Part shown: piece after piece, positions 1 to 64,000 of the stretch
How positions within the stretch are numbered: position 1 is the stretch's first letter
How the letters are laid out: the number at the start of each line of letters is the position of its first letter
From: Acidobacteriota bacterium
GTDB taxonomy: Bacteria; Acidobacteriota; Blastocatellia; Pyrinomonadales; Pyrinomonadaceae
Length of the DNA: 64,000 bases
Assembly: GCA_003222895.1 (NCBI GenBank)
Contig: QHXI01000116.1
Coordinates: 1-64,000, forward strand
Direction of reading: 5' to 3'
Position numbers and translations under genes: made by a program
Notes under the pieces: generated by a model
Told to the model about the DNA's origin: nothing
Databases searched by the model: none
Seen by the model: the letters and a program-made list of their open reading frames with translations, nothing else

Positions 1-116
1 CAAATATACCGCAGTAATTGAACGGCGGAAAACGAAACGATTAATTGCCCGCGGCGTGTTAAGATTATCGCCTCCTGAGCCAGGTCTTGGCGTCGAGTAA
101 CTGACAGGGTTTCGGA

Positions 117-1484
117 TTGTTGCGAATGACCGCAAGACGGATCAGCGCCATCCTTTGTCTGCTCGCTTTTCTAGGGGCCACAGTCCCGGTTCGCGCCTAC
201 ACACTTCGATATCGCGATGCTTCGGGAATTGTGGCGCGTCGCTGGCTGACGCGGCCGATCATCATCGCGTTTTCGACTTCGCTCAATTCGCCGCCATCAA
301 ACATAAAAGAAGGAAGTGATGTCATCGGAGCCCTGCGACGCGCGTTGCATCACTGGGCCGTCGCCGCTGACGTTCAATTCTTCGAAACAACTTCTTCAGT
401 GCAAACGATCAGTTCGCAGCACGCCGGCGATCGGATTAATTTAATTACGGTATCGAGCGATAACGCTGCGGCGTTCGGCTCGTACGAAAATCCCGGACGG
501 ACACGCGTGTTCTATGATTCCGGCGGCGCGATCACCGAGGCCGACATTGCGCTGAATCCGAACGTGTCTTTCTCCAGCGACGGCACGCCTGGCACCTACG
601 ATCTCGAATCCACCTTCACGCATGAAGTCGGTCACCTGTTGGGGCTCGAGCATTCGGCGATCCTGGGCGCGACGATGCAACCGCGCCAGGCGATGAACGG
701 GCTCTTCGGTTTGCCGGCATTCACGCAAAGGTCTTTGTCGGAAGATGATATCGCCGGCGCCCGCTCGCTCTACGGATCGCGAGCCGGCAGCGGATCGATC
801 TTCGGCCGCCTGGTGGCGAGTTCCATCGGCGGTCAATCACAGAGAGTTTTTGGCGGGCACGTCTTTGCCGAAGATGCGCTGACCGGAAGAGTCATCGCGG
901 GAAACGTGACGCTTCCGTCGGGTGACTATCGCATTGACGCGCTTGAGCCGGGAAACTATCGCGTTATCGGTCAGAGCCTGGATGGTCCGGTCGAAGCTGA
1001 CGAGATTGCGAGCGCGAACGGCTCGTATTCAGGATTGTTGGACACGTCGCCACCGTTTCGCAGTCGGGTTGCATCCCGATCTTCGTCGCAATCTATCGCG
1101 GTCACCGCGGACGCAGCCACTTCACTTGGCTTTTTTGTTTCTTCAAATCCAGCCCCGGCGATCAAGCCGCGACTGTTAGGAATGAATGGCGAGCTATCGA
1201 CGGTTGCTCTGCCTTTGAAACCTGGTAAGACTTTCACGATTTATGTGGCCGGCGAAGGCGTCGATGAGATTCCCGCGGCCGGCATCTCTTCAACCTCACC
1301 GTTCATTCAGGTCAATTCCGATACCGTGACGAACGAAGAATTCGACGCGCCCTATCCGGTGATCAGTTTCCAAATTACGGTTGCACGCGAAACTATGCCA
1401 GGCGAATACAGCATCGTCCTGCAATCAGGCGATGGAGAGTTTGTGTACCTCGTTGGGGCTTTGACCATCGATGCTGATTATTGA
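117..1484 (+). CDS. Secreted matrixin-like zinc metalloprotease
   Basis: N-terminal signal peptide-like segment; HEVGHLLGLEH = HExxHxxGxxH metzincin motif. Confidence 0.85.
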   Translation: MLRMTARRISAILCLLAFLGATVPVRAYTLRYRDASGIVARRWLTRPIIIAFSTSLNSPPSNIKEGSDVIGALRRALHHWAVAADVQFFETTSSVQTISSQHAGDRINLITVSSDNAAAFGSYENPGRTRVFYDSGGAITEADIALNPNVSFSSDGTPGTYDLESTFTHEVGHLLGLEHSAILGATMQPRQAMNGLFGLPAFTQRSLSEDDIAGARSLYGSRAGSGSIFGRLVASSIGGQSQRVFGGHVFAEDALTGRVIAGNVTLPSGDYRIDALEPGNYRVIGQSLDGPVEADEIASANGSYSGLLDTSPPFRSRVASRSSSQSIAVTADAATSLGFFVSSNPAPAIKPRLLGMNGELSTVALPLKPGKTFTIYVAGEGVDEIPAAGISSTSPFIQVNSDTVTNEEFDAPYPVISFQITVARETMPGEYSIVLQSGDGEFVYLVGALTIDADY

Positions 1485-1677
1485 CTTCTCCAAATTATTT
1501 TCGAACGGCTCGATTAAGCGCCTCGGATAATTGGTTCAAAAGCTTGCCTTAATCGTCTCTCAGCGCTAACATGCAGCCGGTCCAAAACAGACTTTCATTT
1601 TTACCGGGGATGGAAACCCCGATGGCTTTATCTTTAACCTTCATTCGAAGAGCTTAGCGAAAGCCGGAGGTTTCGTA

Positions 1678-1884
1678 ATGGTTGACTTCCTTCTGTCAAT
1701 TGTAGGTCTGGCCGCGGTAGGTGGTGCGATTTATGTGTTCTTCTTTCGGTTCATCGGCCAAAACGGACATTGGATGTGGGACGGGATTATTTCCGTCGTT
1801 CTGGCGATTGTCTTTTGCGTCTGCGCGCTGATGCTTTTCCTGCGCCACGTGAACAAGGAAGAAGAAATTCACATCACCCAGTAG
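1678..1884 (+). CDS. Small two-TM membrane protein
   Basis: Hydrophobic 68-aa ORF preceded by a ggagg-type RBS. Confidence 0.6.
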   Translation: MVDFLLSIVGLAAVGGAIYVFFFRFIGQNGHWMWDGIISVVLAIVFCVCALMLFLRHVNKEEEIHITQ

Positions 1885-2014
1885 AATGATTTGCAAGGAT
1901 CAGTGCTCGACACACGTACGGTCGGGACTTGCGACAGACCTGCTGTAAAGAAAGATTGTTCTTGCCGGCACTACTGTTTTCATCTGCGGCCGGGAATCAG
2001 AGTGTGATCGAGCG

Positions 2015-2060
2015 ACGCCGTTTGCGCCTGCGGTAATCGCCCTGCGCAGACGGCGTTTTT
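2015..2060 (+). terminator. Rho-independent terminator-like hairpin
   Basis: acgccgtttgcgcctgcgg ... ccctgcgcagacggcg followed by ttttt. Confidence 0.6.
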
Positions 2061-2138
2061 CCTTTGGGTAAACTCGCAAAATTTCGTGATTCGTTGGTTC
2101 GCTGAATCTCAAAAACATCTTAAGGAGTAGCCATAAAG

Positions 2139-2501
2139 ATGGTGTCGCTCGCAGCTTTATTGTTCATGCAGACCGGAGTAACCGCTAAGCAGCCTTCATA
2201 TTTTGCGGCGGTGCTGATCGGGTCGTTAATCCTGGGCGGGCTCGGTTGGCTGATTGCCGCAGTGTTGGGCTTCGCGCGCGCCCGCGCCTTCGGAGCTTCG
2301 ACGCGCTGGTTTAGCTTTGCGGCTGTCTGTCTGCTGATCTATCACGTTCAATTTATTCTGTTAGGGTTCGTGGCAGTGATGGGCGCGCAACAAAACGATT
2401 TTGATTCTGTGTTGGGCTTTGGCGCGTTCTTCAATGTGTTTGTGGTGCTGGGGGCCATTTGCGCGATAATGGGTTTTGTCCGATTGACGAATCCGCGTTA
2501 G
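2139..2501 (+). CDS. Membrane protein of unknown function
   Basis: 120-aa ORF with several hydrophobic segments. Confidence 0.6.
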   Translation: MVSLAALLFMQTGVTAKQPSYFAAVLIGSLILGGLGWLIAAVLGFARARAFGASTRWFSFAAVCLLIYHVQFILLGFVAVMGAQQNDFDSVLGFGAFFNVFVVLGAICAIMGFVRLTNPR

Positions 2502-2535
2502 GTGGGTACGCACGAGGCGTGCGGACCGAAGATCC

Positions 2536-4323
2536 ATGGATCGAAAGCGATTGTTCTTAGCCGCGCTGGCATTCATTGCAGGCGCGGCAGTTTTGTTTCT
2601 GATTTCCAGTTGGCGGGGCAATGGTCATCACGCCCGGCCGGGGTTTGCTCATGCACATAACGGGCGCTTTGAGATCGATGGGAACCCTTTTCGCTTCGTA
2701 GGCGCCAACATCGACCTCATGTTCCAAAAGGAAACCCGCGCCGATGTGCCGCGAATGATGCAATTCGCGGCTGCGTCAGGAATGCGCGTTGTGCGGGTTT
2801 GGGCTTCGGGGGAAGGCGGTTTGACCGACGTGCAGCCGGCGAATAACTGGCAGCGTGATCGTTGGTTTCGTCGTACGCCGGACGAGTGGGACGAAGCCGA
2901 GTTTGTTTTTCTCGATCGCATTATCGCCGAAGCCGCGCATAACGGATTGAAGGTGCAGCTTTGCCTCGGCAATTGGTGGCGCGACACTGGCGGCGTAACC
3001 CAATACTTGCGCTGGGCCGGAATCAATGGCGCGGATGACGACAAGTTTCCTTTCGGCATCAACAACGAAAAGGCGATGCAGTTCTATACGAACGAGATGG
3101 CGCGACGGCTTTACCGCGGGCACGTCGAGAAGATCGCCACGCGCCGCAACAGCATCACGGGGCTCCTGTATCGCGACGATCCGGCCATCTTCGGCTATGA
3201 GTTGATGAACGAGGCGCAGTGCTTGACTGGCCGTTGGGAAGAACGGCGCGCATGGTTGAAAGAGATGAGCGATTATCTGAAGTCGCTTGATCCCGATCAC
3301 CTGATCGGGCCGGGCGATTGGGGATATCGCACGGCAGCTGAGCGCCGCGAATGGATCGCGGATCACTCTTTGCCGAGCATCGATTTTTGCGACGCGCATA
3401 ACTATCCGCAAGATGATCACGACAGTTTCGTCGATTCACCGACAGCGCTGGGCGAATTCATCGCGAACCGGGTGGCTGCTGCCTATTCGATCCAGAAGCC
3501 TCTGGTGCTGGGTGAATTCGGAATGGGCACGGATGGCTACAAAGGCTTCAGTCAGATCGATTGGTATCGTGCTTACTTCGATCAGGCCGCCCGTGAAGAC
3601 GCCGCCGGCGCAATGTTTTGGATTCTCACCCCCGATCCTCAAAGGGGTTACGGCGTAACGTATTCATCCTCGCGCGACGCGGTCCTGCTGTCGGAAGTGA
3701 ACGGCGCGTCGAATCTATTTCATTCGTTGGTTAACGCATCGCCGCCACCCGCGCTAACTGACGCGGGAAAGAATCTGATTCCGCGGCAGTTTGCATTCGA
3801 TCGATCCGCGAGCGATGCGGCGCTCCAGCCCCAGATAATTTTTCAGAATGATAGGACGATCCTCTATCGGTTCACGCCAAACGCAGTTGCGCGCGGCCGC
3901 TTCGAAAAGCTGGGCGGCGGCGATGGATATATCTGGGGAGCAGGTTCAGGATTTTTCGAGTATGTCGTACCGGAACGAAAAGATCGTCGCAAAGTTGGAT
4001 CGATCGTGGTGCGCGCGCACATTCAACCGGTGCTGCCGACGGACGCGAAAACCGATTGGGTGCGCACGCGCGTGACTTTGTTCGTGAATGGAACTGATTG
4101 CGGCTCGCGTCTGATTCCCTGGGAGGATCCCAAAGCGCCTTTGATCCAGGAGTGGAAGATTGATTCGTGGTCTCCGCGTCTGCGCGCCGCGCGCGGAAAA
4201 TCATTCGCGATTCGCTTTGCCGTGACGCCTGAGTCAGATTGGCTTTACGGAGTGAATATCTCGAACTGGCCTGTCGGCTACGAATCGCACGATGCGGCGC
4301 CGGTGGAGGTTGAGATCAGATGA
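2536..4323 (+). CDS. Glycoside hydrolase family 5-like (mannanase/cellulase type) secreted protein
   Basis: Signal anchor; TIM-barrel GH5-like segments including YELMNEAQC and LVLGEFGMG (putative catalytic Glu pair). Confidence 0.75.
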   Translation: MDRKRLFLAALAFIAGAAVLFLISSWRGNGHHARPGFAHAHNGRFEIDGNPFRFVGANIDLMFQKETRADVPRMMQFAAASGMRVVRVWASGEGGLTDVQPANNWQRDRWFRRTPDEWDEAEFVFLDRIIAEAAHNGLKVQLCLGNWWRDTGGVTQYLRWAGINGADDDKFPFGINNEKAMQFYTNEMARRLYRGHVEKIATRRNSITGLLYRDDPAIFGYELMNEAQCLTGRWEERRAWLKEMSDYLKSLDPDHLIGPGDWGYRTAAERREWIADHSLPSIDFCDAHNYPQDDHDSFVDSPTALGEFIANRVAAAYSIQKPLVLGEFGMGTDGYKGFSQIDWYRAYFDQAAREDAAGAMFWILTPDPQRGYGVTYSSSRDAVLLSEVNGASNLFHSLVNASPPPALTDAGKNLIPRQFAFDRSASDAALQPQIIFQNDRTILYRFTPNAVARGRFEKLGGGDGYIWGAGSGFFEYVVPERKDRRKVGSIVVRAHIQPVLPTDAKTDWVRTRVTLFVNGTDCGSRLIPWEDPKAPLIQEWKIDSWSPRLRAARGKSFAIRFAVTPESDWLYGVNISNWPVGYESHDAAPVEVEIR

Positions 4324-4420
4324 GTGTCAGAAGCCCGACCGTGAGGGAGGGCAGCTCTCATAATCGATAGCCGAGTGGTTGCGTGCGAGGCCCTCCCTGA
4401 CGGTCGGGCTTCTGACACTC
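4322..4420. repeat. Large inverted repeat, family A (GTGTCAGAA-headed), between convergent genes
   Basis: Arms 4322-4351 gagtgtcagaagcccgaccgtgagggaggg and 4391-4420 ccctccctgacggtcgggcttctgacactc, 29/30 complementary. Confidence 0.9.
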
Positions 4421-5745
4421 TACTTCATCCCATAAAGCTTCGCCGCGTTATCATGCAAAACCATGTGCGCCAGCTCCATCGCTCGCGCTCTATCGATCTC
4501 GCCATCGTTCATCATTCCCGTCAACGCCAAAGCCAAAGCTTGTCGCCCGGTCGTGTTTGAAAGCCACGCGACTTCGCCCCAATCGACTTCCGGTCCAAAC
4601 GAAAAGGCGTCGGTGCCGAAGAGAATCTTGTCGGGATAGAACTCCAGCCAGTTGCGCAGGATCTCGCTCAACTCGCGCGGATAGGTAAAGAATGTCTGCG
4701 CCGAAAAATCTGCGTACACGTTCGGCTTGCTCATCAGCGATCCCATCTCTTTGGTGAAGGGATAGCCGCCATGAACGACCACGAAATTCGTCTTGCGCAA
4801 AGTCGGATCGTTGAATGCTGATTCCAGCAGCAGCGGGTTGCTGCCGCTCTGTCGATAGAATCCGCCGGCGCCCTCGATACAGTGAAGGTGAACGGCTAAG
4901 CCAAGTCGGCCCGCTTCGCGCGCAATGTAGAAAAAAAGAAAATCCTGAAGCGCTTTGTAATCGCGCGCCGCAGGTTCGCCGCCGCGAACGAACTTCAGAT
5001 AGACAGCCCGTGCTCTAGTTGAATCTGGATCGTCGAAATCGAGCTTGCGCAAATAAGCAGCCTCATACTTGATCGCGACCGCACCGTTTTTCTTCTGACG
5101 CTCGAGCGTCGGTGTGACAACTTGTTTCAGATAGGCATCGAGTGAAAGCGGCAACCCGCGCAGATTCAAATCCGCGAGATATCGCTTCAGCAATTTTTCT
5201 TCAGCCGGATAGAAACCTTTGTAATCCTGATTGAAACGTTTCGCGGCGTCATTACTCAGCGGAAAAATCAAAGCATCGTCGAACGGCACCCAAACGAATC
5301 TCGGCGACGTCAAACCGCGGCCCATCGCTACGCGATTCGCGAACATCGTCTCAATGTTCAGCTGATCCAAAATCCACGCAGGCGTGCGCTCGCCATTTTG
5401 CTTCAGAACGTTCTGCTTCGCGGCCATCAGTTCGCGCAGATGGGCTTCGCTCATGTCATTGTGCGAATAGCGATACAGATCGTGCCAGGCCCGAATGAAT
5501 TCCGGATTCGCTGGATTGAGCCGCACGGGAAGCGGAAACGGCGTGATCACGTCGAGCGGCAGCGCATCGTATTCAGTATCGGCAGGCTCGCCATCGGCGA
5601 CGTACTTCACCGGATGCGCGTGATTGTCAATGGCTTTGATCTTGTTGATTTCGTTAAGAAGATCGCGATCAACGCCCGGCTGCGCACGAAGATCAGAGGC
5701 AGCCGCAAGCAAAAAGATACTCAGCAAAATAAGGGTCGTTTTCAT
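4420..5745 (-). CDS. Amidohydrolase family protein (secreted)
   Basis: Signal peptide; IDNHAHP, HLHCIEG, VVHGGYP, LFGTDAFSF motifs of the amidohydrolase superfamily. Confidence 0.8.
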   Translation of the reverse strand: MKTTLILLSIFLLAAASDLRAQPGVDRDLLNEINKIKAIDNHAHPVKYVADGEPADTEYDALPLDVITPFPLPVRLNPANPEFIRAWHDLYRYSHNDMSEAHLRELMAAKQNVLKQNGERTPAWILDQLNIETMFANRVAMGRGLTSPRFVWVPFDDALIFPLSNDAAKRFNQDYKGFYPAEEKLLKRYLADLNLRGLPLSLDAYLKQVVTPTLERQKKNGAVAIKYEAAYLRKLDFDDPDSTRARAVYLKFVRGGEPAARDYKALQDFLFFYIAREAGRLGLAVHLHCIEGAGGFYRQSGSNPLLLESAFNDPTLRKTNFVVVHGGYPFTKEMGSLMSKPNVYADFSAQTFFTYPRELSEILRNWLEFYPDKILFGTDAFSFGPEVDWGEVAWLSNTTGRQALALALTGMMNDGEIDRARAMELAHMVLHDNAAKLYGMK

Positions 5746-5794
5746 TTTTACCTCTTAATTATCTGCTTGTTACCGTAAGCGGTTCCGTAACATA

Positions 5795-7354
5795 TCACTG
5801 ACATGAACCCTGATCCTTTCCGGCATCAACGCGAGTGATTCGTCCTTCGACTTTGGGGGCGATCGCCTTCACGGAAGTAATCGCTTTTTGCAGCACATCG
5901 GATTCTGATGGCCCTTGATCAGGAGTGATCAATTGCTTCGCGCTCTTGAACATCGTGTAGCCATCACCACCATCGATCGCGACGTAACTTGTCGTCGTCA
6001 GCGTGTACGTCGCCTTATCGTCGAGCCGCTTTCCGTTCACGATAACACTTGTCAAACGCGCACCAGGTTTGCGGCTCGCGTCGTATGAAAATCGCAAACC
6101 GGAAACTTGTGGGAACCGGCCGGGTTGTTCCTCAATGCCAATACTCGCGACGCCGTACTCCAATACTGAACGCAGCACTGCGCCGCTGATCTGGAGCTTC
6201 ACCAGTCGATTATTAAAAGGGAGCATCGAGAGCGCGTCGCGCTTGGTCAGCACGCCCGGCTCAATTGTCGTATCGGCGCGAATCGAGCCGCCGTTGACCA
6301 GGGCGACATCCGAACCGGTTGCGTTGCGATAGGTATCCGCGATGAAATCTGCCATGTTTGTTTCGCGCGTGCGCACGTCGGCGCTCCTGATATCGAGTTG
6401 GACATCGGTGCGGCCGATGACCTGCTCGAGGCTCTTCAGCAGCGGCCCGTATTTTTCATTCAGAGGCGCGAAGGCCGCATCTTCCTTTACTTCATCGGTG
6501 ACTGGAATTACTTGCCAATCGATACTCTCGATCTTGCCGGTCGATTTGGAAATATTCAGATCGATACGACCGAGTTCGCGCGCGTCCGCGGTCATCTTGA
6601 AAATCGGCGCGTGTCCCGACATCGATTCCAGCAAAGTGTGTTCGTGGCCGCCGATGATCACGTCGACCCCCGAACAGCGCGCGAGCTTCTTGTCGTCACT
6701 CATTGCCAGGTGTGTCAGCGCCACGATCACTTTGGCGCCCTGCGCCCGGATTTGTGGAACGACGCGCTTCGCTGCCGCGCATGGATCACCGATGTCGACG
6801 GTTGGACCGGGCCGTGAAGTTTTTAGAGTTTCCTGCAGAACGATCCCGAAGATTCCAATCTTTATGCCATCAAATTCGCGAATGATGAATTCGGGCGTCC
6901 CGCCGAACAGTTTGCCGGTGGTCTTGTCTACGACATTAGCCGCGAGCCACTTGAATTTCGATTCGGCCATTCGCTGGCGCAGCACGTCCGGCCCAAAATC
7001 GAATTCGTGGTTGCCGAACGTCGCGTAATCAAGGCCGATCGCGTTCCACGCTTCGATCATCTGGCTGCCTTTGTAAGTGTTCGACTCGATCGATGGCGAG
7101 ATCGTATCGCCAGCCAACAAAAAAATAGTGTGCGGCGATTCTGCCATCACCTGTTTGCGCAACGTGAGCAGACGTCCGAGTCCGCCACGCTTGCCGCCGT
7201 CAACCGGCGCGAATTGGTAGACGTCGTTGACCTGCAGCAGCGTCACGCGAACCGGGCAGTCGCGCTGCTGTTGCGCCTTGTTTCGATCGAATTGAACGAA
7301 GGTGCGATTGCGGCGACGACTAATAAGAGAGCGGCGATCGAAATCCGCCGCCAA
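5795..7354 (-). CDS. Bifunctional metallophosphatase/5'-nucleotidase (fused UshA-like)
   Basis: LLQVNDVYQF, LLAGDTISPS, GNHEFDFG and GGHEHT metallophosphoesterase motifs plus 5'-nucleotidase C-terminal domain (NGGSIRADTTIEPG, ALSMLPFNN). Confidence 0.88.
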   Translation of the reverse strand: MAADFDRRSLISRRRNRTFVQFDRNKAQQQRDCPVRVTLLQVNDVYQFAPVDGGKRGGLGRLLTLRKQVMAESPHTIFLLAGDTISPSIESNTYKGSQMIEAWNAIGLDYATFGNHEFDFGPDVLRQRMAESKFKWLAANVVDKTTGKLFGGTPEFIIREFDGIKIGIFGIVLQETLKTSRPGPTVDIGDPCAAAKRVVPQIRAQGAKVIVALTHLAMSDDKKLARCSGVDVIIGGHEHTLLESMSGHAPIFKMTADARELGRIDLNISKSTGKIESIDWQVIPVTDEVKEDAAFAPLNEKYGPLLKSLEQVIGRTDVQLDIRSADVRTRETNMADFIADTYRNATGSDVALVNGGSIRADTTIEPGVLTKRDALSMLPFNNRLVKLQISGAVLRSVLEYGVASIGIEEQPGRFPQVSGLRFSYDASRKPGARLTSVIVNGKRLDDKATYTLTTTSYVAIDGGDGYTMFKSAKQLITPDQGPSESDVLQKAITSVKAIAPKVEGRITRVDAGKDQGSCQ

Positions 7355-7480
7355 TGAACATGTTTGAAAATCATTTGAGAGACCTTTCGGCTGCTATGTG
7401 CATCCAAGACCGGAATCTGCGGATTGAAACGATTGGATTATACTTGAGACTAAGTTAACTCGGCATCATTCATTTCCGTT

Positions 7481-8479
7481 ATGGCTTTTAACGAAACTGT
7501 TTTCGTCACCGGGTTCCCGGGGTTCCTGGCGACGCGCTTGGTGAAGCGACTTGCGGCGGAAGGCGCGCGATTCGTTCTGCTGACGCAGTCTTCGTTCCTT
7601 GCGGCGGCGCGGAAAACGGTAGCACAGATCGCGGCTGAATTGGGATCGCGGGTCGAGAACTTTCAGATCGTCGAAGGCGACATCACCAAGCCTGATCTGG
7701 GAATGTCAGCCGCACAGTTAGATCGTACGCGTCAGGAAACGACAACGATTTTTCATCTCGCGGCCATTTACGATCTCGCTGTTGATTGCTACGTAGCTTC
7801 TCATGTGTCGACATGCTACGTCGCGGGTAAACGCGAAGGGCTGATCAAAGAAACCGAATTGCACCACGACCGAGGTTTTCGCAACCACTACGAAGAGACA
7901 AAGTACCTCGCCGAGTTGGAAGTAGATTCGCTGAAATCTGAATTGCCAATCACGATTCATCGTCCCGCGGTCGTGTGCGGCGATTCGAGTACTGGCGAAA
8001 CCGCGAAGTACGACGGCATTTACTATTTGATTCATTACCTGCGGAAGTGGCCGGGCGGATTGACGCTCTTGAACATCGGCAATCGCGCGGTGTGCCTGAA
8101 TCTTGTGCCGGTCGATTTTGTGATCGAGGCGATGGTGGCGCTGGCGAAAGACGAGCGCGCAGTCGGCGCAACAGTGCAGTTGGCTGATCCCACACCGCTG
8201 TCGACTCAACGATTGTTTGATGAAATTTCAAAAGTAATTGGCGGACGTGATTCCCTGGCTAGTATTCCGGCGCGAATCGTCTATCCAGTCTTGATGCTGC
8301 CGTTCGCGCCCAGGGTAACAGGGCTGCCTCATTCAGCGGTGCCGTATTTCTTCATCGAGCAAACGTACGACACGGCGCTTTCACGAGCGTTGCTAGAGCC
8401 GCAGGGCATTCGTTGTCCGCGATTTCCTGATTACGTGGAAGCGCTGGTGAATTTCGTGGCAGAGAATCCAACGCTGTAG
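7481..8479 (+). CDS. NAD(P)-dependent SDR / thioester-reductase-like protein, probably with an internal deletion
   Basis: VTGFPGFLATRL Rossmann motif, HLAAIYDLAV, VSTCYVAGKR, HYEETKYLAE; a segment normally between YDLAV and HVSTCYVAG appears missing. Confidence 0.7.
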   Translation: MAFNETVFVTGFPGFLATRLVKRLAAEGARFVLLTQSSFLAAARKTVAQIAAELGSRVENFQIVEGDITKPDLGMSAAQLDRTRQETTTIFHLAAIYDLAVDCYVASHVSTCYVAGKREGLIKETELHHDRGFRNHYEETKYLAELEVDSLKSELPITIHRPAVVCGDSSTGETAKYDGIYYLIHYLRKWPGGLTLLNIGNRAVCLNLVPVDFVIEAMVALAKDERAVGATVQLADPTPLSTQRLFDEISKVIGGRDSLASIPARIVYPVLMLPFAPRVTGLPHSAVPYFFIEQTYDTALSRALLEPQGIRCPRFPDYVEALVNFVAENPTL

Positions 8480-8541
8480 CAGAGTCAGGCTGCCTTGCGC
8501 TTGGTTCAAGAGTCACCGGTCGTCCGCTTCGCGGACTGAAA

Positions 8542-9156
8542 CTAAGGCGCCAACCTTTCAACGAGCCAATTGCCGTCAGGCTGCTTCGTATATCGCAGCC
8601 GATCGTGCAGACGATTCTCGCGGCCTTGCCAAAACTCGATCGCTTCGGGCTTAACGCGATAGCCGCCCCAGTGCGGCGGGCGTGGAACGTTGTCGGCGAA
8701 CTTCAAATCGAATTCTTCGAATCGCTTTTCCAATTCCTCGCGGGTCTCAATCGGCTGACTTTGGTCGGATGCCCACGCGCCTGTCTTACTGCCCAGGGGC
8801 CGCGAATGAAAATATTGATCTGACTCGTCCGCTGAGACTCTTTCGACTCGGCCCTCGATGCGCACCTGCCGCCAAAGTTGCGGCCAGTAAAAAAGCAAAC
8901 AAGCGCGCGGGTTGTCGCTCAGTTCCACGCCTTTGCGGCTGTTGTAGTTTGTGTAGAACACGAAACCTTGATCGTCAAAACTCTTCATCAACACGATGCG
9001 TGCAGAGGGCCATCCCTCCTTCGTAGAGGTTGCGAGCGTCATTGAAATCGAATCCTGCTCGTTTACGCCCGCGGCAGGCAATTCCTGAAACCACTTTGCG
9101 AATTGGTTTATGGGATTAGGATCAACGTCTGATTTGTGCAAGGCGGGAATTTCCAT
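8542..9156 (-). CDS. pdxH: Pyridoxamine 5'-phosphate oxidase
   Basis: SARIVLMKSFDDQGFVFYTNYNSRKG and C-terminal EFWQGRENRLHDRLRY signature. Confidence 0.93.
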   Translation of the reverse strand: MEIPALHKSDVDPNPINQFAKWFQELPAAGVNEQDSISMTLATSTKEGWPSARIVLMKSFDDQGFVFYTNYNSRKGVELSDNPRACLLFYWPQLWRQVRIEGRVERVSADESDQYFHSRPLGSKTGAWASDQSQPIETREELEKRFEEFDLKFADNVPRPPHWGGYRVKPEAIEFWQGRENRLHDRLRYTKQPDGNWLVERLAP

Positions 9157-9171
9157 CTTCGATCGGCGACT

Positions 9172-9390
9172 TCACACTCCGGCGTCTTCTTTCTTCTTGG
9201 TCCACATGCCGGCGATTTGCTGAGCTTCGGCGTAAGTTAGATTGTCATAAATATCCTCGTGCTTCTTTACTACGCCGTTTTCTAATTCGGCCACTTCCCA
9301 ATCGGGCGCTTCGGGATCGGTGCCCGCGCGACCCTCTGACACGCGAATTTCCCAGCTTAGGTTTACGTTTTCTGCTGCGATTTCTTCCAT
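9172..9390 (-). CDS. Hypothetical protein
   Basis: 72-aa ORF between pdxH and der, no antisense conflict. Confidence 0.5.
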   Translation of the reverse strand: MEEIAAENVNLSWEIRVSEGRAGTDPEAPDWEVAELENGVVKKHEDIYDNLTYAEAQQIAGMWTKKKEDAGV

Positions 9391-9530
9391 TGGTTTATGC
9401 CTTTTCTAAGTCTTGAGTTGAGCAGAAAGATAATAAACCAAAATGGCGCGGGAAGTCCTGCGCGAATCGAGGACGACCGCTGACTCAGCAGAATTCGTTT
9501 CGTCAAGGTATTATCAACGCTCATTTCGTC

Positions 9531-10925
9531 ATGGCTAATTTAGGAAAATCAGGACTGCCGCTGGTTGCAATCGTCGGACGCCCGAACGTCGGCAAGTCGA
9601 CGCTGTTCAATCGATTGATTGGCGAACGGCGATCGATTGTCGGCGATGAACCCGGCATCACGCGCGATCGAATCTACGGCGAGTCCGAATGGAATGACGT
9701 TCGATTCGCGCTGGTGGACACCGGCGGAATTGTTCCTGATGACGAAGCGATCATTCCCGCGAACATCCTGAAGCAAGCGAGCTTCGCCATTGATGAAGCG
9801 CAAGCGATCGTTTGGGTGGTCGATGCGCGCCAGGGCGTGACGCCTTTGGACGAAGAGTTGGCGCGTTTGTTGCGCGGTACGGGCAAGCGAGTGCTCGTCG
9901 CCGCGAACAAAGCGGACGCGGTGAATTGGGAAAGCGACGCCGGCGAATTCTTTTCGTTCGGATTCGATGATGTGTTTGGAATATCAGCAGAGCATGGAAA
10001 TGGAATCGGAGAGATGCTGGATGCGCTGGTGAGCAGCGGAAGTTGGAAGCTTGAGTCCGAATCGCAAGGTGAAACGGACGCAAGTTATCGACTTGCGCCA
10101 CGAGAACTTCGTCTCGCCATCGTTGGACGCCCGAACGTGGGGAAATCATCTTTGTTGAATCGTTTGCTCGGTGAAGAACGCGCGATTGTCTCGCCGGTTG
10201 CCGGGACGACGCGCGATTCGGTCGACACATTGCTCGAAACTCCGGAACAAAGCTTTCGCTTGATCGACACCGCCGGAATTCGTCGCAAGGGCAAAACGAT
10301 TGCATTGGCTGAGAAACTTTCTGTGATCATGGCGCGCAAAAGTCTGGAGCGCGCCGACGTGGCGATTGTCGTTCTCGATGCTGAAGAGGGAATTGCGGCG
10401 CTTGATGCCGCCATAGCGGGGTACGCCGTTGAAGCCGGCTGCTCGATCATTCTCGCTTTAAACAAGTGGGATGCGCTTGCGAACAAAGAAACCGGAACTG
10501 TCTCAGCATTCGAACGCAAAGTGCGCGACCAGATGAAGTTTCTGAGTTGGGGCGCAGTCGTCACAACGTCGGCACTGACCGGCCAGCGCTTGCAGAAGCT
10601 CTTGCCGCTCGCAATTCGCGCTCACAAAGCGCGCAGCCTGCGCATTCCCACCTCGCGTCTGAATGAATTCTTTGAAAGAGAAATTCGACAGAAGTCGGGC
10701 ATCACTCCAGCCAAGACACACAAAGGATCGCGTCTGCATGTGCAGTACATCACGCAGATCGCCGTACGACCGCCGACGTTTGTGGTGTTCACGGCGGGCG
10801 GTAAAGCAGGCCTGCATTTTTCGTTTCTGCGTCACTTGGAAAATCGTCTGCGCGAAGAGTTCGATTTTTTTGCGACGCCGATCAGAATTGTCGAGCGACA
10901 TAAGTCGCGGAAGCGTCGTCGATGA
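9531..10925 (+). CDS. der: Ribosome biogenesis GTPase Der
   Basis: Two tandem G domains (VGRPNVGKSTLFNRL, VGRPNVGKSSLLNRL) and KH-like C-terminus. Confidence 0.97.
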   Translation: MANLGKSGLPLVAIVGRPNVGKSTLFNRLIGERRSIVGDEPGITRDRIYGESEWNDVRFALVDTGGIVPDDEAIIPANILKQASFAIDEAQAIVWVVDARQGVTPLDEELARLLRGTGKRVLVAANKADAVNWESDAGEFFSFGFDDVFGISAEHGNGIGEMLDALVSSGSWKLESESQGETDASYRLAPRELRLAIVGRPNVGKSSLLNRLLGEERAIVSPVAGTTRDSVDTLLETPEQSFRLIDTAGIRRKGKTIALAEKLSVIMARKSLERADVAIVVLDAEEGIAALDAAIAGYAVEAGCSIILALNKWDALANKETGTVSAFERKVRDQMKFLSWGAVVTTSALTGQRLQKLLPLAIRAHKARSLRIPTSRLNEFFEREIRQKSGITPAKTHKGSRLHVQYITQIAVRPPTFVVFTAGGKAGLHFSFLRHLENRLREEFDFFATPIRIVERHKSRKRRR

Positions 10926-12172
10926 CCCACGTGCCACCGCTGGATTTCCATGTTCTCGCACGTGAAGGTGAGGCCCGCACCGCAACGCTCACTACCCGTC
11001 GCGGCGTGATTGAAACTCCGGTCTTCATGCCCGTCGGGACGGCGGGAACGGTGAAGGGAACTCGGTTTGAAGAGCTGGAATCGCCGGATCTCGATGCGCG
11101 GATCATTCTGGGAAACACGTATCACCTTTGGCTGCGGCCCGGCGTTGAAACCATCAAAGCGCTGGGTGGACTGCATAAATTCATCGGGTGGGATCGCGCG
11201 ATGCTGACTGACTCTGGAGGATTTCAGGTTTGGAGTCTTGGCAACCTGCGGAAAATAAGCGAAGAAGGAACCGAGTTTCGTTCGCATCTCGATGGGTCGC
11301 TGCGTTTCCTTTCTCCCGAGATTTCGATGGAAGTTCAGGCGGTGCTCGGGGCAGAAATTGCGATGGCCTTCGATGAGTGTGCGCCGGGTGAAGCAACTCA
11401 CGATGAAGCGCGCGGCAGCATGGACCTGACGCTGCGTTGGGCGAAGCGGTCGAAAGATGCGTTTGAAACATTGCAGGCTGGAGTTCTCCCTCCCCCGCTG
11501 GGGGAGGGTTGGGGCGAGGGTTGGCAGCGCGCTAAGCCCTCACCCCCATCCCCTCTCCCAACTGGAGAGGGGCAAAACGCTGGCACGAGACGGCAGGCGC
11601 TGTTTGGAATCATTCAGGGGACGTCGCATCTCGATCTCAGACGCGAGAGTTTGGAACGGACGGTTGAAATCGGTTTTGACGGCTACGCGATCGGCGGGCT
11701 TAGCGTCGGTGAAGAGAAGCACGTGATGATGGAAGTGATCGAAGAAATCGCGCCGCGGATGCCTGCCGACAAACCAAGATATTTGATGGGCGTCGGGACT
11801 CCGGAGGATTTGATTGAGGCAGTCGGACGCGGTATCGATATGTTCGACTGCGTCCTGCCGACGCGCAATGGTCGCAACGGACAGGCATTCACTTCGCGCG
11901 GCAAGCTGAACATCAAGAATGCCCGCTATGCTATGGATCAAATGCCGCTCGACGAAGCATGCAACTGCTCAGTTTGTCGCCGTCATTCGCGGGCATATAT
12001 TCGCCATCTTTATCAATCGGGAGAGATGCTTGCCAGCATCCTTTTGACCCATCACAATCTGGCGTTCTTCCTTGACACCATGAAGCGTGTCAGGCAAGCT
12101 ATCCGTTCCGATCAATTCGCCCAATTTCGGCGAGAGTACACTGAGCAATTAAGCTCCGGATTGGAAGCTTAA
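10922..12172 (+). CDS. tgt: Queuine tRNA-ribosyltransferase, with a repeat-encoded insertion
   Basis: GNTYHLWLRPG, DSGGFQVWSL, ALFGIIQG, PRYLMGVGTPED, CNCSVCRRHSRAYIRHL; about 37 extra residues before ALFGIIQG. Confidence 0.95.
   Translation: MTHVPPLDFHVLAREGEARTATLTTRRGVIETPVFMPVGTAGTVKGTRFEELESPDLDARIILGNTYHLWLRPGVETIKALGGLHKFIGWDRAMLTDSGGFQVWSLGNLRKISEEGTEFRSHLDGSLRFLSPEISMEVQAVLGAEIAMAFDECAPGEATHDEARGSMDLTLRWAKRSKDAFETLQAGVLPPPLGEGWGEGWQRAKPSPPSPLPTGEGQNAGTRRQALFGIIQGTSHLDLRRESLERTVEIGFDGYAIGGLSVGEEKHVMMEVIEEIAPRMPADKPRYLMGVGTPEDLIEAVGRGIDMFDCVLPTRNGRNGQAFTSRGKLNIKNARYAMDQMPLDEACNCSVCRRHSRAYIRHLYQSGEMLASILLTHHNLAFFLDTMKRVRQAIRSDQFAQFRREYTEQLSSGLEA
11486..11573. repeat. Palindromic double-hairpin repeat, family B, inside tgt
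   Basis: ctccctcccccgctgggggagggttggggcgaggg ... ccctcacccccatcccctctcccaactggagagggg; same layout as 25747-25841 and 63310-63399. Confidence 0.88.
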
Positions 12173-12174
12173 TT

Positions 12175-12197
12175 CGCGTTTCTGCGAACGCGTTTTC
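12175..12197 (+). terminator. Short hairpin followed by U-tract after tgt
   Basis: cgcgtt tctgcg aacgcg followed by tttt. Confidence 0.4.
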
Positions 12198-12237
12198 TAA
12201 ACCGCAGCCGGCATTCATTGGACCTAAGGAACTTAGA

Positions 12238-12537
12238 TTGACAGCACACTTATTTCTCTTTCAAGGCGCAGGAGGTTTCGGGTTCCTCATCCCGATGATT
12301 CTGGTGTTCGGCGTTTTTTACCTTCTGCTGATTCGGCCGCAACAGCGAAAGCAAAAACAACTGCAGGAAACGGTCTCGCAACTGAAAGCCGGCGACAAAG
12401 TGATTACCACCGGCGGAATTGTTGGCGTAATTACCGCGGTTCGCGACACTAGTTTTCTGATCCGAAGCGCGGAAAAAACCATTTTGGAAATTGCACGCAC
12501 GGCAGTCGCCGGAGTCGATTCAGAAGAGAAGAAGTAG
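12238..12537 (+). CDS. yajC: Preprotein translocase subunit YajC
   Basis: FYLLLIRPQQRKQKQ signature, directly upstream of secD. Confidence 0.92.
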   Translation: MTAHLFLFQGAGGFGFLIPMILVFGVFYLLLIRPQQRKQKQLQETVSQLKAGDKVITTGGIVGVITAVRDTSFLIRSAEKTILEIARTAVAGVDSEEKK

Positions 12538-12546
12538 CCAGGTTTT

Positions 12547-14256
12547 ATGAAGAAGCGAAATTTGCTCCAGCGGGCGATTATCATCGGCATCGTTACGGTT
12601 GTGGGTTTTTATATCGTGATCGGCCCTCATGGTCGTCGGCCTCACTTGAACGATCTGAAGTGGTCGGGCATCAAAGCCAACCTTGAGAATAACATTCATC
12701 TCGGTCTCGATCTCAAAGGCGGATCGCATTTGGTGATGCGCGTCAAGACCGAGGAGTATCTGAAGCGGCTGACTGAGGACAACGCAATCGCGGCCCAAAA
12801 CACCGCCAAAGAAGCGGGATTTGAAGTTAAGGAAGCGCATGCCGAAACTTCGAGCGGAAGTTATCGGGTGTTTTTGCAAGCCACCGATCCATCCAAGGTC
12901 AAAGATATTCGCGATGCCGTCGAGAAGAAAGTAGATCTCGGCGACCGCGCCGGCTGGTCATTTTCTACTTCTGGGGACGTAATTAGCTGGAGTCTGACCG
13001 GGGCGCAGCAAGTTGCGTTGGCCCAGCAGGCCACTGAGCAGGCGTTCAAGATCATCGATAGCCGGATCAATGCGGTCGGGGTCGCCGAACCCACCCTGCA
13101 ATACCACGGCGGACAGAATTCGCATGAAATTCTCCTGCAGATGCCGGGCATCCAGGATCCTGAGCACGTCAAGCAATTACTTGCAGGGCAATCACATCTC
13201 GAGCTGGTGCACGTCATTAGTCCTGCCAACCCCGCTCCATATCAGACGTATTCCACCAAAGAAGAAGCGATGGCATCGCTCAACAGCGGCGGCAAGACTC
13301 CGGCAAATCGGCGCGTCCTTCGTGATACAGAGAGAGCCGACGTGACGACGACACCAGATGCAAACGCGAACGCCCCCAAACCACAAAAGTGGGTAGTGGT
13401 CGAATCCCCCGCGATTATCGATGGCATCGATCTACGATCGGCGCAGGCTATTTCTGAACGTGCCGGCGGGGATAAATATCAAATTACTTTCTCGCTGAAG
13501 AAAAACGGCGCGGACAAGTTTGGCGCGTGGACCGGCGCGAACATCAACGAGTACATGGGCGTTGTGCTTAACGACGAAGTGAAGTCGATCGCTTTTATCA
13601 AGTCGCAGATTTTCGATCAGGGCGAAATCACCGGCAACTTTACCAAAGAGCAGGGCGAAGATTTGGCGTTGACACTCCGGTCCGGCGCGCTGCCTGCGCC
13701 GATCGAGTATTCGGAAGAGCGCACCGTCGGACCAAGCCTCGGTCAGGATTCGATTCGTTCCGGTGTGCGAGCGTCGTTGCTTGGGTTGACCCTGGTGGTG
13801 CTTTTCATGCTTGTTTATTATCGAGGTTCCGGCATCAACGCGATCGTGGCTTTACTGCTTAACATGGTGCTGATGCTTGCTGGCCTGATCGTTTTTGGCG
13901 CGACGCTGACGCTGCCAGGTATTGCGGGCATCATCCTTACCATTGGCATGGCCGTGGACTCGAACGTTCTCATCTTCGAGCGTATTCGCGAGGAGATGCG
14001 GTCCGGAAAGACAATTCCCTCGGCGATTGAACAGGGGTTCGCGCACGCCTTCGTGACGATCATCGACACGCACGTGACTACGATTGTCTCATCGTTATTT
14101 CTGTACGCGTTTGGCGTAGGTCCCATCCGCGGCTTCGCGGTCACGCTGGTGCTCGGCTTGCTCGTCAATTTGTTCTCGGCAGTTTATGTTTCGCGAACGA
14201 TTTTCATGTGGCTGCTCTCGCGTAGAGGCAGACGCGTCGAATCGTTAAGCATCTGA
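12547..14256 (+). CDS. secD: Protein translocase subunit SecD
   Basis: LGLDLKGGSHLVM, GIAGIILTIGMAVDSNVLIFERIREE. Confidence 0.97.
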   Translation: MKKRNLLQRAIIIGIVTVVGFYIVIGPHGRRPHLNDLKWSGIKANLENNIHLGLDLKGGSHLVMRVKTEEYLKRLTEDNAIAAQNTAKEAGFEVKEAHAETSSGSYRVFLQATDPSKVKDIRDAVEKKVDLGDRAGWSFSTSGDVISWSLTGAQQVALAQQATEQAFKIIDSRINAVGVAEPTLQYHGGQNSHEILLQMPGIQDPEHVKQLLAGQSHLELVHVISPANPAPYQTYSTKEEAMASLNSGGKTPANRRVLRDTERADVTTTPDANANAPKPQKWVVVESPAIIDGIDLRSAQAISERAGGDKYQITFSLKKNGADKFGAWTGANINEYMGVVLNDEVKSIAFIKSQIFDQGEITGNFTKEQGEDLALTLRSGALPAPIEYSEERTVGPSLGQDSIRSGVRASLLGLTLVVLFMLVYYRGSGINAIVALLLNMVLMLAGLIVFGATLTLPGIAGIILTIGMAVDSNVLIFERIREEMRSGKTIPSAIEQGFAHAFVTIIDTHVTTIVSSLFLYAFGVGPIRGFAVTLVLGLLVNLFSAVYVSRTIFMWLLSRRGRRVESLSI

Positions 14257-14275
14257 CTTGTAGAAGTTAATTTTC

Positions 14276-15373
14276 ATGGTCCGATTATTTCATGACGTAA
14301 AGATCGACTGGCTCGGCAAGCGCCGGTTCTTCATCGGTTTATCGATTCTGCTGATGCTGGCCGGCATGGGCACCGCGCTTTACCGCCACAAGGTTCATCC
14401 GGGCGGGACTGACGCCTTTAACCTCGGGGTCGATTTCAAAGGTGGAACGGTGGTCACCGCAAGATTCAAACAACCGCCCTCCGTCGATCAACTTCGTTCA
14501 GCAATTAATGCCGCCGGCATTCGGGACGCGATTATCCAGCCCGTCCTCGATAAGCAAGGTATGTTCCTCATCAAAGTTCCACATCAGGGCTCAGAAGAGG
14601 TCAGTTCTGAAAGCCAGGCTGGCGTAGATTCGGCCCGCGACAACGTGCGAAAGGCACTCAATACGTTTGGTCGGGAAGCCGAGCCGACAAAGACTCTCGA
14701 AGCGGACGGGACGGCAGGCTATAAGATCGAAGGCACTGACGCGGTCGGCCAGGTCGCCAGTAAACAATTGCGCACACAGGCCATCGCCGTCACTGTCGCG
14801 GCGCTGATCGGGATGCTTCTCTTCATCGCGTTTCGATTCGAGTGGACTTACGGCGCGGCTGCCGTCGTCGCAGTTTTTCATACGGTGCTTGTGACGCTCG
14901 GCCTCTTTTCTATCTTTCAAATTGAGATCAATTTGACTGTGATTGCGGCGCTGCTGACTTTGGTCGGCTTCGACGTGAACGATTCGATCGTAATCTTCGA
15001 TCGCATTCGCGAGAATCGAAAGCTGTACCGTCGCATGAGTCTGTATGATGTGACGAATCTCTCGATCAACCAGACACTGTCGCGGACAGTGATCACTTCG
15101 GGTTTGGTCTTTCTTTCTGTCGTGTCGCTGGTATTGTTGGGCGGTGAAACGCTCAGACCGTTCTCGCTAGCCCTGCTAATGGGAATTGTGTTTGGAACTT
15201 ACGACACAATCGCCGTTGCTGGTCCGTTGATGGTCTGGTGGGAGAGACGCGTTGAGGCTGCGAACCGCGCGGTCGCCGCGAAACAGCGAGGAACCGGCGC
15301 ACTGTCGACGCGAAATTCAGCGCGCGCGAATCGCCGTCCGGACGGCGTTGGCAAGCCTTCCAAGGCTGCGTGA
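14276..15373 (+). CDS. secF: Protein translocase subunit SecF
   Basis: LGVDFKGGTVV, GFDVNDSIVIFDRIREN, SLNQTLSRT-like segment. Confidence 0.96.
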   Translation: MVRLFHDVKIDWLGKRRFFIGLSILLMLAGMGTALYRHKVHPGGTDAFNLGVDFKGGTVVTARFKQPPSVDQLRSAINAAGIRDAIIQPVLDKQGMFLIKVPHQGSEEVSSESQAGVDSARDNVRKALNTFGREAEPTKTLEADGTAGYKIEGTDAVGQVASKQLRTQAIAVTVAALIGMLLFIAFRFEWTYGAAAVVAVFHTVLVTLGLFSIFQIEINLTVIAALLTLVGFDVNDSIVIFDRIRENRKLYRRMSLYDVTNLSINQTLSRTVITSGLVFLSVVSLVLLGGETLRPFSLALLMGIVFGTYDTIAVAGPLMVWWERRVEAANRAVAAKQRGTGALSTRNSARANRRPDGVGKPSKAA

Positions 15374-15746
15374 GCCGGGAACAAATCTGTATTCTTGGGA
15401 ATCTAATCATTCGTCTTTGGGTGGTTGACAACGTCCGCAACTGACCAACGAGAAGACGGCTTTTCACTTGGTTTGTTCTTGACTTTGCAAGTAATTGCGG
15501 CATAGACTGCGTCCGTTGCTGGCCAATTGAATATGTTCGTTACGGTGCCCTTGCTCGCGAATGGGACGCAGCGGCTTGTATTGTCCAGATGGCCAGTTTC
15601 TTTGTATCTCGCAGAGCGGTTGGTCACGACGTGGACACAGAAACCGGGCCGCTGATTCCTCTTCATGTTGCATTAATGGGTTTGATCGACGGTCTGATCG
15701 GACTCTAGTCGACCCAATTGGCGCCGAATTTGGGAGGACAGAAAGA

Positions 15747-16529
15747 ATGTTCGAACACTTAGTCGAGTCGGGATCGCATACCGAAGATATTAAGCGCAAG
15801 GGTGGATTTCTTCTCGGATTCACCATCGTCTACGTCGTTCTGATTCTAGTGGGCGCTGTCGCGGGAATTATGCTGGCGACGGCCAATATTGATCAGCAGA
15901 CCCTTGAACTGACGGCGCTAATTGCTCCGGTTCCGGTCCCGCAACAGCAACAACAAAAACAGGAAGCCAAACCTGAAAAGGTCGAGCTCAGCAAGAACGT
16001 TGACGTGCGCAAAGAATTGATCGCCGATGTTTCTCGCGCCGACCTGGTGCCGAAAGAAATTTCAGCTAAGGCCAGCGACATCCCGCCGGTGCGCAAGGGC
16101 GTTGTGACGATGCAGGGTTCCAGCAACTCGAACGCGATCGCGCCAGTCGCCCCAGGTACCGGAACCGGTCAGTTTATTTCAGCGCCAACCAGAGTTGAAA
16201 CCAACGATGAACCGCCACCGCCACCTGCACCCAAGCCAACTCCGCACGCTCCGATTTCGGGTGGCGTTCTCAATGGTAAAGCCATTCACCTGGTAACACC
16301 GCCGTATCCGGCGATCGCGCGCAGCGCGCACGCTTCGGGTTCGGTGCAGGTGCAGGTCTTGATTGACGAGAATGGCAACGTGATGTCCGCGCACGCCGTG
16401 TCAGGTCATCCCCTATTGCAAGCAGCGGCAGTCGCAGCGGCGCGCGCTTCGAAATTCACGCCCACGAAACTCTCAGGACAGCCTGTGAAGGTCAATGGCG
16501 TAATCATCTACAACTTTGTAGCGCAGTAA
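15747..16529 (+). CDS. TonB family energy transducer
   Basis: Start moved to ATG 15747 behind tgggaggacagaaaga; one TM, Pro-rich linker, C-terminal TonB domain (PPYPAIARSAHASGSVQVQVLIDENGNV). Confidence 0.85.
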   Translation: MFEHLVESGSHTEDIKRKGGFLLGFTIVYVVLILVGAVAGIMLATANIDQQTLELTALIAPVPVPQQQQQKQEAKPEKVELSKNVDVRKELIADVSRADLVPKEISAKASDIPPVRKGVVTMQGSSNSNAIAPVAPGTGTGQFISAPTRVETNDEPPPPPAPKPTPHAPISGGVLNGKAIHLVTPPYPAIARSAHASGSVQVQVLIDENGNVMSAHAVSGHPLLQAAAVAAARASKFTPTKLSGQPVKVNGVIIYNFVAQ

Positions 16530-16538
16530 GGGTTGAAC

Positions 16539-16565
16539 GCGCTGGTCGCCAAAAGTGGCCAGCGC
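16539..16565 (+). other. Hairpin between tonB-like gene and exbB (possible attenuator/processing site)
   Basis: gcgctgg ... ccagcgc stem; no clear U-tract. Confidence 0.4.
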
Positions 16566-16624
16566 TTCGCGTCCTAAGTGCCAGTCAGAAATACAGTAAT
16601 CAAAAACTTTGTGGAGGAGTTACC

Positions 16625-17334
16625 GTGACTATTTTGACAACCATCCTCGGAACGAAAGCGATGGGCTTTCTTCTGTTTCTCTTGCAGACGCCGAGCCCGT
16701 CCGCCGCGCAAGCGGGCGGTACTGAATTCACTATTACCGAAATGGTGAAGAACATGGGACCCGTGGCGATAACGGTGGTGATCATTCTGCTGATCATGTC
16801 TGTCTATTCGATCGCGATCATGGTCGAGCGTTACCTGACTTACACGGCGGCGAAAAAGCAGTCTCGCGAATTTGCGCCCCGTGTGGCCCAGGCGTTGAAG
16901 AACAACCGTATCGAAGAGGCCATCAATATCAGCGACAAGCATCGCAAGTCGCATCTGGCAATGGTGGTCAACAGCGGCCTGCAGGAGTTTCGCGCCCACG
17001 AACAGTCGAGCGATATTTCAGGCGAGGAAATCGAAGCCTCCAAGCTATCGGTTCGACGGCGCCGTTCGTCGGACTATTCGGTACCGTGTTCGGCATCATC
17101 AACGCGTTCCGGGGCATGAAGAACGCCGAGACAGCCGGTATTGCGGCGGTGGCCGGCGGTATTTCTGAGGCGTTGTTTACGACGGCGCTTGGTCTGGTCG
17201 TCGCGGTCCCGGCAGTGTGGCTATTTAATTATTTCACGGGCAAAGTGGACGGCTTCGTGGTCGAGATGGACAACTCGGCGTCAGAGCTGGTTGACTATTT
17301 CATCAAGAATCGGACCAAGCAACTTAATCCGTAG
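16625..17334 (+). pseudogene. exbB: MotA/TolQ/ExbB proton channel gene with internal deletion and frameshift
   Basis: N-terminal part in frame of 16625-17119; AIGSTAPFVGLFGTVFGIINAFRGMKNAETAGIAAVAGGISEAL continues in a different frame from about 17044. Confidence 0.82.
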
Positions 17335-17422
17335 TCGATGGGTGAACGGAGGTCTCGGGCGAGGGAGTGATTCCGCGTCGCGGCCTTGCGTATTTCGGCT
17401 GAGACGATAAGGAGAGTGTTTT

Positions 17423-17890
17423 ATGGGAATGCAGACTGGCGGCGGCGGCGGCGGCGGATTGCAGTCAGAGATTAACGTCACGCCGATGGTCGACGTTATG
17501 CTGGTACTGCTGATCATCTTCATGGTGGTCACGCCGTTCCTGCAACAAGGCATCCAGGTCGCTATTCCGCGCGAGATGAGAAACCCGGACGAAGATCAGG
17601 CCATCAACAAGGAGTCCGCGGTGATCATCTCTGTTCCGAAGGATGGCGATTACTACCTCGGGAAAAAGAAAGTCAATCTTGACGATCTGAAGTCGGCGGT
17701 CGAAAAGGCGCTGTCAAACAAAAAGGAAGAAGACAAGATCGTCTATATCAAGAGCGGCATCGACGTCAGCTACGGCGAAGTCGTGAAGGTAATCAACGCT
17801 GTTCGCGAAAAGGGCGTCGATAAGATTGGCCTCGTCGCTGATAAGAAGAAAGGCAAAGGCGCTGCTGCGGCGCCCGCGCCGGCAACCTAA
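17423..17890 (+). CDS. exbD: ExbD/TolR family biopolymer transport protein
   Basis: Gly-rich N-terminus, SEINVTPMVDVMLVLLIIFMVVTP. Confidence 0.92.
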   Translation: MGMQTGGGGGGGLQSEINVTPMVDVMLVLLIIFMVVTPFLQQGIQVAIPREMRNPDEDQAINKESAVIISVPKDGDYYLGKKKVNLDDLKSAVEKALSNKKEEDKIVYIKSGIDVSYGEVVKVINAVREKGVDKIGLVADKKKGKGAAAAPAPAT

Positions 17891-17952
17891 GGGAAAACAA
17901 ATTCGGAGCGCACTCTAATTCACTGTGCTACCGTTCGATTTGAGGTAAGTTT

Positions 17953-18450
17953 ATGGCAATGAGTTCCGGGGGAAGTAATCGTGCTGTCCCCTACATCAAC
18001 GTCACCCCGCTGATCGATGTGCTTCTGGTCGTGATAATCATTTTCATGGTCGTGACGCCGCTAAAACCAAGCAGGTTCAAGGCAGACATCCCGACACAGC
18101 GCGATCCGAACGAGGACTTGAGCAAACTCAAGCCCAATCCGCTGACGTTGGTGGTTTCGATCTCACCGGATTTGCAATTGAAACTCAATCAGGATCCGAT
18201 GGGATCGGTTAACGATCCGAGTGCGCTGGCCGCGAAGCTGCAACAGACTTTCCAGCAACGCAAAGAGCAGCATGCATACAAGATTGGTATGGAAACGGCG
18301 ACGAACATTCCAGAAGATCAGCGGATCGAAAAAACCGTGTTCGTTAAAGCGCCGCGCGCGCTGCATTACGGTGACGTCGTAAAAGTTATCGACGCGATCA
18401 AAGGCGCGGGCGCAAACCCCGTCGGCTTGCAGGTCGACGATCTGCCCTAA
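17953..18450 (+). CDS. Second ExbD/TolR family protein
   Basis: VPYINVTPLIDVLLVVIIIFMVVTPL. Confidence 0.92.
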   Translation: MAMSSGGSNRAVPYINVTPLIDVLLVVIIIFMVVTPLKPSRFKADIPTQRDPNEDLSKLKPNPLTLVVSISPDLQLKLNQDPMGSVNDPSALAAKLQQTFQQRKEQHAYKIGMETATNIPEDQRIEKTVFVKAPRALHYGDVVKVIDAIKGAGANPVGLQVDDLP

Positions 18451-18483
18451 GACTTTGCGATTCACCTTAACGGAGCTAACAGA

Positions 18484-19332
18484 ATGAGATTCTCTCGGTC
18501 CAGGATTGTCTTGACAGCGATCCTGGCTTTGTTTGTCGCCGGTTTTTCCGGCTGCACCCTTGTCAACAAAATCAGGGCCAAGAACGAGCTGAACGAAACA
18601 GCCAAAGCTTACAAAGAAGGTCGTTTCGAAGACGCGGAAGCGCACGCCAAGCGAGCGCTGTATCTCGATCCTTCAAACAAAACCGCGCCAATTTTCATTG
18701 CCCGCGTCATTCACCAACAGTACAAACCCGGCGTAGATGCGCCAGACAACATTCAGCGTGCGCGTGATGCTATTGAGGCTTACAAACGCGTACTGCAGAT
18801 GGACCCGAAGAACGACGAAGCTTACAAAGCGATCTCGGTTCTCTATTCGGCGATTAAGGACGATGATAACCTGCGCGCCTGGATCAGGGCCCGGGCAACC
18901 GATGCAAGTCAGCCCGCGGAAAAACGCGCGGAAGCTTACGCGATTCTCGCCGGCAAGGATTGGGATTGCTCGTTCAGGGTTACGGAGCAACCTGATGTAA
19001 AAACAACATCAGCTGAGGGCGGTGGCGCTAAAGTTACTTACAAGAAACCGAAGGACCAGAAGGACTTTGACAATATTCAGAAGTGTGTCGTGCGCGGACT
19101 AGAAGAAGCCGAAACCGCGATCAAGATGGATCCGAACAACGAATCTGCGTGGTCCTACAAGACAAACCTCTTACTCGAGGCTGCCAAGCAAGCTGAGATG
19201 GACGGCAAGGCCGATCAAAAGGCTCAATATGAAAAGCAGTCTGAAGTCGCCGGCAAACGTGCCGGTGCTCTGGCTGATGAGCGACGTAAGAAGGAAGAGG
19301 CTGCGGAAGCGGCTGCCACTCCAACGCCATAA
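18484..19332 (+). CDS. TPR-repeat lipoprotein
   Basis: Lipobox-like FVAGFSGC; TPR-like helices. Confidence 0.75.
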   Translation: MRFSRSRIVLTAILALFVAGFSGCTLVNKIRAKNELNETAKAYKEGRFEDAEAHAKRALYLDPSNKTAPIFIARVIHQQYKPGVDAPDNIQRARDAIEAYKRVLQMDPKNDEAYKAISVLYSAIKDDDNLRAWIRARATDASQPAEKRAEAYAILAGKDWDCSFRVTEQPDVKTTSAEGGGAKVTYKKPKDQKDFDNIQKCVVRGLEEAETAIKMDPNNESAWSYKTNLLLEAAKQAEMDGKADQKAQYEKQSEVAGKRAGALADERRKKEEAAEAAATPTP

Positions 19333-19424
19333 CTCTTCAAGACAGTTCCTCGCATTTAGCGAGCATCGAATAGGTGACGCAGACTTTTTCGGGTCGAGCG
19401 TCACCTATTGCTATAATGACAGAG

Positions 19425-19494
19425 GTCAGTTGTCCGTAGTCAGTTGTTAGTGGCGATTCCGAAATCAACTGACCACTGACTGCTGACAACTGAC
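19425..19494. repeat. Word-repeat hairpin (GTCAGTTGTCAGTGG type) just upstream of the RSH gene
   Basis: Arms gtcagttgtccgtagtcagttgttagtgg (19425-19453) and tcaactgaccactgactgctgacaactgac (19465-19494). Confidence 0.8.
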
Positions 19495-19504
19495 GCTTTT
19501 GTTT

Positions 19505-21688
19505 ATGGTTCGGATCGAAGAAATTTGCGAGAAAGTGCGCCGGAATCATCCGCAAGCAGATCTAAATCTGTTGCGGCGCGCGTACTTGTTTTCGGCGCGC
19601 GAGCACCGCGGTCAGAAGCGCGCGTCAGGCGAATCCTACCTCGTGCATCCTCTGGAAGTCGCAAACATCCTTGCTGATATGCGGCTCGATGCAGTTTCGG
19701 TTTCAACCGGCTTACTGCACGACGTCGTCGAAGACACGCTCGCCGACACCCAGACCATTCGCGACTACTTCGGCGAAGAAGTTGCGCACCTCGTCGAAGG
19801 GCTGACGAAGATCGCGCATATCAGCAACGTCTCGCGTGAAGAACAGCAGGCGGAAAATGTTCGCAAGATGCTGCTGGCGATGATTGACGACGTGCGCGTC
19901 GTCCTTGTCAAGCTCGCCGATCGCTTGCATAACATGCGCACGCTTGAATTCCTGAGTCCGGACAAGCGGCGGCGCATCGCGCAGGAAACGATGGACATTT
20001 ACGCGCCGATTGCCCACCGGCTCGGAATGGGAAAACTGCGCGGCGAGCTGGAAGATTTGGCGTTCAAGAATCTTCACCCTGAAGACTATCGAGAGATCAC
20101 GGCGCAACTTGAAAAACGCCGCGCAGCGAACGAGGCATTTCTCAACGAGATTACCGCGGACATCGAGCGGAAGATGCGCGACGCCGAGGTGCCGATCGTC
20201 CACGTCGAAGGCCGCATCAAACGAATCTACTCGATTTGGAAGAAGCTGAACGCGCAAGAGATCGATCTCGATCAAGTCTACGACTTAGTGGCCGCGCGGG
20301 TGATCACTCCTGACGAAATCCGTCACTGTTATGGCGCACTGGGCGTAGTTCACACAAGTTGGAAGCCCGTACCAGGTCGGTTCAAGGATTGGATCGCGAC
20401 GCCCCGCGACAATCTCTACCAGTCCCTGCACACGTCCGTCATCGGCCCAAAGGGCCAGCCCTTCGAGGTCCAAATTCGAACCGAACAGATGCACATGGTC
20501 GCCGAAGAAGGCGTCGCCGCGCACTGGAAATACAAGGAGGGGAAGCGCGGGCCACGCGATGACGATGAGGCATTGAAGGTTTTGCGGTCGCTGGTCGAAT
20601 GGACGCAGGAAGTGAAAGACTCGCGCGAATTCATCGATGCGTTGAAGCTGGATCTTTATCCGAAAGACGTTTACGCGTTCACGCCGATGGGCAAAGTAAT
20701 TCAGTTGCCGCGCGGCGCCACAACCATTGACTTCGCTTACATGATTCACTCGGAAGTCGGCAACACCTGCACTGGCGCTCGCGTCAACGGGCGAATGGTG
20801 CCGCTCCGGACGATGATTCAAAACGGCGACGTCGTCGAGATTATTCGTAGCCAAAACGCGCATCCCTCCCGTGATTGGCTAAACTTTGTGGCCACGTCGC
20901 GGGCGCGCAATCGCGTGCGTCACTGGGTCGCGGATCAACAACGCGCGGAATCGATCGAGATTGGCCGCAAACTTTTCGAGAAAGAGGCCGGGCGGTTCCA
21001 GCTTTCCGTCAAAAAGATGCTCAGTGACAGCAACGGCGATCTGAAACGCATCGCCGGAGAATACGGCTACGGGCGTACCGACGATCTGCTCGCGGCGATG
21101 GGCTACGGCAAGATCGTTCCGCGCAACATCATCGCAAAATATCTGGGCCCGGAAAAGTTTGAAGCGCTCGACAATCAGAAAGAGTCGCGTTTGCGTACGG
21201 GCGTGCGCGCCGTCAAGCGCTTGATCACCGGCGACGACGCGATCGTGGTTCGCGGCGTGGAAGATTTGATGGTGAACCGCGCGCGCTGCTGCAATCCGCT
21301 GCACGGCGAGCAAATCATCGGCTACATCACGCGCGGCAAAGGCGTCGCAGTGCACACTGCGCGCTGCAAGAACGTAAAGCAGTTGATGGTGAATCCAGAG
21401 CGCATCGTGTCGGTGGAATGGGCTTCGAAACCCGAAAAGACTGCGTACGCGGTCAAGCTGCTTGCCAGAACAGAAAACCGCACGGGGATGATTGCCGGCA
21501 TCACCGGCGCGATTTCTGACATGAAAACGGGCATTCGCGACGCGCGCGCTTCAATCGGTCCCGATCAAAAAGGCCGGATCGAAGTCACAGTTGAAGTTTT
21601 TGACGTGAAGCACCTGGACAAAGTGATGAGTTCAATCAAGAACGTTTCCGGCGTGCTGGATGTGGAGCGTTTGCAAGGTGCAGCGTGA
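19505..21688 (+). CDS. RelA/SpoT family (p)ppGpp synthetase/hydrolase
   Basis: HD domain (HPLEVANILADMRLD, LLHDVVEDT, KLADRLHNMRTL), synthetase, TGS and ACT-like C-terminus; ATG at 19505. Confidence 0.95.
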   Translation: MVRIEEICEKVRRNHPQADLNLLRRAYLFSAREHRGQKRASGESYLVHPLEVANILADMRLDAVSVSTGLLHDVVEDTLADTQTIRDYFGEEVAHLVEGLTKIAHISNVSREEQQAENVRKMLLAMIDDVRVVLVKLADRLHNMRTLEFLSPDKRRRIAQETMDIYAPIAHRLGMGKLRGELEDLAFKNLHPEDYREITAQLEKRRAANEAFLNEITADIERKMRDAEVPIVHVEGRIKRIYSIWKKLNAQEIDLDQVYDLVAARVITPDEIRHCYGALGVVHTSWKPVPGRFKDWIATPRDNLYQSLHTSVIGPKGQPFEVQIRTEQMHMVAEEGVAAHWKYKEGKRGPRDDDEALKVLRSLVEWTQEVKDSREFIDALKLDLYPKDVYAFTPMGKVIQLPRGATTIDFAYMIHSEVGNTCTGARVNGRMVPLRTMIQNGDVVEIIRSQNAHPSRDWLNFVATSRARNRVRHWVADQQRAESIEIGRKLFEKEAGRFQLSVKKMLSDSNGDLKRIAGEYGYGRTDDLLAAMGYGKIVPRNIIAKYLGPEKFEALDNQKESRLRTGVRAVKRLITGDDAIVVRGVEDLMVNRARCCNPLHGEQIIGYITRGKGVAVHTARCKNVKQLMVNPERIVSVEWASKPEKTAYAVKLLARTENRTGMIAGITGAISDMKTGIRDARASIGPDQKGRIEVTVEVFDVKHLDKVMSSIKNVSGVLDVERLQGAA

Positions 21689-21696
21689 TCACAACT

Positions 21697-21792
21697 AGCT
21701 AAGAGCTAAGGGGTAAGTGCAAAGAGCTAATTACGCAAAACCTTTCTTTGATAACATAGCGCTTTGCTCTTCGCCCTTCGCTCTTAGCTCTT
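21697..21792. repeat. Word-repeat hairpin (AGAGCTAAGAGC type) between convergent genes
   Basis: agctaagagctaaggggtaagtgcaaagagc versus gctttgctcttcgcccttcgctcttagctctt. Confidence 0.8.
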
Positions 21793-23154
21793 CAGCTTTC
21801 CCTCCGTATCGTAAACCTCAATCTCTTCTGAAAATGTTTTGACCTGCTCGGTAACTTCCGTTCCGTCGCCAACGATGACAATGGCCGCGCGATCTGGAGT
21901 TACGTATTGCTGGGCGACGCGTTGAATATCTTCGACGGTGACGTTGTTCACATTCTCTCGATACGTTTTCAGATAATCGTCCGGCAGGTCGAACATCTGT
22001 ATGTTCACGATCTGATCGATCAGCCCGTCCTGAGTTTCGATACGAATGGGAAACACGCCGGTGAGATAGGACTTGGCGTTGTTGATTTCTTCGTCAGACA
22101 CCGCTTCGTCGCGGATTCGATTTAGTTCGTACAAAAACTCGCGCAGCGAATCACCCGTAACGGCAGTTCGGACTTCGGCGGTGGCCCGGAAAGTTCCCGC
22201 CAAACGCCGCGCGTCGAGGTTCGAATACGCGCCGTAAGTGTAGCCCTTGTGCTCGCGCAAATTCATAAATAGTCGCGACGATGCATTCGCTCCCAGAATC
22301 GTATGCATCAGCAGCATCGGAAAATAGTCGCGGCTCGTGCGAGTGATTCCTTCGTTCGCAATGATGAGGTTCGATTGAGCCGAGGCCGGACGATCTACCA
22401 AATAAATTGTGCGCGACGATCGGGGCGGTGGTGAAGGGAACTTCTGATTTGTTGCCGCGTCCGATTTCCAATTTGTGAATAATTGCTCGATTCGTTTGAG
22501 GAGCGCGTCCTGATCGAACTCTCCGATGACGATCAGCGAGGCATTATTAGGAATGAAGGTCGAGTGGCGAAACGAAAGCAGATCCTCGCGCGTCAACGCG
22601 TCGAGCATTTCTTCGGTTGGAGACAAGCGCGAGTAAGGATGCGATCCAAACATAACCTGCGCCATTCGTTCCGACGCCAGGAAGTTCGGCTGTGCCCTTT
22701 GCTGAATCAGCATTTGTTTCGTGTTGTCCCGCGCGAGATCGATTTCGTTTTGCGGAAATGATGCGCGCAGCGTTACGTCTGCAACCAATTCGAGAATCTC
22801 GTCAGTGAAACCCGCCAAACCCGAGGCGGCAATCGTTGTGAAATCTGAAGTCGAGCCAACTGAGAGTGCGGCGCCCACTCGTTCAATCTCTTCCGCAATC
22901 TGTCGGCTAGTGCGGGTGTCCGTTCCCTCAGTCAAAAGGTGCGACAGCATGTCGCTCAACCCGGGAAGCTTCGGCGGATCGTTCGCATCGCCGGACCGAA
23001 ACGCGAGGCGAAAACTGATCAGCGGCAAGCGCTTGTCTTCGATAAAGGTGATCTGCAAACCGTTTGAGAGCGTCGTTTCAAACGGTTCGGGTAAGTTGAG
23101 CGGACGCGGCGCCAAAGGCGGCGGCATCTCGCGGCGAAAGGTCTCAGTCTGCAT
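21784..23154 (-). CDS. M16-family peptidase-like protein lacking the HxxEH motif (non-catalytic partner)
   Basis: LSDMLSHLLTEGT where catalytic members have HLLEHM; M16 C-terminal domain present. Confidence 0.85.
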   Translation of the reverse strand: MQTETFRREMPPPLAPRPLNLPEPFETTLSNGLQITFIEDKRLPLISFRLAFRSGDANDPPKLPGLSDMLSHLLTEGTDTRTSRQIAEEIERVGAALSVGSTSDFTTIAASGLAGFTDEILELVADVTLRASFPQNEIDLARDNTKQMLIQQRAQPNFLASERMAQVMFGSHPYSRLSPTEEMLDALTREDLLSFRHSTFIPNNASLIVIGEFDQDALLKRIEQLFTNWKSDAATNQKFPSPPPRSSRTIYLVDRPASAQSNLIIANEGITRTSRDYFPMLLMHTILGANASSRLFMNLREHKGYTYGAYSNLDARRLAGTFRATAEVRTAVTGDSLREFLYELNRIRDEAVSDEEINNAKSYLTGVFPIRIETQDGLIDQIVNIQMFDLPDDYLKTYRENVNNVTVEDIQRVAQQYVTPDRAAIVIVGDGTEVTEQVKTFSEEIEVYDTEGKLKS

Positions 23155-23177
23155 TTTGATTTTTGCGGTTACCTATT

Positions 23178-24689
23178 TCAATTCGATTCAATTGCTGGTT
23201 GCGGTGCGGTTGGTATCGGTGTTCCTGTCGATGTTTCATCTGGCGGCGCAGGAATTTGCGGCAGGGGCGCGGTCGGCTGCTTGGGCTCGCCAGGTTCGTG
23301 CGGCGCCGCGGGCGCAACTTCCTGGGCCGCCGGAACGATGTCGAGCAAAACGCGATTGTCATTATCGAGATAACTAGCCACTGCGTCGCGAATTTGATCG
23401 GCAGTCACATCCAGATAGTTCTTTAAGTCGGTATTGAAAAGCTCGGGATCTTCGTCGTAAAGCGCAAACTCAGCGAGTTGTTGCGCGCGAAATAGCGAAG
23501 ACTGACGGCTGCGGACCGACGCATTGAAAAGATTGTTGCGCAGCTTCTCCATCTCCTCGTCGCTTGGACCATCGGTAGCGAGTTGTCGAATCTCGTCGAA
23601 AATTACTTCGCGAATCTGATTGCCCTCGCGATCCGGCTTGGGGATCACAACGATGAAAAGGCCGGATGGCCCACGTCGCTCGTCGATTCCGCCTTGAATT
23701 TGAACTACGGATTCTTCGCTCTTGACCAATTTTTGATAGAGCCGCGCGCTTTCGCCTTCAAATAACAAATGACTCGCCAGCGACAGCGCATAGAAGTCGG
23801 ATGATCGACGCGGAGGAATTTTCCACCCCAGCGCAAAGGCGGGTACGGGCGCCAATTTGTCGAAAAACGTATCCTTCTTGTCAGCGACTTCCGTTGGTTC
23901 GTCTACATTGACCTGCGGCGGTGGTGGTTGCGGCGGAATGCTTGCGAAATATTTTTCGACGAGTGATCGCGTCTCGCCCTGATCGAAATCGCCGGCAATG
24001 GACAACACTGCGTTGTTCGGCGCGTAGTAAATGCGAAAGAACTCGCGAATGTCTTCGACCGTAGCCGCGTCGAGATCTTCCATCGATCCGATTGTCGAGT
24101 GTGAGTTCGCTGGATTCTTGAAACTCATTTCGAACAGCCGCAGAAACCCGTTCACGTACGGCTGGTTGTCGTAACGCAGCCGCTTTTCTTCCTTCACCGC
24201 TTCGCGTTGGTTGTCGAGATTCTCCTGCGTTACTGCCAGCGAACGCATGCGATCGCTCTCGAGCCAGAGGGCCAGCGGCAACTGGTTCGCAGGAAGCGTT
24301 TCGAAGTAATTGGTGCGCTCGCTCGAGGTGGTTCCGTTCATGGTCCCGCCGGCGTTCGAGATGTATTGAAAGTGCGCGGCTTTCGGAACATTCTCAGAAC
24401 CCTGGAACATCATGTGTTCGAACAGATGCGCAAAGCCGGTGCGGCCTTCACGCTCGTTGCGCGAACCGACGTCGTAATAAACCGCGACCGACACAACGGG
24501 AACGGAATGGTCTTCGTTCAGAATCACTCGCAGGCCGTTACTTAAAGTGTATTGTTCAATCGGTGTGTGTGGAACGTGAAAAGTTTTCTGCACAATTCGC
24601 TCGATGTAAACCGCGCGTTGCGGAAGCTTGGACGATCGTTTAGGGGGAATTGAAAGAAGGATTCTAACGCGTAACTCGCTCTTTAACAA
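23178..24689 (-). CDS. M16-family zinc peptidase (catalytic); true start may be downstream of 24689
   Basis: RTGFAHLFEHMMFQGS (HxxEH) and M16 fold throughout. Confidence 0.88.
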   Translation of the reverse strand: MLKSELRVRILLSIPPKRSSKLPQRAVYIERIVQKTFHVPHTPIEQYTLSNGLRVILNEDHSVPVVSVAVYYDVGSRNEREGRTGFAHLFEHMMFQGSENVPKAAHFQYISNAGGTMNGTTSSERTNYFETLPANQLPLALWLESDRMRSLAVTQENLDNQREAVKEEKRLRYDNQPYVNGFLRLFEMSFKNPANSHSTIGSMEDLDAATVEDIREFFRIYYAPNNAVLSIAGDFDQGETRSLVEKYFASIPPQPPPPQVNVDEPTEVADKKDTFFDKLAPVPAFALGWKIPPRRSSDFYALSLASHLLFEGESARLYQKLVKSEESVVQIQGGIDERRGPSGLFIVVIPKPDREGNQIREVIFDEIRQLATDGPSDEEMEKLRNNLFNASVRSRQSSLFRAQQLAEFALYDEDPELFNTDLKNYLDVTADQIRDAVASYLDNDNRVLLDIVPAAQEVAPAAPHEPGEPKQPTAPLPQIPAPPDETSTGTPIPTAPQPAIESN

Positions 24690-24761
24690 AGACGCTCCAC
24701 TCTGCTGCTCGATGCAGAATGGAGCGATTGGTAAGAACTCCGAGCCGGTGGCAGCGACTAG

Positions 24762-25190
24762 TTAACTGGCTTTATTTTCGCCGACGAGTCCACGCAACTC
24801 GGCACGCAGCCGTTCGATTTCCGCGAGCTTCTGTTCGACGCGCTCAAACAGGAGCCCTTGGGTCTTAATGCCTTCATCGATCAGAAATGCGGCGGCTTCG
24901 GCGCGAGTTCCAAAGACTCCGGCCTGGACTAACTGGCCGAGCTTGATCTGCGCGTCCTGCGAAACTTTTACCGCCAACATATAATCGTCTTTAGCGGATA
25001 TGGCCCGTTCGATTGTGCGGCTGATGTCGCGGCCAATCGCCGACAGTTGTTCGGGAATCCGCGCGGCCATGTCTCGCACAGACGAGCCGACGCCCGAGCG
25101 ATCGCTATCGTGCTCTGCTTCATCGTGATGGACTAACAACTCGTCGTTCGCGTCCGATCCGTTGGTTTGCGGTTCAAAAGGTGTGCTCAT
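24762..25190 (-). CDS. Hypothetical protein with helical C-terminal region
   Basis: 142-aa ORF, predicted helical segments, heptad-like C-terminus. Confidence 0.6.
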   Translation of the reverse strand: MSTPFEPQTNGSDANDELLVHHDEAEHDSDRSGVGSSVRDMAARIPEQLSAIGRDISRTIERAISAKDDYMLAVKVSQDAQIKLGQLVQAGVFGTRAEAAAFLIDEGIKTQGLLFERVEQKLAEIERLRAELRGLVGENKAS

Positions 25191-25294
25191 CGAATATGCT
25201 CCTTACTTCAAAACTCATGTACGAATGCACGGGGTTAGAAGTTCATTCTAAGGAGCAGCCGGATGAGCGGTCAAGCTAGTGCTACTCGCGCGCA

Positions 25295-25729
25295 TCAGGC
25301 CGCATTAAGTTCGGCGCAGCACGCCGCACAGCGCGTGGCTGCGAACGGAATCGCCGTTAAGCAATGCGGACAATCCCTGGTTGTGGGCGCTTCCTTGTTT
25401 CGCCTCGAATTCACGGCCTTGATAATGATGAAGATCACGAACGCGACGATCGCAAAGTTTACGATGTCGTTGATGAAGGCACCGTAAGCGACCACTGGAA
25501 TTCCTTTTGCTTTCGCATCGGCGAGCGAAGCGGGAGCACCCTTCGAATGATCAAGCACGAGGAACAAACTGGAGAAATCAACCTTGCCCAAAAGCAAACC
25601 TATCGGTGGCATGATGATTCCTTCGACCAGGGATGTCACGATCTTTCCGAAGGCGGCGCCGATGATCACGGCGACGGCGAGATCGACTACATTTCCGCGG
25701 GCAAGAAATTCTTTGAATTCTTTCAGCAT
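25295..25729 (-). CDS. mscL: Large-conductance mechanosensitive channel MscL with C-terminal Cys-pair tail
   Basis: Start set to [49 protein letters not shown]-terminal CPHC...CAACC. Confidence 0.93.
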
Positions 25730-25746
25730 GATCTTTCTCCTTTGCT

Positions 25747-25841
25747 GCTCCCGCTCCCTTTGGGAGAGGGCTGGGGATGCGGGGCAAAAGCTGGCTGTCA
25801 CGTAAAACCCTCACCGTAACCCTCTCCCACAGGGAGAGGGA
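25747..25841. repeat. Palindromic double-hairpin repeat, family B
   Basis: ctcccgctccctttgggagagggctgggg ... ccctcaccgtaaccctctcccacagggagaggg. Confidence 0.88.
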
Positions 25842-25853
25842 ATACGAGAATTA

Positions 25854-26576
25854 TCACTGACAATCCTTCGCCAATTTGTACCCAGCCGTTTCGGCTTCTT
25901 CTTTGTTCTTGAACTTTACTTTTGCGCCGGCGGGGATGTCCTCGCGGCCTAAGCAGTCGGACGGATAATAGTTCTTTGTGCGCGCGTCGGCAAACACTTC
26001 GGCTTCGGCTGCCTGCGCCGCATCTTCGCGGCGCGCAGCAATCACGTTCTGCGCCTTTTCGTCCTGGATGCGGATGCTTGGGCCCTCGGCGATGATCAAT
26101 GCAAAGACCGAGAATCCATCGCACGCTATCTCGCGGCCAGATCGTCTTGGTTGCCAAGTCACGCGAAGGTCGAGGCTTTTACCGAAGTTTGCGGCAAACT
26201 CGTCCAGCTGCGGCCACTTAAAGGTTGACTCGTAGCCGATCCAAAGCGTCACCAGGTTGCCGTCGAGAAAATCGAACGAGACTGTGCGCACGTCCGAGTA
26301 CCGGGCTTGATCGAAGCGGGTATCGAAGTGTGGATTGATGCTGGTTCTGATGACCCCGAATTCATCCGCGCGGCCAAACCGCACCAGCGCCTCGCGCCTT
26401 TTCACTTGATCCAGCGTCATGCCAACTCGAAAGCCGAGCAGCTCAGGCGTGTCTTTTAGTTCGTCGATTTTGAGAGAGCAACTTGATTGCTGAGCGATCG
26501 CGTTGGTGCAGGCGCAGAGCGCAACGATGAGAACAAATGAGAAGAGATTAATGTTCGAAGTGAGTCGGTTCAGCAT
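25854..26576 (-). CDS. Hypothetical secreted protein
   Basis: Signal peptide-like N-terminus; 240 aa. Confidence 0.65.
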   Translation of the reverse strand: MLNRLTSNINLFSFVLIVALCACTNAIAQQSSCSLKIDELKDTPELLGFRVGMTLDQVKRREALVRFGRADEFGVIRTSINPHFDTRFDQARYSDVRTVSFDFLDGNLVTLWIGYESTFKWPQLDEFAANFGKSLDLRVTWQPRRSGREIACDGFSVFALIIAEGPSIRIQDEKAQNVIAARREDAAQAAEAEVFADARTKNYYPSDCLGREDIPAGAKVKFKNKEEAETAGYKLAKDCQ

Positions 26577-26997
26577 TCAGTTCCGGCGCATTTTTGCTCG
26601 TCAATAATGAATCAATCAACTCTGCGAGAGCCCGCGGCTCGAACGGTGTCGAGACGTATTCATCGCATCCCGCTTCAATGGCAATTCGGCGATATTCGTC
26701 TGCACCATACGCAGAGACCGCAACGATCGGGGTCGTGCGAAGGGACTGATACTGTCTGATCTGATGTGTAGCGTCAAGCCCATTCATCCCCGGCATCATC
26801 ACGTCCATAAGGATCAGATCGGGATGCTCGCTGCGGGCGATAGCGATCGCTTCTTCACCAGTTTCGGCTTCGATAACGCGATAGCCACGCTTGACCAGCC
26901 ACATTTTCATCATCAAACGCGTGTCGTCGAAATCTTCGACCAGAAGAATCGTAGACGCGGACTCTTGCCTTTGAAAGTTCATAGAAGTTTCCATCAC
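26548..26997 (-). CDS. Stand-alone response regulator receiver domain
   Basis: [35 protein letters not shown], receiver-domain Lys replaced/shifted (VSTPF). Confidence 0.88.
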
Positions 26998-27023
26998 AGT
27001 TTCTTGGAGGATTGGGCAAGAGA

Positions 27024-27100
27024 TGGTACCCGCGGCAGGGGTCGAACCTGCGACCTTTCGCTCCGGAGGCGAACGCTCTAATCCACTGAGCTACGCGGGC
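27024..27100 (-). tRNA. tRNA-Arg (anticodon CCG), CCA encoded
   Basis: Reverse complement gcccgcgtagctcagtggattagagcgttcgcctccggagcgaaaggtcgcaggttcgacccctgccgcgggtacca folds as cloverleaf. Confidence 0.95.
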
Positions 27101-27219
27101 AAGTCCGGACAATTAGAAACATAACATAGCGAGATTGAGTCGGGCTAGCTTTGATTGGTGACGCAAATTGTCAATTGGGACAGAGTGAATTCGGTTAGTG
27201 GTAAGTGCAATCCGGCAAG

Positions 27220-27843
27220 TTACGAGTGTTTGATGATCACACCTTCGATGATATTCGCGACATTTTCGCAGCGATCGATGGCGGCTTCGAGCTTTTCGTA
27301 AACATCCTTCCACTTGATTACTTCCAGCGGGTCGCGGTTGTCATGAAACAGTCCGCCGACAGCGCGTTGATAAATATCATCGCCTTCATTTTCAAGCCGG
27401 TGGATCTCAACCAGCCGTTCGGTGACGCCTTTCGGTTTTTGGAGGATCGAAACCACTTCGTGAAGCTGTACGGCCATGCGTTGAATCACACCCGCCAATT
27501 GTTTTGCCGGCTCAGTCGTCTCATGAATATCGTACATGACTACGGCCCGCGCGGCGCCGTCGATCAGATCGACCACGTCATCCAGAGCTTTCGACATCAT
27601 GTAAATATCTTCGCGGTCGAACGGCGTAATGAACGATTGATTCAGACGCGTCGCAACATTGTGCGTCAAGTCGTCGCAGGCGTGTTCAATACTTTTGATG
27701 CGCTGCACGTACTCCTGATAATCGCCGTCGCGATGCGAGAGCATTTCGACCAGCGTTTTCGCGGCATCATTGATGTATGAAGTCATCTGCGCGAATAGCG
27801 TGAAATACTGTTCTTCGCGTGGCAAAAGCTTTCCGAATGGCAT
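27220..27843 (-). CDS. DUF47 / PhoU-like phosphate transport regulator
   Basis: HACDDLTHNVATRLNQSFITPFDREDIYMMSKALDDVVDLID signature. Confidence 0.88.
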   Translation of the reverse strand: MPFGKLLPREEQYFTLFAQMTSYINDAAKTLVEMLSHRDGDYQEYVQRIKSIEHACDDLTHNVATRLNQSFITPFDREDIYMMSKALDDVVDLIDGAARAVVMYDIHETTEPAKQLAGVIQRMAVQLHEVVSILQKPKGVTERLVEIHRLENEGDDIYQRAVGGLFHDNRDPLEVIKWKDVYEKLEAAIDRCENVANIIEGVIIKHS

Positions 27844-27998
27844 CGTTTACTCCAGCGTCTTCTGCGTCGACTGAAAAAGCGTCATTGTTTTTGCGGAGCG
27901 AAGATATTAGCCGAACCGCGCATTAGTGTCTACGTATTAACCGGAATTGCGCTGGGCGCTTGCAATTCACTCGTAGCGTCGTATATCAAGAAGCCTGC

Positions 27999-28988
27999 AT
28001 GACCGATAACTCTTCGTTTTCGCAAGTGGTTGAGTTGCTGCGGGCTGAGTCCGACGCGATCGCAAAAGCTGCCGCGCGTTTGCAGCAGGATGAGCTTGAG
28101 CGAGTGCTCGGCATTCTCAAGGACTGCAAAGGAAAAATCATTCTGCTCGGGGTCGGCAAGTCGGGCATCATCGCGCAGAAGATCGCGGCGACGATGACCA
28201 GCAGCGGCACCGCTGCGATTCATCTGCATCCGTCGGACGCTTTGCATGGCGGCCTGGGCATAGTTAATTCCGGCGATGTCGTGATCATGTTGAGCAACAG
28301 CGGTGAAACCGACGAGCTATTGGAGCTTCTGCCTTACCTGAAACGTCGTGACGTGCCGCTGGTTGCGATCGTCGGTAACGTTAAGTCAACGATCGCGCAA
28401 AAGTCAGATGCAGTGATTGACGCTTCCGTCGATCAGGAGGCGTGTCCCTTGAATCTCGCGCCGACGGCGAGCACGACCGTGTCGCTGGCTATTGGCGATG
28501 CACTGGCAATGACGCTGATGCGCGCGAAGGGCTTGACTGAAGAAGACTTTGCTTCGAACCATCCGGCCGGCCAACTTGGCAAGCGTTTGACGCTGCGCGT
28601 TGGAGACTTGATGCACAGCGGTAACGAGAATCCAACGATTGCGAGCGATGCGTCGTGGATGGACATCGTGGCGACGATCAGTCAATTCGGTTTAGGCGCC
28701 GTGAATGTGATCGATGGAGAAAAGAAACTTGCTGGGATAATTACGGATGGTGACGTGCGGCGTTCGTTGCAACGACTCGGGCCTCGCAATCTCGAGTTCG
28801 CGAATCTTAGCTGCGATGACTTGATGACCCGCAATCCTGTGGTGGCCGGCCCGGATATGCTCGCGTTCGACGCGCTGCATCTGATGGAGGATCGGCCTTC
28901 ACAAATTAACGTGTTGCCGGTTGTCGATGAAAATAATTTCTGCGTCGGATTGATTCGTTTGCATGACATCGTACGGAGTGGTTTGTGA
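27999..28988 (+). CDS. kdsD: D-arabinose 5-phosphate isomerase (SIS domain + CBS pair)
   Basis: GVGKSGIIAQKIAATMTSSGTAAIHLHPSDALHGGLG, NHPAGQLGKRL; start set to MTDNSSF. Confidence 0.92.
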   Translation: MTDNSSFSQVVELLRAESDAIAKAAARLQQDELERVLGILKDCKGKIILLGVGKSGIIAQKIAATMTSSGTAAIHLHPSDALHGGLGIVNSGDVVIMLSNSGETDELLELLPYLKRRDVPLVAIVGNVKSTIAQKSDAVIDASVDQEACPLNLAPTASTTVSLAIGDALAMTLMRAKGLTEEDFASNHPAGQLGKRLTLRVGDLMHSGNENPTIASDASWMDIVATISQFGLGAVNVIDGEKKLAGIITDGDVRRSLQRLGPRNLEFANLSCDDLMTRNPVVAGPDMLAFDALHLMEDRPSQINVLPVVDENNFCVGLIRLHDIVRSGL

Positions 28989-29073
28989 TTTTGGAGGGTG
29001 GCGGCTCGACACCGCTTTCATATTGAAAGTCTCTCCTCCGAAAATTACCCGAAGGAAAAAGGACGCATAGCCA

Positions 29074-29760
29074 ATGAAAGCTAAAGCTACTTCTGTCTGT
29101 TCTCTAATCCTCTTGGCGCTTCTTAGTTGCTTGAATACGTTCGCTCAGGAATCAGCCTCGCGCGGCCGCCGCGCCACCAACGCTCCCACGGGCGAGGCGA
29201 CGATTACCGTTACTGAACAATTCTTAAATTCGTTTCTCACCGCCGTCTTCGACAACTTGAATGAACCATCCATGCCTTTGACTGTCGGAGGCGCAAAATC
29301 GGGTCCTGACTGCGCCAGCGAGATTCGTTTGAAGCGCGAAGCCGGTGGCGTTCGTACCGCGGTGCATTTCGAGAATGGAAGAATCGTTGGGCCGTTGGCG
29401 TTTGCGGGCGCGTACAACTCAGGTCTGATGGGCTGTATTGAATTCTCTGGCTGGGCGGATTCGGAAGTTGTGCTCGAATACGACAACGCACGGCGCGCGT
29501 TGGTGGCGCGGTTTCGCCTGCGCGACATTCACTTGAACAATACACCCGCAGTCTTGAATGGGCCGCTGCTCAGCATGGTCCAGAGCACGATCGACAGCCG
29601 CTACAACCCCGTAGAATTGTTCACGCTCGAGAAACTTTCGACGCGCGTCGACATCCAACCCGCCGGCGGAGCGCTGCAATTGCGTGCCCGAGAAATTCGG
29701 CCGGAGATTACGCCTTCGGCGTTGACGCTGCACATCATTTACGAGTTTGTTCGTGGCTAA
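29074..29760 (+). CDS. Hypothetical secreted protein
   Basis: Signal peptide-like N-terminus, 228 aa. Confidence 0.65.
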   Translation: MKAKATSVCSLILLALLSCLNTFAQESASRGRRATNAPTGEATITVTEQFLNSFLTAVFDNLNEPSMPLTVGGAKSGPDCASEIRLKREAGGVRTAVHFENGRIVGPLAFAGAYNSGLMGCIEFSGWADSEVVLEYDNARRALVARFRLRDIHLNNTPAVLNGPLLSMVQSTIDSRYNPVELFTLEKLSTRVDIQPAGGALQLRAREIRPEITPSALTLHIIYEFVRG

Positions 29761-29887
29761 GTGTCAGAACCGGGAGCGGTAGCGACCGGATCATGTGAAT
29801 CTTCTGGTGATACTTCTTATCGCTCGGTCAATATCCTGTTCATATGGAACTTCTTGATCTGGTCGCTACCGCTCCCGGTTCTGACAC
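29761..29887. repeat. Large inverted repeat, family A, 27-bp perfect arms, 73-nt centre
   Basis: gtgtcagaaccgggagcggtagcgacc (29761-29787) and ggtcgctaccgctcccggttctgacac (29861-29887). Confidence 0.95.
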
Positions 29888-29950
29888 ATCTTCTGATAGA
29901 ATTCGCGCTCTCGAAGAGCCAAATCCATTTTCTTGTTTGGAGGTTTCCCC

Positions 29951-32422
29951 ATGCGAAAGCTTCGTTTCTTATTCGCTGCCGCATTCGTTTTAGCAGCCGC
30001 ATCACTTCAGTTTGCGCAGACGCCCAGCGGGCCACGTTACATGACGCCGCCAAAGGGAGTCGTCGATGCCTTCGACGCGCCGCCTTTGCCTGCGGCGATC
30101 TTGAGTCCGTCGAAGCAAGTCATTGCGCTGACCTATCGTCGACCATACCCGACAATTGCGGAACTCTCGCAGCCGATACTGCGGCTGGCGGGAGCGCGTG
30201 TGAATCCAAGGACGAATGGTCCGCAACGCACGGCGAACATTTATGCGATCACCCTGAGGAAGATTTCTGACGGTGCAGAGACGAAGGTGATGGTGCCGCC
30301 GCAAGCGAACCTCTCGAACATTCATTTCTCGCCAGACGGTGCGCATATATCTTTTCTGAATACGAAACCGACGGGGATCGAATTATGGCTCGCGGACACG
30401 GCAACAGGTCGCGCGCGACTAGTCAGCGGAGTCGATCGGTTGAATGCAACTACTGGCGATCCGTGCGACTGGCTGCATGACAATAAGACTTTGATTTGCC
30501 AGTTCGTGCCAAATGGACGCGGACCAGCTCCCGCGGAACCGACCGTGCCGACTGGCCCAAACATTCAGGAGAATGTTGGCAAAGCCGCGCCGGCGCCGAC
30601 TTTTGAAGACATGCTCAAGACCGCGCACGACGATGATTTGTTTGCATATTACTTCACGAGTCAGATCGCGGCGATCGACAGCACCAACGGCCGCAAGACG
30701 CTGATTGGCAAACCGGGAATTTTTGACAGCGTCGCTCCTTCACCAAGCGGCGAATACTTGTTAGTCACAAGCATCAAACGTCCGTTCTCGCATTTGATTC
30801 CCCTGAATGGCTTTCCTGAAGACGTTGAAGTTTGGACCCGCGCGGGTCAGCTCGCGAAAAACATCGCCGACCTGCCATCGCGCGAAGGCGTGCCGCTCAC
30901 GGGCGTGCAGACCGGGCCGCGCGGAATTCACTGGCGACACGATCAACCGGCCGTGGTGCTGTGGGCTGAAGCGCTCGACGGCGGTGACCTGAAAAACAAG
31001 GTTCCGTTCCGCGACAAGGTGATGTCGCTGTCGGCGCCTTTCACGGAAGCGCCGGCTGAGTTCGCGAAAACTGAATGGCGCTATGGAGGAATTTCTTTCA
31101 CTGAGAAAGGCGTAGCGCTGTTGACTGAGAACGATCGCGCGACGCGCCACGTGCGCACGTGGGTAATAGCGAGTGCGCCGCGCAAACTCTGGGATCGGCG
31201 GCAGGATGCAGCTTACGAAAATCCTGGAACTCCGGTCATTCGTCGCGATAGTGGTGCCGGCGGATTCGGCGCCGGTGGCGGCTTCGGCGGCGGAGGCGAA
31301 GCGGGCGCAATTATGCAGAGCGGCGATTATATCTTTCTCACCGGCCAGGGTTCTTCGCCTGAAGGCGATCGGCCATTCATCGATCGGTTGAATCTCACAA
31401 CGTTCGAGACTGAACGACTGTTTCGCAGCGACGCGAAGGCCTACGAGACAGTGATCGCTCCGCTCGATGATCAGGCAAAGACAATCCTGACGCGTTATGA
31501 AACCCCGAACGATCCGCCGAACTATTACATTCGAGATCTGACTAGCAACGCGCGCAAAGCTGTTACCGATTTCAAAGATCCGCAGCCACAGATGCGCGGC
31601 GTCACGCATCAATTCATCACGTATCAACGGAAGGATGGCGTGAAGCTTCAAGCGACGCTGTATCTGCCGCCGGGTTACCAGCCGGGCACGCGTCTGCCGG
31701 TGATCATGTGGGCGTATCCGCGCGAGTTCGGCGATGCCGACTCAGCAAGTCAAATTACCGGCTCGCCCAATCGATTCACGATCGTCAGCGGTTACTCGCA
31801 CATGTTTCTGCTTTTGTCTGGATACGCGATCCTCGATAACCCTACGATGCCGATTGTCGGACCGGGCGAAACCGCTAACGATCATTATGTCGAGCAACTT
31901 GTTGCCAGCGCCCAAGCGGCGATAGATAAAGTCGTGGACCTGGGAATCGGCGATCGAGATCGCATCGGGGTCGGTGGTCACAGCTACGGGGCGTTCATGA
32001 CGGCGAATCTGTTGGCGCACTCGCGTCTGTTCCGGGCCGGCTTTGCTGAAAGCGGCGCGTACAATCGCTCGCTCACTCCGTTTGGCTTTCAGAGCGAGCG
32101 ACGTACATTCTGGGAGGTTCCCGATCTCTACGCAAAGATGTCCCCGTTCTGGTATGCGAAGGATGTGAAGGATCCGATTCTGCTGATGCACGGCGAGGCA
32201 GACGACAACTCAGGAACTTTTCCGATTCAGTCAGAGCGTTTCTATATGGCTTTGAAAGGCCAGGGCGCGACCGTGCGTTATGTCACGCTGCCGTTCGAGG
32301 CGCATGGCTACGCAGGACGCGAGACGCTGTTACACGTGCTGGCGGAACGACTGAATTGGTTTGATAAGTATGTGAAGAATGCGCCGCCGCGGACGACAGA
32401 AAAAACGGCGGACAATCAATAA
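29951..32422 (+). CDS. S9 family prolyl oligopeptidase
   Basis: IGVGGHSYGAFMTANLLAHS nucleophile motif, LLMHGEADDN, EAHGY catalytic His; start set to ATG 29951. Confidence 0.9.
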   Translation: MRKLRFLFAAAFVLAAASLQFAQTPSGPRYMTPPKGVVDAFDAPPLPAAILSPSKQVIALTYRRPYPTIAELSQPILRLAGARVNPRTNGPQRTANIYAITLRKISDGAETKVMVPPQANLSNIHFSPDGAHISFLNTKPTGIELWLADTATGRARLVSGVDRLNATTGDPCDWLHDNKTLICQFVPNGRGPAPAEPTVPTGPNIQENVGKAAPAPTFEDMLKTAHDDDLFAYYFTSQIAAIDSTNGRKTLIGKPGIFDSVAPSPSGEYLLVTSIKRPFSHLIPLNGFPEDVEVWTRAGQLAKNIADLPSREGVPLTGVQTGPRGIHWRHDQPAVVLWAEALDGGDLKNKVPFRDKVMSLSAPFTEAPAEFAKTEWRYGGISFTEKGVALLTENDRATRHVRTWVIASAPRKLWDRRQDAAYENPGTPVIRRDSGAGGFGAGGGFGGGGEAGAIMQSGDYIFLTGQGSSPEGDRPFIDRLNLTTFETERLFRSDAKAYETVIAPLDDQAKTILTRYETPNDPPNYYIRDLTSNARKAVTDFKDPQPQMRGVTHQFITYQRKDGVKLQATLYLPPGYQPGTRLPVIMWAYPREFGDADSASQITGSPNRFTIVSGYSHMFLLLSGYAILDNPTMPIVGPGETANDHYVEQLVASAQAAIDKVVDLGIGDRDRIGVGGHSYGAFMTANLLAHSRLFRAGFAESGAYNRSLTPFGFQSERRTFWEVPDLYAKMSPFWYAKDVKDPILLMHGEADDNSGTFPIQSERFYMALKGQGATVRYVTLPFEAHGYAGRETLLHVLAERLNWFDKYVKNAPPRTTEKTADNQ

Positions 32423-34307
32423 GTCGGCGTGCGGTTTTGCGGGGTGACGGTCAAGCGCGTGCGCATGCGTTGCTGCCAGAGGCTTTTCTCGCCTTCTGCT
32501 TCATCGATATGACTCATGACTTCGCTGAGTGCTTCGCCGCCCAACTGTCTCATCTTTAAGTAAAGCAGCGCTGGGACAATCGACATCAACGGCATCACGA
32601 ATATCGTGGTTAACGAGGTAAATTGTGCCGTGACTTTCACGCCGCGACCCATCTTAACGTCGCGATTTATTCCGATCAGGCGAACCATAATTAGGTTGAC
32701 GATTGACGGTGTTATGATTTGAAAGATGCAAACTACTATCACGGTCCACCACGATCGCGACGCCAGTTGGCGCGCGCGCTTCAATGCGGGCTTACCTTGA
32801 ATGCCTTCCAGCAACACCACGGGCGACCAGAACAGATAACGGATAGTCATCACGAACCCGGGGATGATGAATAAGATCCACCCGATAAGAATTCGCAGAA
32901 AGACCCGCAGGCCGGTGCGCAAGAACGGCCGCCATCGCTGACGTAAAACATCAAAACCTATACGCAGCTCGACCGGTTTGAGAGGAGCGCCAGCCAACTG
33001 CGTGACAATCACCGCGGTGACCGCCGAAATCAGCCAGGCGGCGAACAAAGTCGCCGGGATTTGCAGCAGTCCAACGCAAGCCGCGGTTATGCCGAACGCG
33101 AGTTTCGAAAGACGCGGTTGGGCGATCTGAAGCGCGGCCAACATTATGGTCAGGATGATAACCGGAATATGGGCGAAAAATGATAGTCGCAGAAACTTCG
33201 GGAAATATTCACTGTAAAGGGCGAACGCCCGTCGATAAAGCGTGCCTAACCCATCGGCATTCGCGCGCATTGCGTTTGCGAAGGCCATTGCTGTTTGCGG
33301 GCGCGCGGCCGGATCTTTTTCCAAAGCCGACATTACTACGCGAGACACACGCTTCGGCAGTTTCTTGTTGAGTTCGCGCACGGGCGTGGGCTGAACTTCC
33401 TTGTGCGAGGTAATGATCGAAGTCGTCTCGCCGGTGAACGGCGTCGCGCCCGTCAGCATCTGATAAGCAATGATGCCGAGGCTGTAGATGTCCGAACGCG
33501 CATCGAGATGTTCGCCGCGACATTGTTCCGGCGACATGTAAAGCGGCGTTCCCAGAATCGAGCCGACGCGCGTCAACCCGCTTGCTGCTGCGGTCGAATT
33601 CGGCGCCATCGTCAAATATCCTCCGGCGACAGTTGGTCTCGCTCGGGAAGAGAGGCGCGTGTTCTGATCGTTTTCCTGCAGCAACTGAGTCGCCAGCGCA
33701 TCTTCGTCCGGCGCGTCCTGCGGTTGAATCAAAGTTGCTGCTTCGAGATCGCCAATTGGTGCAGGCGCCGTGGCCGCAGAGGCGCCGGCCTTTCCCACGG
33801 CGCGAGACGACGGAATCAATGTCGCAGGTTCTTCTACTGAGGACGATTTAGGAAGAAACGCGGTTTCTGGCGTCGTTGCTTCGGCAAGTTTGGCGATTCC
33901 AAAATCGAGCACCTTCACGCGATAGCCGCCCAGGCCATTCGGTTCCAGCCAGATATTGTCAGGCTTCAGATCGCGATGCACGATCCCTTGCTGATGCGCT
34001 TCGTGCACAGCGGAACAAACTTGCTCGAGAATATCCACGACCCAATACAGCGGCAGGCGATTTTCTTCAGTGAGAACGTCGCTCAACGTACACGCAAGCG
34101 TCCGGCGGCGCGCGCTTCGCGTTTGAAGCGCTCGACGAATTCCTCGTTGCGCATGAATTGCGGCGCGATCAATTTCAACGCAACGTATCGTTCCGTGCCG
34201 AGGTGCGTGGCCAGGTACACTGCACCCATGCCGCCCTTGCCGAGCAAGCGCTCGAGGCGGTACTTCTCGTCTAAGACCTGTCCGACATATTGTTCGAGTT
34301 TGGTCAT
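32416..34307 (-). pseudogene. Ser/Thr protein kinase with C-terminal multi-TM region, interrupted by internal deletion and frameshift
   Basis: N-terminus LLGKGGMGAVYLATHLGTERYVALKLI in 34083-34307; GIVHRDLKPDNIWLE, DFGIAKL, GTPLYMSPEQCRGEHLDARSDIYSLG in 32416-34086 in another frame. Confidence 0.8.
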
Positions 34308-34319
34308 GCGATGAAGTTA

Positions 34320-34424
34320 GCCACGGAGAGGCTCTAAAAGCACAAAAGAATTCCTCATTAGGAATCTACTCGTTAGTAAACTGTTGGTTCTCTTTTTTTG
34401 AGCCTTTTGTGCCTTCTTGTGGCC
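34320..34424. repeat. Word-repeat hairpin (GCCACAAGAAGGCACAAAAGGCTC type)
   Basis: gccacggagaggctctaaaagcacaaaag versus ctttttttgagccttttgtgccttcttgtggc. Confidence 0.7.
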
Positions 34425-34429
34425 GAAAG

Positions 34430-34897
34430 CTAATCCCAATACGGCTCGTGCCAATTGCGCTTTCGCAGTTGCTCGTCTGTCCAAAACCCTTTTAGCAATT
34501 CAATACGAGCGACGTCCTCGTCAGGTTTCGCCACCACCGTAACGACGTCGTAACGATAAGGCGCTTTCATCAAACCGAACATTCTACGATAGCCCCGCGC
34601 GGCCCGCGCAATTTGACGCTGCTTGCGCCGATCGACATTCGTTTGCGGGGGAGCGAACTGATCGGATGCGCGGGTTTTTACTTCGATGAAGCAGAGTAGC
34701 GGACCATCGTAAGCGACAATGTCGATCTCGGCATTGACGATCAGATCGCGAAGGTTCCGACCAATTGGCAAACTGAAATTCGCCGCGACGATGTGATAAC
34801 CTGCGCGCTCTAAATGTTCGAGAGCCAAAGCCTCTCCGCGCTCTCCGAGTTCAAAGTGCTGAGCGCGCGCTGGTATTGATTGGACCGATTCGCGCAT
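34430..34897 (-). CDS. YraN/UPF0102 family endonuclease-like protein
   Basis: GERGEALALEHLERAGYHIVAANF, GEIDIVA-like (AEIDIVAYDGPLLCFIEVKTR). Confidence 0.88.
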   Translation of the reverse strand: MRESVQSIPARAQHFELGERGEALALEHLERAGYHIVAANFSLPIGRNLRDLIVNAEIDIVAYDGPLLCFIEVKTRASDQFAPPQTNVDRRKQRQIARAARGYRRMFGLMKAPYRYDVVTVVAKPDEDVARIELLKGFWTDEQLRKRNWHEPYWD

Positions 34898-34944
34898 TCG
34901 TCGCCGTTATTCGTTCGGTTCCGATTCCTTCTTTTTGAAGATAG

Positions 34945-35898
34945 CTAGTTTGGCGGAAAACCCTCGTTCAGCTTCTCGTAAGAATTTCCCACGCGCCGGT
35001 AATATCCCGGACCATCCGGCCCGGTGGGATTATAGTCGCTGTACGAAGCTTCCCAATGGTCGCCCGTCGAAGGCGAATAGACATTTTGAAATCCCATCGT
35101 CGCCTCTTCTCGCTTCCGCGACATCTCGCGTTCGATTTGATCTTTCGAGCTGCCTTGCGGCCGTCGCGTGCTGCTTTCCTGCGCGGGAAACAAGTGCTTT
35201 GTACAGCGAATGGAAGCAGCTACATCGTACACGACGTTTTTGTTTTCCTCCCACTTCGACGCATCGGTCGCGCCCATGTGATACGCGACTATGTAGGAAG
35301 ATGGATCGTCAGTCTCGAAAGTTTGATAGAGCACGAATCCCTGAACCGGTTTCCCGCGCATGTTCGCTCGCCAATAGCGCAACGTGTAGCCTTCGACTGA
35401 ACGGGTGTCGTTGTCGAGCGCAAACCCTGTCGCGCCGTTCGCTTCGAGCATCGTTTGCAAAAATCTCTCGGGCGTTCCAGTGCCGTAGTAGTCCTGACCC
35501 AATGACGGTTCTGTGCGCGGCGCGGCCACGATTCCATACGACGCCGACATCGATTGATCCGGTGAAGCGAGATCGACACCGATGCCGACGCGTTGTTCGT
35601 TGCCGGCTATCGTCCAATCCGATGGAGCTAACGCGGTGCAACTGCTCCACGTCTTCGCGACGGTTTGGATACCGTGATCGTCGACCAGCTTCACATCTCC
35701 GCGGCTAAAAATTCCCGGGCGCGGACGGCGCGGTCCAGTGGCGCCAGAGCCGGGAAATCTGTAATACACAATACCCGCCGCGATTATGACGATCAGGACA
35801 GCCAATAGGCCAATGCTGCCGCAGCCGATCAAGATCCACGGTAAGTAGTTTGTTTCACCCGGTTGCTTCGGCGCTGGTTGATTCAGGGGACTTGTCAT
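34945..35898 (-). CDS. Hypothetical single-TM protein
   Basis: TM helix WILIGCGSIGLLAVLIVIIAAGIVYY followed by extracytoplasmic domain. Confidence 0.65.
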   Translation of the reverse strand: MTSPLNQPAPKQPGETNYLPWILIGCGSIGLLAVLIVIIAAGIVYYRFPGSGATGPRRPRPGIFSRGDVKLVDDHGIQTVAKTWSSCTALAPSDWTIAGNEQRVGIGVDLASPDQSMSASYGIVAAPRTEPSLGQDYYGTGTPERFLQTMLEANGATGFALDNDTRSVEGYTLRYWRANMRGKPVQGFVLYQTFETDDPSSYIVAYHMGATDASKWEENKNVVYDVAASIRCTKHLFPAQESSTRRPQGSSKDQIEREMSRKREEATMGFQNVYSPSTGDHWEASYSDYNPTGPDGPGYYRRVGNSYEKLNEGFPPN

Positions 35899-35904
35899 GT
35901 CGAT

Positions 35905-37245
35905 TTACTTCTTCATTAATTCGAGCACGGCCGTCGTCATCGCTTTGATTCCCGTGCGCAGGGTTGGTTCGGGCAACGGCTCGAACAAACTTGAGTGCAG
36001 GGAAGGCAGAGGCTTACCTGACTTGCGGCTTGCTTCAATTCTTTCAGGCGCCATTGCGCCCAACCAGAAATAGAATGAAGGAATCTGGTGGTCCAGACTG
36101 AGGTGGCCGAAATCTTCACTGGCCATTAACGGCGACGATTTGATTACGTTGTCTGTGCCGATCGCTTTGCCGATCGCCGCCGCCAGTCGCTCCGTCAATT
36201 TTGGATCGTTGTAGAGCGACGGCGCATTCTCGCTCTCGATTACTTTCATAATCGGCGCGCGATCTTCAGGAACGCCGGCGGCCATTGCGACACCTTTTGC
36301 GATGCGTTCAATCGAAGCCAGGATGCGCTGGCGTACTTCTTCTTTGTAAGTTCTGATTGTTAGTTGCAGCACGACTTCGTCCGGGATGATGTTGCGTTTG
36401 GTACCGCCATGAATAGAGCCAATCGTCACGACCGCCGGATCGAGCGGCGAGTTTTCACGACTGATGATTGTTTGCAGAGCCAGAATCGTTTGCGAGGCGA
36501 TCACGATTGGATCTTTGGTGGCTTCAGGTTTGGAGCCGTGCCCGCCGAGTCCGCGAATGATCAAATCGACTGAGGTGGAACTCGCCATGGCATAGCCGGG
36601 AACGTACAAGATCTTGCCTGCCTCTGCGTCTGCGCTATCGTGCAGACCGATTGTGAAATCAGGCTTCGGAAAGCGCGTGTACAGTCCGTCGGCCAGCATT
36701 GCTTTCGCTCCGTCGACGGTCTCCTCGGCGGGTTGGCCAATCAATACCAACGTGCCATGCCATTGATCTTTGAGCGTCGCCAGAATCTTCGCAACTCCGA
36801 TCAGATTCGTAATGTGAACGTCGTGACCGCACGCGTGCATGACGCTAACTTCCTGCCCCGATTCGTTCTTTGTCTTTACTTTGCTGGCGTAGGGAACGTT
36901 GTTCTTCTCCTCAACCGGTAACGCGTCAATGTCCGCACGGACCAGAACGGTTGGACCATCGCCGTTCTTCATGACCGCGACAACGCCATAACCTGTGAAC
37001 TGCGGCCGATCGTATTTACCGATATGTTCAGTCACCGCGTAACCGAACGAACGCAGCCGGCCGGCAAGGAACGCAGATGTTTTATCTTCGTAATGCGAAA
37101 GTTCCGGCGCGGCGTGCAGCATCTTGTAGGTGCCGACGAGTTGGGCGATCTCACGATCGATCACCGCGTCGAGCGATTGTTGGGCGAAGGCTGGAACTGC
37201 GCACAAGGTCGTAACCAGGATGGCAATAGCAATTGGTGTTTTCAT
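35905..37245 (-). CDS. M20-family amidohydrolase (IAA-amino acid hydrolase-like), secreted
   Basis: HACGHDVHITNLIGVAKIL, GQPAEETVDGAKAML, SEDFGHLS; signal peptide. Confidence 0.9.
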   Translation of the reverse strand: MKTPIAIAILVTTLCAVPAFAQQSLDAVIDREIAQLVGTYKMLHAAPELSHYEDKTSAFLAGRLRSFGYAVTEHIGKYDRPQFTGYGVVAVMKNGDGPTVLVRADIDALPVEEKNNVPYASKVKTKNESGQEVSVMHACGHDVHITNLIGVAKILATLKDQWHGTLVLIGQPAEETVDGAKAMLADGLYTRFPKPDFTIGLHDSADAEAGKILYVPGYAMASSTSVDLIIRGLGGHGSKPEATKDPIVIASQTILALQTIISRENSPLDPAVVTIGSIHGGTKRNIIPDEVVLQLTIRTYKEEVRQRILASIERIAKGVAMAAGVPEDRAPIMKVIESENAPSLYNDPKLTERLAAAIGKAIGTDNVIKSSPLMASEDFGHLSLDHQIPSFYFWLGAMAPERIEASRKSGKPLPSLHSSLFEPLPEPTLRTGIKAMTTAVLELMKK

Positions 37246-37317
37246 TTTGATCCAACTGAAGGCGGACTTTTCGCCGTCAAGATACTCCAGTGAAATGTGT
37301 TAGGACAAGCGGCACGT

Positions 37318-37893
37318 TCACACGGCTGGATATTCGGGCGCCAGGGTTATGACGCCAAGTCGCGGTGCGGCCAACAGCAAGCCGATGATTGTCTTCGCAT
37401 CCTCGATCTCGCCTTCGGTGATCATCTGCAGCGCGCGGTCGACGGGAACACGAACCACTTCGATGAACTCATCGTCTTCAAGGCGCTGCGCAGTTTCCGT
37501 GAGTTCGGTCGCGAGATACAGCCACATCTTTTCTTCACAGTAACCAGGGCTTACAAAAAACTCGGAAAGCTTTTCGAGTTTACCGGCGCGCACGCCAAGC
37601 TCTTCTTCGAGTTCGCGGGCGGCGCCAACTTCAGGGCATTCCCGGTCGTTAAGGGTCCCGGCTGGCAACTCCAGCAGATATTTCACCGCGGGATGACGAT
37701 ATTGGCGGACCAGCGCAATCGTCCCGTCATCGTAGGCCGGCAAGATAACCGCGCTGCCGGGATGATGGACAACCTCGCGAACGTAAGTCTGATCGCGTTC
37801 GCGAACGGTGTCGACCGTTACATCGAACACGCGCCCTGCGAAAACTTTTTTTGAATCAATGAATTCAGGTGTGTCAGGCATGATGTAGCACAA
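37318..37893 (-). CDS. nudF: NUDIX hydrolase, ADP-ribose pyrophosphatase-like
   Basis: ELPAGTLNDRECPEVGAARELEEELGVRAG NUDIX box. Confidence 0.88.
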   Translation of the reverse strand: MCYIMPDTPEFIDSKKVFAGRVFDVTVDTVRERDQTYVREVVHHPGSAVILPAYDDGTIALVRQYRHPAVKYLLELPAGTLNDRECPEVGAARELEEELGVRAGKLEKLSEFFVSPGYCEEKMWLYLATELTETAQRLEDDEFIEVVRVPVDRALQMITEGEIEDAKTIIGLLLAAPRLGVITLAPEYPAV

Positions 37894-37942
37894 TTTGGTA
37901 AATTGCGATGAGCGCGCAAATGATCAGTTCGCGACTCAAAGT

Positions 37943-39223
37943 CTAGTGCTGTATTTCGCGGCGAGCAACAGCGGCGATTTCGGCCTGAAGAATCTGCTGC
38001 GCCGCGCCCACCAGATAGAGCGAACCCGTTATTAAGATTAAGTCGTCAGCTTTGGTGATCTCGCGTGCAATTTGCAACGCCTCGTTTACCGATAATGATT
38101 CAAAGATTCTTCGTTGATCGAGATCGGACGGCACGGCAGTCCTTAAATCTTCGACTGACGCAGCGCGCGGATTATCGATCTCAGTCAGGATCAATTTGTT
38201 CGCATTTGGAAAAAGGATCGTCGCCATCTCGCTCAATCGTTTGTCGCGCATCGCGCCGAAGATCATCGTTATCGGTGGCTGAACGAATTCATCAAGATAA
38301 TGTTTCAAAGCGGTCGCGGCTGCTGGATTATGCGCGCCGTCAAAGAGAATTTGCGGTTTGCTTTCCCAAAACTCCAGGCGTCCCGGATGCTTCGCGCCGC
38401 TCAACCCTTTGATAATTGCTTCCCGCGAAATTAGAAATCCACTTTCGCGCAAGACTTCAGCCAAGCCAACTGCCACCTCAGCGTTGTCAGTCTGATGGCG
38501 GCCAGGCAATCCTAACTGCAAGTCATCGTTAAGCGCGGTTCGAGGCTCGACGAGTCGCAGCGTGACCTCGACATCTTTACATCGCCGGATAATTACGGAC
38601 ACGGCTTCTGCCGCTTGCGGTGCGATCACCGCGGTCACGCCCGGCCGAATGATCGCTGCTTTCTCTGCCGCAATTTCTTCAATCGTGTGGCCGAGGTACT
38701 CTTCATGATCCATCGCGATTTGCGTAATTGCGACGATTTCGGCATGCGCTGCAGTCGTTGAATCAAGTCGCCCGCCGAGCCCGGTCTCAAGAATCGCCAA
38801 TTGGACTCTTGCTTCACGAAATGCAAGCAGCGCTATAGCGGTCATGTGTTCGAAAAAAGTCGGAAGCGTTTCCAGCTCGCCGCTGCGCATAAGTTGTTCG
38901 GCGGTTGTCTTAACTTCGTTGGTGAGTCGCGCGAAATCGTCTTCTGAAATCGGCCGGCCATCGATCTTGATTCGCTCGGTGATAGAAACCAGGTGCGGAG
39001 AAGTGAAGAGCCCGGTTCGAATTCGAGCGGCGAGACAAATTGAATCGAGAAATGCAGCCGTCGAACCCTTTCCGTTCGTACCGGCAATCTGCACGGCGGG
39101 AAAACTGTGATGCGGACTTCCGAGAGCGTTAAGGAGCGTTTCAGTGTTTGTGAGGCCGAGCTTAATCGCGAGCGTCTCGTGACCGAGACTAAGGAGATAT
39201 GAAAGGGCGTCTTCGAACCGCAT
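37943..39223 (-). CDS. folC: Folylpolyglutamate synthase/dihydrofolate synthase
   Basis: VQIAGTNGKGSTAAFLDSI, TGLGGRLDSTTA, FDGAHNPAA. Confidence 0.93.
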   Translation of the reverse strand: MRFEDALSYLLSLGHETLAIKLGLTNTETLLNALGSPHHSFPAVQIAGTNGKGSTAAFLDSICLAARIRTGLFTSPHLVSITERIKIDGRPISEDDFARLTNEVKTTAEQLMRSGELETLPTFFEHMTAIALLAFREARVQLAILETGLGGRLDSTTAAHAEIVAITQIAMDHEEYLGHTIEEIAAEKAAIIRPGVTAVIAPQAAEAVSVIIRRCKDVEVTLRLVEPRTALNDDLQLGLPGRHQTDNAEVAVGLAEVLRESGFLISREAIIKGLSGAKHPGRLEFWESKPQILFDGAHNPAAATALKHYLDEFVQPPITMIFGAMRDKRLSEMATILFPNANKLILTEIDNPRAASVEDLRTAVPSDLDQRRIFESLSVNEALQIAREITKADDLILITGSLYLVGAAQQILQAEIAAVARREIQH

Positions 39224-39233
39224 GTTTCACGTT

Positions 39234-40145
<912 letters not shown>

Positions 40146-40150
40146 AGCGA

Positions 40151-40185
40151 AACCAGAATTCAGGAGTCAGAATTCAGAAGTCAGC
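40151..40185. repeat. Direct word repeats (AATTCAGNAGTCAG) immediately upstream of accD
   Basis: ccagaattcaggagtcagaattcagaagtcag. Confidence 0.7.
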
Positions 40186-40541
40186 ATCAAAAACAAGGTT
40201 CAATTAAGATTGAGGAAGGGTAGCACAAAGGCCGCGGTTACAGAACCGGGGAGTCGTAACGATTGGTTTCCCCGTTAACGGTTTAGTTAAGGGTTGAGGG
40301 CGCGCAAATATGACAACCCGGGCCAACAGCCAGGTACAGACGCGATCCGAACGCCGGGCACTGAGGGTGCGTAATAGACCGACAAATGAAGAAGGTTCAC
40401 GTCGGACTTCACACCTTCGGTGCGCCGTCGTTCGCAAGTATGCAGTCACCGGGGCGATGACCAAAGCTCCTTCCTTTTAGCGACTGAGGAGCTTGACTCT
40501 CGTTACGCTCTGGCGGTTCCGATCGACTTAGAGCCAGTCGG

Positions 40542-41681
40542 TCAGGATACTAGATAACCCCATACGCTGACTTTGCGGACAGTCGGGGCCCGGTTGTAAA
40601 CAAACACCTCAACAAAAGGCCCCATTACCGGAAGCCGAGCTATATAGCTACTGATGTTGGGTGGACTGCCATGCCACGAACCACTGCCTGAAACCTCAAT
40701 GAAGTTCGTGGCTTGAGGGCCCGCCAAATTCGCCTCCAGACTGACGTAGCGCCGCGCGCCCATGCCTCCATTAGCGTCGAACGCGAAAACGACGCCTAGA
40801 TCAACCGGCAGTTCGCTGGCGGTGTTTTGGTTGAACTGCACGAAGATATTAATGAAGCGATAGCCGTCGATGCCGGCGTACGGGGGCAAGCTGATGCCTA
40901 CGCTCGCAGGCACCTCATGGTCCGTCATGAATTTTACGACTCTGGTGCAAGCAAGCTCACACGTGTTTACGCCATGGGTATCGACTGGCTTGCGGGTCGC
41001 GACACTCAGAATTTGACCTTGAGCATCCCGGTCAATCACATCCATCCCTCCGGTCGACGTAAAAACGCTGTGTGACGCATTACCGTTAATGTCAGTAACC
41101 GTCAGACCCATTGCCGTTCCTTCAGTGGTGACGGTAAAGCCTGACTCGGACTGGTTAAGGCTAAGCTGGGTGACCAGAAACGGCAGGAAACCGAAACGGT
41201 TGTGGGTCGTTCCTGTGTAAATACCTGATCCCTCAGCACGGTCGCCGGCCTCGCTGAAGGCGACTAATCCGCCGCCGCTATTCACAAAGTTGATTAGCTC
41301 GGCGGAACGGGAATTTAAGATATCCAGCTCGTCCTGTCGCAGCCAGCCACCGTAATCTGACGCAACCACGACCGCGTCATAGTCAGCGAAGTTCACGGTG
41401 GTCAGGTCCAAGGTGGTCGGCGAAGTTGCGTCTGAGCGCGGAGATGTCGGCGCCACAGCAATCTGGCACGGGAAGCCGGCATCGATCATGCCCAGGCGCG
41501 GGTCACTCTGGTCCCCATTTGGATTTCTCAAGTCGGTGACCAACAGCAACTTGGGGCTCGGTTTGTTGAAGGTGACATAGGCGACGGCCCGTTGGATGAT
41601 GCGCCGTGCGCCTGTATTGTTGGCACCTGGTGTATGCGCATGATAATCGGGGTCATGCCCGGTGACGAAAATTCCTCCCAT
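40542..41681 (-). CDS. Orphan protein with GATase-like (ThuA-like) N-terminal fold, unknown function
   Basis: RBS aagagaggagaaacagtATG; KLLLVTDLRN, FADYDAVVVASDYGGW, LINFVNSGGGLVAFSE reminiscent of GATase1-like folds; fold assignment tentative. Confidence 0.65.
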   Translation of the reverse strand: MGGIFVTGHDPDYHAHTPGANNTGARRIIQRAVAYVTFNKPSPKLLLVTDLRNPNGDQSDPRLGMIDAGFPCQIAVAPTSPRSDATSPTTLDLTTVNFADYDAVVVASDYGGWLRQDELDILNSRSAELINFVNSGGGLVAFSEAGDRAEGSGIYTGTTHNRFGFLPFLVTQLSLNQSESGFTVTTEGTAMGLTVTDINGNASHSVFTSTGGMDVIDRDAQGQILSVATRKPVDTHGVNTCELACTRVVKFMTDHEVPASVGISLPPYAGIDGYRFINIFVQFNQNTASELPVDLGVVFAFDANGGMGARRYVSLEANLAGPQATNFIEVSGSGSWHGSPPNISSYIARLPVMGPFVEVFVYNRAPTVRKVSVWGYLVS

Positions 41682-41891
41682 ACTGTTTCTCCTCTCTTGT
41701 TTCTAGGTGAAGTAACGACGAGATGCTGTTTGGGCATCTCTGTTTGCGTCAACGTGAGGACTGCGATACCGGATCGCTGCCAACCGGTTTGGTGTTCCGG
41801 TGGTTACTTCCAGTCGCAACTCTCAGAGCAGACCTTTTCATGGTCTAGCTCGATGTCGGCCAAAGATTTTTATGTTCTATGAGCCGACATC
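41682..41891 (-). ncRNA. Structured 5' leader of five consecutive stem-loops, candidate cis-regulatory RNA
   Basis: Stems (plus coordinates): 41720-41726/41734-41740, 41763-41767/41773-41777, 41783-41787/41797-41801, 41830-41834/41842-41846, 41852-41860/41883-41891. Confidence 0.5.
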
Positions 41892-42185
41892 CGTGCGGAC
41901 AGTTATGGACTAGCGAGGACTAAGGACTTCAACAAAAGAAACTTTGCCTAACGTTCTAATAACTAATACATCGGCCTAACTTGGGACGGCCGAATCATAC
42001 CAATGGGTCCGAACAATGACAAGGTTTGAGAGAGTCTGCAATGTTTCTCGCAGGCGTGAGGGATTATTCTCGTTGAAAAGCTTCGGCTAAGGCCTCTTCT
42101 TCGTCAGGCTCTGATCAATTTCAGCCTTAATGAGTTCAACACGATAAGGTTATGCGACTACAAAACAATGAAGGGAAACAGGCTG

Positions 42186-42758
42186 TCAAAACTCAATCCC
42201 TTTTTGCGCGCGAATGCCGGCCTGAAACGGATGTTTGATTTCCGTCATCTCGGTCACGAGGTCGGCAGCGTCGATCAATTCTTTCGGTGCGTCGCGGCCG
42301 GTGACGACGATATGGATCGAAGGTTGGCGTTCGCGCGCGGCGCGAATGTCTGCGAGCACTTCGTCGACGGCGAGCAGGTTGTAGCTCAGAACGTAAACCA
42401 GTTCATCGAACACCAGCAGATCGTACTCGCCGCTACGAAGTTTTTCGACGCAGAGATCCCAGGTGTGGCGCGCGGTTTGGCGATCCTGTTCGGGATTCTT
42501 TGTGTCCCAGGTGAAACCGTCGCCCATTGTGTGAACTTCGATTCCAAGCTTTTCGGCCGATAGGTGTTCGCCATAACGATCCTTACGCGATTTCATGAAC
42601 TGAATCATGCAGCAGCGCAGATCTTGTCCGGCAGCCCGCATCATTAAGCCAAGGGCGCACGTCGTTTTGCCTTTTCCATTTCCGGTATGAACGATGAGGA
42701 GACCGCGAGTGTTTTCCTGATAATCAGCGCGACGCCATTTGTATTTCCGTTCGACCAT
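42186..42758 (-). CDS. cobO: Cob(I)alamin/cobyrinate adenosyltransferase (BtuR/CobO type)
   Basis: GLLIVHTGNGKGKTTCALGLMMRAAGQ, LLVFDELVYVLSYNL, VVTGRDAPKELIDAADLVTEM; start set to MVERKYKWRR. Confidence 0.92.
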   Translation of the reverse strand: MVERKYKWRRADYQENTRGLLIVHTGNGKGKTTCALGLMMRAAGQDLRCCMIQFMKSRKDRYGEHLSAEKLGIEVHTMGDGFTWDTKNPEQDRQTARHTWDLCVEKLRSGEYDLLVFDELVYVLSYNLLAVDEVLADIRAARERQPSIHIVVTGRDAPKELIDAADLVTEMTEIKHPFQAGIRAQKGIEF

Positions 42759-42761
42759 GGA

Positions 42762-42841
42762 GTCAGGACGGCCTGCGGTAGCGGGCCGGCCGGTTTTATT
42801 TCGTACAGGAAGGCCCACCCGCTACCGGAGGCGGTTCTGAC
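42762..42841. repeat. Large inverted repeat, family A, between cobO and nrnA
   Basis: gtcaggacggcctgcggtagcgggccggcc versus ggcccacccgctaccggaggcggttctgac, 25/30 complementary. Confidence 0.85.
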
Positions 42842-43824
42842 AAGGCATCTTCCGTGATGTCCTTCGATCCATTCGAGCGTTTCACTGCGTCCTGCAATAG
42901 CGGCACGAGCTGATTCTCGATCTCGTCGGAAGAACCTTTCAGTGTGCAGCCCGCGGCGTTGCGATGGCCGCCGCCACCGAACTTTTCGGCGATCTTAGCG
43001 ACGTTCACGTCGCCTTTCGATCGAAGACTGGTGCGATAGACGCCGGGTGAAGTTTCTTTGAATAGAGCCGCAGCTTCAACTTCACCAACAGCGAGAGGAT
43101 AGTTGACGAAACCGTCAGCGTCTTCGTCACAAGCTTTCGCTTTTTGCTGCATGTCCATGGTGTGCCACATCCACGCCACATGACCAGTTTCGTCGCGTTT
43201 AGCAGTCGACAGGACGTGACTCAACAACTCGATCTTGGGCCATTGGTAGCTGCCGAAAATGGCTTCTGCGGTTTTCGCCGGTTTCACGCCGGTGCGAACT
43301 AGTTCGGATGCAATCTTGAAAGTGCGTTCGGTGGTGTTCGAGTAATGAAATGATCCGGTATCGGTGAGCAAGGCCGTGTAGACGCACTCAGCGATCTCTT
43401 TCGTCACGCGCACGCCCGTGGCTTTGCACAGGTTATAGATCATCTCGCCGACGGCCGAGGCGGTGGAATCGATCCAGTTGATCGAGCCAAACAGTTCAGT
43501 CGTCGAATGATGATCGATATTAACCACGAACTGTTTTTCCAAATCGATCAATCCGGGCCGATCGATGTCGGAACACTCGATGACGAATACTGCGTCGTAG
43601 GCGCGGTCAACGGCGGGCGTCACGCGAATCGTCTCAGCGCCCGGCAATTGCTGGTACGCGTGCGGGGCCGCGTCGCGCATGGTGACTTCAACGTCTTTGT
43701 TTAGCGCTTTCAGCAGCCAGAAGAGGCCCAGAGAAGAGCCGAGACTATCGCCGTCGGGACGAACGTGGGAAGTAATCGCAAAGCGATCCTTTTTTTCAAT
43801 CAGTTCAACTACCTGGCTAAGCAT
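42796..43824 (-). CDS. nrnA: DHH/DHHA1 family bifunctional oligoribonuclease/PAP phosphatase
   Basis: ITSHVRPDGDSLGSSLGL, NIDHHSTTELFGSINW, FGGGGHRNAAGCTL; start set to MLSQVVELIE. Confidence 0.92.
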   Translation of the reverse strand: MLSQVVELIEKKDRFAITSHVRPDGDSLGSSLGLFWLLKALNKDVEVTMRDAAPHAYQQLPGAETIRVTPAVDRAYDAVFVIECSDIDRPGLIDLEKQFVVNIDHHSTTELFGSINWIDSTASAVGEMIYNLCKATGVRVTKEIAECVYTALLTDTGSFHYSNTTERTFKIASELVRTGVKPAKTAEAIFGSYQWPKIELLSHVLSTAKRDETGHVAWMWHTMDMQQKAKACDEDADGFVNYPLAVGEVEAAALFKETSPGVYRTSLRSKGDVNVAKIAEKFGGGGHRNAAGCTLKGSSDEIENQLVPLLQDAVKRSNGSKDITEDALSEPPPVAGGPSCTK

Positions 43825-43827
43825 TAA

Positions 43828-43930
43828 GAGCAAGGATGAAGGATGAAGGATAAAGGATGAACCACGAAAGCGAATCGGCGCTTTCATGTCTCATTCTTCC
43901 GCCTTCATCCCTTCAATTCATCCCTCTTCC
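43828..43930. repeat. Word-repeat hairpin (GGATGAAGGATGAA type) between nrnA and rbfA
   Basis: gagcaaggatgaaggatgaaggataaaggatgaa versus ttccgccttcatcccttcaattcatccctcttcc. Confidence 0.85.
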
Positions 43931-44262
43931 TTTCCAATTCCTTCAAGCAACGCATCGACGCGCGAGGCCTTCTCTTCGACGGTGTCGCGCACGAAGTGAA
44001 GCGCGGGAGTATGCCGCAAATTCAGCGCAAAGCCAAGTTGCTTGCGCACGTATGGCGCGGCCTGACTTAGAGCCAGCAGCGCCTTTTCATGTTCCTGCTC
44101 GTCACCCTGGACGGTCACGTAAACGCTCGCGTCGCGCAAGTCATCGGCGACCCGAACTTCTGTGACTGTGACGATCGCCAGTCGCGGATCCTCAAGTTCG
44201 TAACCGACAATCTGCGCGATTTCTTCGCGCAAAGTTTCGGCGATTCGCTCTGGCCTACGCAT
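43918..44262 (-). CDS. rbfA: Ribosome-binding factor A
   Basis: RRPERIAETLREEIAQIV, DPRLAIVTVTEV, PALHFVRD; start set to MRRPERIA. Confidence 0.92.
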   Translation of the reverse strand: MRRPERIAETLREEIAQIVGYELEDPRLAIVTVTEVRVADDLRDASVYVTVQGDEQEHEKALLALSQAAPYVRKQLGFALNLRHTPALHFVRDTVEEKASRVDALLEGIGKEEG

Positions 44263-44266
44263 ATCA

Positions 44267-44345
44267 CAATGATGAACGATGAACGCGGAGTGATGAACTA
44301 TTTCTGAAGATTCAGCGTTCATCATTCATAGTTCATCGTTGATTC
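44267..44345. repeat. Word-repeat hairpin (ATGAACGATGAACG type) between rbfA and infB
   Basis: acaatgatgaacgatgaacgcggagtgatgaacta versus cagcgttcatcattcatagttcatcgttgatt. Confidence 0.85.
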
Positions 44346-47015
44346 CTACAACTCCGTCGCCGCGATCTTCTCGATCACGTAGCACTCGATCTGATCGCTG
44401 AGTTTGATGTCGTTGAAGTTTTCGAGGCCGATACCGCACTCGAAACCTTCGCGCACCTCGGAAGCGTCATCCTTAAAGCGTCGCAGCGACGCGATGTTGC
44501 CCTCCCAGGTCACGACGCCGTCGCGAATCAGACGCGCGCGTGCGTTGCGGCGGATGATTCCGTCAATAACCATGCAGCCGGCGACGGCGCCAACTCGCGG
44601 CACGCGGAAGACCTCGCGCACGTCTGCCTTGCCGAGAATTTTCTCCTTCTCGATCTTCTCGAGCATGCCGATCATTGCGGCCTTAATTTCTTCTTCGACC
44701 TTGTAGATAATCGAGTGCAGCCGAATATCGACACTCTCCTGTTTCGCCAAGTCGTTCGCGCGCGATTCAGGCCGCACGTTGAAGCCGATGATCACAACCG
44801 CCGTGGACGTCGCTCCGGCCTGGGTCGCTGAAGCGAGCAAAACGTCGGATTCCGTGATGGCGCCAACGCCGGAGCGAATGACTTTAACTTTGACGCGTTC
44901 GCTCGACATCTTTTGCAGCGTTGATTTCAAAACTTCGACAGAGCCCTGCACGTCCGCCTTGATGATGACGAGCAGTTCCTTGACGTCAGTTTCGCCAAGC
45001 GCCTCAATACCGCGCTTGGTGGTCTTGACGAGGGTGCGCTGACGCTCAGCGGCCTGTCGCTGACTGGAAATCTGCTGCGCGCGAGTGACGTCGGCAACTA
45101 CTTGGAACGACTCACCGGCTTGCGGCACGCCTTGCAGTCCGAGCACTTCGACAGGGGTTGCCGGTCCGACTTCCGTCACCGGTTCGCCGCGATCATTGAA
45201 CATCGCGCGGACCTTCCCGAAGATTTGGCCCACGATAAACGGATCGCCGACGTGCAGCGTACCTTGCTGAACGAGTGCGGTCGCGACCGACCCACGACCC
45301 CGATCGAGTTTTGCTTCCAAGACCACGCCCGAAGCCAAACGCGTGGTGCTCGCTCGCAAATTCAAAATGTCCGAGGTCAGCAGAATCGTTTCGAGCAGCG
45401 TCTCGAGGTTCTGTTTCTTCTTCGCGGACACCTCGACCATTTCCGTCTCGCCGCCCCACGCAACCGGGTTCAGACCTTGCTGTGAAAGTTCCTGTCGAAC
45501 TCGATCAGGATTTGCGTCGGGCTTATCGATCTTGTTAATCGCAACAATGATTGGCACGCCCGCCGCGCGCGAGTGCTCGATCGCTTCGATTGTCTGCGGC
45601 ATGACACCGTCGTCTGCAGCGACGACCAGCACGACCACGTCGGTCGCTTTGGCGCCCCGTGCGCGCATCAAAGTGAACGCTTCGTGACCCGGCGTATCGA
45701 GGAACACGACGCGACGTTTCTCGTCCGGATTGTCGGGGCTGGGAACCTCGACGCTATACGCGCCGATGTGTTGTGTGATGCCGCCGGCTTCACCGCCGGC
45801 GACATTTGTGATGCGAATCGCATCTAGCAGTGAAGTCTTTCCGTGATCGACGTGGCCCATCACAGTTACAACGGGCGCGCGTGGCACCTCGACGTCATCG
45901 GCATCAGTCGCGATCAGCTCTTCGAACTCTTCTTCAGCAACCATCTCTTCGAAAGGCACGAAGGCCACGTCGTAACCGAAACGCTTGCCCAGATCGGCAG
46001 CGACTTCGTCATTCAAAGCCTGGTTGATCGTCGCGAACACACCACGTTGGAGCAGTAGGCCCACGACCTCTTTCGGCTTGATACCGAGCTTCTCTGCGAA
46101 CTCTTTCACCGTTGAGCCTTCCACCAAGCGGACGGACTTTAACTCGCCGGGAACGGTTGCTACGTCAAGGCGTCCGGCAATGCGTTGCTCGAGCGTCAGC
46201 GCCTGCGGTGGTGGAATGAAATCCCGGTCGAACCTGCCGCCTTTGCCGTCAGCAGCTCGCTTGCCGCCTCGCGTTGAACCGCGCCGCGAACGACGTCGAC
46301 CCGCATCCGGCGGGGGAATATAAGTCGTTTGCGGCGTCGCGGTCTCGCCGGGTGTTCCGGTGTATTCAACGCGGCCGCGAGTCGTGCGCTCTCGCACGGC
46401 GCGCGTTGCTGGCGCGGCTGTCGGTGGTGGCGCCGGCGCCGGCGCGCGCTCTCCAGGCCGAATGCCCGCATTGAGCGCCGCGGCGGTAGGTCGCAGCACG
46501 CGAACTTGCCTACCCGTAGGCAAAATAGTTTCGACCGGAGCAGGCGTGGGCGCAGCTGCTTCAGCCGGCGGCGGTGGCGGAGCTTCTTCTGCTGGAGTTG
46601 TTTCCACGGTTGTGGCCGGTGCGGGTTTGGCGGCGCGCACAGCCGGAGAGAGTTTGCGCACGACATGCGCTGTTGTTTGCGGAGCCTCGGGCTCTGCTTC
46701 GATCTCGGGCGGCTCGGGCTCAGAAACCTCGATGGTTTGGGTGGCCTCTTCAGGCGCCGCCTCGACGGTCTCAGGCGTCTCTTCGACGACTGGCCGCGCC
46801 GCCTTCTTCACCACGCGAACCGCGCGTTTCACAGCGGTATCTTTTTTTGGAAAGTACTTGTCGCGAATTTTTTCTGCGAGTTCTTTCGAGACGGAATTCG
46901 AGGGGACACTGACGTCGACACCTTCGCGCCGCACCTCTTCAATCAGGCGCTTGGTATCAATCTTCAGCTCTTTGGCTAGATCGTAAAGACGAACTTTTGA
47001 AGTTACTGCTGACAT
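44346..47015 (-). CDS. infB: Translation initiation factor IF-2
   Basis: VTVMGHVDHGKTSLLDAIR, DTPGHEAFTLMRARGA, long Pro/Ala-rich N-terminus; start set to MSAVTSKVRLYDLAKEL. Confidence 0.97.
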   Translation of the reverse strand: MSAVTSKVRLYDLAKELKIDTKRLIEEVRREGVDVSVPSNSVSKELAEKIRDKYFPKKDTAVKRAVRVVKKAARPVVEETPETVEAAPEEATQTIEVSEPEPPEIEAEPEAPQTTAHVVRKLSPAVRAAKPAPATTVETTPAEEAPPPPPAEAAAPTPAPVETILPTGRQVRVLRPTAAALNAGIRPGERAPAPAPPPTAAPATRAVRERTTRGRVEYTGTPGETATPQTTYIPPPDAGRRRSRRGSTRGGKRAADGKGGRFDRDFIPPPQALTLEQRIAGRLDVATVPGELKSVRLVEGSTVKEFAEKLGIKPKEVVGLLLQRGVFATINQALNDEVAADLGKRFGYDVAFVPFEEMVAEEEFEELIATDADDVEVPRAPVVTVMGHVDHGKTSLLDAIRITNVAGGEAGGITQHIGAYSVEVPSPDNPDEKRRVVFLDTPGHEAFTLMRARGAKATDVVVLVVAADDGVMPQTIEAIEHSRAAGVPIIVAINKIDKPDANPDRVRQELSQQGLNPVAWGGETEMVEVSAKKKQNLETLLETILLTSDILNLRASTTRLASGVVLEAKLDRGRGSVATALVQQGTLHVGDPFIVGQIFGKVRAMFNDRGEPVTEVGPATPVEVLGLQGVPQAGESFQVVADVTRAQQISSQRQAAERQRTLVKTTKRGIEALGETDVKELLVIIKADVQGSVEVLKSTLQKMSSERVKVKVIRSGVGAITESDVLLASATQAGATSTAVVIIGFNVRPESRANDLAKQESVDIRLHSIIYKVEEEIKAAMIGMLEKIEKEKILGKADVREVFRVPRVGAVAGCMVIDGIIRRNARARLIRDGVVTWEGNIASLRRFKDDASEVREGFECGIGLENFNDIKLSDQIECYVIEKIAATEL

Positions 47016-47161
47016 GCTCTCCTTGCTGCTTGCGTAAGCGTGGCCGGCGACCACCTTTCGCAAGCAGGCTCAAAGAGCGCTGCTACAGCAGGCGTCGCAG
47101 GCGAGGCGTACGCATCCGTGCGCGCACGCGACAAATATTTGGCCGCTCTATCAGAAGCATT

Positions 47162-48895
47162 TCATCGCTTCTCGTCCTTTGAGCTTTCGTCCGTGGCGGC
47201 CACTTCGTCGGAAGACGGAGCGAAAGATTGTTCTTCTGGCGAGTTAGCTTCCATCATCGCTCGCTCGAGCGCTTCGGAATCAATCGCCAGATTCATATCG
47301 GGAGACGGAGTTACCACGTCCGGGCGCAAGTCGCGACCGGGTTCTTGCAAAATCAATTCGTCGACAGTCATCGGATCGGCTTCGGTGAGCGCGACCGGAT
47401 CGGCTGAATCTTCTGCGCGAATTTTTTCTTCGGCGCGATAAGGCACGCCACGCTCGACTGCTTCATCGTAACCAGCCGCGGTCATTTCGTCGTTAGGCTC
47501 GATCTCAGCAGGCGCCGCATCTTCATCGAATTCAGCCGAGGCTGCGTGCTGTTCAATCTCGGGTTGGGCTTCGGCTTCAGTTGCCGCGCCCTCAGCGGTT
47601 TCGTCTCCGGGGGCCTGCAAGCTGCGATCGCGCACCTGAATCACTGAACGCGCAGCTTCGAGCATCTTTTCAGCCTCATCCAAACTAACGTCAAGAAACT
47701 CAACCAGATCGTCGACCGTCGTGTTCGCCAGGCCGTCGATGTCGGTTACTCCGTGCTCAGCCAACGCGTCAGCTTGTAGTGACGTGACGCCTTCAATCGC
47801 TGAAAGCGGCACCGGCGCACCGGAAGCGATCATCGCTCCCATCGCCTCGGCGACTTCCTTCTTCAGTTCTTCCTCGCTGCGAATGTCGATGTTCCAGCCG
47901 ACAAGTTTCGTCGCCAAACGCACGTTCTGCCCGCGTTTGCCGATAGCCAGACTGAGTTGATCTTCGTTGACGATCACTTCCATCTGCCGATTTTCAATGT
48001 CAGTTATGCGCACTTGATTGACCTTCGCCGGGGAAAGGGAATTGGCGGCAAAAACTGAGGGTTCTTCGGACCATTCGATGATGTCGATCTTTTCGCCGCG
48101 CAGCTCACGGATGATCGCCTGGACACGCGATCCCTTCATCCCAACGCAGGCGCCGACCGGATCAACGTCGCGTTCGTTCGAGACGACGGCGATTTTTGCG
48201 CGCTCGCCGGGTTCGCGGACGCACGACTTGATAACGACCGTGCCATCGTAGATTTCAGGAACTTCCATTTCGAACAGACGCTCGAGAAGTTCGGGTGAGG
48301 TGCGCGAGACTTCGATCTGAGGACCTTTGGATTCTTTTGAAACGTTGGTGATGACGACGCGGATGCGTTCGCCCTGGTTCCACTGTTCACCGCGAGACTG
48401 CTGCGAGCGGGGCAGGATTGCTTCCAGGTTTCCGAGATCGACAATCATATTGCCGCGCTCGAAACGCTTCACAAAGCCATTGACCAATTCACCAACACGA
48501 TCGATGTACTGCTCGTAAACGTTCGAGCGAACGGCATCGCGAACTTTTTGAAACAGAATTTGTTTCGCAGTTTGTGCAGCGATGCGTCCCAACTCTTCCA
48601 TCGGCATTGGCAGCAGCAGAGCATCCCCCACTTCGACTTCATCGCCGCCGAGCTCGCGCGCTTCGGCAATCGAAAGCTCAGTCGAGGCGTCAGCGACTTC
48701 TTCGACCACGACTTTCGAAGCTGAGAGTTCCAGCCCGGTTTCAGGACTCCAGTCAACCTGAATGTCCTCGCCGCCTTTGAACTGCTTTTTGGCAGCCGCT
48801 CGCACGGCTTCCTTGATCGCTTCGACTACCAAATCGCGATCAATGCCTTGCTCCTGGCAAAGGGCTTCGATGTTCTGCGCTATGCTCGTGCTCAT
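47162..48895 (-). CDS. nusA: Transcription termination/antitermination factor NusA
   Basis: S1 and KH regions (GACVGMKGSRVQAIIRELRGEKIDIIEWSEEP, LAIGKRGQNVRLATKLVGWNIDI); acidic C-terminal tail. Confidence 0.96.
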   Translation of the reverse strand: MSTSIAQNIEALCQEQGIDRDLVVEAIKEAVRAAAKKQFKGGEDIQVDWSPETGLELSASKVVVEEVADASTELSIAEARELGGDEVEVGDALLLPMPMEELGRIAAQTAKQILFQKVRDAVRSNVYEQYIDRVGELVNGFVKRFERGNMIVDLGNLEAILPRSQQSRGEQWNQGERIRVVITNVSKESKGPQIEVSRTSPELLERLFEMEVPEIYDGTVVIKSCVREPGERAKIAVVSNERDVDPVGACVGMKGSRVQAIIRELRGEKIDIIEWSEEPSVFAANSLSPAKVNQVRITDIENRQMEVIVNEDQLSLAIGKRGQNVRLATKLVGWNIDIRSEEELKKEVAEAMGAMIASGAPVPLSAIEGVTSLQADALAEHGVTDIDGLANTTVDDLVEFLDVSLDEAEKMLEAARSVIQVRDRSLQAPGDETAEGAATEAEAQPEIEQHAASAEFDEDAAPAEIEPNDEMTAAGYDEAVERGVPYRAEEKIRAEDSADPVALTEADPMTVDELILQEPGRDLRPDVVTPSPDMNLAIDSEALERAMMEANSPEEQSFAPSSDEVAATDESSKDEKR

Positions 48896-48918
48896 TTACT
48901 TCAGTTTTCTCTCGCAGC

Positions 48919-49452
48919 CTACCTGCGATTCCTGTCTATTAGATCTCGATCGACTGCTTCTCGTTCGCGCGCTTGGCGAAATTCGTTTTCGACATCAATT
49001 TCCAAATTGGCTTTGACGATCGAATCAAAGGGAATCATGATGCGCCCGCTGGTTCGATCCTCAAAAACAACGCCCTGGTTTTCAACTCCGCTAATTCGTC
49101 CCTGAAAATTTCGCTGATTCTTGATCGGCGCGCGCGTTTTCAACTTCGCCGTGCTACCCGCAAACCGTTGATAGTCAGCGAGTTTGTAAAGCCCGCGCTC
49201 CAGACCCGGCGACGAAACTTCCAACGTGTAAGCCGAGTGGATGAAATCCTCGACGTCCAACACGGTGCCGATTTGCGTGCTCACGCCGGAGCAATCTTCG
49301 TGTGTCACACCACCCGGCTTATCAATGAACACGCGGATAATCGGGTGGCCCTCGGGACCGGCAATTTCGACGTGAACAAGTTCGAGCCCGTGGTCGATTG
49401 CGGCCTGCTCAGCAACTGTCCGCACGCGATCTGCAATCGAACCTGAGTCCAT
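48919..49452 (-). CDS. rimP: Ribosome maturation factor RimP
   Basis: VFIDKPGGVTHEDCSGVSTQIGTVLDVED, YTLEVSSPGLERGL. Confidence 0.95.
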   Translation of the reverse strand: MDSGSIADRVRTVAEQAAIDHGLELVHVEIAGPEGHPIIRVFIDKPGGVTHEDCSGVSTQIGTVLDVEDFIHSAYTLEVSSPGLERGLYKLADYQRFAGSTAKLKTRAPIKNQRNFQGRISGVENQGVVFEDRTSGRIMIPFDSIVKANLEIDVENEFRQAREREAVDRDLIDRNRR

Positions 49453-49616
49453 GACAACGGCTCGAATTGCGAATTTACGCCAACTTTCGCCCAAAAGAAA
49501 AAGTGGGCCAAAACCCACCGGACAACGCATCCGAAGATCCGAGCAAGAGCGAAATTATACGATCCCGGTTAGGGGGAAGCAAGCGACCAGCAGGGCCGTG
49601 TCGAAGAGGGTCGAAC

Positions 49617-50474
49617 TTAAGCGGACTTGTCGTAGCGAACCTTTTCACTCGCCGCGGGCAGCGCCGGCATAGACCACATGTCTGCGGTTCGATCGAGAGT
49701 CAGATCCGGTGAGGCCCCAAATGAGCGAACGCGTGACGCGGCATACTGTCTCAGGGCCACAAGCAAGATGAAGATCGAAATGGCGACCCAGACGATCGCC
49801 CACAGGATGGCGGGAACGCCCGTCGCATTCGCCATGTTTACCGCATCCGTTGGAACGCTCGCGGCAAAAGGTGAAGAGAGAAAGAAAACGGTTTTCAAAT
49901 CAAGCAGGGCATTCAGCACACATTGAACTGCGAGCAGACTGACAACAAAAGTCGCAACGCGGGCGCTGGCAAATCGCGCAACCGCGAACAGACCGATCGA
50001 AAGCAGCACGCCGGCAACCAGCGTGAACGGAAGTCCGGCCAGCGAACCCCAGGTGCCGGCGAAAATTGGCTTAATGACTCCGAAGATTATTGTCAAACCA
50101 AGCACGACTGCTGATGAACTCGCCAGGACAATCCGCGCGGCGACCGATCGGCGTATCAGAACGAGCAGCAACGCGCCGTAAGTCATCGCGCCCAGATAGC
50201 CCGCGCTCGAAACGAGCATCTGCGAGAGAACTCCGCCTTGTGTCGTGTAAGTTTCACCGCTGCCGTTCATCGCGACGCTCAAACTTTGCACCGAGTTGCC
50301 GGTCAGCAAGGCGGCGATCGCGTGGCCGCCTTCATGAATAAAGGTTACGAAGATTCGGAATGGATAGCTGAGGATCTCAGCGAATGGAATGAACCAGAGA
50401 GCGATCGACAGAATCGCCGCGAGCAGCAACGTCATCGCCTGTGGCCGCGCATCATTTGAAAGCTTGTAATTCAT
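49617..50474 (-). CDS. M50B-type membrane metallopeptidase-like protein
   Basis: FIHEGGHAIAALLTGNSV (HExxH) within multi-TM protein; start set to MNYKLSN. Confidence 0.82.
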   Translation of the reverse strand: MNYKLSNDARPQAMTLLLAAILSIALWFIPFAEILSYPFRIFVTFIHEGGHAIAALLTGNSVQSLSVAMNGSGETYTTQGGVLSQMLVSSAGYLGAMTYGALLLVLIRRSVAARIVLASSSAVVLGLTIIFGVIKPIFAGTWGSLAGLPFTLVAGVLLSIGLFAVARFASARVATFVVSLLAVQCVLNALLDLKTVFFLSSPFAASVPTDAVNMANATGVPAILWAIVWVAISIFILLVALRQYAASRVRSFGASPDLTLDRTADMWSMPALPAASEKVRYDKSA

Positions 50475-50569
50475 GACCGACCTCGATTGAAACCGTACGC
50501 GCCGGTGCATCCGTTCGACGACTTACCAAATTCGTCCGCGCGCTCCACAGTCCAGAACGATGTTCGCGC

Positions 50570-51061
50570 TCAGCTTGTTCCGTCCGTGTTGTCTTCGCGT
50601 CGATAGTCGCCGGATTTTCCACCCGTCTTGAGTTCCAGGCGGACATCGCTGATTACCATTGACTTATCCAGAGCCTTGCACATGTCGTAGACGGTCAGCG
50701 CCGCGACTGAAACCGCAGTCAGCGCTTCCATCTCAACGCCGGTTTGCGCATGTGTCGTAACTTCCGACTCGAGATAGACGGCATCGTCGCGCAGTTCAGC
50801 GCGAACCTCAACGTGAGTCAGAGGCAGCGGATGACACAGCGGAACGAGTTCGGCGGTGCGTTTCGCGGCGATGATTCCTGCGAGCCGGGCCGTTTCCAAC
50901 GGATCGCCTTTCGGTGTTTGATGTTCGCGGATTGCTTGTAGCGTTTGCGCAGACATCAACACCCGACCCGAGGCAATCGCTCGCCGCGTCGTCGCGGACT
51001 TCTCGGTCGTGTCAACCATCTTCGCGCGGCCCTGTTCGTCGACGTGAGTGAGTTTGCTCAT
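50570..51061 (-). CDS. moaC: Cyclic pyranopterin monophosphate synthase
   Basis: [54 protein letters not shown]. Confidence 0.96.
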
Positions 51062-51825
51062 AGCTTATTGAGAGCAGCGTGAACGATTAAGGTATTACCA
51101 CCTAACAGAACTTCATCGGATGTCAGCTCGTTCGTCCATCTTTCACTCTGTTTTTTCTGAGGTGTCAGCGCAGCGAGCAGCCTAATTATCATTACGACCG
51201 GCCAGTACAGCCATGTCTTCGCTTTTGGCTTATCTCGATGCACACTCGCGATTTCGAATCCGTGCTTCTCCAGAATGTAACGCAATTCAGAGTAGCCAAT
51301 CGGATTGACGTGCGCGGCGATCTCTTCGCGATCGTCGTAGTCAGATCGCAATTGTTCACGACCCGCGCGGGTAATCGGTTTGAAGTGCGAAGTGTATCCG
51401 TAGAGCAACCACTTCAAACGTTCTTCGATGTTGAGAATGTTCGGCACGCTGACGATCAGATGACCGCCGGGCTTCAGCACGCGCGCGAATTCGCGCATCG
51501 CCTGCTGTGGATTTTCAATGTGCTCGAGGCCTTCGAGACAGGTGACGTAATCAAAAGACTGATCACCGAACGGGAGTTCTGCATCAAGATTCCCCCGATG
51601 AATATCGACCCCGTCGAGCCGAAAGATTTCCGGATAAAGATCGCAACAGCGCACTTCGAAGCCGGCATCGATCAGCCGAGCGGCCAGCGCTCCTTCACCC
51701 GCGGGCACGTCGAGCAGAGCGCCGCGCGGTTCATCAGTAAGAATGCGCACGACAGTGTCGTGGATCGCCTGATGCGCGAGTGGTGTTGGTGACGCGCTGT
51801 GCTTGGCTGTTGCGGCTGCCTGCAT
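51058..51825 (-). CDS. Class I SAM-dependent methyltransferase
   Basis: [43 protein letters not shown]. Confidence 0.88.
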
Positions 51826-51828
51826 AGA

Positions 51829-53037
51829 TTAGTTTGGCAAGTGTACTACGCGCACGACTGAACCAGCCGCGATTTTCTGGTCTCCTGCAGGGACATTAAT
51901 TAGCGCTATCGCGCGCGCGAACGAAACGAAATCCGAAGAGCCGCCCCATTTCAAGGGCTCGGCTATTAACGATCCCTTTTCATTGGTTCGCAAAGCGGCG
52001 GGCAAGTAGCTTTCGCGATCGATCGATCCTTTGATATCCCGCGCCAGCACGGCACGTTCGTGGGCGAGCATTGGATCGGTTGCGCCTTGCATCGCACGCA
52101 ATGCCGTTCGCGCGAACAGATTGAAAGTCACCGCCACTGAAACCGGATTACCTGGAAGCCCAAATACCAAAGTTTTGCCGAGTCGAGCAAACACAGTCGG
52201 TTTTCCCGGGCGCAAAGCAACTCGCTCGAAGAAAATCTCTGCGCCGAGTTCCTTAAGCGCTGCCTTTGTGAAATCGTAAACACCCACAGACACGCCGCCG
52301 GAGGTAATCAAGACGTCTGACGTCTCGACGGCGCGCGCCATTTGTCTCTTCAATTCTTCTGTGTGATCGCCGGCAAGCGGCAGCCGTTCGACAAGCGCAT
52401 TCGATTGAGCAGCATAAGCAGCGAGCGTGTAGTTGTTAGAATCGCGAATTTGGTCGGCGCCGGGTTTTTCATCAACATTAACCAGTTCGCTGCCGGTAGC
52501 CATCACTGCGACCCGCGGTCGCTGGCCGACTTTCACCTGTGCGTAGCCAAACGAGGCGAGCGTCGCGATCGTTTCAGTGGTAATTCGCTCGCCGGCACGC
52601 AGGACAGTTTCGCCGGATTTGATTTCGGCGGCGCGTCTGACGATCGATCGTCCGGCTTCGACTGATTCAAGGATCTCGACCTGCGAACCCGATTCAATCT
52701 CACGCGTCAATTCAACTTGCTGCACGGCATCAGCGCCGGCAGGAACCGGCGCGCCAGTCATGATGCGCACGGCTTCTCCCGCATTCATCTTGTTGTGCCA
52801 ACCAGCCCCGGCGGCTGACTCGCCAACAATTTTCAGGCTCGCCGGTGCGTTTGCGATATCTTTCGCGCGCACGGCATAACCATCCATCTGCGCGCGATCG
52901 AAGGGCGGCAGATCCGTATCCGCTACGATCTCTTCAGAGAGAATCCGGCCGCGCGCATGAGAAATGGAAACAGATTCCGTCGGGAGCTGCGGAGTTTGCT
53001 GAAGGACAATTTGAATAGCTTCTGTGACGGGAATCAT
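51829..53037 (-). CDS. moeA: Molybdopterin molybdenumtransferase
   Basis: DLPPFDRAQMDGYAVRA, SGGVSVGVYDFTKAAL, VFGLPGNPVSVAVTF. Confidence 0.95.
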   Translation of the reverse strand: MIPVTEAIQIVLQQTPQLPTESVSISHARGRILSEEIVADTDLPPFDRAQMDGYAVRAKDIANAPASLKIVGESAAGAGWHNKMNAGEAVRIMTGAPVPAGADAVQQVELTREIESGSQVEILESVEAGRSIVRRAAEIKSGETVLRAGERITTETIATLASFGYAQVKVGQRPRVAVMATGSELVNVDEKPGADQIRDSNNYTLAAYAAQSNALVERLPLAGDHTEELKRQMARAVETSDVLITSGGVSVGVYDFTKAALKELGAEIFFERVALRPGKPTVFARLGKTLVFGLPGNPVSVAVTFNLFARTALRAMQGATDPMLAHERAVLARDIKGSIDRESYLPAALRTNEKGSLIAEPLKWGGSSDFVSFARAIALINVPAGDQKIAAGSVVRVVHLPN

Positions 53038-53099
53038 TGGGAATGAGTCTAAAAGCAAAAGCGGCTGCTCTCCAAATGAAAAGCAACCGCTTCGATTAA

Positions 53100-53179
<80 letters not shown>

Positions 53180-53185
53180 GAAATG

Positions 53186-53262
53186 CAGATGTTAGAGATC
53201 AGAGAATAGAGGTTAGTAAGAAATGGACTGACCTCTAACCTCTGATCTCTGACCTCTGCTGC
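53186..53262. repeat. Word-repeat hairpin (AGAGATCAGAGGTTAGAGG type) between two tRNA genes
   Basis: gatgttagagatcagagaatagaggttagt versus actgacctctaacctctgatctctgacctctgct. Confidence 0.8.
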
Positions 53263-53265
53263 ACT

Positions 53266-53340
53266 TGGTGGGCGCGGAGGGACTCGAACCCCCAACCTCT
53301 TCCTTGTAAGGGAAGCCGTCTACCATTGACATACGTGCCC
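53266..53340 (-). tRNA. tRNA-Val (anticodon TAC), CCA encoded; atypical 5' half
   Basis: gggcacgtatgtcaatggtagacggcttcccttacaaggaagaggttgggggttcgagtccctccgcgcccacca; A5-C68 mismatch in acceptor stem, T-G at D-stem base. Confidence 0.8.
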
Positions 53341-53581
53341 ATTTCAAAAATCAATTCGGAACTACTGTGTCACGACGAAGTGTGATCGTAAGGAAAGGAC
53401 GGAAGGGTGTCAAGGTAGCGTCCGCGGCGACTTTGTTAGAAGCCCCGAGCGATAATGCGGGGATCGGCCCATCACCGTCGCTTATGATCCGGCGGCCACG
53501 GTTCCCGGTCCGACCCGCTTTGGGGATCGCTGCGACTTGCGTTTATATTTATCGAACCCAGACCGCTCGGTACGTCACTTC

Positions 53582-54808
53582 ATGAACGCAAGATCAACAC
53601 AGACCAGATTATTTGCGTTTGCTCTGTCGAGCGCAGTTTTCTTTGCATTACTGTTCGTTCGCGCAGATGCTTCGAAGCAGCAGGAGCCAGGTCAACAACG
53701 CCCGCGGACAGTTGGTTCGAATCAAAACACGAATAGACCGCGGCCGCAGCCAACGAATTCATCCAGTGAAGAGGTGGATGAAGGCGACGTGGTTCGCGTT
53801 GAAACACAACTCGTAACCGTACGGGCGGTCGTCGCCGACAAGACGGGCCGGCCGATTTCAACTTTGCGACAAGAGAACTTCACCGTGTTGGAAGATGGGC
53901 AGCCGCAGCGTCTGACTAACTTCGCGACGACCGAAGCGCCATTCGAGATCGCTTTGTTGCTCGATACTTCAGGATCGACGCGGGAAGAGCTTGGCCTGAT
54001 CCGTGACGCGGCGAATGCTTTTCTCAGCGCGCTGCGTGCCGGCGATCGTGTCGCCATAATTGGTTTCAATAATTCGCGCGGCGCAAACGGCACGGTCGCG
54101 ACGGTCGAAGTCCTGTCGTCGCTGACCGACAAACGCACAGTGCTGCGGAGTGCCATTGCGACGCTCGGCACCAGTAATGGAACGCCTTTCTATGACGCAT
54201 TGGACCGAGTCGCCGACGAAGTCTTTCGCAGTGCGGCGACGGAACAATTTCGCGGGCGCCGCGCAGTGGTGGCGTTGACTGATGGCGTAGATTCCAGCAG
54301 CAATTCCGATTACAACACTGCGCGAGCAAAACTCGCCGATGCGGGTGTCGCAACTTATTTCATTCAAGTGAGCACCGAAGACTATGTCGAAGATCGGCTC
54401 TTGAAAGATTGTCAGGACGATGGTCGTCTGACGCTTTCCGCGAAACAATTGGAGCGATTCAGGCAACTGTTTGTGCCCGGCGCGCAGAAAGAAGATTACG
54501 CCGATTTCTGTCGGCTGGGCCAATTTGAACGAATGGACATCAGTCGTCAGCTTTACAACCTTGCGCGCCGAGAGATGGGTGAACTGGCACGCTCGAGCGG
54601 CGGCAAGAATTTTTCCGCGGCGAGTTTGGGGGAAGCACGTTCAGCGTTCGCCGAAGTCGCAAACGAAATCGGAACTCAATACAGTTTGGGCTACTATCCA
54701 TCGAACAAAACTCGCGACGGGCGCTTTCGCCAAATCAAAGTTGAATTGCGCGGCGTGAAGGACGCGAGCGTGCGGGCGCGAGAAGGGTATTATGCGCCGA
54801 AGCCGTAA
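53582..54808 (+). CDS. VWFA-related domain protein of the Acidobacteria type
   Basis: FEIALLLDTSGSTREEL (MIDAS DxSxS), TDGVDSSSNSDY, C-terminal LGYYPSNKTRDGRFRQIKVEL...VRAREGYYAP. Confidence 0.88.
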   Translation: MNARSTQTRLFAFALSSAVFFALLFVRADASKQQEPGQQRPRTVGSNQNTNRPRPQPTNSSSEEVDEGDVVRVETQLVTVRAVVADKTGRPISTLRQENFTVLEDGQPQRLTNFATTEAPFEIALLLDTSGSTREELGLIRDAANAFLSALRAGDRVAIIGFNNSRGANGTVATVEVLSSLTDKRTVLRSAIATLGTSNGTPFYDALDRVADEVFRSAATEQFRGRRAVVALTDGVDSSSNSDYNTARAKLADAGVATYFIQVSTEDYVEDRLLKDCQDDGRLTLSAKQLERFRQLFVPGAQKEDYADFCRLGQFERMDISRQLYNLARREMGELARSSGGKNFSAASLGEARSAFAEVANEIGTQYSLGYYPSNKTRDGRFRQIKVELRGVKDASVRAREGYYAPKP

Positions 54809-54838
54809 AATGGAAGCTGCGAAGATGGGCTAAGACAT

Positions 54839-55090
54839 ATGACTGATCCTGCCGATTCAAAAGCGCTCAAAGATCCGAACGCTGTCGGACTCGCCAAACT
54901 CAATCTTGAAGTAGAGAAAATCACGCTCGAAATTAAGAGTCTGAAGCGATGGCCGATCTTGCATCCGAGCGCTTTCATTCCCATTTTGGTGGCACTTGTA
55001 AGCCTTGCAGGTGGATTAGCCAATATCTACTTCACGGCCCGTGATAGAGATCGAGCTTTCAACGCAAGACGGCACTCTGTCCAGAAATGA
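54839..55090 (+). CDS. Hypothetical single-TM protein
   Basis: 83-aa ORF with one TM; may be linked to the overlapping next ORF. Confidence 0.45.
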   Translation: MTDPADSKALKDPNAVGLAKLNLEVEKITLEIKSLKRWPILHPSAFIPILVALVSLAGGLANIYFTARDRDRAFNARRHSVQK

Positions 55091-55346
55091 TATTACCAAC
55101 CTACAGCAAAAGCTGAATCTTAATACCAAAGGCTTTGTAGTGCGTCCGCCTCTGCGATCCGAAGCCATTTCCAAAAGCGGCGTTACTTATTATGACGAGA
55201 ACGATGCGACGATCGCGGAGGAGGTGCTCGAACAGGCTAACCAATTCTTCGAAGCACATGGCTGTCCACTAGGGACCACGAAGTCGTTCGATAAGCAGAA
55301 AGAAAAAATGGGCACGATCTACCTCGATATTGTTCTCAACTGCTAA
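55041..55346 (+). CDS. Hypothetical protein, GTG start, overlaps preceding ORF in another frame
   Basis: 101-aa ORF with ordinary soluble-protein composition. Confidence 0.45.
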   Translation: MIEIELSTQDGTLSRNDITNLQQKLNLNTKGFVVRPPLRSEAISKSGVTYYDENDATIAEEVLEQANQFFEAHGCPLGTTKSFDKQKEKMGTIYLDIVLNC

Positions 55347-55399
55347 GTTGTGATCCGGTCACAGGTATGCCAGCACGATCCGATTGGGGAATAGGAGCG

Positions 55400-55594
55400 C
55401 TATGAAATGGATACGCTAGCCGAAAGCAAACTCTCCAAATAACCACCCAACGCGTCCTCTGCCATGCTTCGAGCTTCTTCCATCGTGTCCCCTTCCGTTA
55501 CCAAACCCGGCAATGCAGGACACGTGACGACGTAACCACCCTCCTCAGCGGGCTCGAAGAGCATCGTAAAAGTGTGCGTCCCGTTTGCTTCCAT
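55400..55594 (-). CDS. HicB-like protein (UPF0150), no HicA seen nearby
   Basis: GGYVVTCPALPGLVTEGDTMEEARSMAEDALGGYLE. Confidence 0.85.
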   Translation of the reverse strand: MEANGTHTFTMLFEPAEEGGYVVTCPALPGLVTEGDTMEEARSMAEDALGGYLESLLSASVSIS

Positions 55595-55629
55595 GCTTCC
55601 GATTATATAACTTATCGTCCCTAATCTCG

Positions 55630-56805
55630 ATGGAACATTTCAATCGCATAACTCTGATCGTGCTCGACGGCGCCGGCATTGGCGCGATGCCGGATGCGCC
55701 TGAATGGGGCGATGCCGGGTCAGATACATTCGGTCACATTTGTGAGTCTCGGCAGTTGAGCCTGCCGAATTTGCAAAGCATTGGTCTCGGCAATATTCGT
55801 CCGCTGTCGGGAGTGGCGAGGATTGAAAAACCCCGCGGTTGTTACGGCAAATGCGCGCTTCAATCAAACGGCAAAGACACGACCACCGGTCATTGGGAGA
55901 TGGCTGGGATCATTCTCGAGCGCGCGTTTCCAACTTACCCGAACGGTTTTCCGCAGTCTGTGATCGACGAGTTCATCGCGAAGACGCACGTTCCGGGAAT
56001 CCTCGGTAACATTGCTGCGAGCGGAACCGAAATCATCAAAGAGCTTGGCGAAGAGCATGTTAAGACGAAAAAGCCTATCGTTTACACTTCGGCTGATTCA
56101 GTTTTTCAGATCGCCGCGCACGAAGAAGTAATTCCGTTGCAACGACTCTACGAGATCTGCGAGATTGCGCGCGACATGCTGCGTGGCGAAAATGAAGTCG
56201 GCCGCGTTATTGCGCGTCCTTTTCTTGGCGAGATCGGATCTTTCTTTCGCACAGAGAATCGGCACGATTACGCAGTCCCGCCGCCGCGCGAAAATCTGCT
56301 GCCGCTGTTGAGCGACAACGGCCTGGACGTTGTCTCGATTGGAAAGATCGCTTCGATTTACGATTCGACCGGAGTAACGCAGGATCTGAAAGCCAAAAAC
56401 AATCAACAATCTATCGATCAGACGATCCAGGCGCTGAAAGGCGAAACGCGCGGTTTGATCTTTTCGAATCTCGTCGACTTTGACATGCTCTACGGTCATC
56501 GACGCGACACGGAGGGTTACGCGCGCGCTCTCGAGCATTTCGATTCGCGCTGGCCGGAGATCGAAAACGCCATGGCTGATGACGATCTGCTGATGATCAC
56601 CGCGGATCATGGCAACGATCCGACTTATCCGGGAACGGATCACACGCGCGAGTACGCGCCGCTAATCGTCTATGGAAAGAACGCGAAAGCCGGCGTGAAT
56701 TTGGGAACGCGACAATCGCTTTCGGATATCGGCAAGACAATCGCAGAAAATTTCGGTCTGCATCTGCGCGCCGGTGAAAGCTTTCTGCACGATCTGGTTG
56801 AATAA
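55630..56805 (+). CDS. deoB: Phosphopentomutase
   Basis: ITLIVLDGAGIGAMPDAPEWGDAGSDTFGHI, GKDTTTGHWEMAG, ADHGNDPTYPGTDHTRE. Confidence 0.95.
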   Translation: MEHFNRITLIVLDGAGIGAMPDAPEWGDAGSDTFGHICESRQLSLPNLQSIGLGNIRPLSGVARIEKPRGCYGKCALQSNGKDTTTGHWEMAGIILERAFPTYPNGFPQSVIDEFIAKTHVPGILGNIAASGTEIIKELGEEHVKTKKPIVYTSADSVFQIAAHEEVIPLQRLYEICEIARDMLRGENEVGRVIARPFLGEIGSFFRTENRHDYAVPPPRENLLPLLSDNGLDVVSIGKIASIYDSTGVTQDLKAKNNQQSIDQTIQALKGETRGLIFSNLVDFDMLYGHRRDTEGYARALEHFDSRWPEIENAMADDDLLMITADHGNDPTYPGTDHTREYAPLIVYGKNAKAGVNLGTRQSLSDIGKTIAENFGLHLRAGESFLHDLVE

Positions 56806-56836
56806 GATCGAGAATGTCCCCGTGAAGTTACCTCAG

Positions 56837-58946
56837 ATGTTCAGATCATTTCTTCTGAGACTCGCCGCAATTACCATCGCGGCGCTCGCCATCGGAGCAA
56901 ACCAATTCGCCCAACGACGTCAACCATCGCGCATAATCACTGAGCTCACCAACGTCATTAACGCGATGCAATTTTCGCCTGATGGCCGCACGCTCGCTAT
57001 CGCCAGAGGTTCGCGTGAGGAAAATCGCGTCGAGCTTTGGGACACTGAAACCGGCAAACTACGGCGTACGATCAGCGGATTCGACGGAACCATCTGGTCC
57101 GTATCGTTCTCGCGGGATGGCCGCACACTCGTCACCGGCAGCGGCGGAATGCATCAAGAGAAGGTCGCGCAGAAACCACTCTCGCACAACGGAAAACCAT
57201 TCACGGAACTGAAGTGGTGGGATCCGCAAACTGGAGATTTGAAAAACCGACGCGAATTGCCAGACGAAGAGTTGGTCGGACTTACAGCGGAGTATTCGCC
57301 TGATGGACGTTTGTTGGCGGCAGTTGAGAATCGATTGTCGATGCGAATAGGCTTTGACGACGATTTCATATCCAGGGATCCGACGTTACGTGGAACACCA
57401 ATACGTCACTCAGGTCAGTACGACTCTGACTTAAGACTGCTTGACGCTTTGACGGGTGAAGTGCGAATAAAGCTGAAGGATGGGTTCGCGAGTTCTCAGT
57501 TCCCTATGTTCTTTAGAGGGATGTCGCGAGAGGATCTGCTGCCGTTTGTGCCGCGCCAGCAGTTTGGCCCGATCATCTTTTCTCCTGACGGCCAATTCGT
57601 CGCTGCCTGGAACGCCGAGGAAATCAGACTTTGGAACACGCCCACCGGCGCGGAAGTCCTGAAGATTAAGAAATTCAAAGGCCGGATGACGGCGGTCGAG
57701 TTCTCTCCGGACTCGCGGCTCGTGGCCGGCGCGATCGTGAAATTCTCGGTCAAGGATCATCGGCCCGATTTCAAAAGTGAGATTCGCGTTTGGGAAGTCG
57801 GAACTGGCGCGCCGCGGCAAGTCATTCCGCTGACGACGCAGTCTGTTACGAAGATGGTCTTCGCGAACAACGGGCAGCAGTTGCTTGTCAGCGGTTTGCA
57901 GCGCGGGGAAAATCACTCGGTAGCTACGATGGAGCTGGCCGATTTGCAGAGTGGCAGCCTCGGCAAGTTGCTGGCAAAGGATGAAAGCACAACGAGTTCG
58001 ATTTCCCTGTCGCCGGATGGCGAGACGATGGCGTTCCAAACGGATGCCTCGACCGTTAAGCTGCTCGAAACCAAAGGCTGGCGTACAAAGTTCACGCTCG
58101 GCGCCGATGAAGAACAGAGTTCAAGCAACGCATTGTCGCGGCGATTTTTGGTGACCGTCAACAGCGCTTTTGCAGTAGCGTTCCTCGGTGATGCCAAGAC
58201 CGTAGCCGGTGAAATCGAAAATGGCGGGATCAAGCTTTGGGATTCGCGAACCGGCGAAGTAAAGAAGAGTCTGGCAACTGAAGCCGAAACCGGATCGATA
58301 GCCGCGATCTCAGCCGACGGAAATGCAATTGCCGAAGTTGCGCCCGATGAGTCAGTGCGTTTGTGGAATGTCGCCAGCGGCGAGCACCAGACAATTCCGG
58401 CGCGCAACTCGAAAGTGTCGGCCATCGCTTTGTCGGGCAATGGCAAAGTGCTGGCGATGGCTTATGCAAACGCCATCGTCCTGACGGATGCTGCTGATCT
58501 TAAGACGCCACACGCGATCGAAGGCGTTTCAGAACGCCGCAGATGGCAGCCTCAAACAGAACCTTGCAGCCGCTGGCGAAGTGACTGCTTTGCGGTTTGG
58601 ATCGCACGATCAATTTCTCGCCGCCGGCCGCAAAGATGGAAGCGTGACTATCTGGAATGTCGTCACCGGCCAGCCGGTGTTCGAAGCCAGGAAGAATAGC
58701 GCCAGCGTAAACGCGATCGCATTCTCGGCGGATGGAACGCTGATGGCGACCGGGGGCGACGATCGCACGGCAATCGTTTGGGAAGTAGGATCGCACAAAG
58801 TGCGTCGCACTTTGAAAGGACACGATCTTGCGATCACCTCTCTCGCATTTTCTCCAGACGCAGTCACGCTTGCCGTTGGCAGCGGCAATGCGTCGGTGGT
58901 TCTGTGGCAACTAGAAAATGGCCGGCTGGATCGTGTTTTGAAATGA
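56837..58946 (+). pseudogene. WD40-repeat protein interrupted by a frameshift near 58530
   Basis: WD40 blades (LWDTETGKLRRTISG, LWNVASGE) to about 58500, then IWNVVTGQPVFEARKNSASVNAIAFSADGTLMATGGDDRTAIVW in another frame (ORF 58488-58946). Confidence 0.8.
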
Positions 58947-59018
58947 CAATCGGAAGTTGCGCTTCGGCATGATCAGGCGTAACCTCGCCGGACAAATTTC
59001 AAGTGGGAGCCCCTAGAC

Positions 59019-59738
59019 ATGAACAGTCGCAACGTTGCATGCGGTTTCCTCCTTTTGTTCGTTGCGGCATTTGCTCCTCACGCGGCGGCCCAATCTACCA
59101 TTCTGAATACGCCCTCAACCGACGTGGTCGCTCCCAAAAAAGTTTATGTCGAGATGGATTTCATCACGAACTACGCGTGGCAACGCGACGACGATTCGAA
59201 GTATGCGAACTATGCTCCGCGCCTGGTCGTCGGCGTCGCGCGCAACCTCGAGGCCGGCGTCAACGTTTCGTTCACGCATGTCCCCGGTGGCGGGCAGCCG
59301 ATCGAGTTACAACCTAATGCGAAGTGGCAGTTCTATCAGAACGAGCAAAAGGGAATAGCAGGCGCGGCGGGTTGCATTTTGTATTTGCCAATCACGCATC
59401 GCTCGGGGACAGATACAGTAGGCCAGTGCTATTCAGTCGTGAGTAAGAAAGTCAGCGGCGATCTTGGTCCACGGTTTCATGGCGGCGGTTATGTGCTGGT
59501 TGGGGCGAGCAAAGTTGAACGAACTAAAGCGGGCGCGATCGTCGCCTACGAACAACCGTTTTCCAAACGAACAGGATTGTTGCTTGATTGGCTCAGCGGC
59601 GACAATCGATTTGGTTCGGTCAGTCCGGGTCTTTACATCCTGACGCCGCACAACGGTTCGCTGTCCGCCGGCTACAGCATCGCGAATCACGGGCGAGGCA
59701 AGAACGCGCTGTTCGTTTACTACGGAACGCAATTCTAG
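59019..59738 (+). CDS. Hypothetical secreted/outer membrane protein
   Basis: Signal peptide; beta-rich C-terminus ending GKNALFVYYGTQF. Confidence 0.65.
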   Translation: MNSRNVACGFLLLFVAAFAPHAAAQSTILNTPSTDVVAPKKVYVEMDFITNYAWQRDDDSKYANYAPRLVVGVARNLEAGVNVSFTHVPGGGQPIELQPNAKWQFYQNEQKGIAGAAGCILYLPITHRSGTDTVGQCYSVVSKKVSGDLGPRFHGGGYVLVGASKVERTKAGAIVAYEQPFSKRTGLLLDWLSGDNRFGSVSPGLYILTPHNGSLSAGYSIANHGRGKNALFVYYGTQF

Positions 59739-59792
59739 GGGCTTGGTTTTTTTGCAGATTTACTGATTCTTACTTTTCAGTTTATGAAATGG

Positions 59793-60428
59793 CTACGCGG
59801 CTTTTGAAGGCCGCCCGGGCTTTGAGGTCGATGATAGTCCTTCCTTTTTGCTCGGATGATGAAGCGTCTGCGAACCAGTAATCGTCTGATAAGCATGACT
59901 CAATTCAAAGTGAAGATTCTGCGCTGACCGTTTTCCGGTGAAAAGCGCAAATCCCACGAAGAGCAGAGAGAGTCCAAGGAGAGCGATGAACAATCGCAGA
60001 CTAAAGCCGAGTCTGACCATAAGAAACGCCAGAGCTGAAAGTGAGATGAAAGCGAGATTGAAAACTGTCGCGCGCACCAGCCGGTGTTGATTTATTCTGC
60101 GCTCCAGAGCTTCGTAGACTTCCGAGTTGGCTGTCAGGATTTCCACCCGCATTGCCAGAGGGTTTGGCGAATCTTCCGAAGGGGTGTGTGGAGCGCCCAC
60201 GATCCAACTATAAGGCAAGGCGCTAATCGCCTTGTCGAAGATCAAACCGAACATGTAGGCGACTCCGGCCAAAGCGACGGAAATCTCCGTGCTCCACGGT
60301 TTGAGAGCATCAAGATGAATCCACTGGAAACCGAAAACTACCATTACCAGAAGCGAGACCCAAATAAGCACTTGGAAACCGATTAGCACCAGCTCGAGTA
60401 CTATGAAACTATCCTTCAGTTCCTTCAT
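59793..60428 (-). CDS. Hypothetical membrane protein
   Basis: Four hydrophobic segments. Confidence 0.55.
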   Translation of the reverse strand: MKELKDSFIVLELVLIGFQVLIWVSLLVMVVFGFQWIHLDALKPWSTEISVALAGVAYMFGLIFDKAISALPYSWIVGAPHTPSEDSPNPLAMRVEILTANSEVYEALERRINQHRLVRATVFNLAFISLSALAFLMVRLGFSLRLFIALLGLSLLFVGFALFTGKRSAQNLHFELSHAYQTITGSQTLHHPSKKEGLSSTSKPGRPSKAA

Positions 60429-60701
60429 TCTTTTTGGCCTTCTCTGATTCGACTCGGGCTACCGCGGGACCTTGCAGGACGGAAATTCTGCGCCGGCTCC
60501 CGGATTTAGATCCGGTCCTGGGGCAATAGCCAATCTGTTTTGGGGGTTGTGAGTAGTCTAACTGAGAAAAATACGGATGTCTCGCTTCGTTCCCAAACGC
60601 GTGGTTTTCTTGATACGAATATAAGGAAAACTACGACGCCGAACAAAGATAAAGTAGGTATTGGTCGGAGAGGATCCGGACATCGTCTCAAGAAAAGGGG
60701 T

Positions 60702-61247
60702 CTAGGTCATATTCGGATCTTTCACCACGGCGATATAGGGCAGATTGCGATAGCGCTCGGCGAAATCCAAACCGTATCCAACAACAAACTTATCCGGAAT
60801 CTTGAAGCCGAGATAATCGATCGGCACGTCCTTTTCGCGTCGTTCATGTTTGTCGAGCAGCGCCGCCAGCTTTACGCTCGCCGCACCGCGCGACTTCAAA
60901 TTCGCCAACAAATAGGAGAGCGTCAGTCCCGTGTCGACGATGTCTTCGACGACCAGGATGTGACGACCTTCGATCGCGACATCGAGATCTTTCAGGATGC
61001 GAACTTCGCCGGACGTGCGCATCTCAGCGCCGTAACTCGAGATGGCCATGAATTCGACGCCGAGCTGAATATCGGCAGCGCGCATCAAGTCGCTGAGAAA
61101 AGTGCAGGCGCCTTTCAGGACGCCAATCATAAGCGGATTCTTGCCGGCGTAATCGCGGGCAATGTCAGCTCCCAATTCGGCGATGCGTTTCTGAATCTCT
61201 TCAGCGCTGATTGAGACTTCAAGATTCGGATTCGTGAATTCAGACAT
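60702..61247 (-). CDS. hpt: Hypoxanthine phosphoribosyltransferase
   Basis: PLMIGVLKGACTFLSDLMRA, ILVVEDIVDTGLTLSYLL; start set to MSEFTNPN. Confidence 0.94.
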   Translation of the reverse strand: MSEFTNPNLEVSISAEEIQKRIAELGADIARDYAGKNPLMIGVLKGACTFLSDLMRAADIQLGVEFMAISSYGAEMRTSGEVRILKDLDVAIEGRHILVVEDIVDTGLTLSYLLANLKSRGAASVKLAALLDKHERREKDVPIDYLGFKIPDKFVVGYGLDFAERYRNLPYIAVVKDPNMT

Positions 61248-61412
61248 GATTCTTGCTTCTGATGTTGCCACGATTTTTGTTCCCTTCAAAACTAGTTAGT
61301 TTGGCTACTGCCCATTGCGCCCTCGTCAATGCTGCGAGATACTATTCAAGCTCTCCACTTTAGGTCAATCACAACCGATCGTTAGCTTGTTATATTTTCG
61401 ATCCTTAGGATC

Positions 61413-62315
61413 ATGAAACTGAACGATTCTGTGCGAATGAAACTCAAAACACTTCCGGCCCGATTGGTTTTGCTGGTTGCGGTGTTGTTCCTCGCGGCGA
61501 CAACCGCGCTGACGCAGCCCGCGGCCAAACCGCAAACTACTCCGGCCCAAGGCGCGGACGTTCATGCGCGCGTAACCGAAACGCTGATCGATTCTTCGAT
61601 ACCCGATGATCCAAGCGTCGACAAAATGCTCGCTATCTACGCGCCGAAAGTCCGCGAACTCGATAATGTGATCGGAAAATTGACCGGCGGCGAGTTGCGC
61701 AAGGGCGGCATCGGCGCGGGTTCGCTCGGCAACTTTGTTACCGACGGAATCCTTGCCGAAGCGAGAGCGAAGGCCGGCAACTCGATCGTGCTCGCTGTCA
61801 CCAATGCCGGCGGTCTCCGCAAAAGCGCGATCCCTGAAGGTGATCTGCGACAGCGCGATATTTTTGAATTACTGCCGTTTGAAAACACACTGGTCGAGTT
61901 CGATTTAACGGGCACGCAGGTGATGACTTTGTTGAAGCAAGTCGTCTCGCATCGCGATGCCCAATCGGGCGCTCGCATCAAGTACGTGAACGCGGACAAT
62001 AAGCCGCAACTTGCCCACGCGCGTTTGTTGATTGACGGGCACGAGACTGAGGTTGATCCGGCCGCGACTTACAAAGTCGTGTGCATCGACTATCTCTGGA
62101 AGCGCACCTCGAACGTTCCGTCTGAGACGGAAGGGAATTACTCGGTTTTGGGACAGGCCAAAAAAATCGAGCCGTTGGGCCTCACGATCCGCGACGCGGT
62201 CATTCATTACGTGAAAACTGAAACCGCAGCGGGCCGCAATATCAAAATGAAACTTGATGGAAGATTTTCTCTGGATAGAACCGCCAGTCCGAATCCGGAA
62301 GAGACGCGCCGATGA
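61413..62315 (+). CDS. Stand-alone 5'-nucleotidase C-terminal domain protein, Sec-type signal
   Basis: GAGSLGNFVTDGILAEARAKAGNSIVLAVTNAGGLRKSAIPEGDLRQRDIFELLPFENTLV; no metallophosphoesterase domain. Confidence 0.88.
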   Translation: MKLNDSVRMKLKTLPARLVLLVAVLFLAATTALTQPAAKPQTTPAQGADVHARVTETLIDSSIPDDPSVDKMLAIYAPKVRELDNVIGKLTGGELRKGGIGAGSLGNFVTDGILAEARAKAGNSIVLAVTNAGGLRKSAIPEGDLRQRDIFELLPFENTLVEFDLTGTQVMTLLKQVVSHRDAQSGARIKYVNADNKPQLAHARLLIDGHETEVDPAATYKVVCIDYLWKRTSNVPSETEGNYSVLGQAKKIEPLGLTIRDAVIHYVKTETAAGRNIKMKLDGRFSLDRTASPNPEETRR

Positions 62316-63289
62316 TAAATCGACGACGTTTCCTCAGGACTTCACTGGTTGGTGGCGCGGCGCTCGCAGTGCCCGGCGCTTTGTCTAATTTGATCTCAGC
62401 GCGCGCGTGGTCCGTTCTGGCTCAGCCGCTCCTCGACATCGCTGCCGGTGAAACGCTCATCACGATTCTTCATACCAACGATATGCACTCGCAGATCGAT
62501 CCCATCGACCATAGCGACAAACAATATGGCGGCAAAGGCGGAGTTGCGCGGCGCGCGACACTGGTCCAGCGCGTGCGCAAAGAGAATCCGAACACGCTGC
62601 TGATTGATGCGGGCGATGTCTTTCAAGGGACACCGTACTTCAATTTTTATAAAGGCGAAGTCGAGTACAAGGCGATGTCGCTGATTGGTTATGACGTCGT
62701 CACACTTGGCAATCACGATTTCGATAATGGAGTCGCAGGTCTCGTCTCGGCGATGAAGTTTGCGAACTTTGATTTTGTTTCGACGAATTACGATCTTCGC
62801 GGCACGCCGCTGGAAACTCGCGTGAAGCCCTATGTCGTGCGGACGCTGGGCGGTGTATGCATCGGTCTGTTTGGTTTGGGAATTAGTCCGGATAACCTGA
62901 TCACGCCGGAGAATTTTAGAGGTGTGAAATATCTCGATCCGGTGCAAATGGCTCGCGGGGTGGCGCGTTTGCTGCGCGAGCAGGAAAAGTGCCAGTTGGT
63001 TGTCGGCATGTCGCACCTCGGCTATTATGCGAATCCGAAAAATGGCGAGATTGGTGACAGCCAGGTCGTCGCACAAGTGAATGGGATCGATTTCATCGCC
63101 AGTGGTCACACGCACACGTTCATGGAAAAACCTGTGCTGCAAAAAAATCCAGAGGGCAAAGACACGATCATCTTTCAGGTCGGCAAGAGCGGTATCTACG
63201 TCGGTCGCATCGATTTTAAGTTGAAAGATGGGAAGGTGACGGCGTACGCAGGCAAGTTGTTGGATCTGAGAGACGAGTCGCTGACGTGA
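62312..63289 (+). CDS. Stand-alone metallophosphatase (5'-nucleotidase N-terminal domain) with Tat-like signal
   Basis: NRRRFLRTSLVGGAAL signal; ILHTNDMHSQ, DAGDVFQGTPYFNF, LGNHDFDNG, SGHTHTFME; overlaps preceding gene by ATGA. Confidence 0.9.
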   Translation: MINRRRFLRTSLVGGAALAVPGALSNLISARAWSVLAQPLLDIAAGETLITILHTNDMHSQIDPIDHSDKQYGGKGGVARRATLVQRVRKENPNTLLIDAGDVFQGTPYFNFYKGEVEYKAMSLIGYDVVTLGNHDFDNGVAGLVSAMKFANFDFVSTNYDLRGTPLETRVKPYVVRTLGGVCIGLFGLGISPDNLITPENFRGVKYLDPVQMARGVARLLREQEKCQLVVGMSHLGYYANPKNGEIGDSQVVAQVNGIDFIASGHTHTFMEKPVLQKNPEGKDTIIFQVGKSGIYVGRIDFKLKDGKVTAYAGKLLDLRDESLT

Positions 63290-63309
63290 GTTTTTGGGTG
63301 ATCGTCTTT

Positions 63310-63399
63310 CACCCTCTCCTTTTAGGAGAGGGCCGGGGCGAGGGCGTACGAGCTAACCGCTAAATCCCTCACCCTTACCCTCTCCCACAGGGAGAGGCC
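63310..63399. repeat. Palindromic double-hairpin repeat, family B
   Basis: accctctccttttaggagagggccggggcgaggg ... ccctcacccttaccctctcccacagggagagg. Confidence 0.88.
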
Positions 63400-63416
63400 A
63401 TCAAAGAATTCGCAAA

Positions 63417-64000
63417 ATGGCTGACGAAGCAACCAGAGATCGGGTGCGCGCCTTGGTGCGCGATGTCTTGAGCAAGACTATTCCGGACGAATCTCAGACC
63501 GGCTTATCAATCTCGCCGGCTGCGCCGACATCTGCAATCAAGTCGGCGAATCAAACAGTGACTCGCGACGAATCGGCGAAGCTCGTCATCACCGAAGACG
63601 ATGTGCGAGGCCTCGAGCGCGGCGCCGTACTTCGCATCGCAGAGAATGCCCGGCTCACGCCGCTTGCCGCAGATATCGTCAGCGAGCGCGGCATCGAAAT
63701 TGTGCGGCGGGTTTCGCGCTCAGGATCAAAACAAATGAAGACCGTCGCGGTCGGCGCCGATCACGGCGGCTTTCCCATGAAAGAGGAACTGAAGACTTTT
63801 CTCGGCGAACTCGGGCATCGTGTTCACGACTTCGGCACCAACTCGGAAAGCACGGTTGATTATCCTGATTTTGCTCATGCGGTTGCGCGCGCCGTTGCGG
63901 ATGGAGCGGCCGAGGTTGGCATCGTGATCGATGGCGCGGGCGTTGGATCGGCAATGACGGCGAACAAAGTCCCGGGCGTGCGTGCCGCCGCTTGTTATTC
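63417..64000 (+). CDS. rpiB: Ribose-5-phosphate isomerase B with about 105-aa N-terminal extension, truncated by window end (not in ORF track)
   Basis: ATG 63417; TVAVGADHGGFPMKEELKTFLGELGHRVHDFGTNSESTVDYPDFAHAVARAVADGAAEVGIVIDGAGVGSAMTANKVPGVRAA. Confidence 0.9.
   Translation, partial: MADEATRDRVRALVRDVLSKTIPDESQTGLSISPAAPTSAIKSANQTVTRDESAKLVITEDDVRGLERGAVLRIAENARLTPLAADIVSERGIEIVRRVSRSGSKQMKTVAVGADHGGFPMKEELKTFLGELGHRVHDFGTNSESTVDYPDFAHAVARAVADGAAEVGIVIDGAGVGSAMTANKVPGVRAAACY

Follow-up and report, generated by a model that had tools for sequence, protein, structure and literature searches.

On the minus strand of the 64-kb window analysed here, which belongs to an uncultured Pyrinomonadaceae bacterium (contig QHXI01000116.1), a strongly folding block of about 170 bases (stems at 41891-41720) lies directly before an apparently laterally acquired orphan gene. 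We tentatively read this leader, at a little short of an even chance, as a one-off structured 5' UTR with a passive effect on the stability or translation of its mRNA; a regulatory role is plausible. The block sits in ~500 nt free of genes, between the cobO stop codon at 42186 and position 41682. The first-pass annotation had placed five inverted pairs here, followed by a ribosome-binding site (RBS) just before the ATG at 41681. All five pairs are found where it put them on the minus strand, and the RBS is present in the sequence as AGAGAGGAG (41689-41697, minus strand).

The stems of the leader are real and non-random. The 219 nt from 41682 to 41900 (minus strand) reach a minimum free energy (MFE) of -78.1 kcal/mol, compared with -54.3 kcal/mol for shuffled sequences (z -5.06), and this energy was reached by none of 2000 further shuffles. 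When the whole 64 kb was scanned in 603 windows of 220 nt each, the leader ranked sixth; the five windows ahead of it cover either repeats of palindromic or inverted type (29761 on both strands, 4321 and 19361) or a tRNA region (53121; a tRNA cluster lies near 53.1-53.3 kb). Once repeats and tRNAs are set aside, it is the top structured block of the 64 kb. The initial impression that the leader is unlike the rest of the window thus holds against ordinary sequence and fails against the palindromic repeats and tRNAs, which fold better. A finer folding profile limits the excess stability to about 41696-41915.

A chance origin, or a functionless mutational by-product such as a set of template-switch palindromes, is quite unlikely. 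Template switching can produce short perfect palindromes, and the folding-energy z is fat-tailed across the genome (sd of 1.37 rather than 1 in the 603-window scan), both of which would be compatible with such an origin. It agrees poorly, however, with the outcome of the 2000 shuffles, with the several separate arms that each fold well on their own in shuffle tests, and with the standing of the leader as the best block outside repeats and tRNAs.

Pairing probabilities, taken from a 386-nt fold that begins at the predicted promoter, resolve the RNA model into four domains, P1 to P4, all on the minus strand and followed by a largely open RBS. P1 (41852-41891) is a perfect 9-bp stem, GATGTCGGC/GCCGACATC, closing a 22-nt A-rich loop (probability 0.99; z -6.8 alone). 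P2 (41826-41851) pairs GAGC-U-AGACC with GGTCTGCTC over 9 bp, with one bulged U and the loop ATGAAAA (probability 0.99), and so extends the AGACC/GGTCT pair originally described. P3 (41755-41825) is a long imperfect arm composed of TGAG/CTCA, TTGCGA/TCGCAG, CTGGA/TCCGG and CCACCGG/CCGGTTGG, the last of which has one bulged T, and it shows three G-U pairs on the minus strand; its helix probabilities range from 0.83 to 1.0. These three arms are contiguous, with zero unpaired bases between them. P4 (41720-41740) is a 7-bp hairpin, GAGATGC-CCAAACA-GCATCTC (probability 0.99; z -5.75).

A 151-nt core folds into a compact four-way junction without unpaired linkers (z -5.75), in the MFE structure of which ACG (41892-41894, minus strand) pairs with CGT (41752-41754) as P0. 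This helix has only 3 bp and is missing from the MFE structure of the 386-nt fold, and the closure of P1-P3 by P0 into a perfect four-way junction is a tentative feature of the model. The five separate stems of the first reading are retained in part. GATGTCGGC/GCCGACATC, AGACC/GGTCT and GAGATGC/GCATCTC appear at a probability of at least 0.98; ACCGG/CCGGT is the tip of P3, and GCGAT/ATCGC has a probability of about 0 because its bases belong to P3. Five separate hairpins are obtained only with DNA energy parameters. In favour of an RNA, the minus strand has the three G-U pairs and a slightly stronger fold (z -5.49 against -4.19 for the plus strand; in a second comparison, -5.06 against -4.71), an advantage too small to decide between RNA and DNA. 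This small strand preference counts against a structured 5' UTR, as it makes DNA-level palindromy nearly as good an account.

The genomic context of the leader is that of an insertion. Its upstream neighbour is cobO (PF02572, E 6.6e-65) and its downstream neighbour accD (PF01039). The cobO-to-accD alignment gap measures 68 nt in congener G006 and 61 nt in congener G005, compared with 2012 nt in the window; leader and gene therefore constitute an insertion of ~1.95 kb (40232-42185, ends approximate). Its right boundary is marked by a TTTGTGCTA[AC]CC motif (40219-40232), located about 80 nt upstream of accD and kept in congeners, which is perhaps the accD promoter. The same slot holds a 128-aa orphan gene and a 246-aa membrane-protein-like ORF in congener G001 (L070), and some 0.2 kb that include an Acido-Lenti-1 element in congener G002 (L071). 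These differing insertions suggest that the cobO-accD spacer is an insertion-tolerant site.

The main rival explanation follows from this context. The leader might be a relic at the DNA level, hairpin-forming DNA of the inserting event or element (an element end or a recombination site) that has no function as RNA. We regard this as possible, if rather doubtful. It is consistent with the position of the leader within an insertion, in a slot that carries other foreign or palindromic sequence in G001 and G002, with the strong folds that the plus strand and DNA parameters likewise give, and with the presence of other palindromic elements in the window. The leader lies, however, inside the insertion and not at its boundary, no transposase or integrase gene is found within the insertion, and several different arms take the place of one terminal inverted repeat. 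Moreover, the leader is single copy in its own genome, and DNA similarity searches of that genome, 97 relatives (by BLAST), phages and plasmids returned only chance-level matches of 16-49 nt. A dispersed palindromic repeat or MITE was rejected on the single copy, and an integron attC site was rejected as no RYYYAAC...GTTRRRY pair of R-sites 40-170 nt apart occurs in the island on either strand.

The orphan gene (40542-41681, minus strand, 379 aa) is a chimera of two unrelated parts by sequence comparison, a ThuA/GATase-like module (residues 1-234) and a member of a separate stand-alone family (residues ~236-379). Its earlier description as an orphan GATase-like gene fits the first part, for which Pfam offers no more than a ThuA match below threshold (E 0.019), and does not extend to the C-terminal third, an unrelated uncharacterised family. 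For the N-terminal domain a single relative was found, embedded in a giant coding region: residues 2-234 show a 57% match to one domain inside a 3973-aa frame in G081. This frame (L091 9758-19000, C88) encodes a giant secreted-looking PKD-repeat protein, the PKD-like repeat type being judged from sequence, with an embedded ThuA/GATase-like domain; the window gene has that domain without the repeats. The C-terminal part (40542-40976) belongs to a stand-alone family of ~145 aa (60-76% identity) found in Pyrinomonadaceae, Syntrophobacterales and Saprospiraceae, as well as in further genomes of the phyla of the last two, a distribution that suggests lateral transfer. The family displays a highly conserved core, SWHGSPHN...PVMGP..EVF.YNR, and has no Pfam, NCBIfam or PHROG name. 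The idea that the gene came from a phage or a defence system was rejected, as no match was obtained. Because the predicted protein structure has a mean pLDDT of 55, its Foldseek matches (top matches jelly-roll capsids, TM below 0.25) were left unused.

A sigma-70-like promoter with an extended -10, TTGTCA-17-TATGAT, is predicted at 41994-42022 on the minus strand (10 of 12 matches); this is a consensus match only, and about one such site is expected in the region by chance. From a predicted start at about 41987, the 5' UTR would measure ~306 nt, and the stems, lying downstream of the promoter-like site, would be transcribed within it. No further minus-strand promoter is predicted between the stems and the ATG. 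The leader is thus plausibly transcribed together with its gene, and it displays the better-than-chance fold between a (predicted) promoter and a start codon that is the generic mark of a structured 5' UTR. A possible upstream ORF of 30 codons (41749-41841, minus strand, MKRSALRV...SSR) starts in the P2 loop without a strong RBS and is probably due to chance.

No intrinsic terminator or anti-terminator is predicted in the leader on the minus strand; P4 has no T tract after the hairpin and is not reported by terminator prediction. The predicted ensemble likewise contains no dominant RBS-sequestering helix, and the A-rich RBS has no single partner above about 0.26. As terminator and dominant RBS partner are both missing from the predictions, no usual expression platform is seen, which argues against a classical switch. 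A ligand- or protein-responsive cis-regulatory RNA, either a new riboswitch or a protein-binding leader, that controls translation of the orphan gene is accordingly a reading we hold to be unlikely. The fold, with its several arms, its junction and its high-probability helices, would suit such a role, as would the UCCUC on the 3' strand of the P3 helix TGAG/CTCA (P3a), the complement of GAGGA in the RBS; a possible switch would exchange P3a for this pairing. This alternative comprises 5 bp, however, and RBS sequestration by UCCUC was rejected as it is not among the leading pairings of the ensemble. Further points against a switch are that no conservation was found and that nothing in the annotation of the orphan gene, be it metabolism or transport, hints at a ligand. 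CsrA, a possible protein regulator, was missing from the genome (96% complete) in a search that gave matches in control genomes, and a CsrA-regulated leader was rejected.

Searches for relatives place the leader outside known families. Rfam gave no relevant match at the gathering threshold or even at E<=10. A covariance model (R1) retrieved no relative from 119 family genomes, from a 396-genome phylum sample or from the loci of C-terminal-family homologues; as R1 derives from this leader alone and stricter filters were applied in the large searches, these results apply to close rather than diverged relatives, which could be missed. Per genome, the lowest E-values were 0.0126 and 0.06, which is chance level over hundreds of genomes. 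In G081, the N-terminal domain is preceded by coding sequence and therefore cannot carry a homologous leader. No homologue means no covariation, and selection for the fold is hence unproven, a point against the favoured 5' UTR. We consider it very unlikely that the leader represents a new class of cis-regulatory RNA, in which a linker-free four-way junction and a hairpin would be carried as a unit with the transferred gene and control its translation, with other members in unsampled genomes or metagenomes.

The one-off structured 5' UTR that we favour can be pictured as follows. Transcription would start upstream, at the predicted start, and the RNA would fold into the abutting arms P1, P2 and P3, which P0 may close into a four-way junction, with hairpin P4 ending about 22 nt before the RBS. 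We infer a cis effect on the mRNA to which the leader belongs, and most likely a passive one: the leader would shield the 5' end from nucleases and keep the RBS free of upstream pairing, rather than work as a ligand-operated switch. It may have come with the laterally acquired gene or arisen in front of it.

Strong intergenic folding is common to the leader and to the palindromic elements of the window with GTGTCAGAA ends (4324-4418 and 29761-29887). In contrast to the leader, which is built of several unrelated arms and lacks these ends, each of these elements is a single long inverted repeat. The two share GTGTCAGAA / TTCTGACAC ends around different interiors, fold more strongly than anything else in the window (z -6.7 and about -9) and probably represent a MITE- or REP-like family. 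Another intergenic inverted-repeat region with a strong fold (z -6.2) lies at 19385-19515. The Acido-Lenti-1 RNA (RF01687), which occupies the same cobO-accD slot in G002, is described by a 46-nt model that has no match in the window leader. Orphan riboswitch candidates and structured 5' UTRs discovered in intergenic regions (e.g. PMC6429828) resemble the leader in being long, folded and placed ahead of a single gene, and in lacking an Rfam match. In that survey of intergenic regions, candidates were ranked by representatives and a consensus model, and regions without homologues were left 'unnamed' (PMC6429828). The present leader would fall among the latter, and the same restraint is apt; at present it is a well-defined single-sequence candidate. 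If functional, it would be a case of a structured leader that moves along with an orphan gene acquired laterally, and such genes would be a place to seek new RNA regulators.
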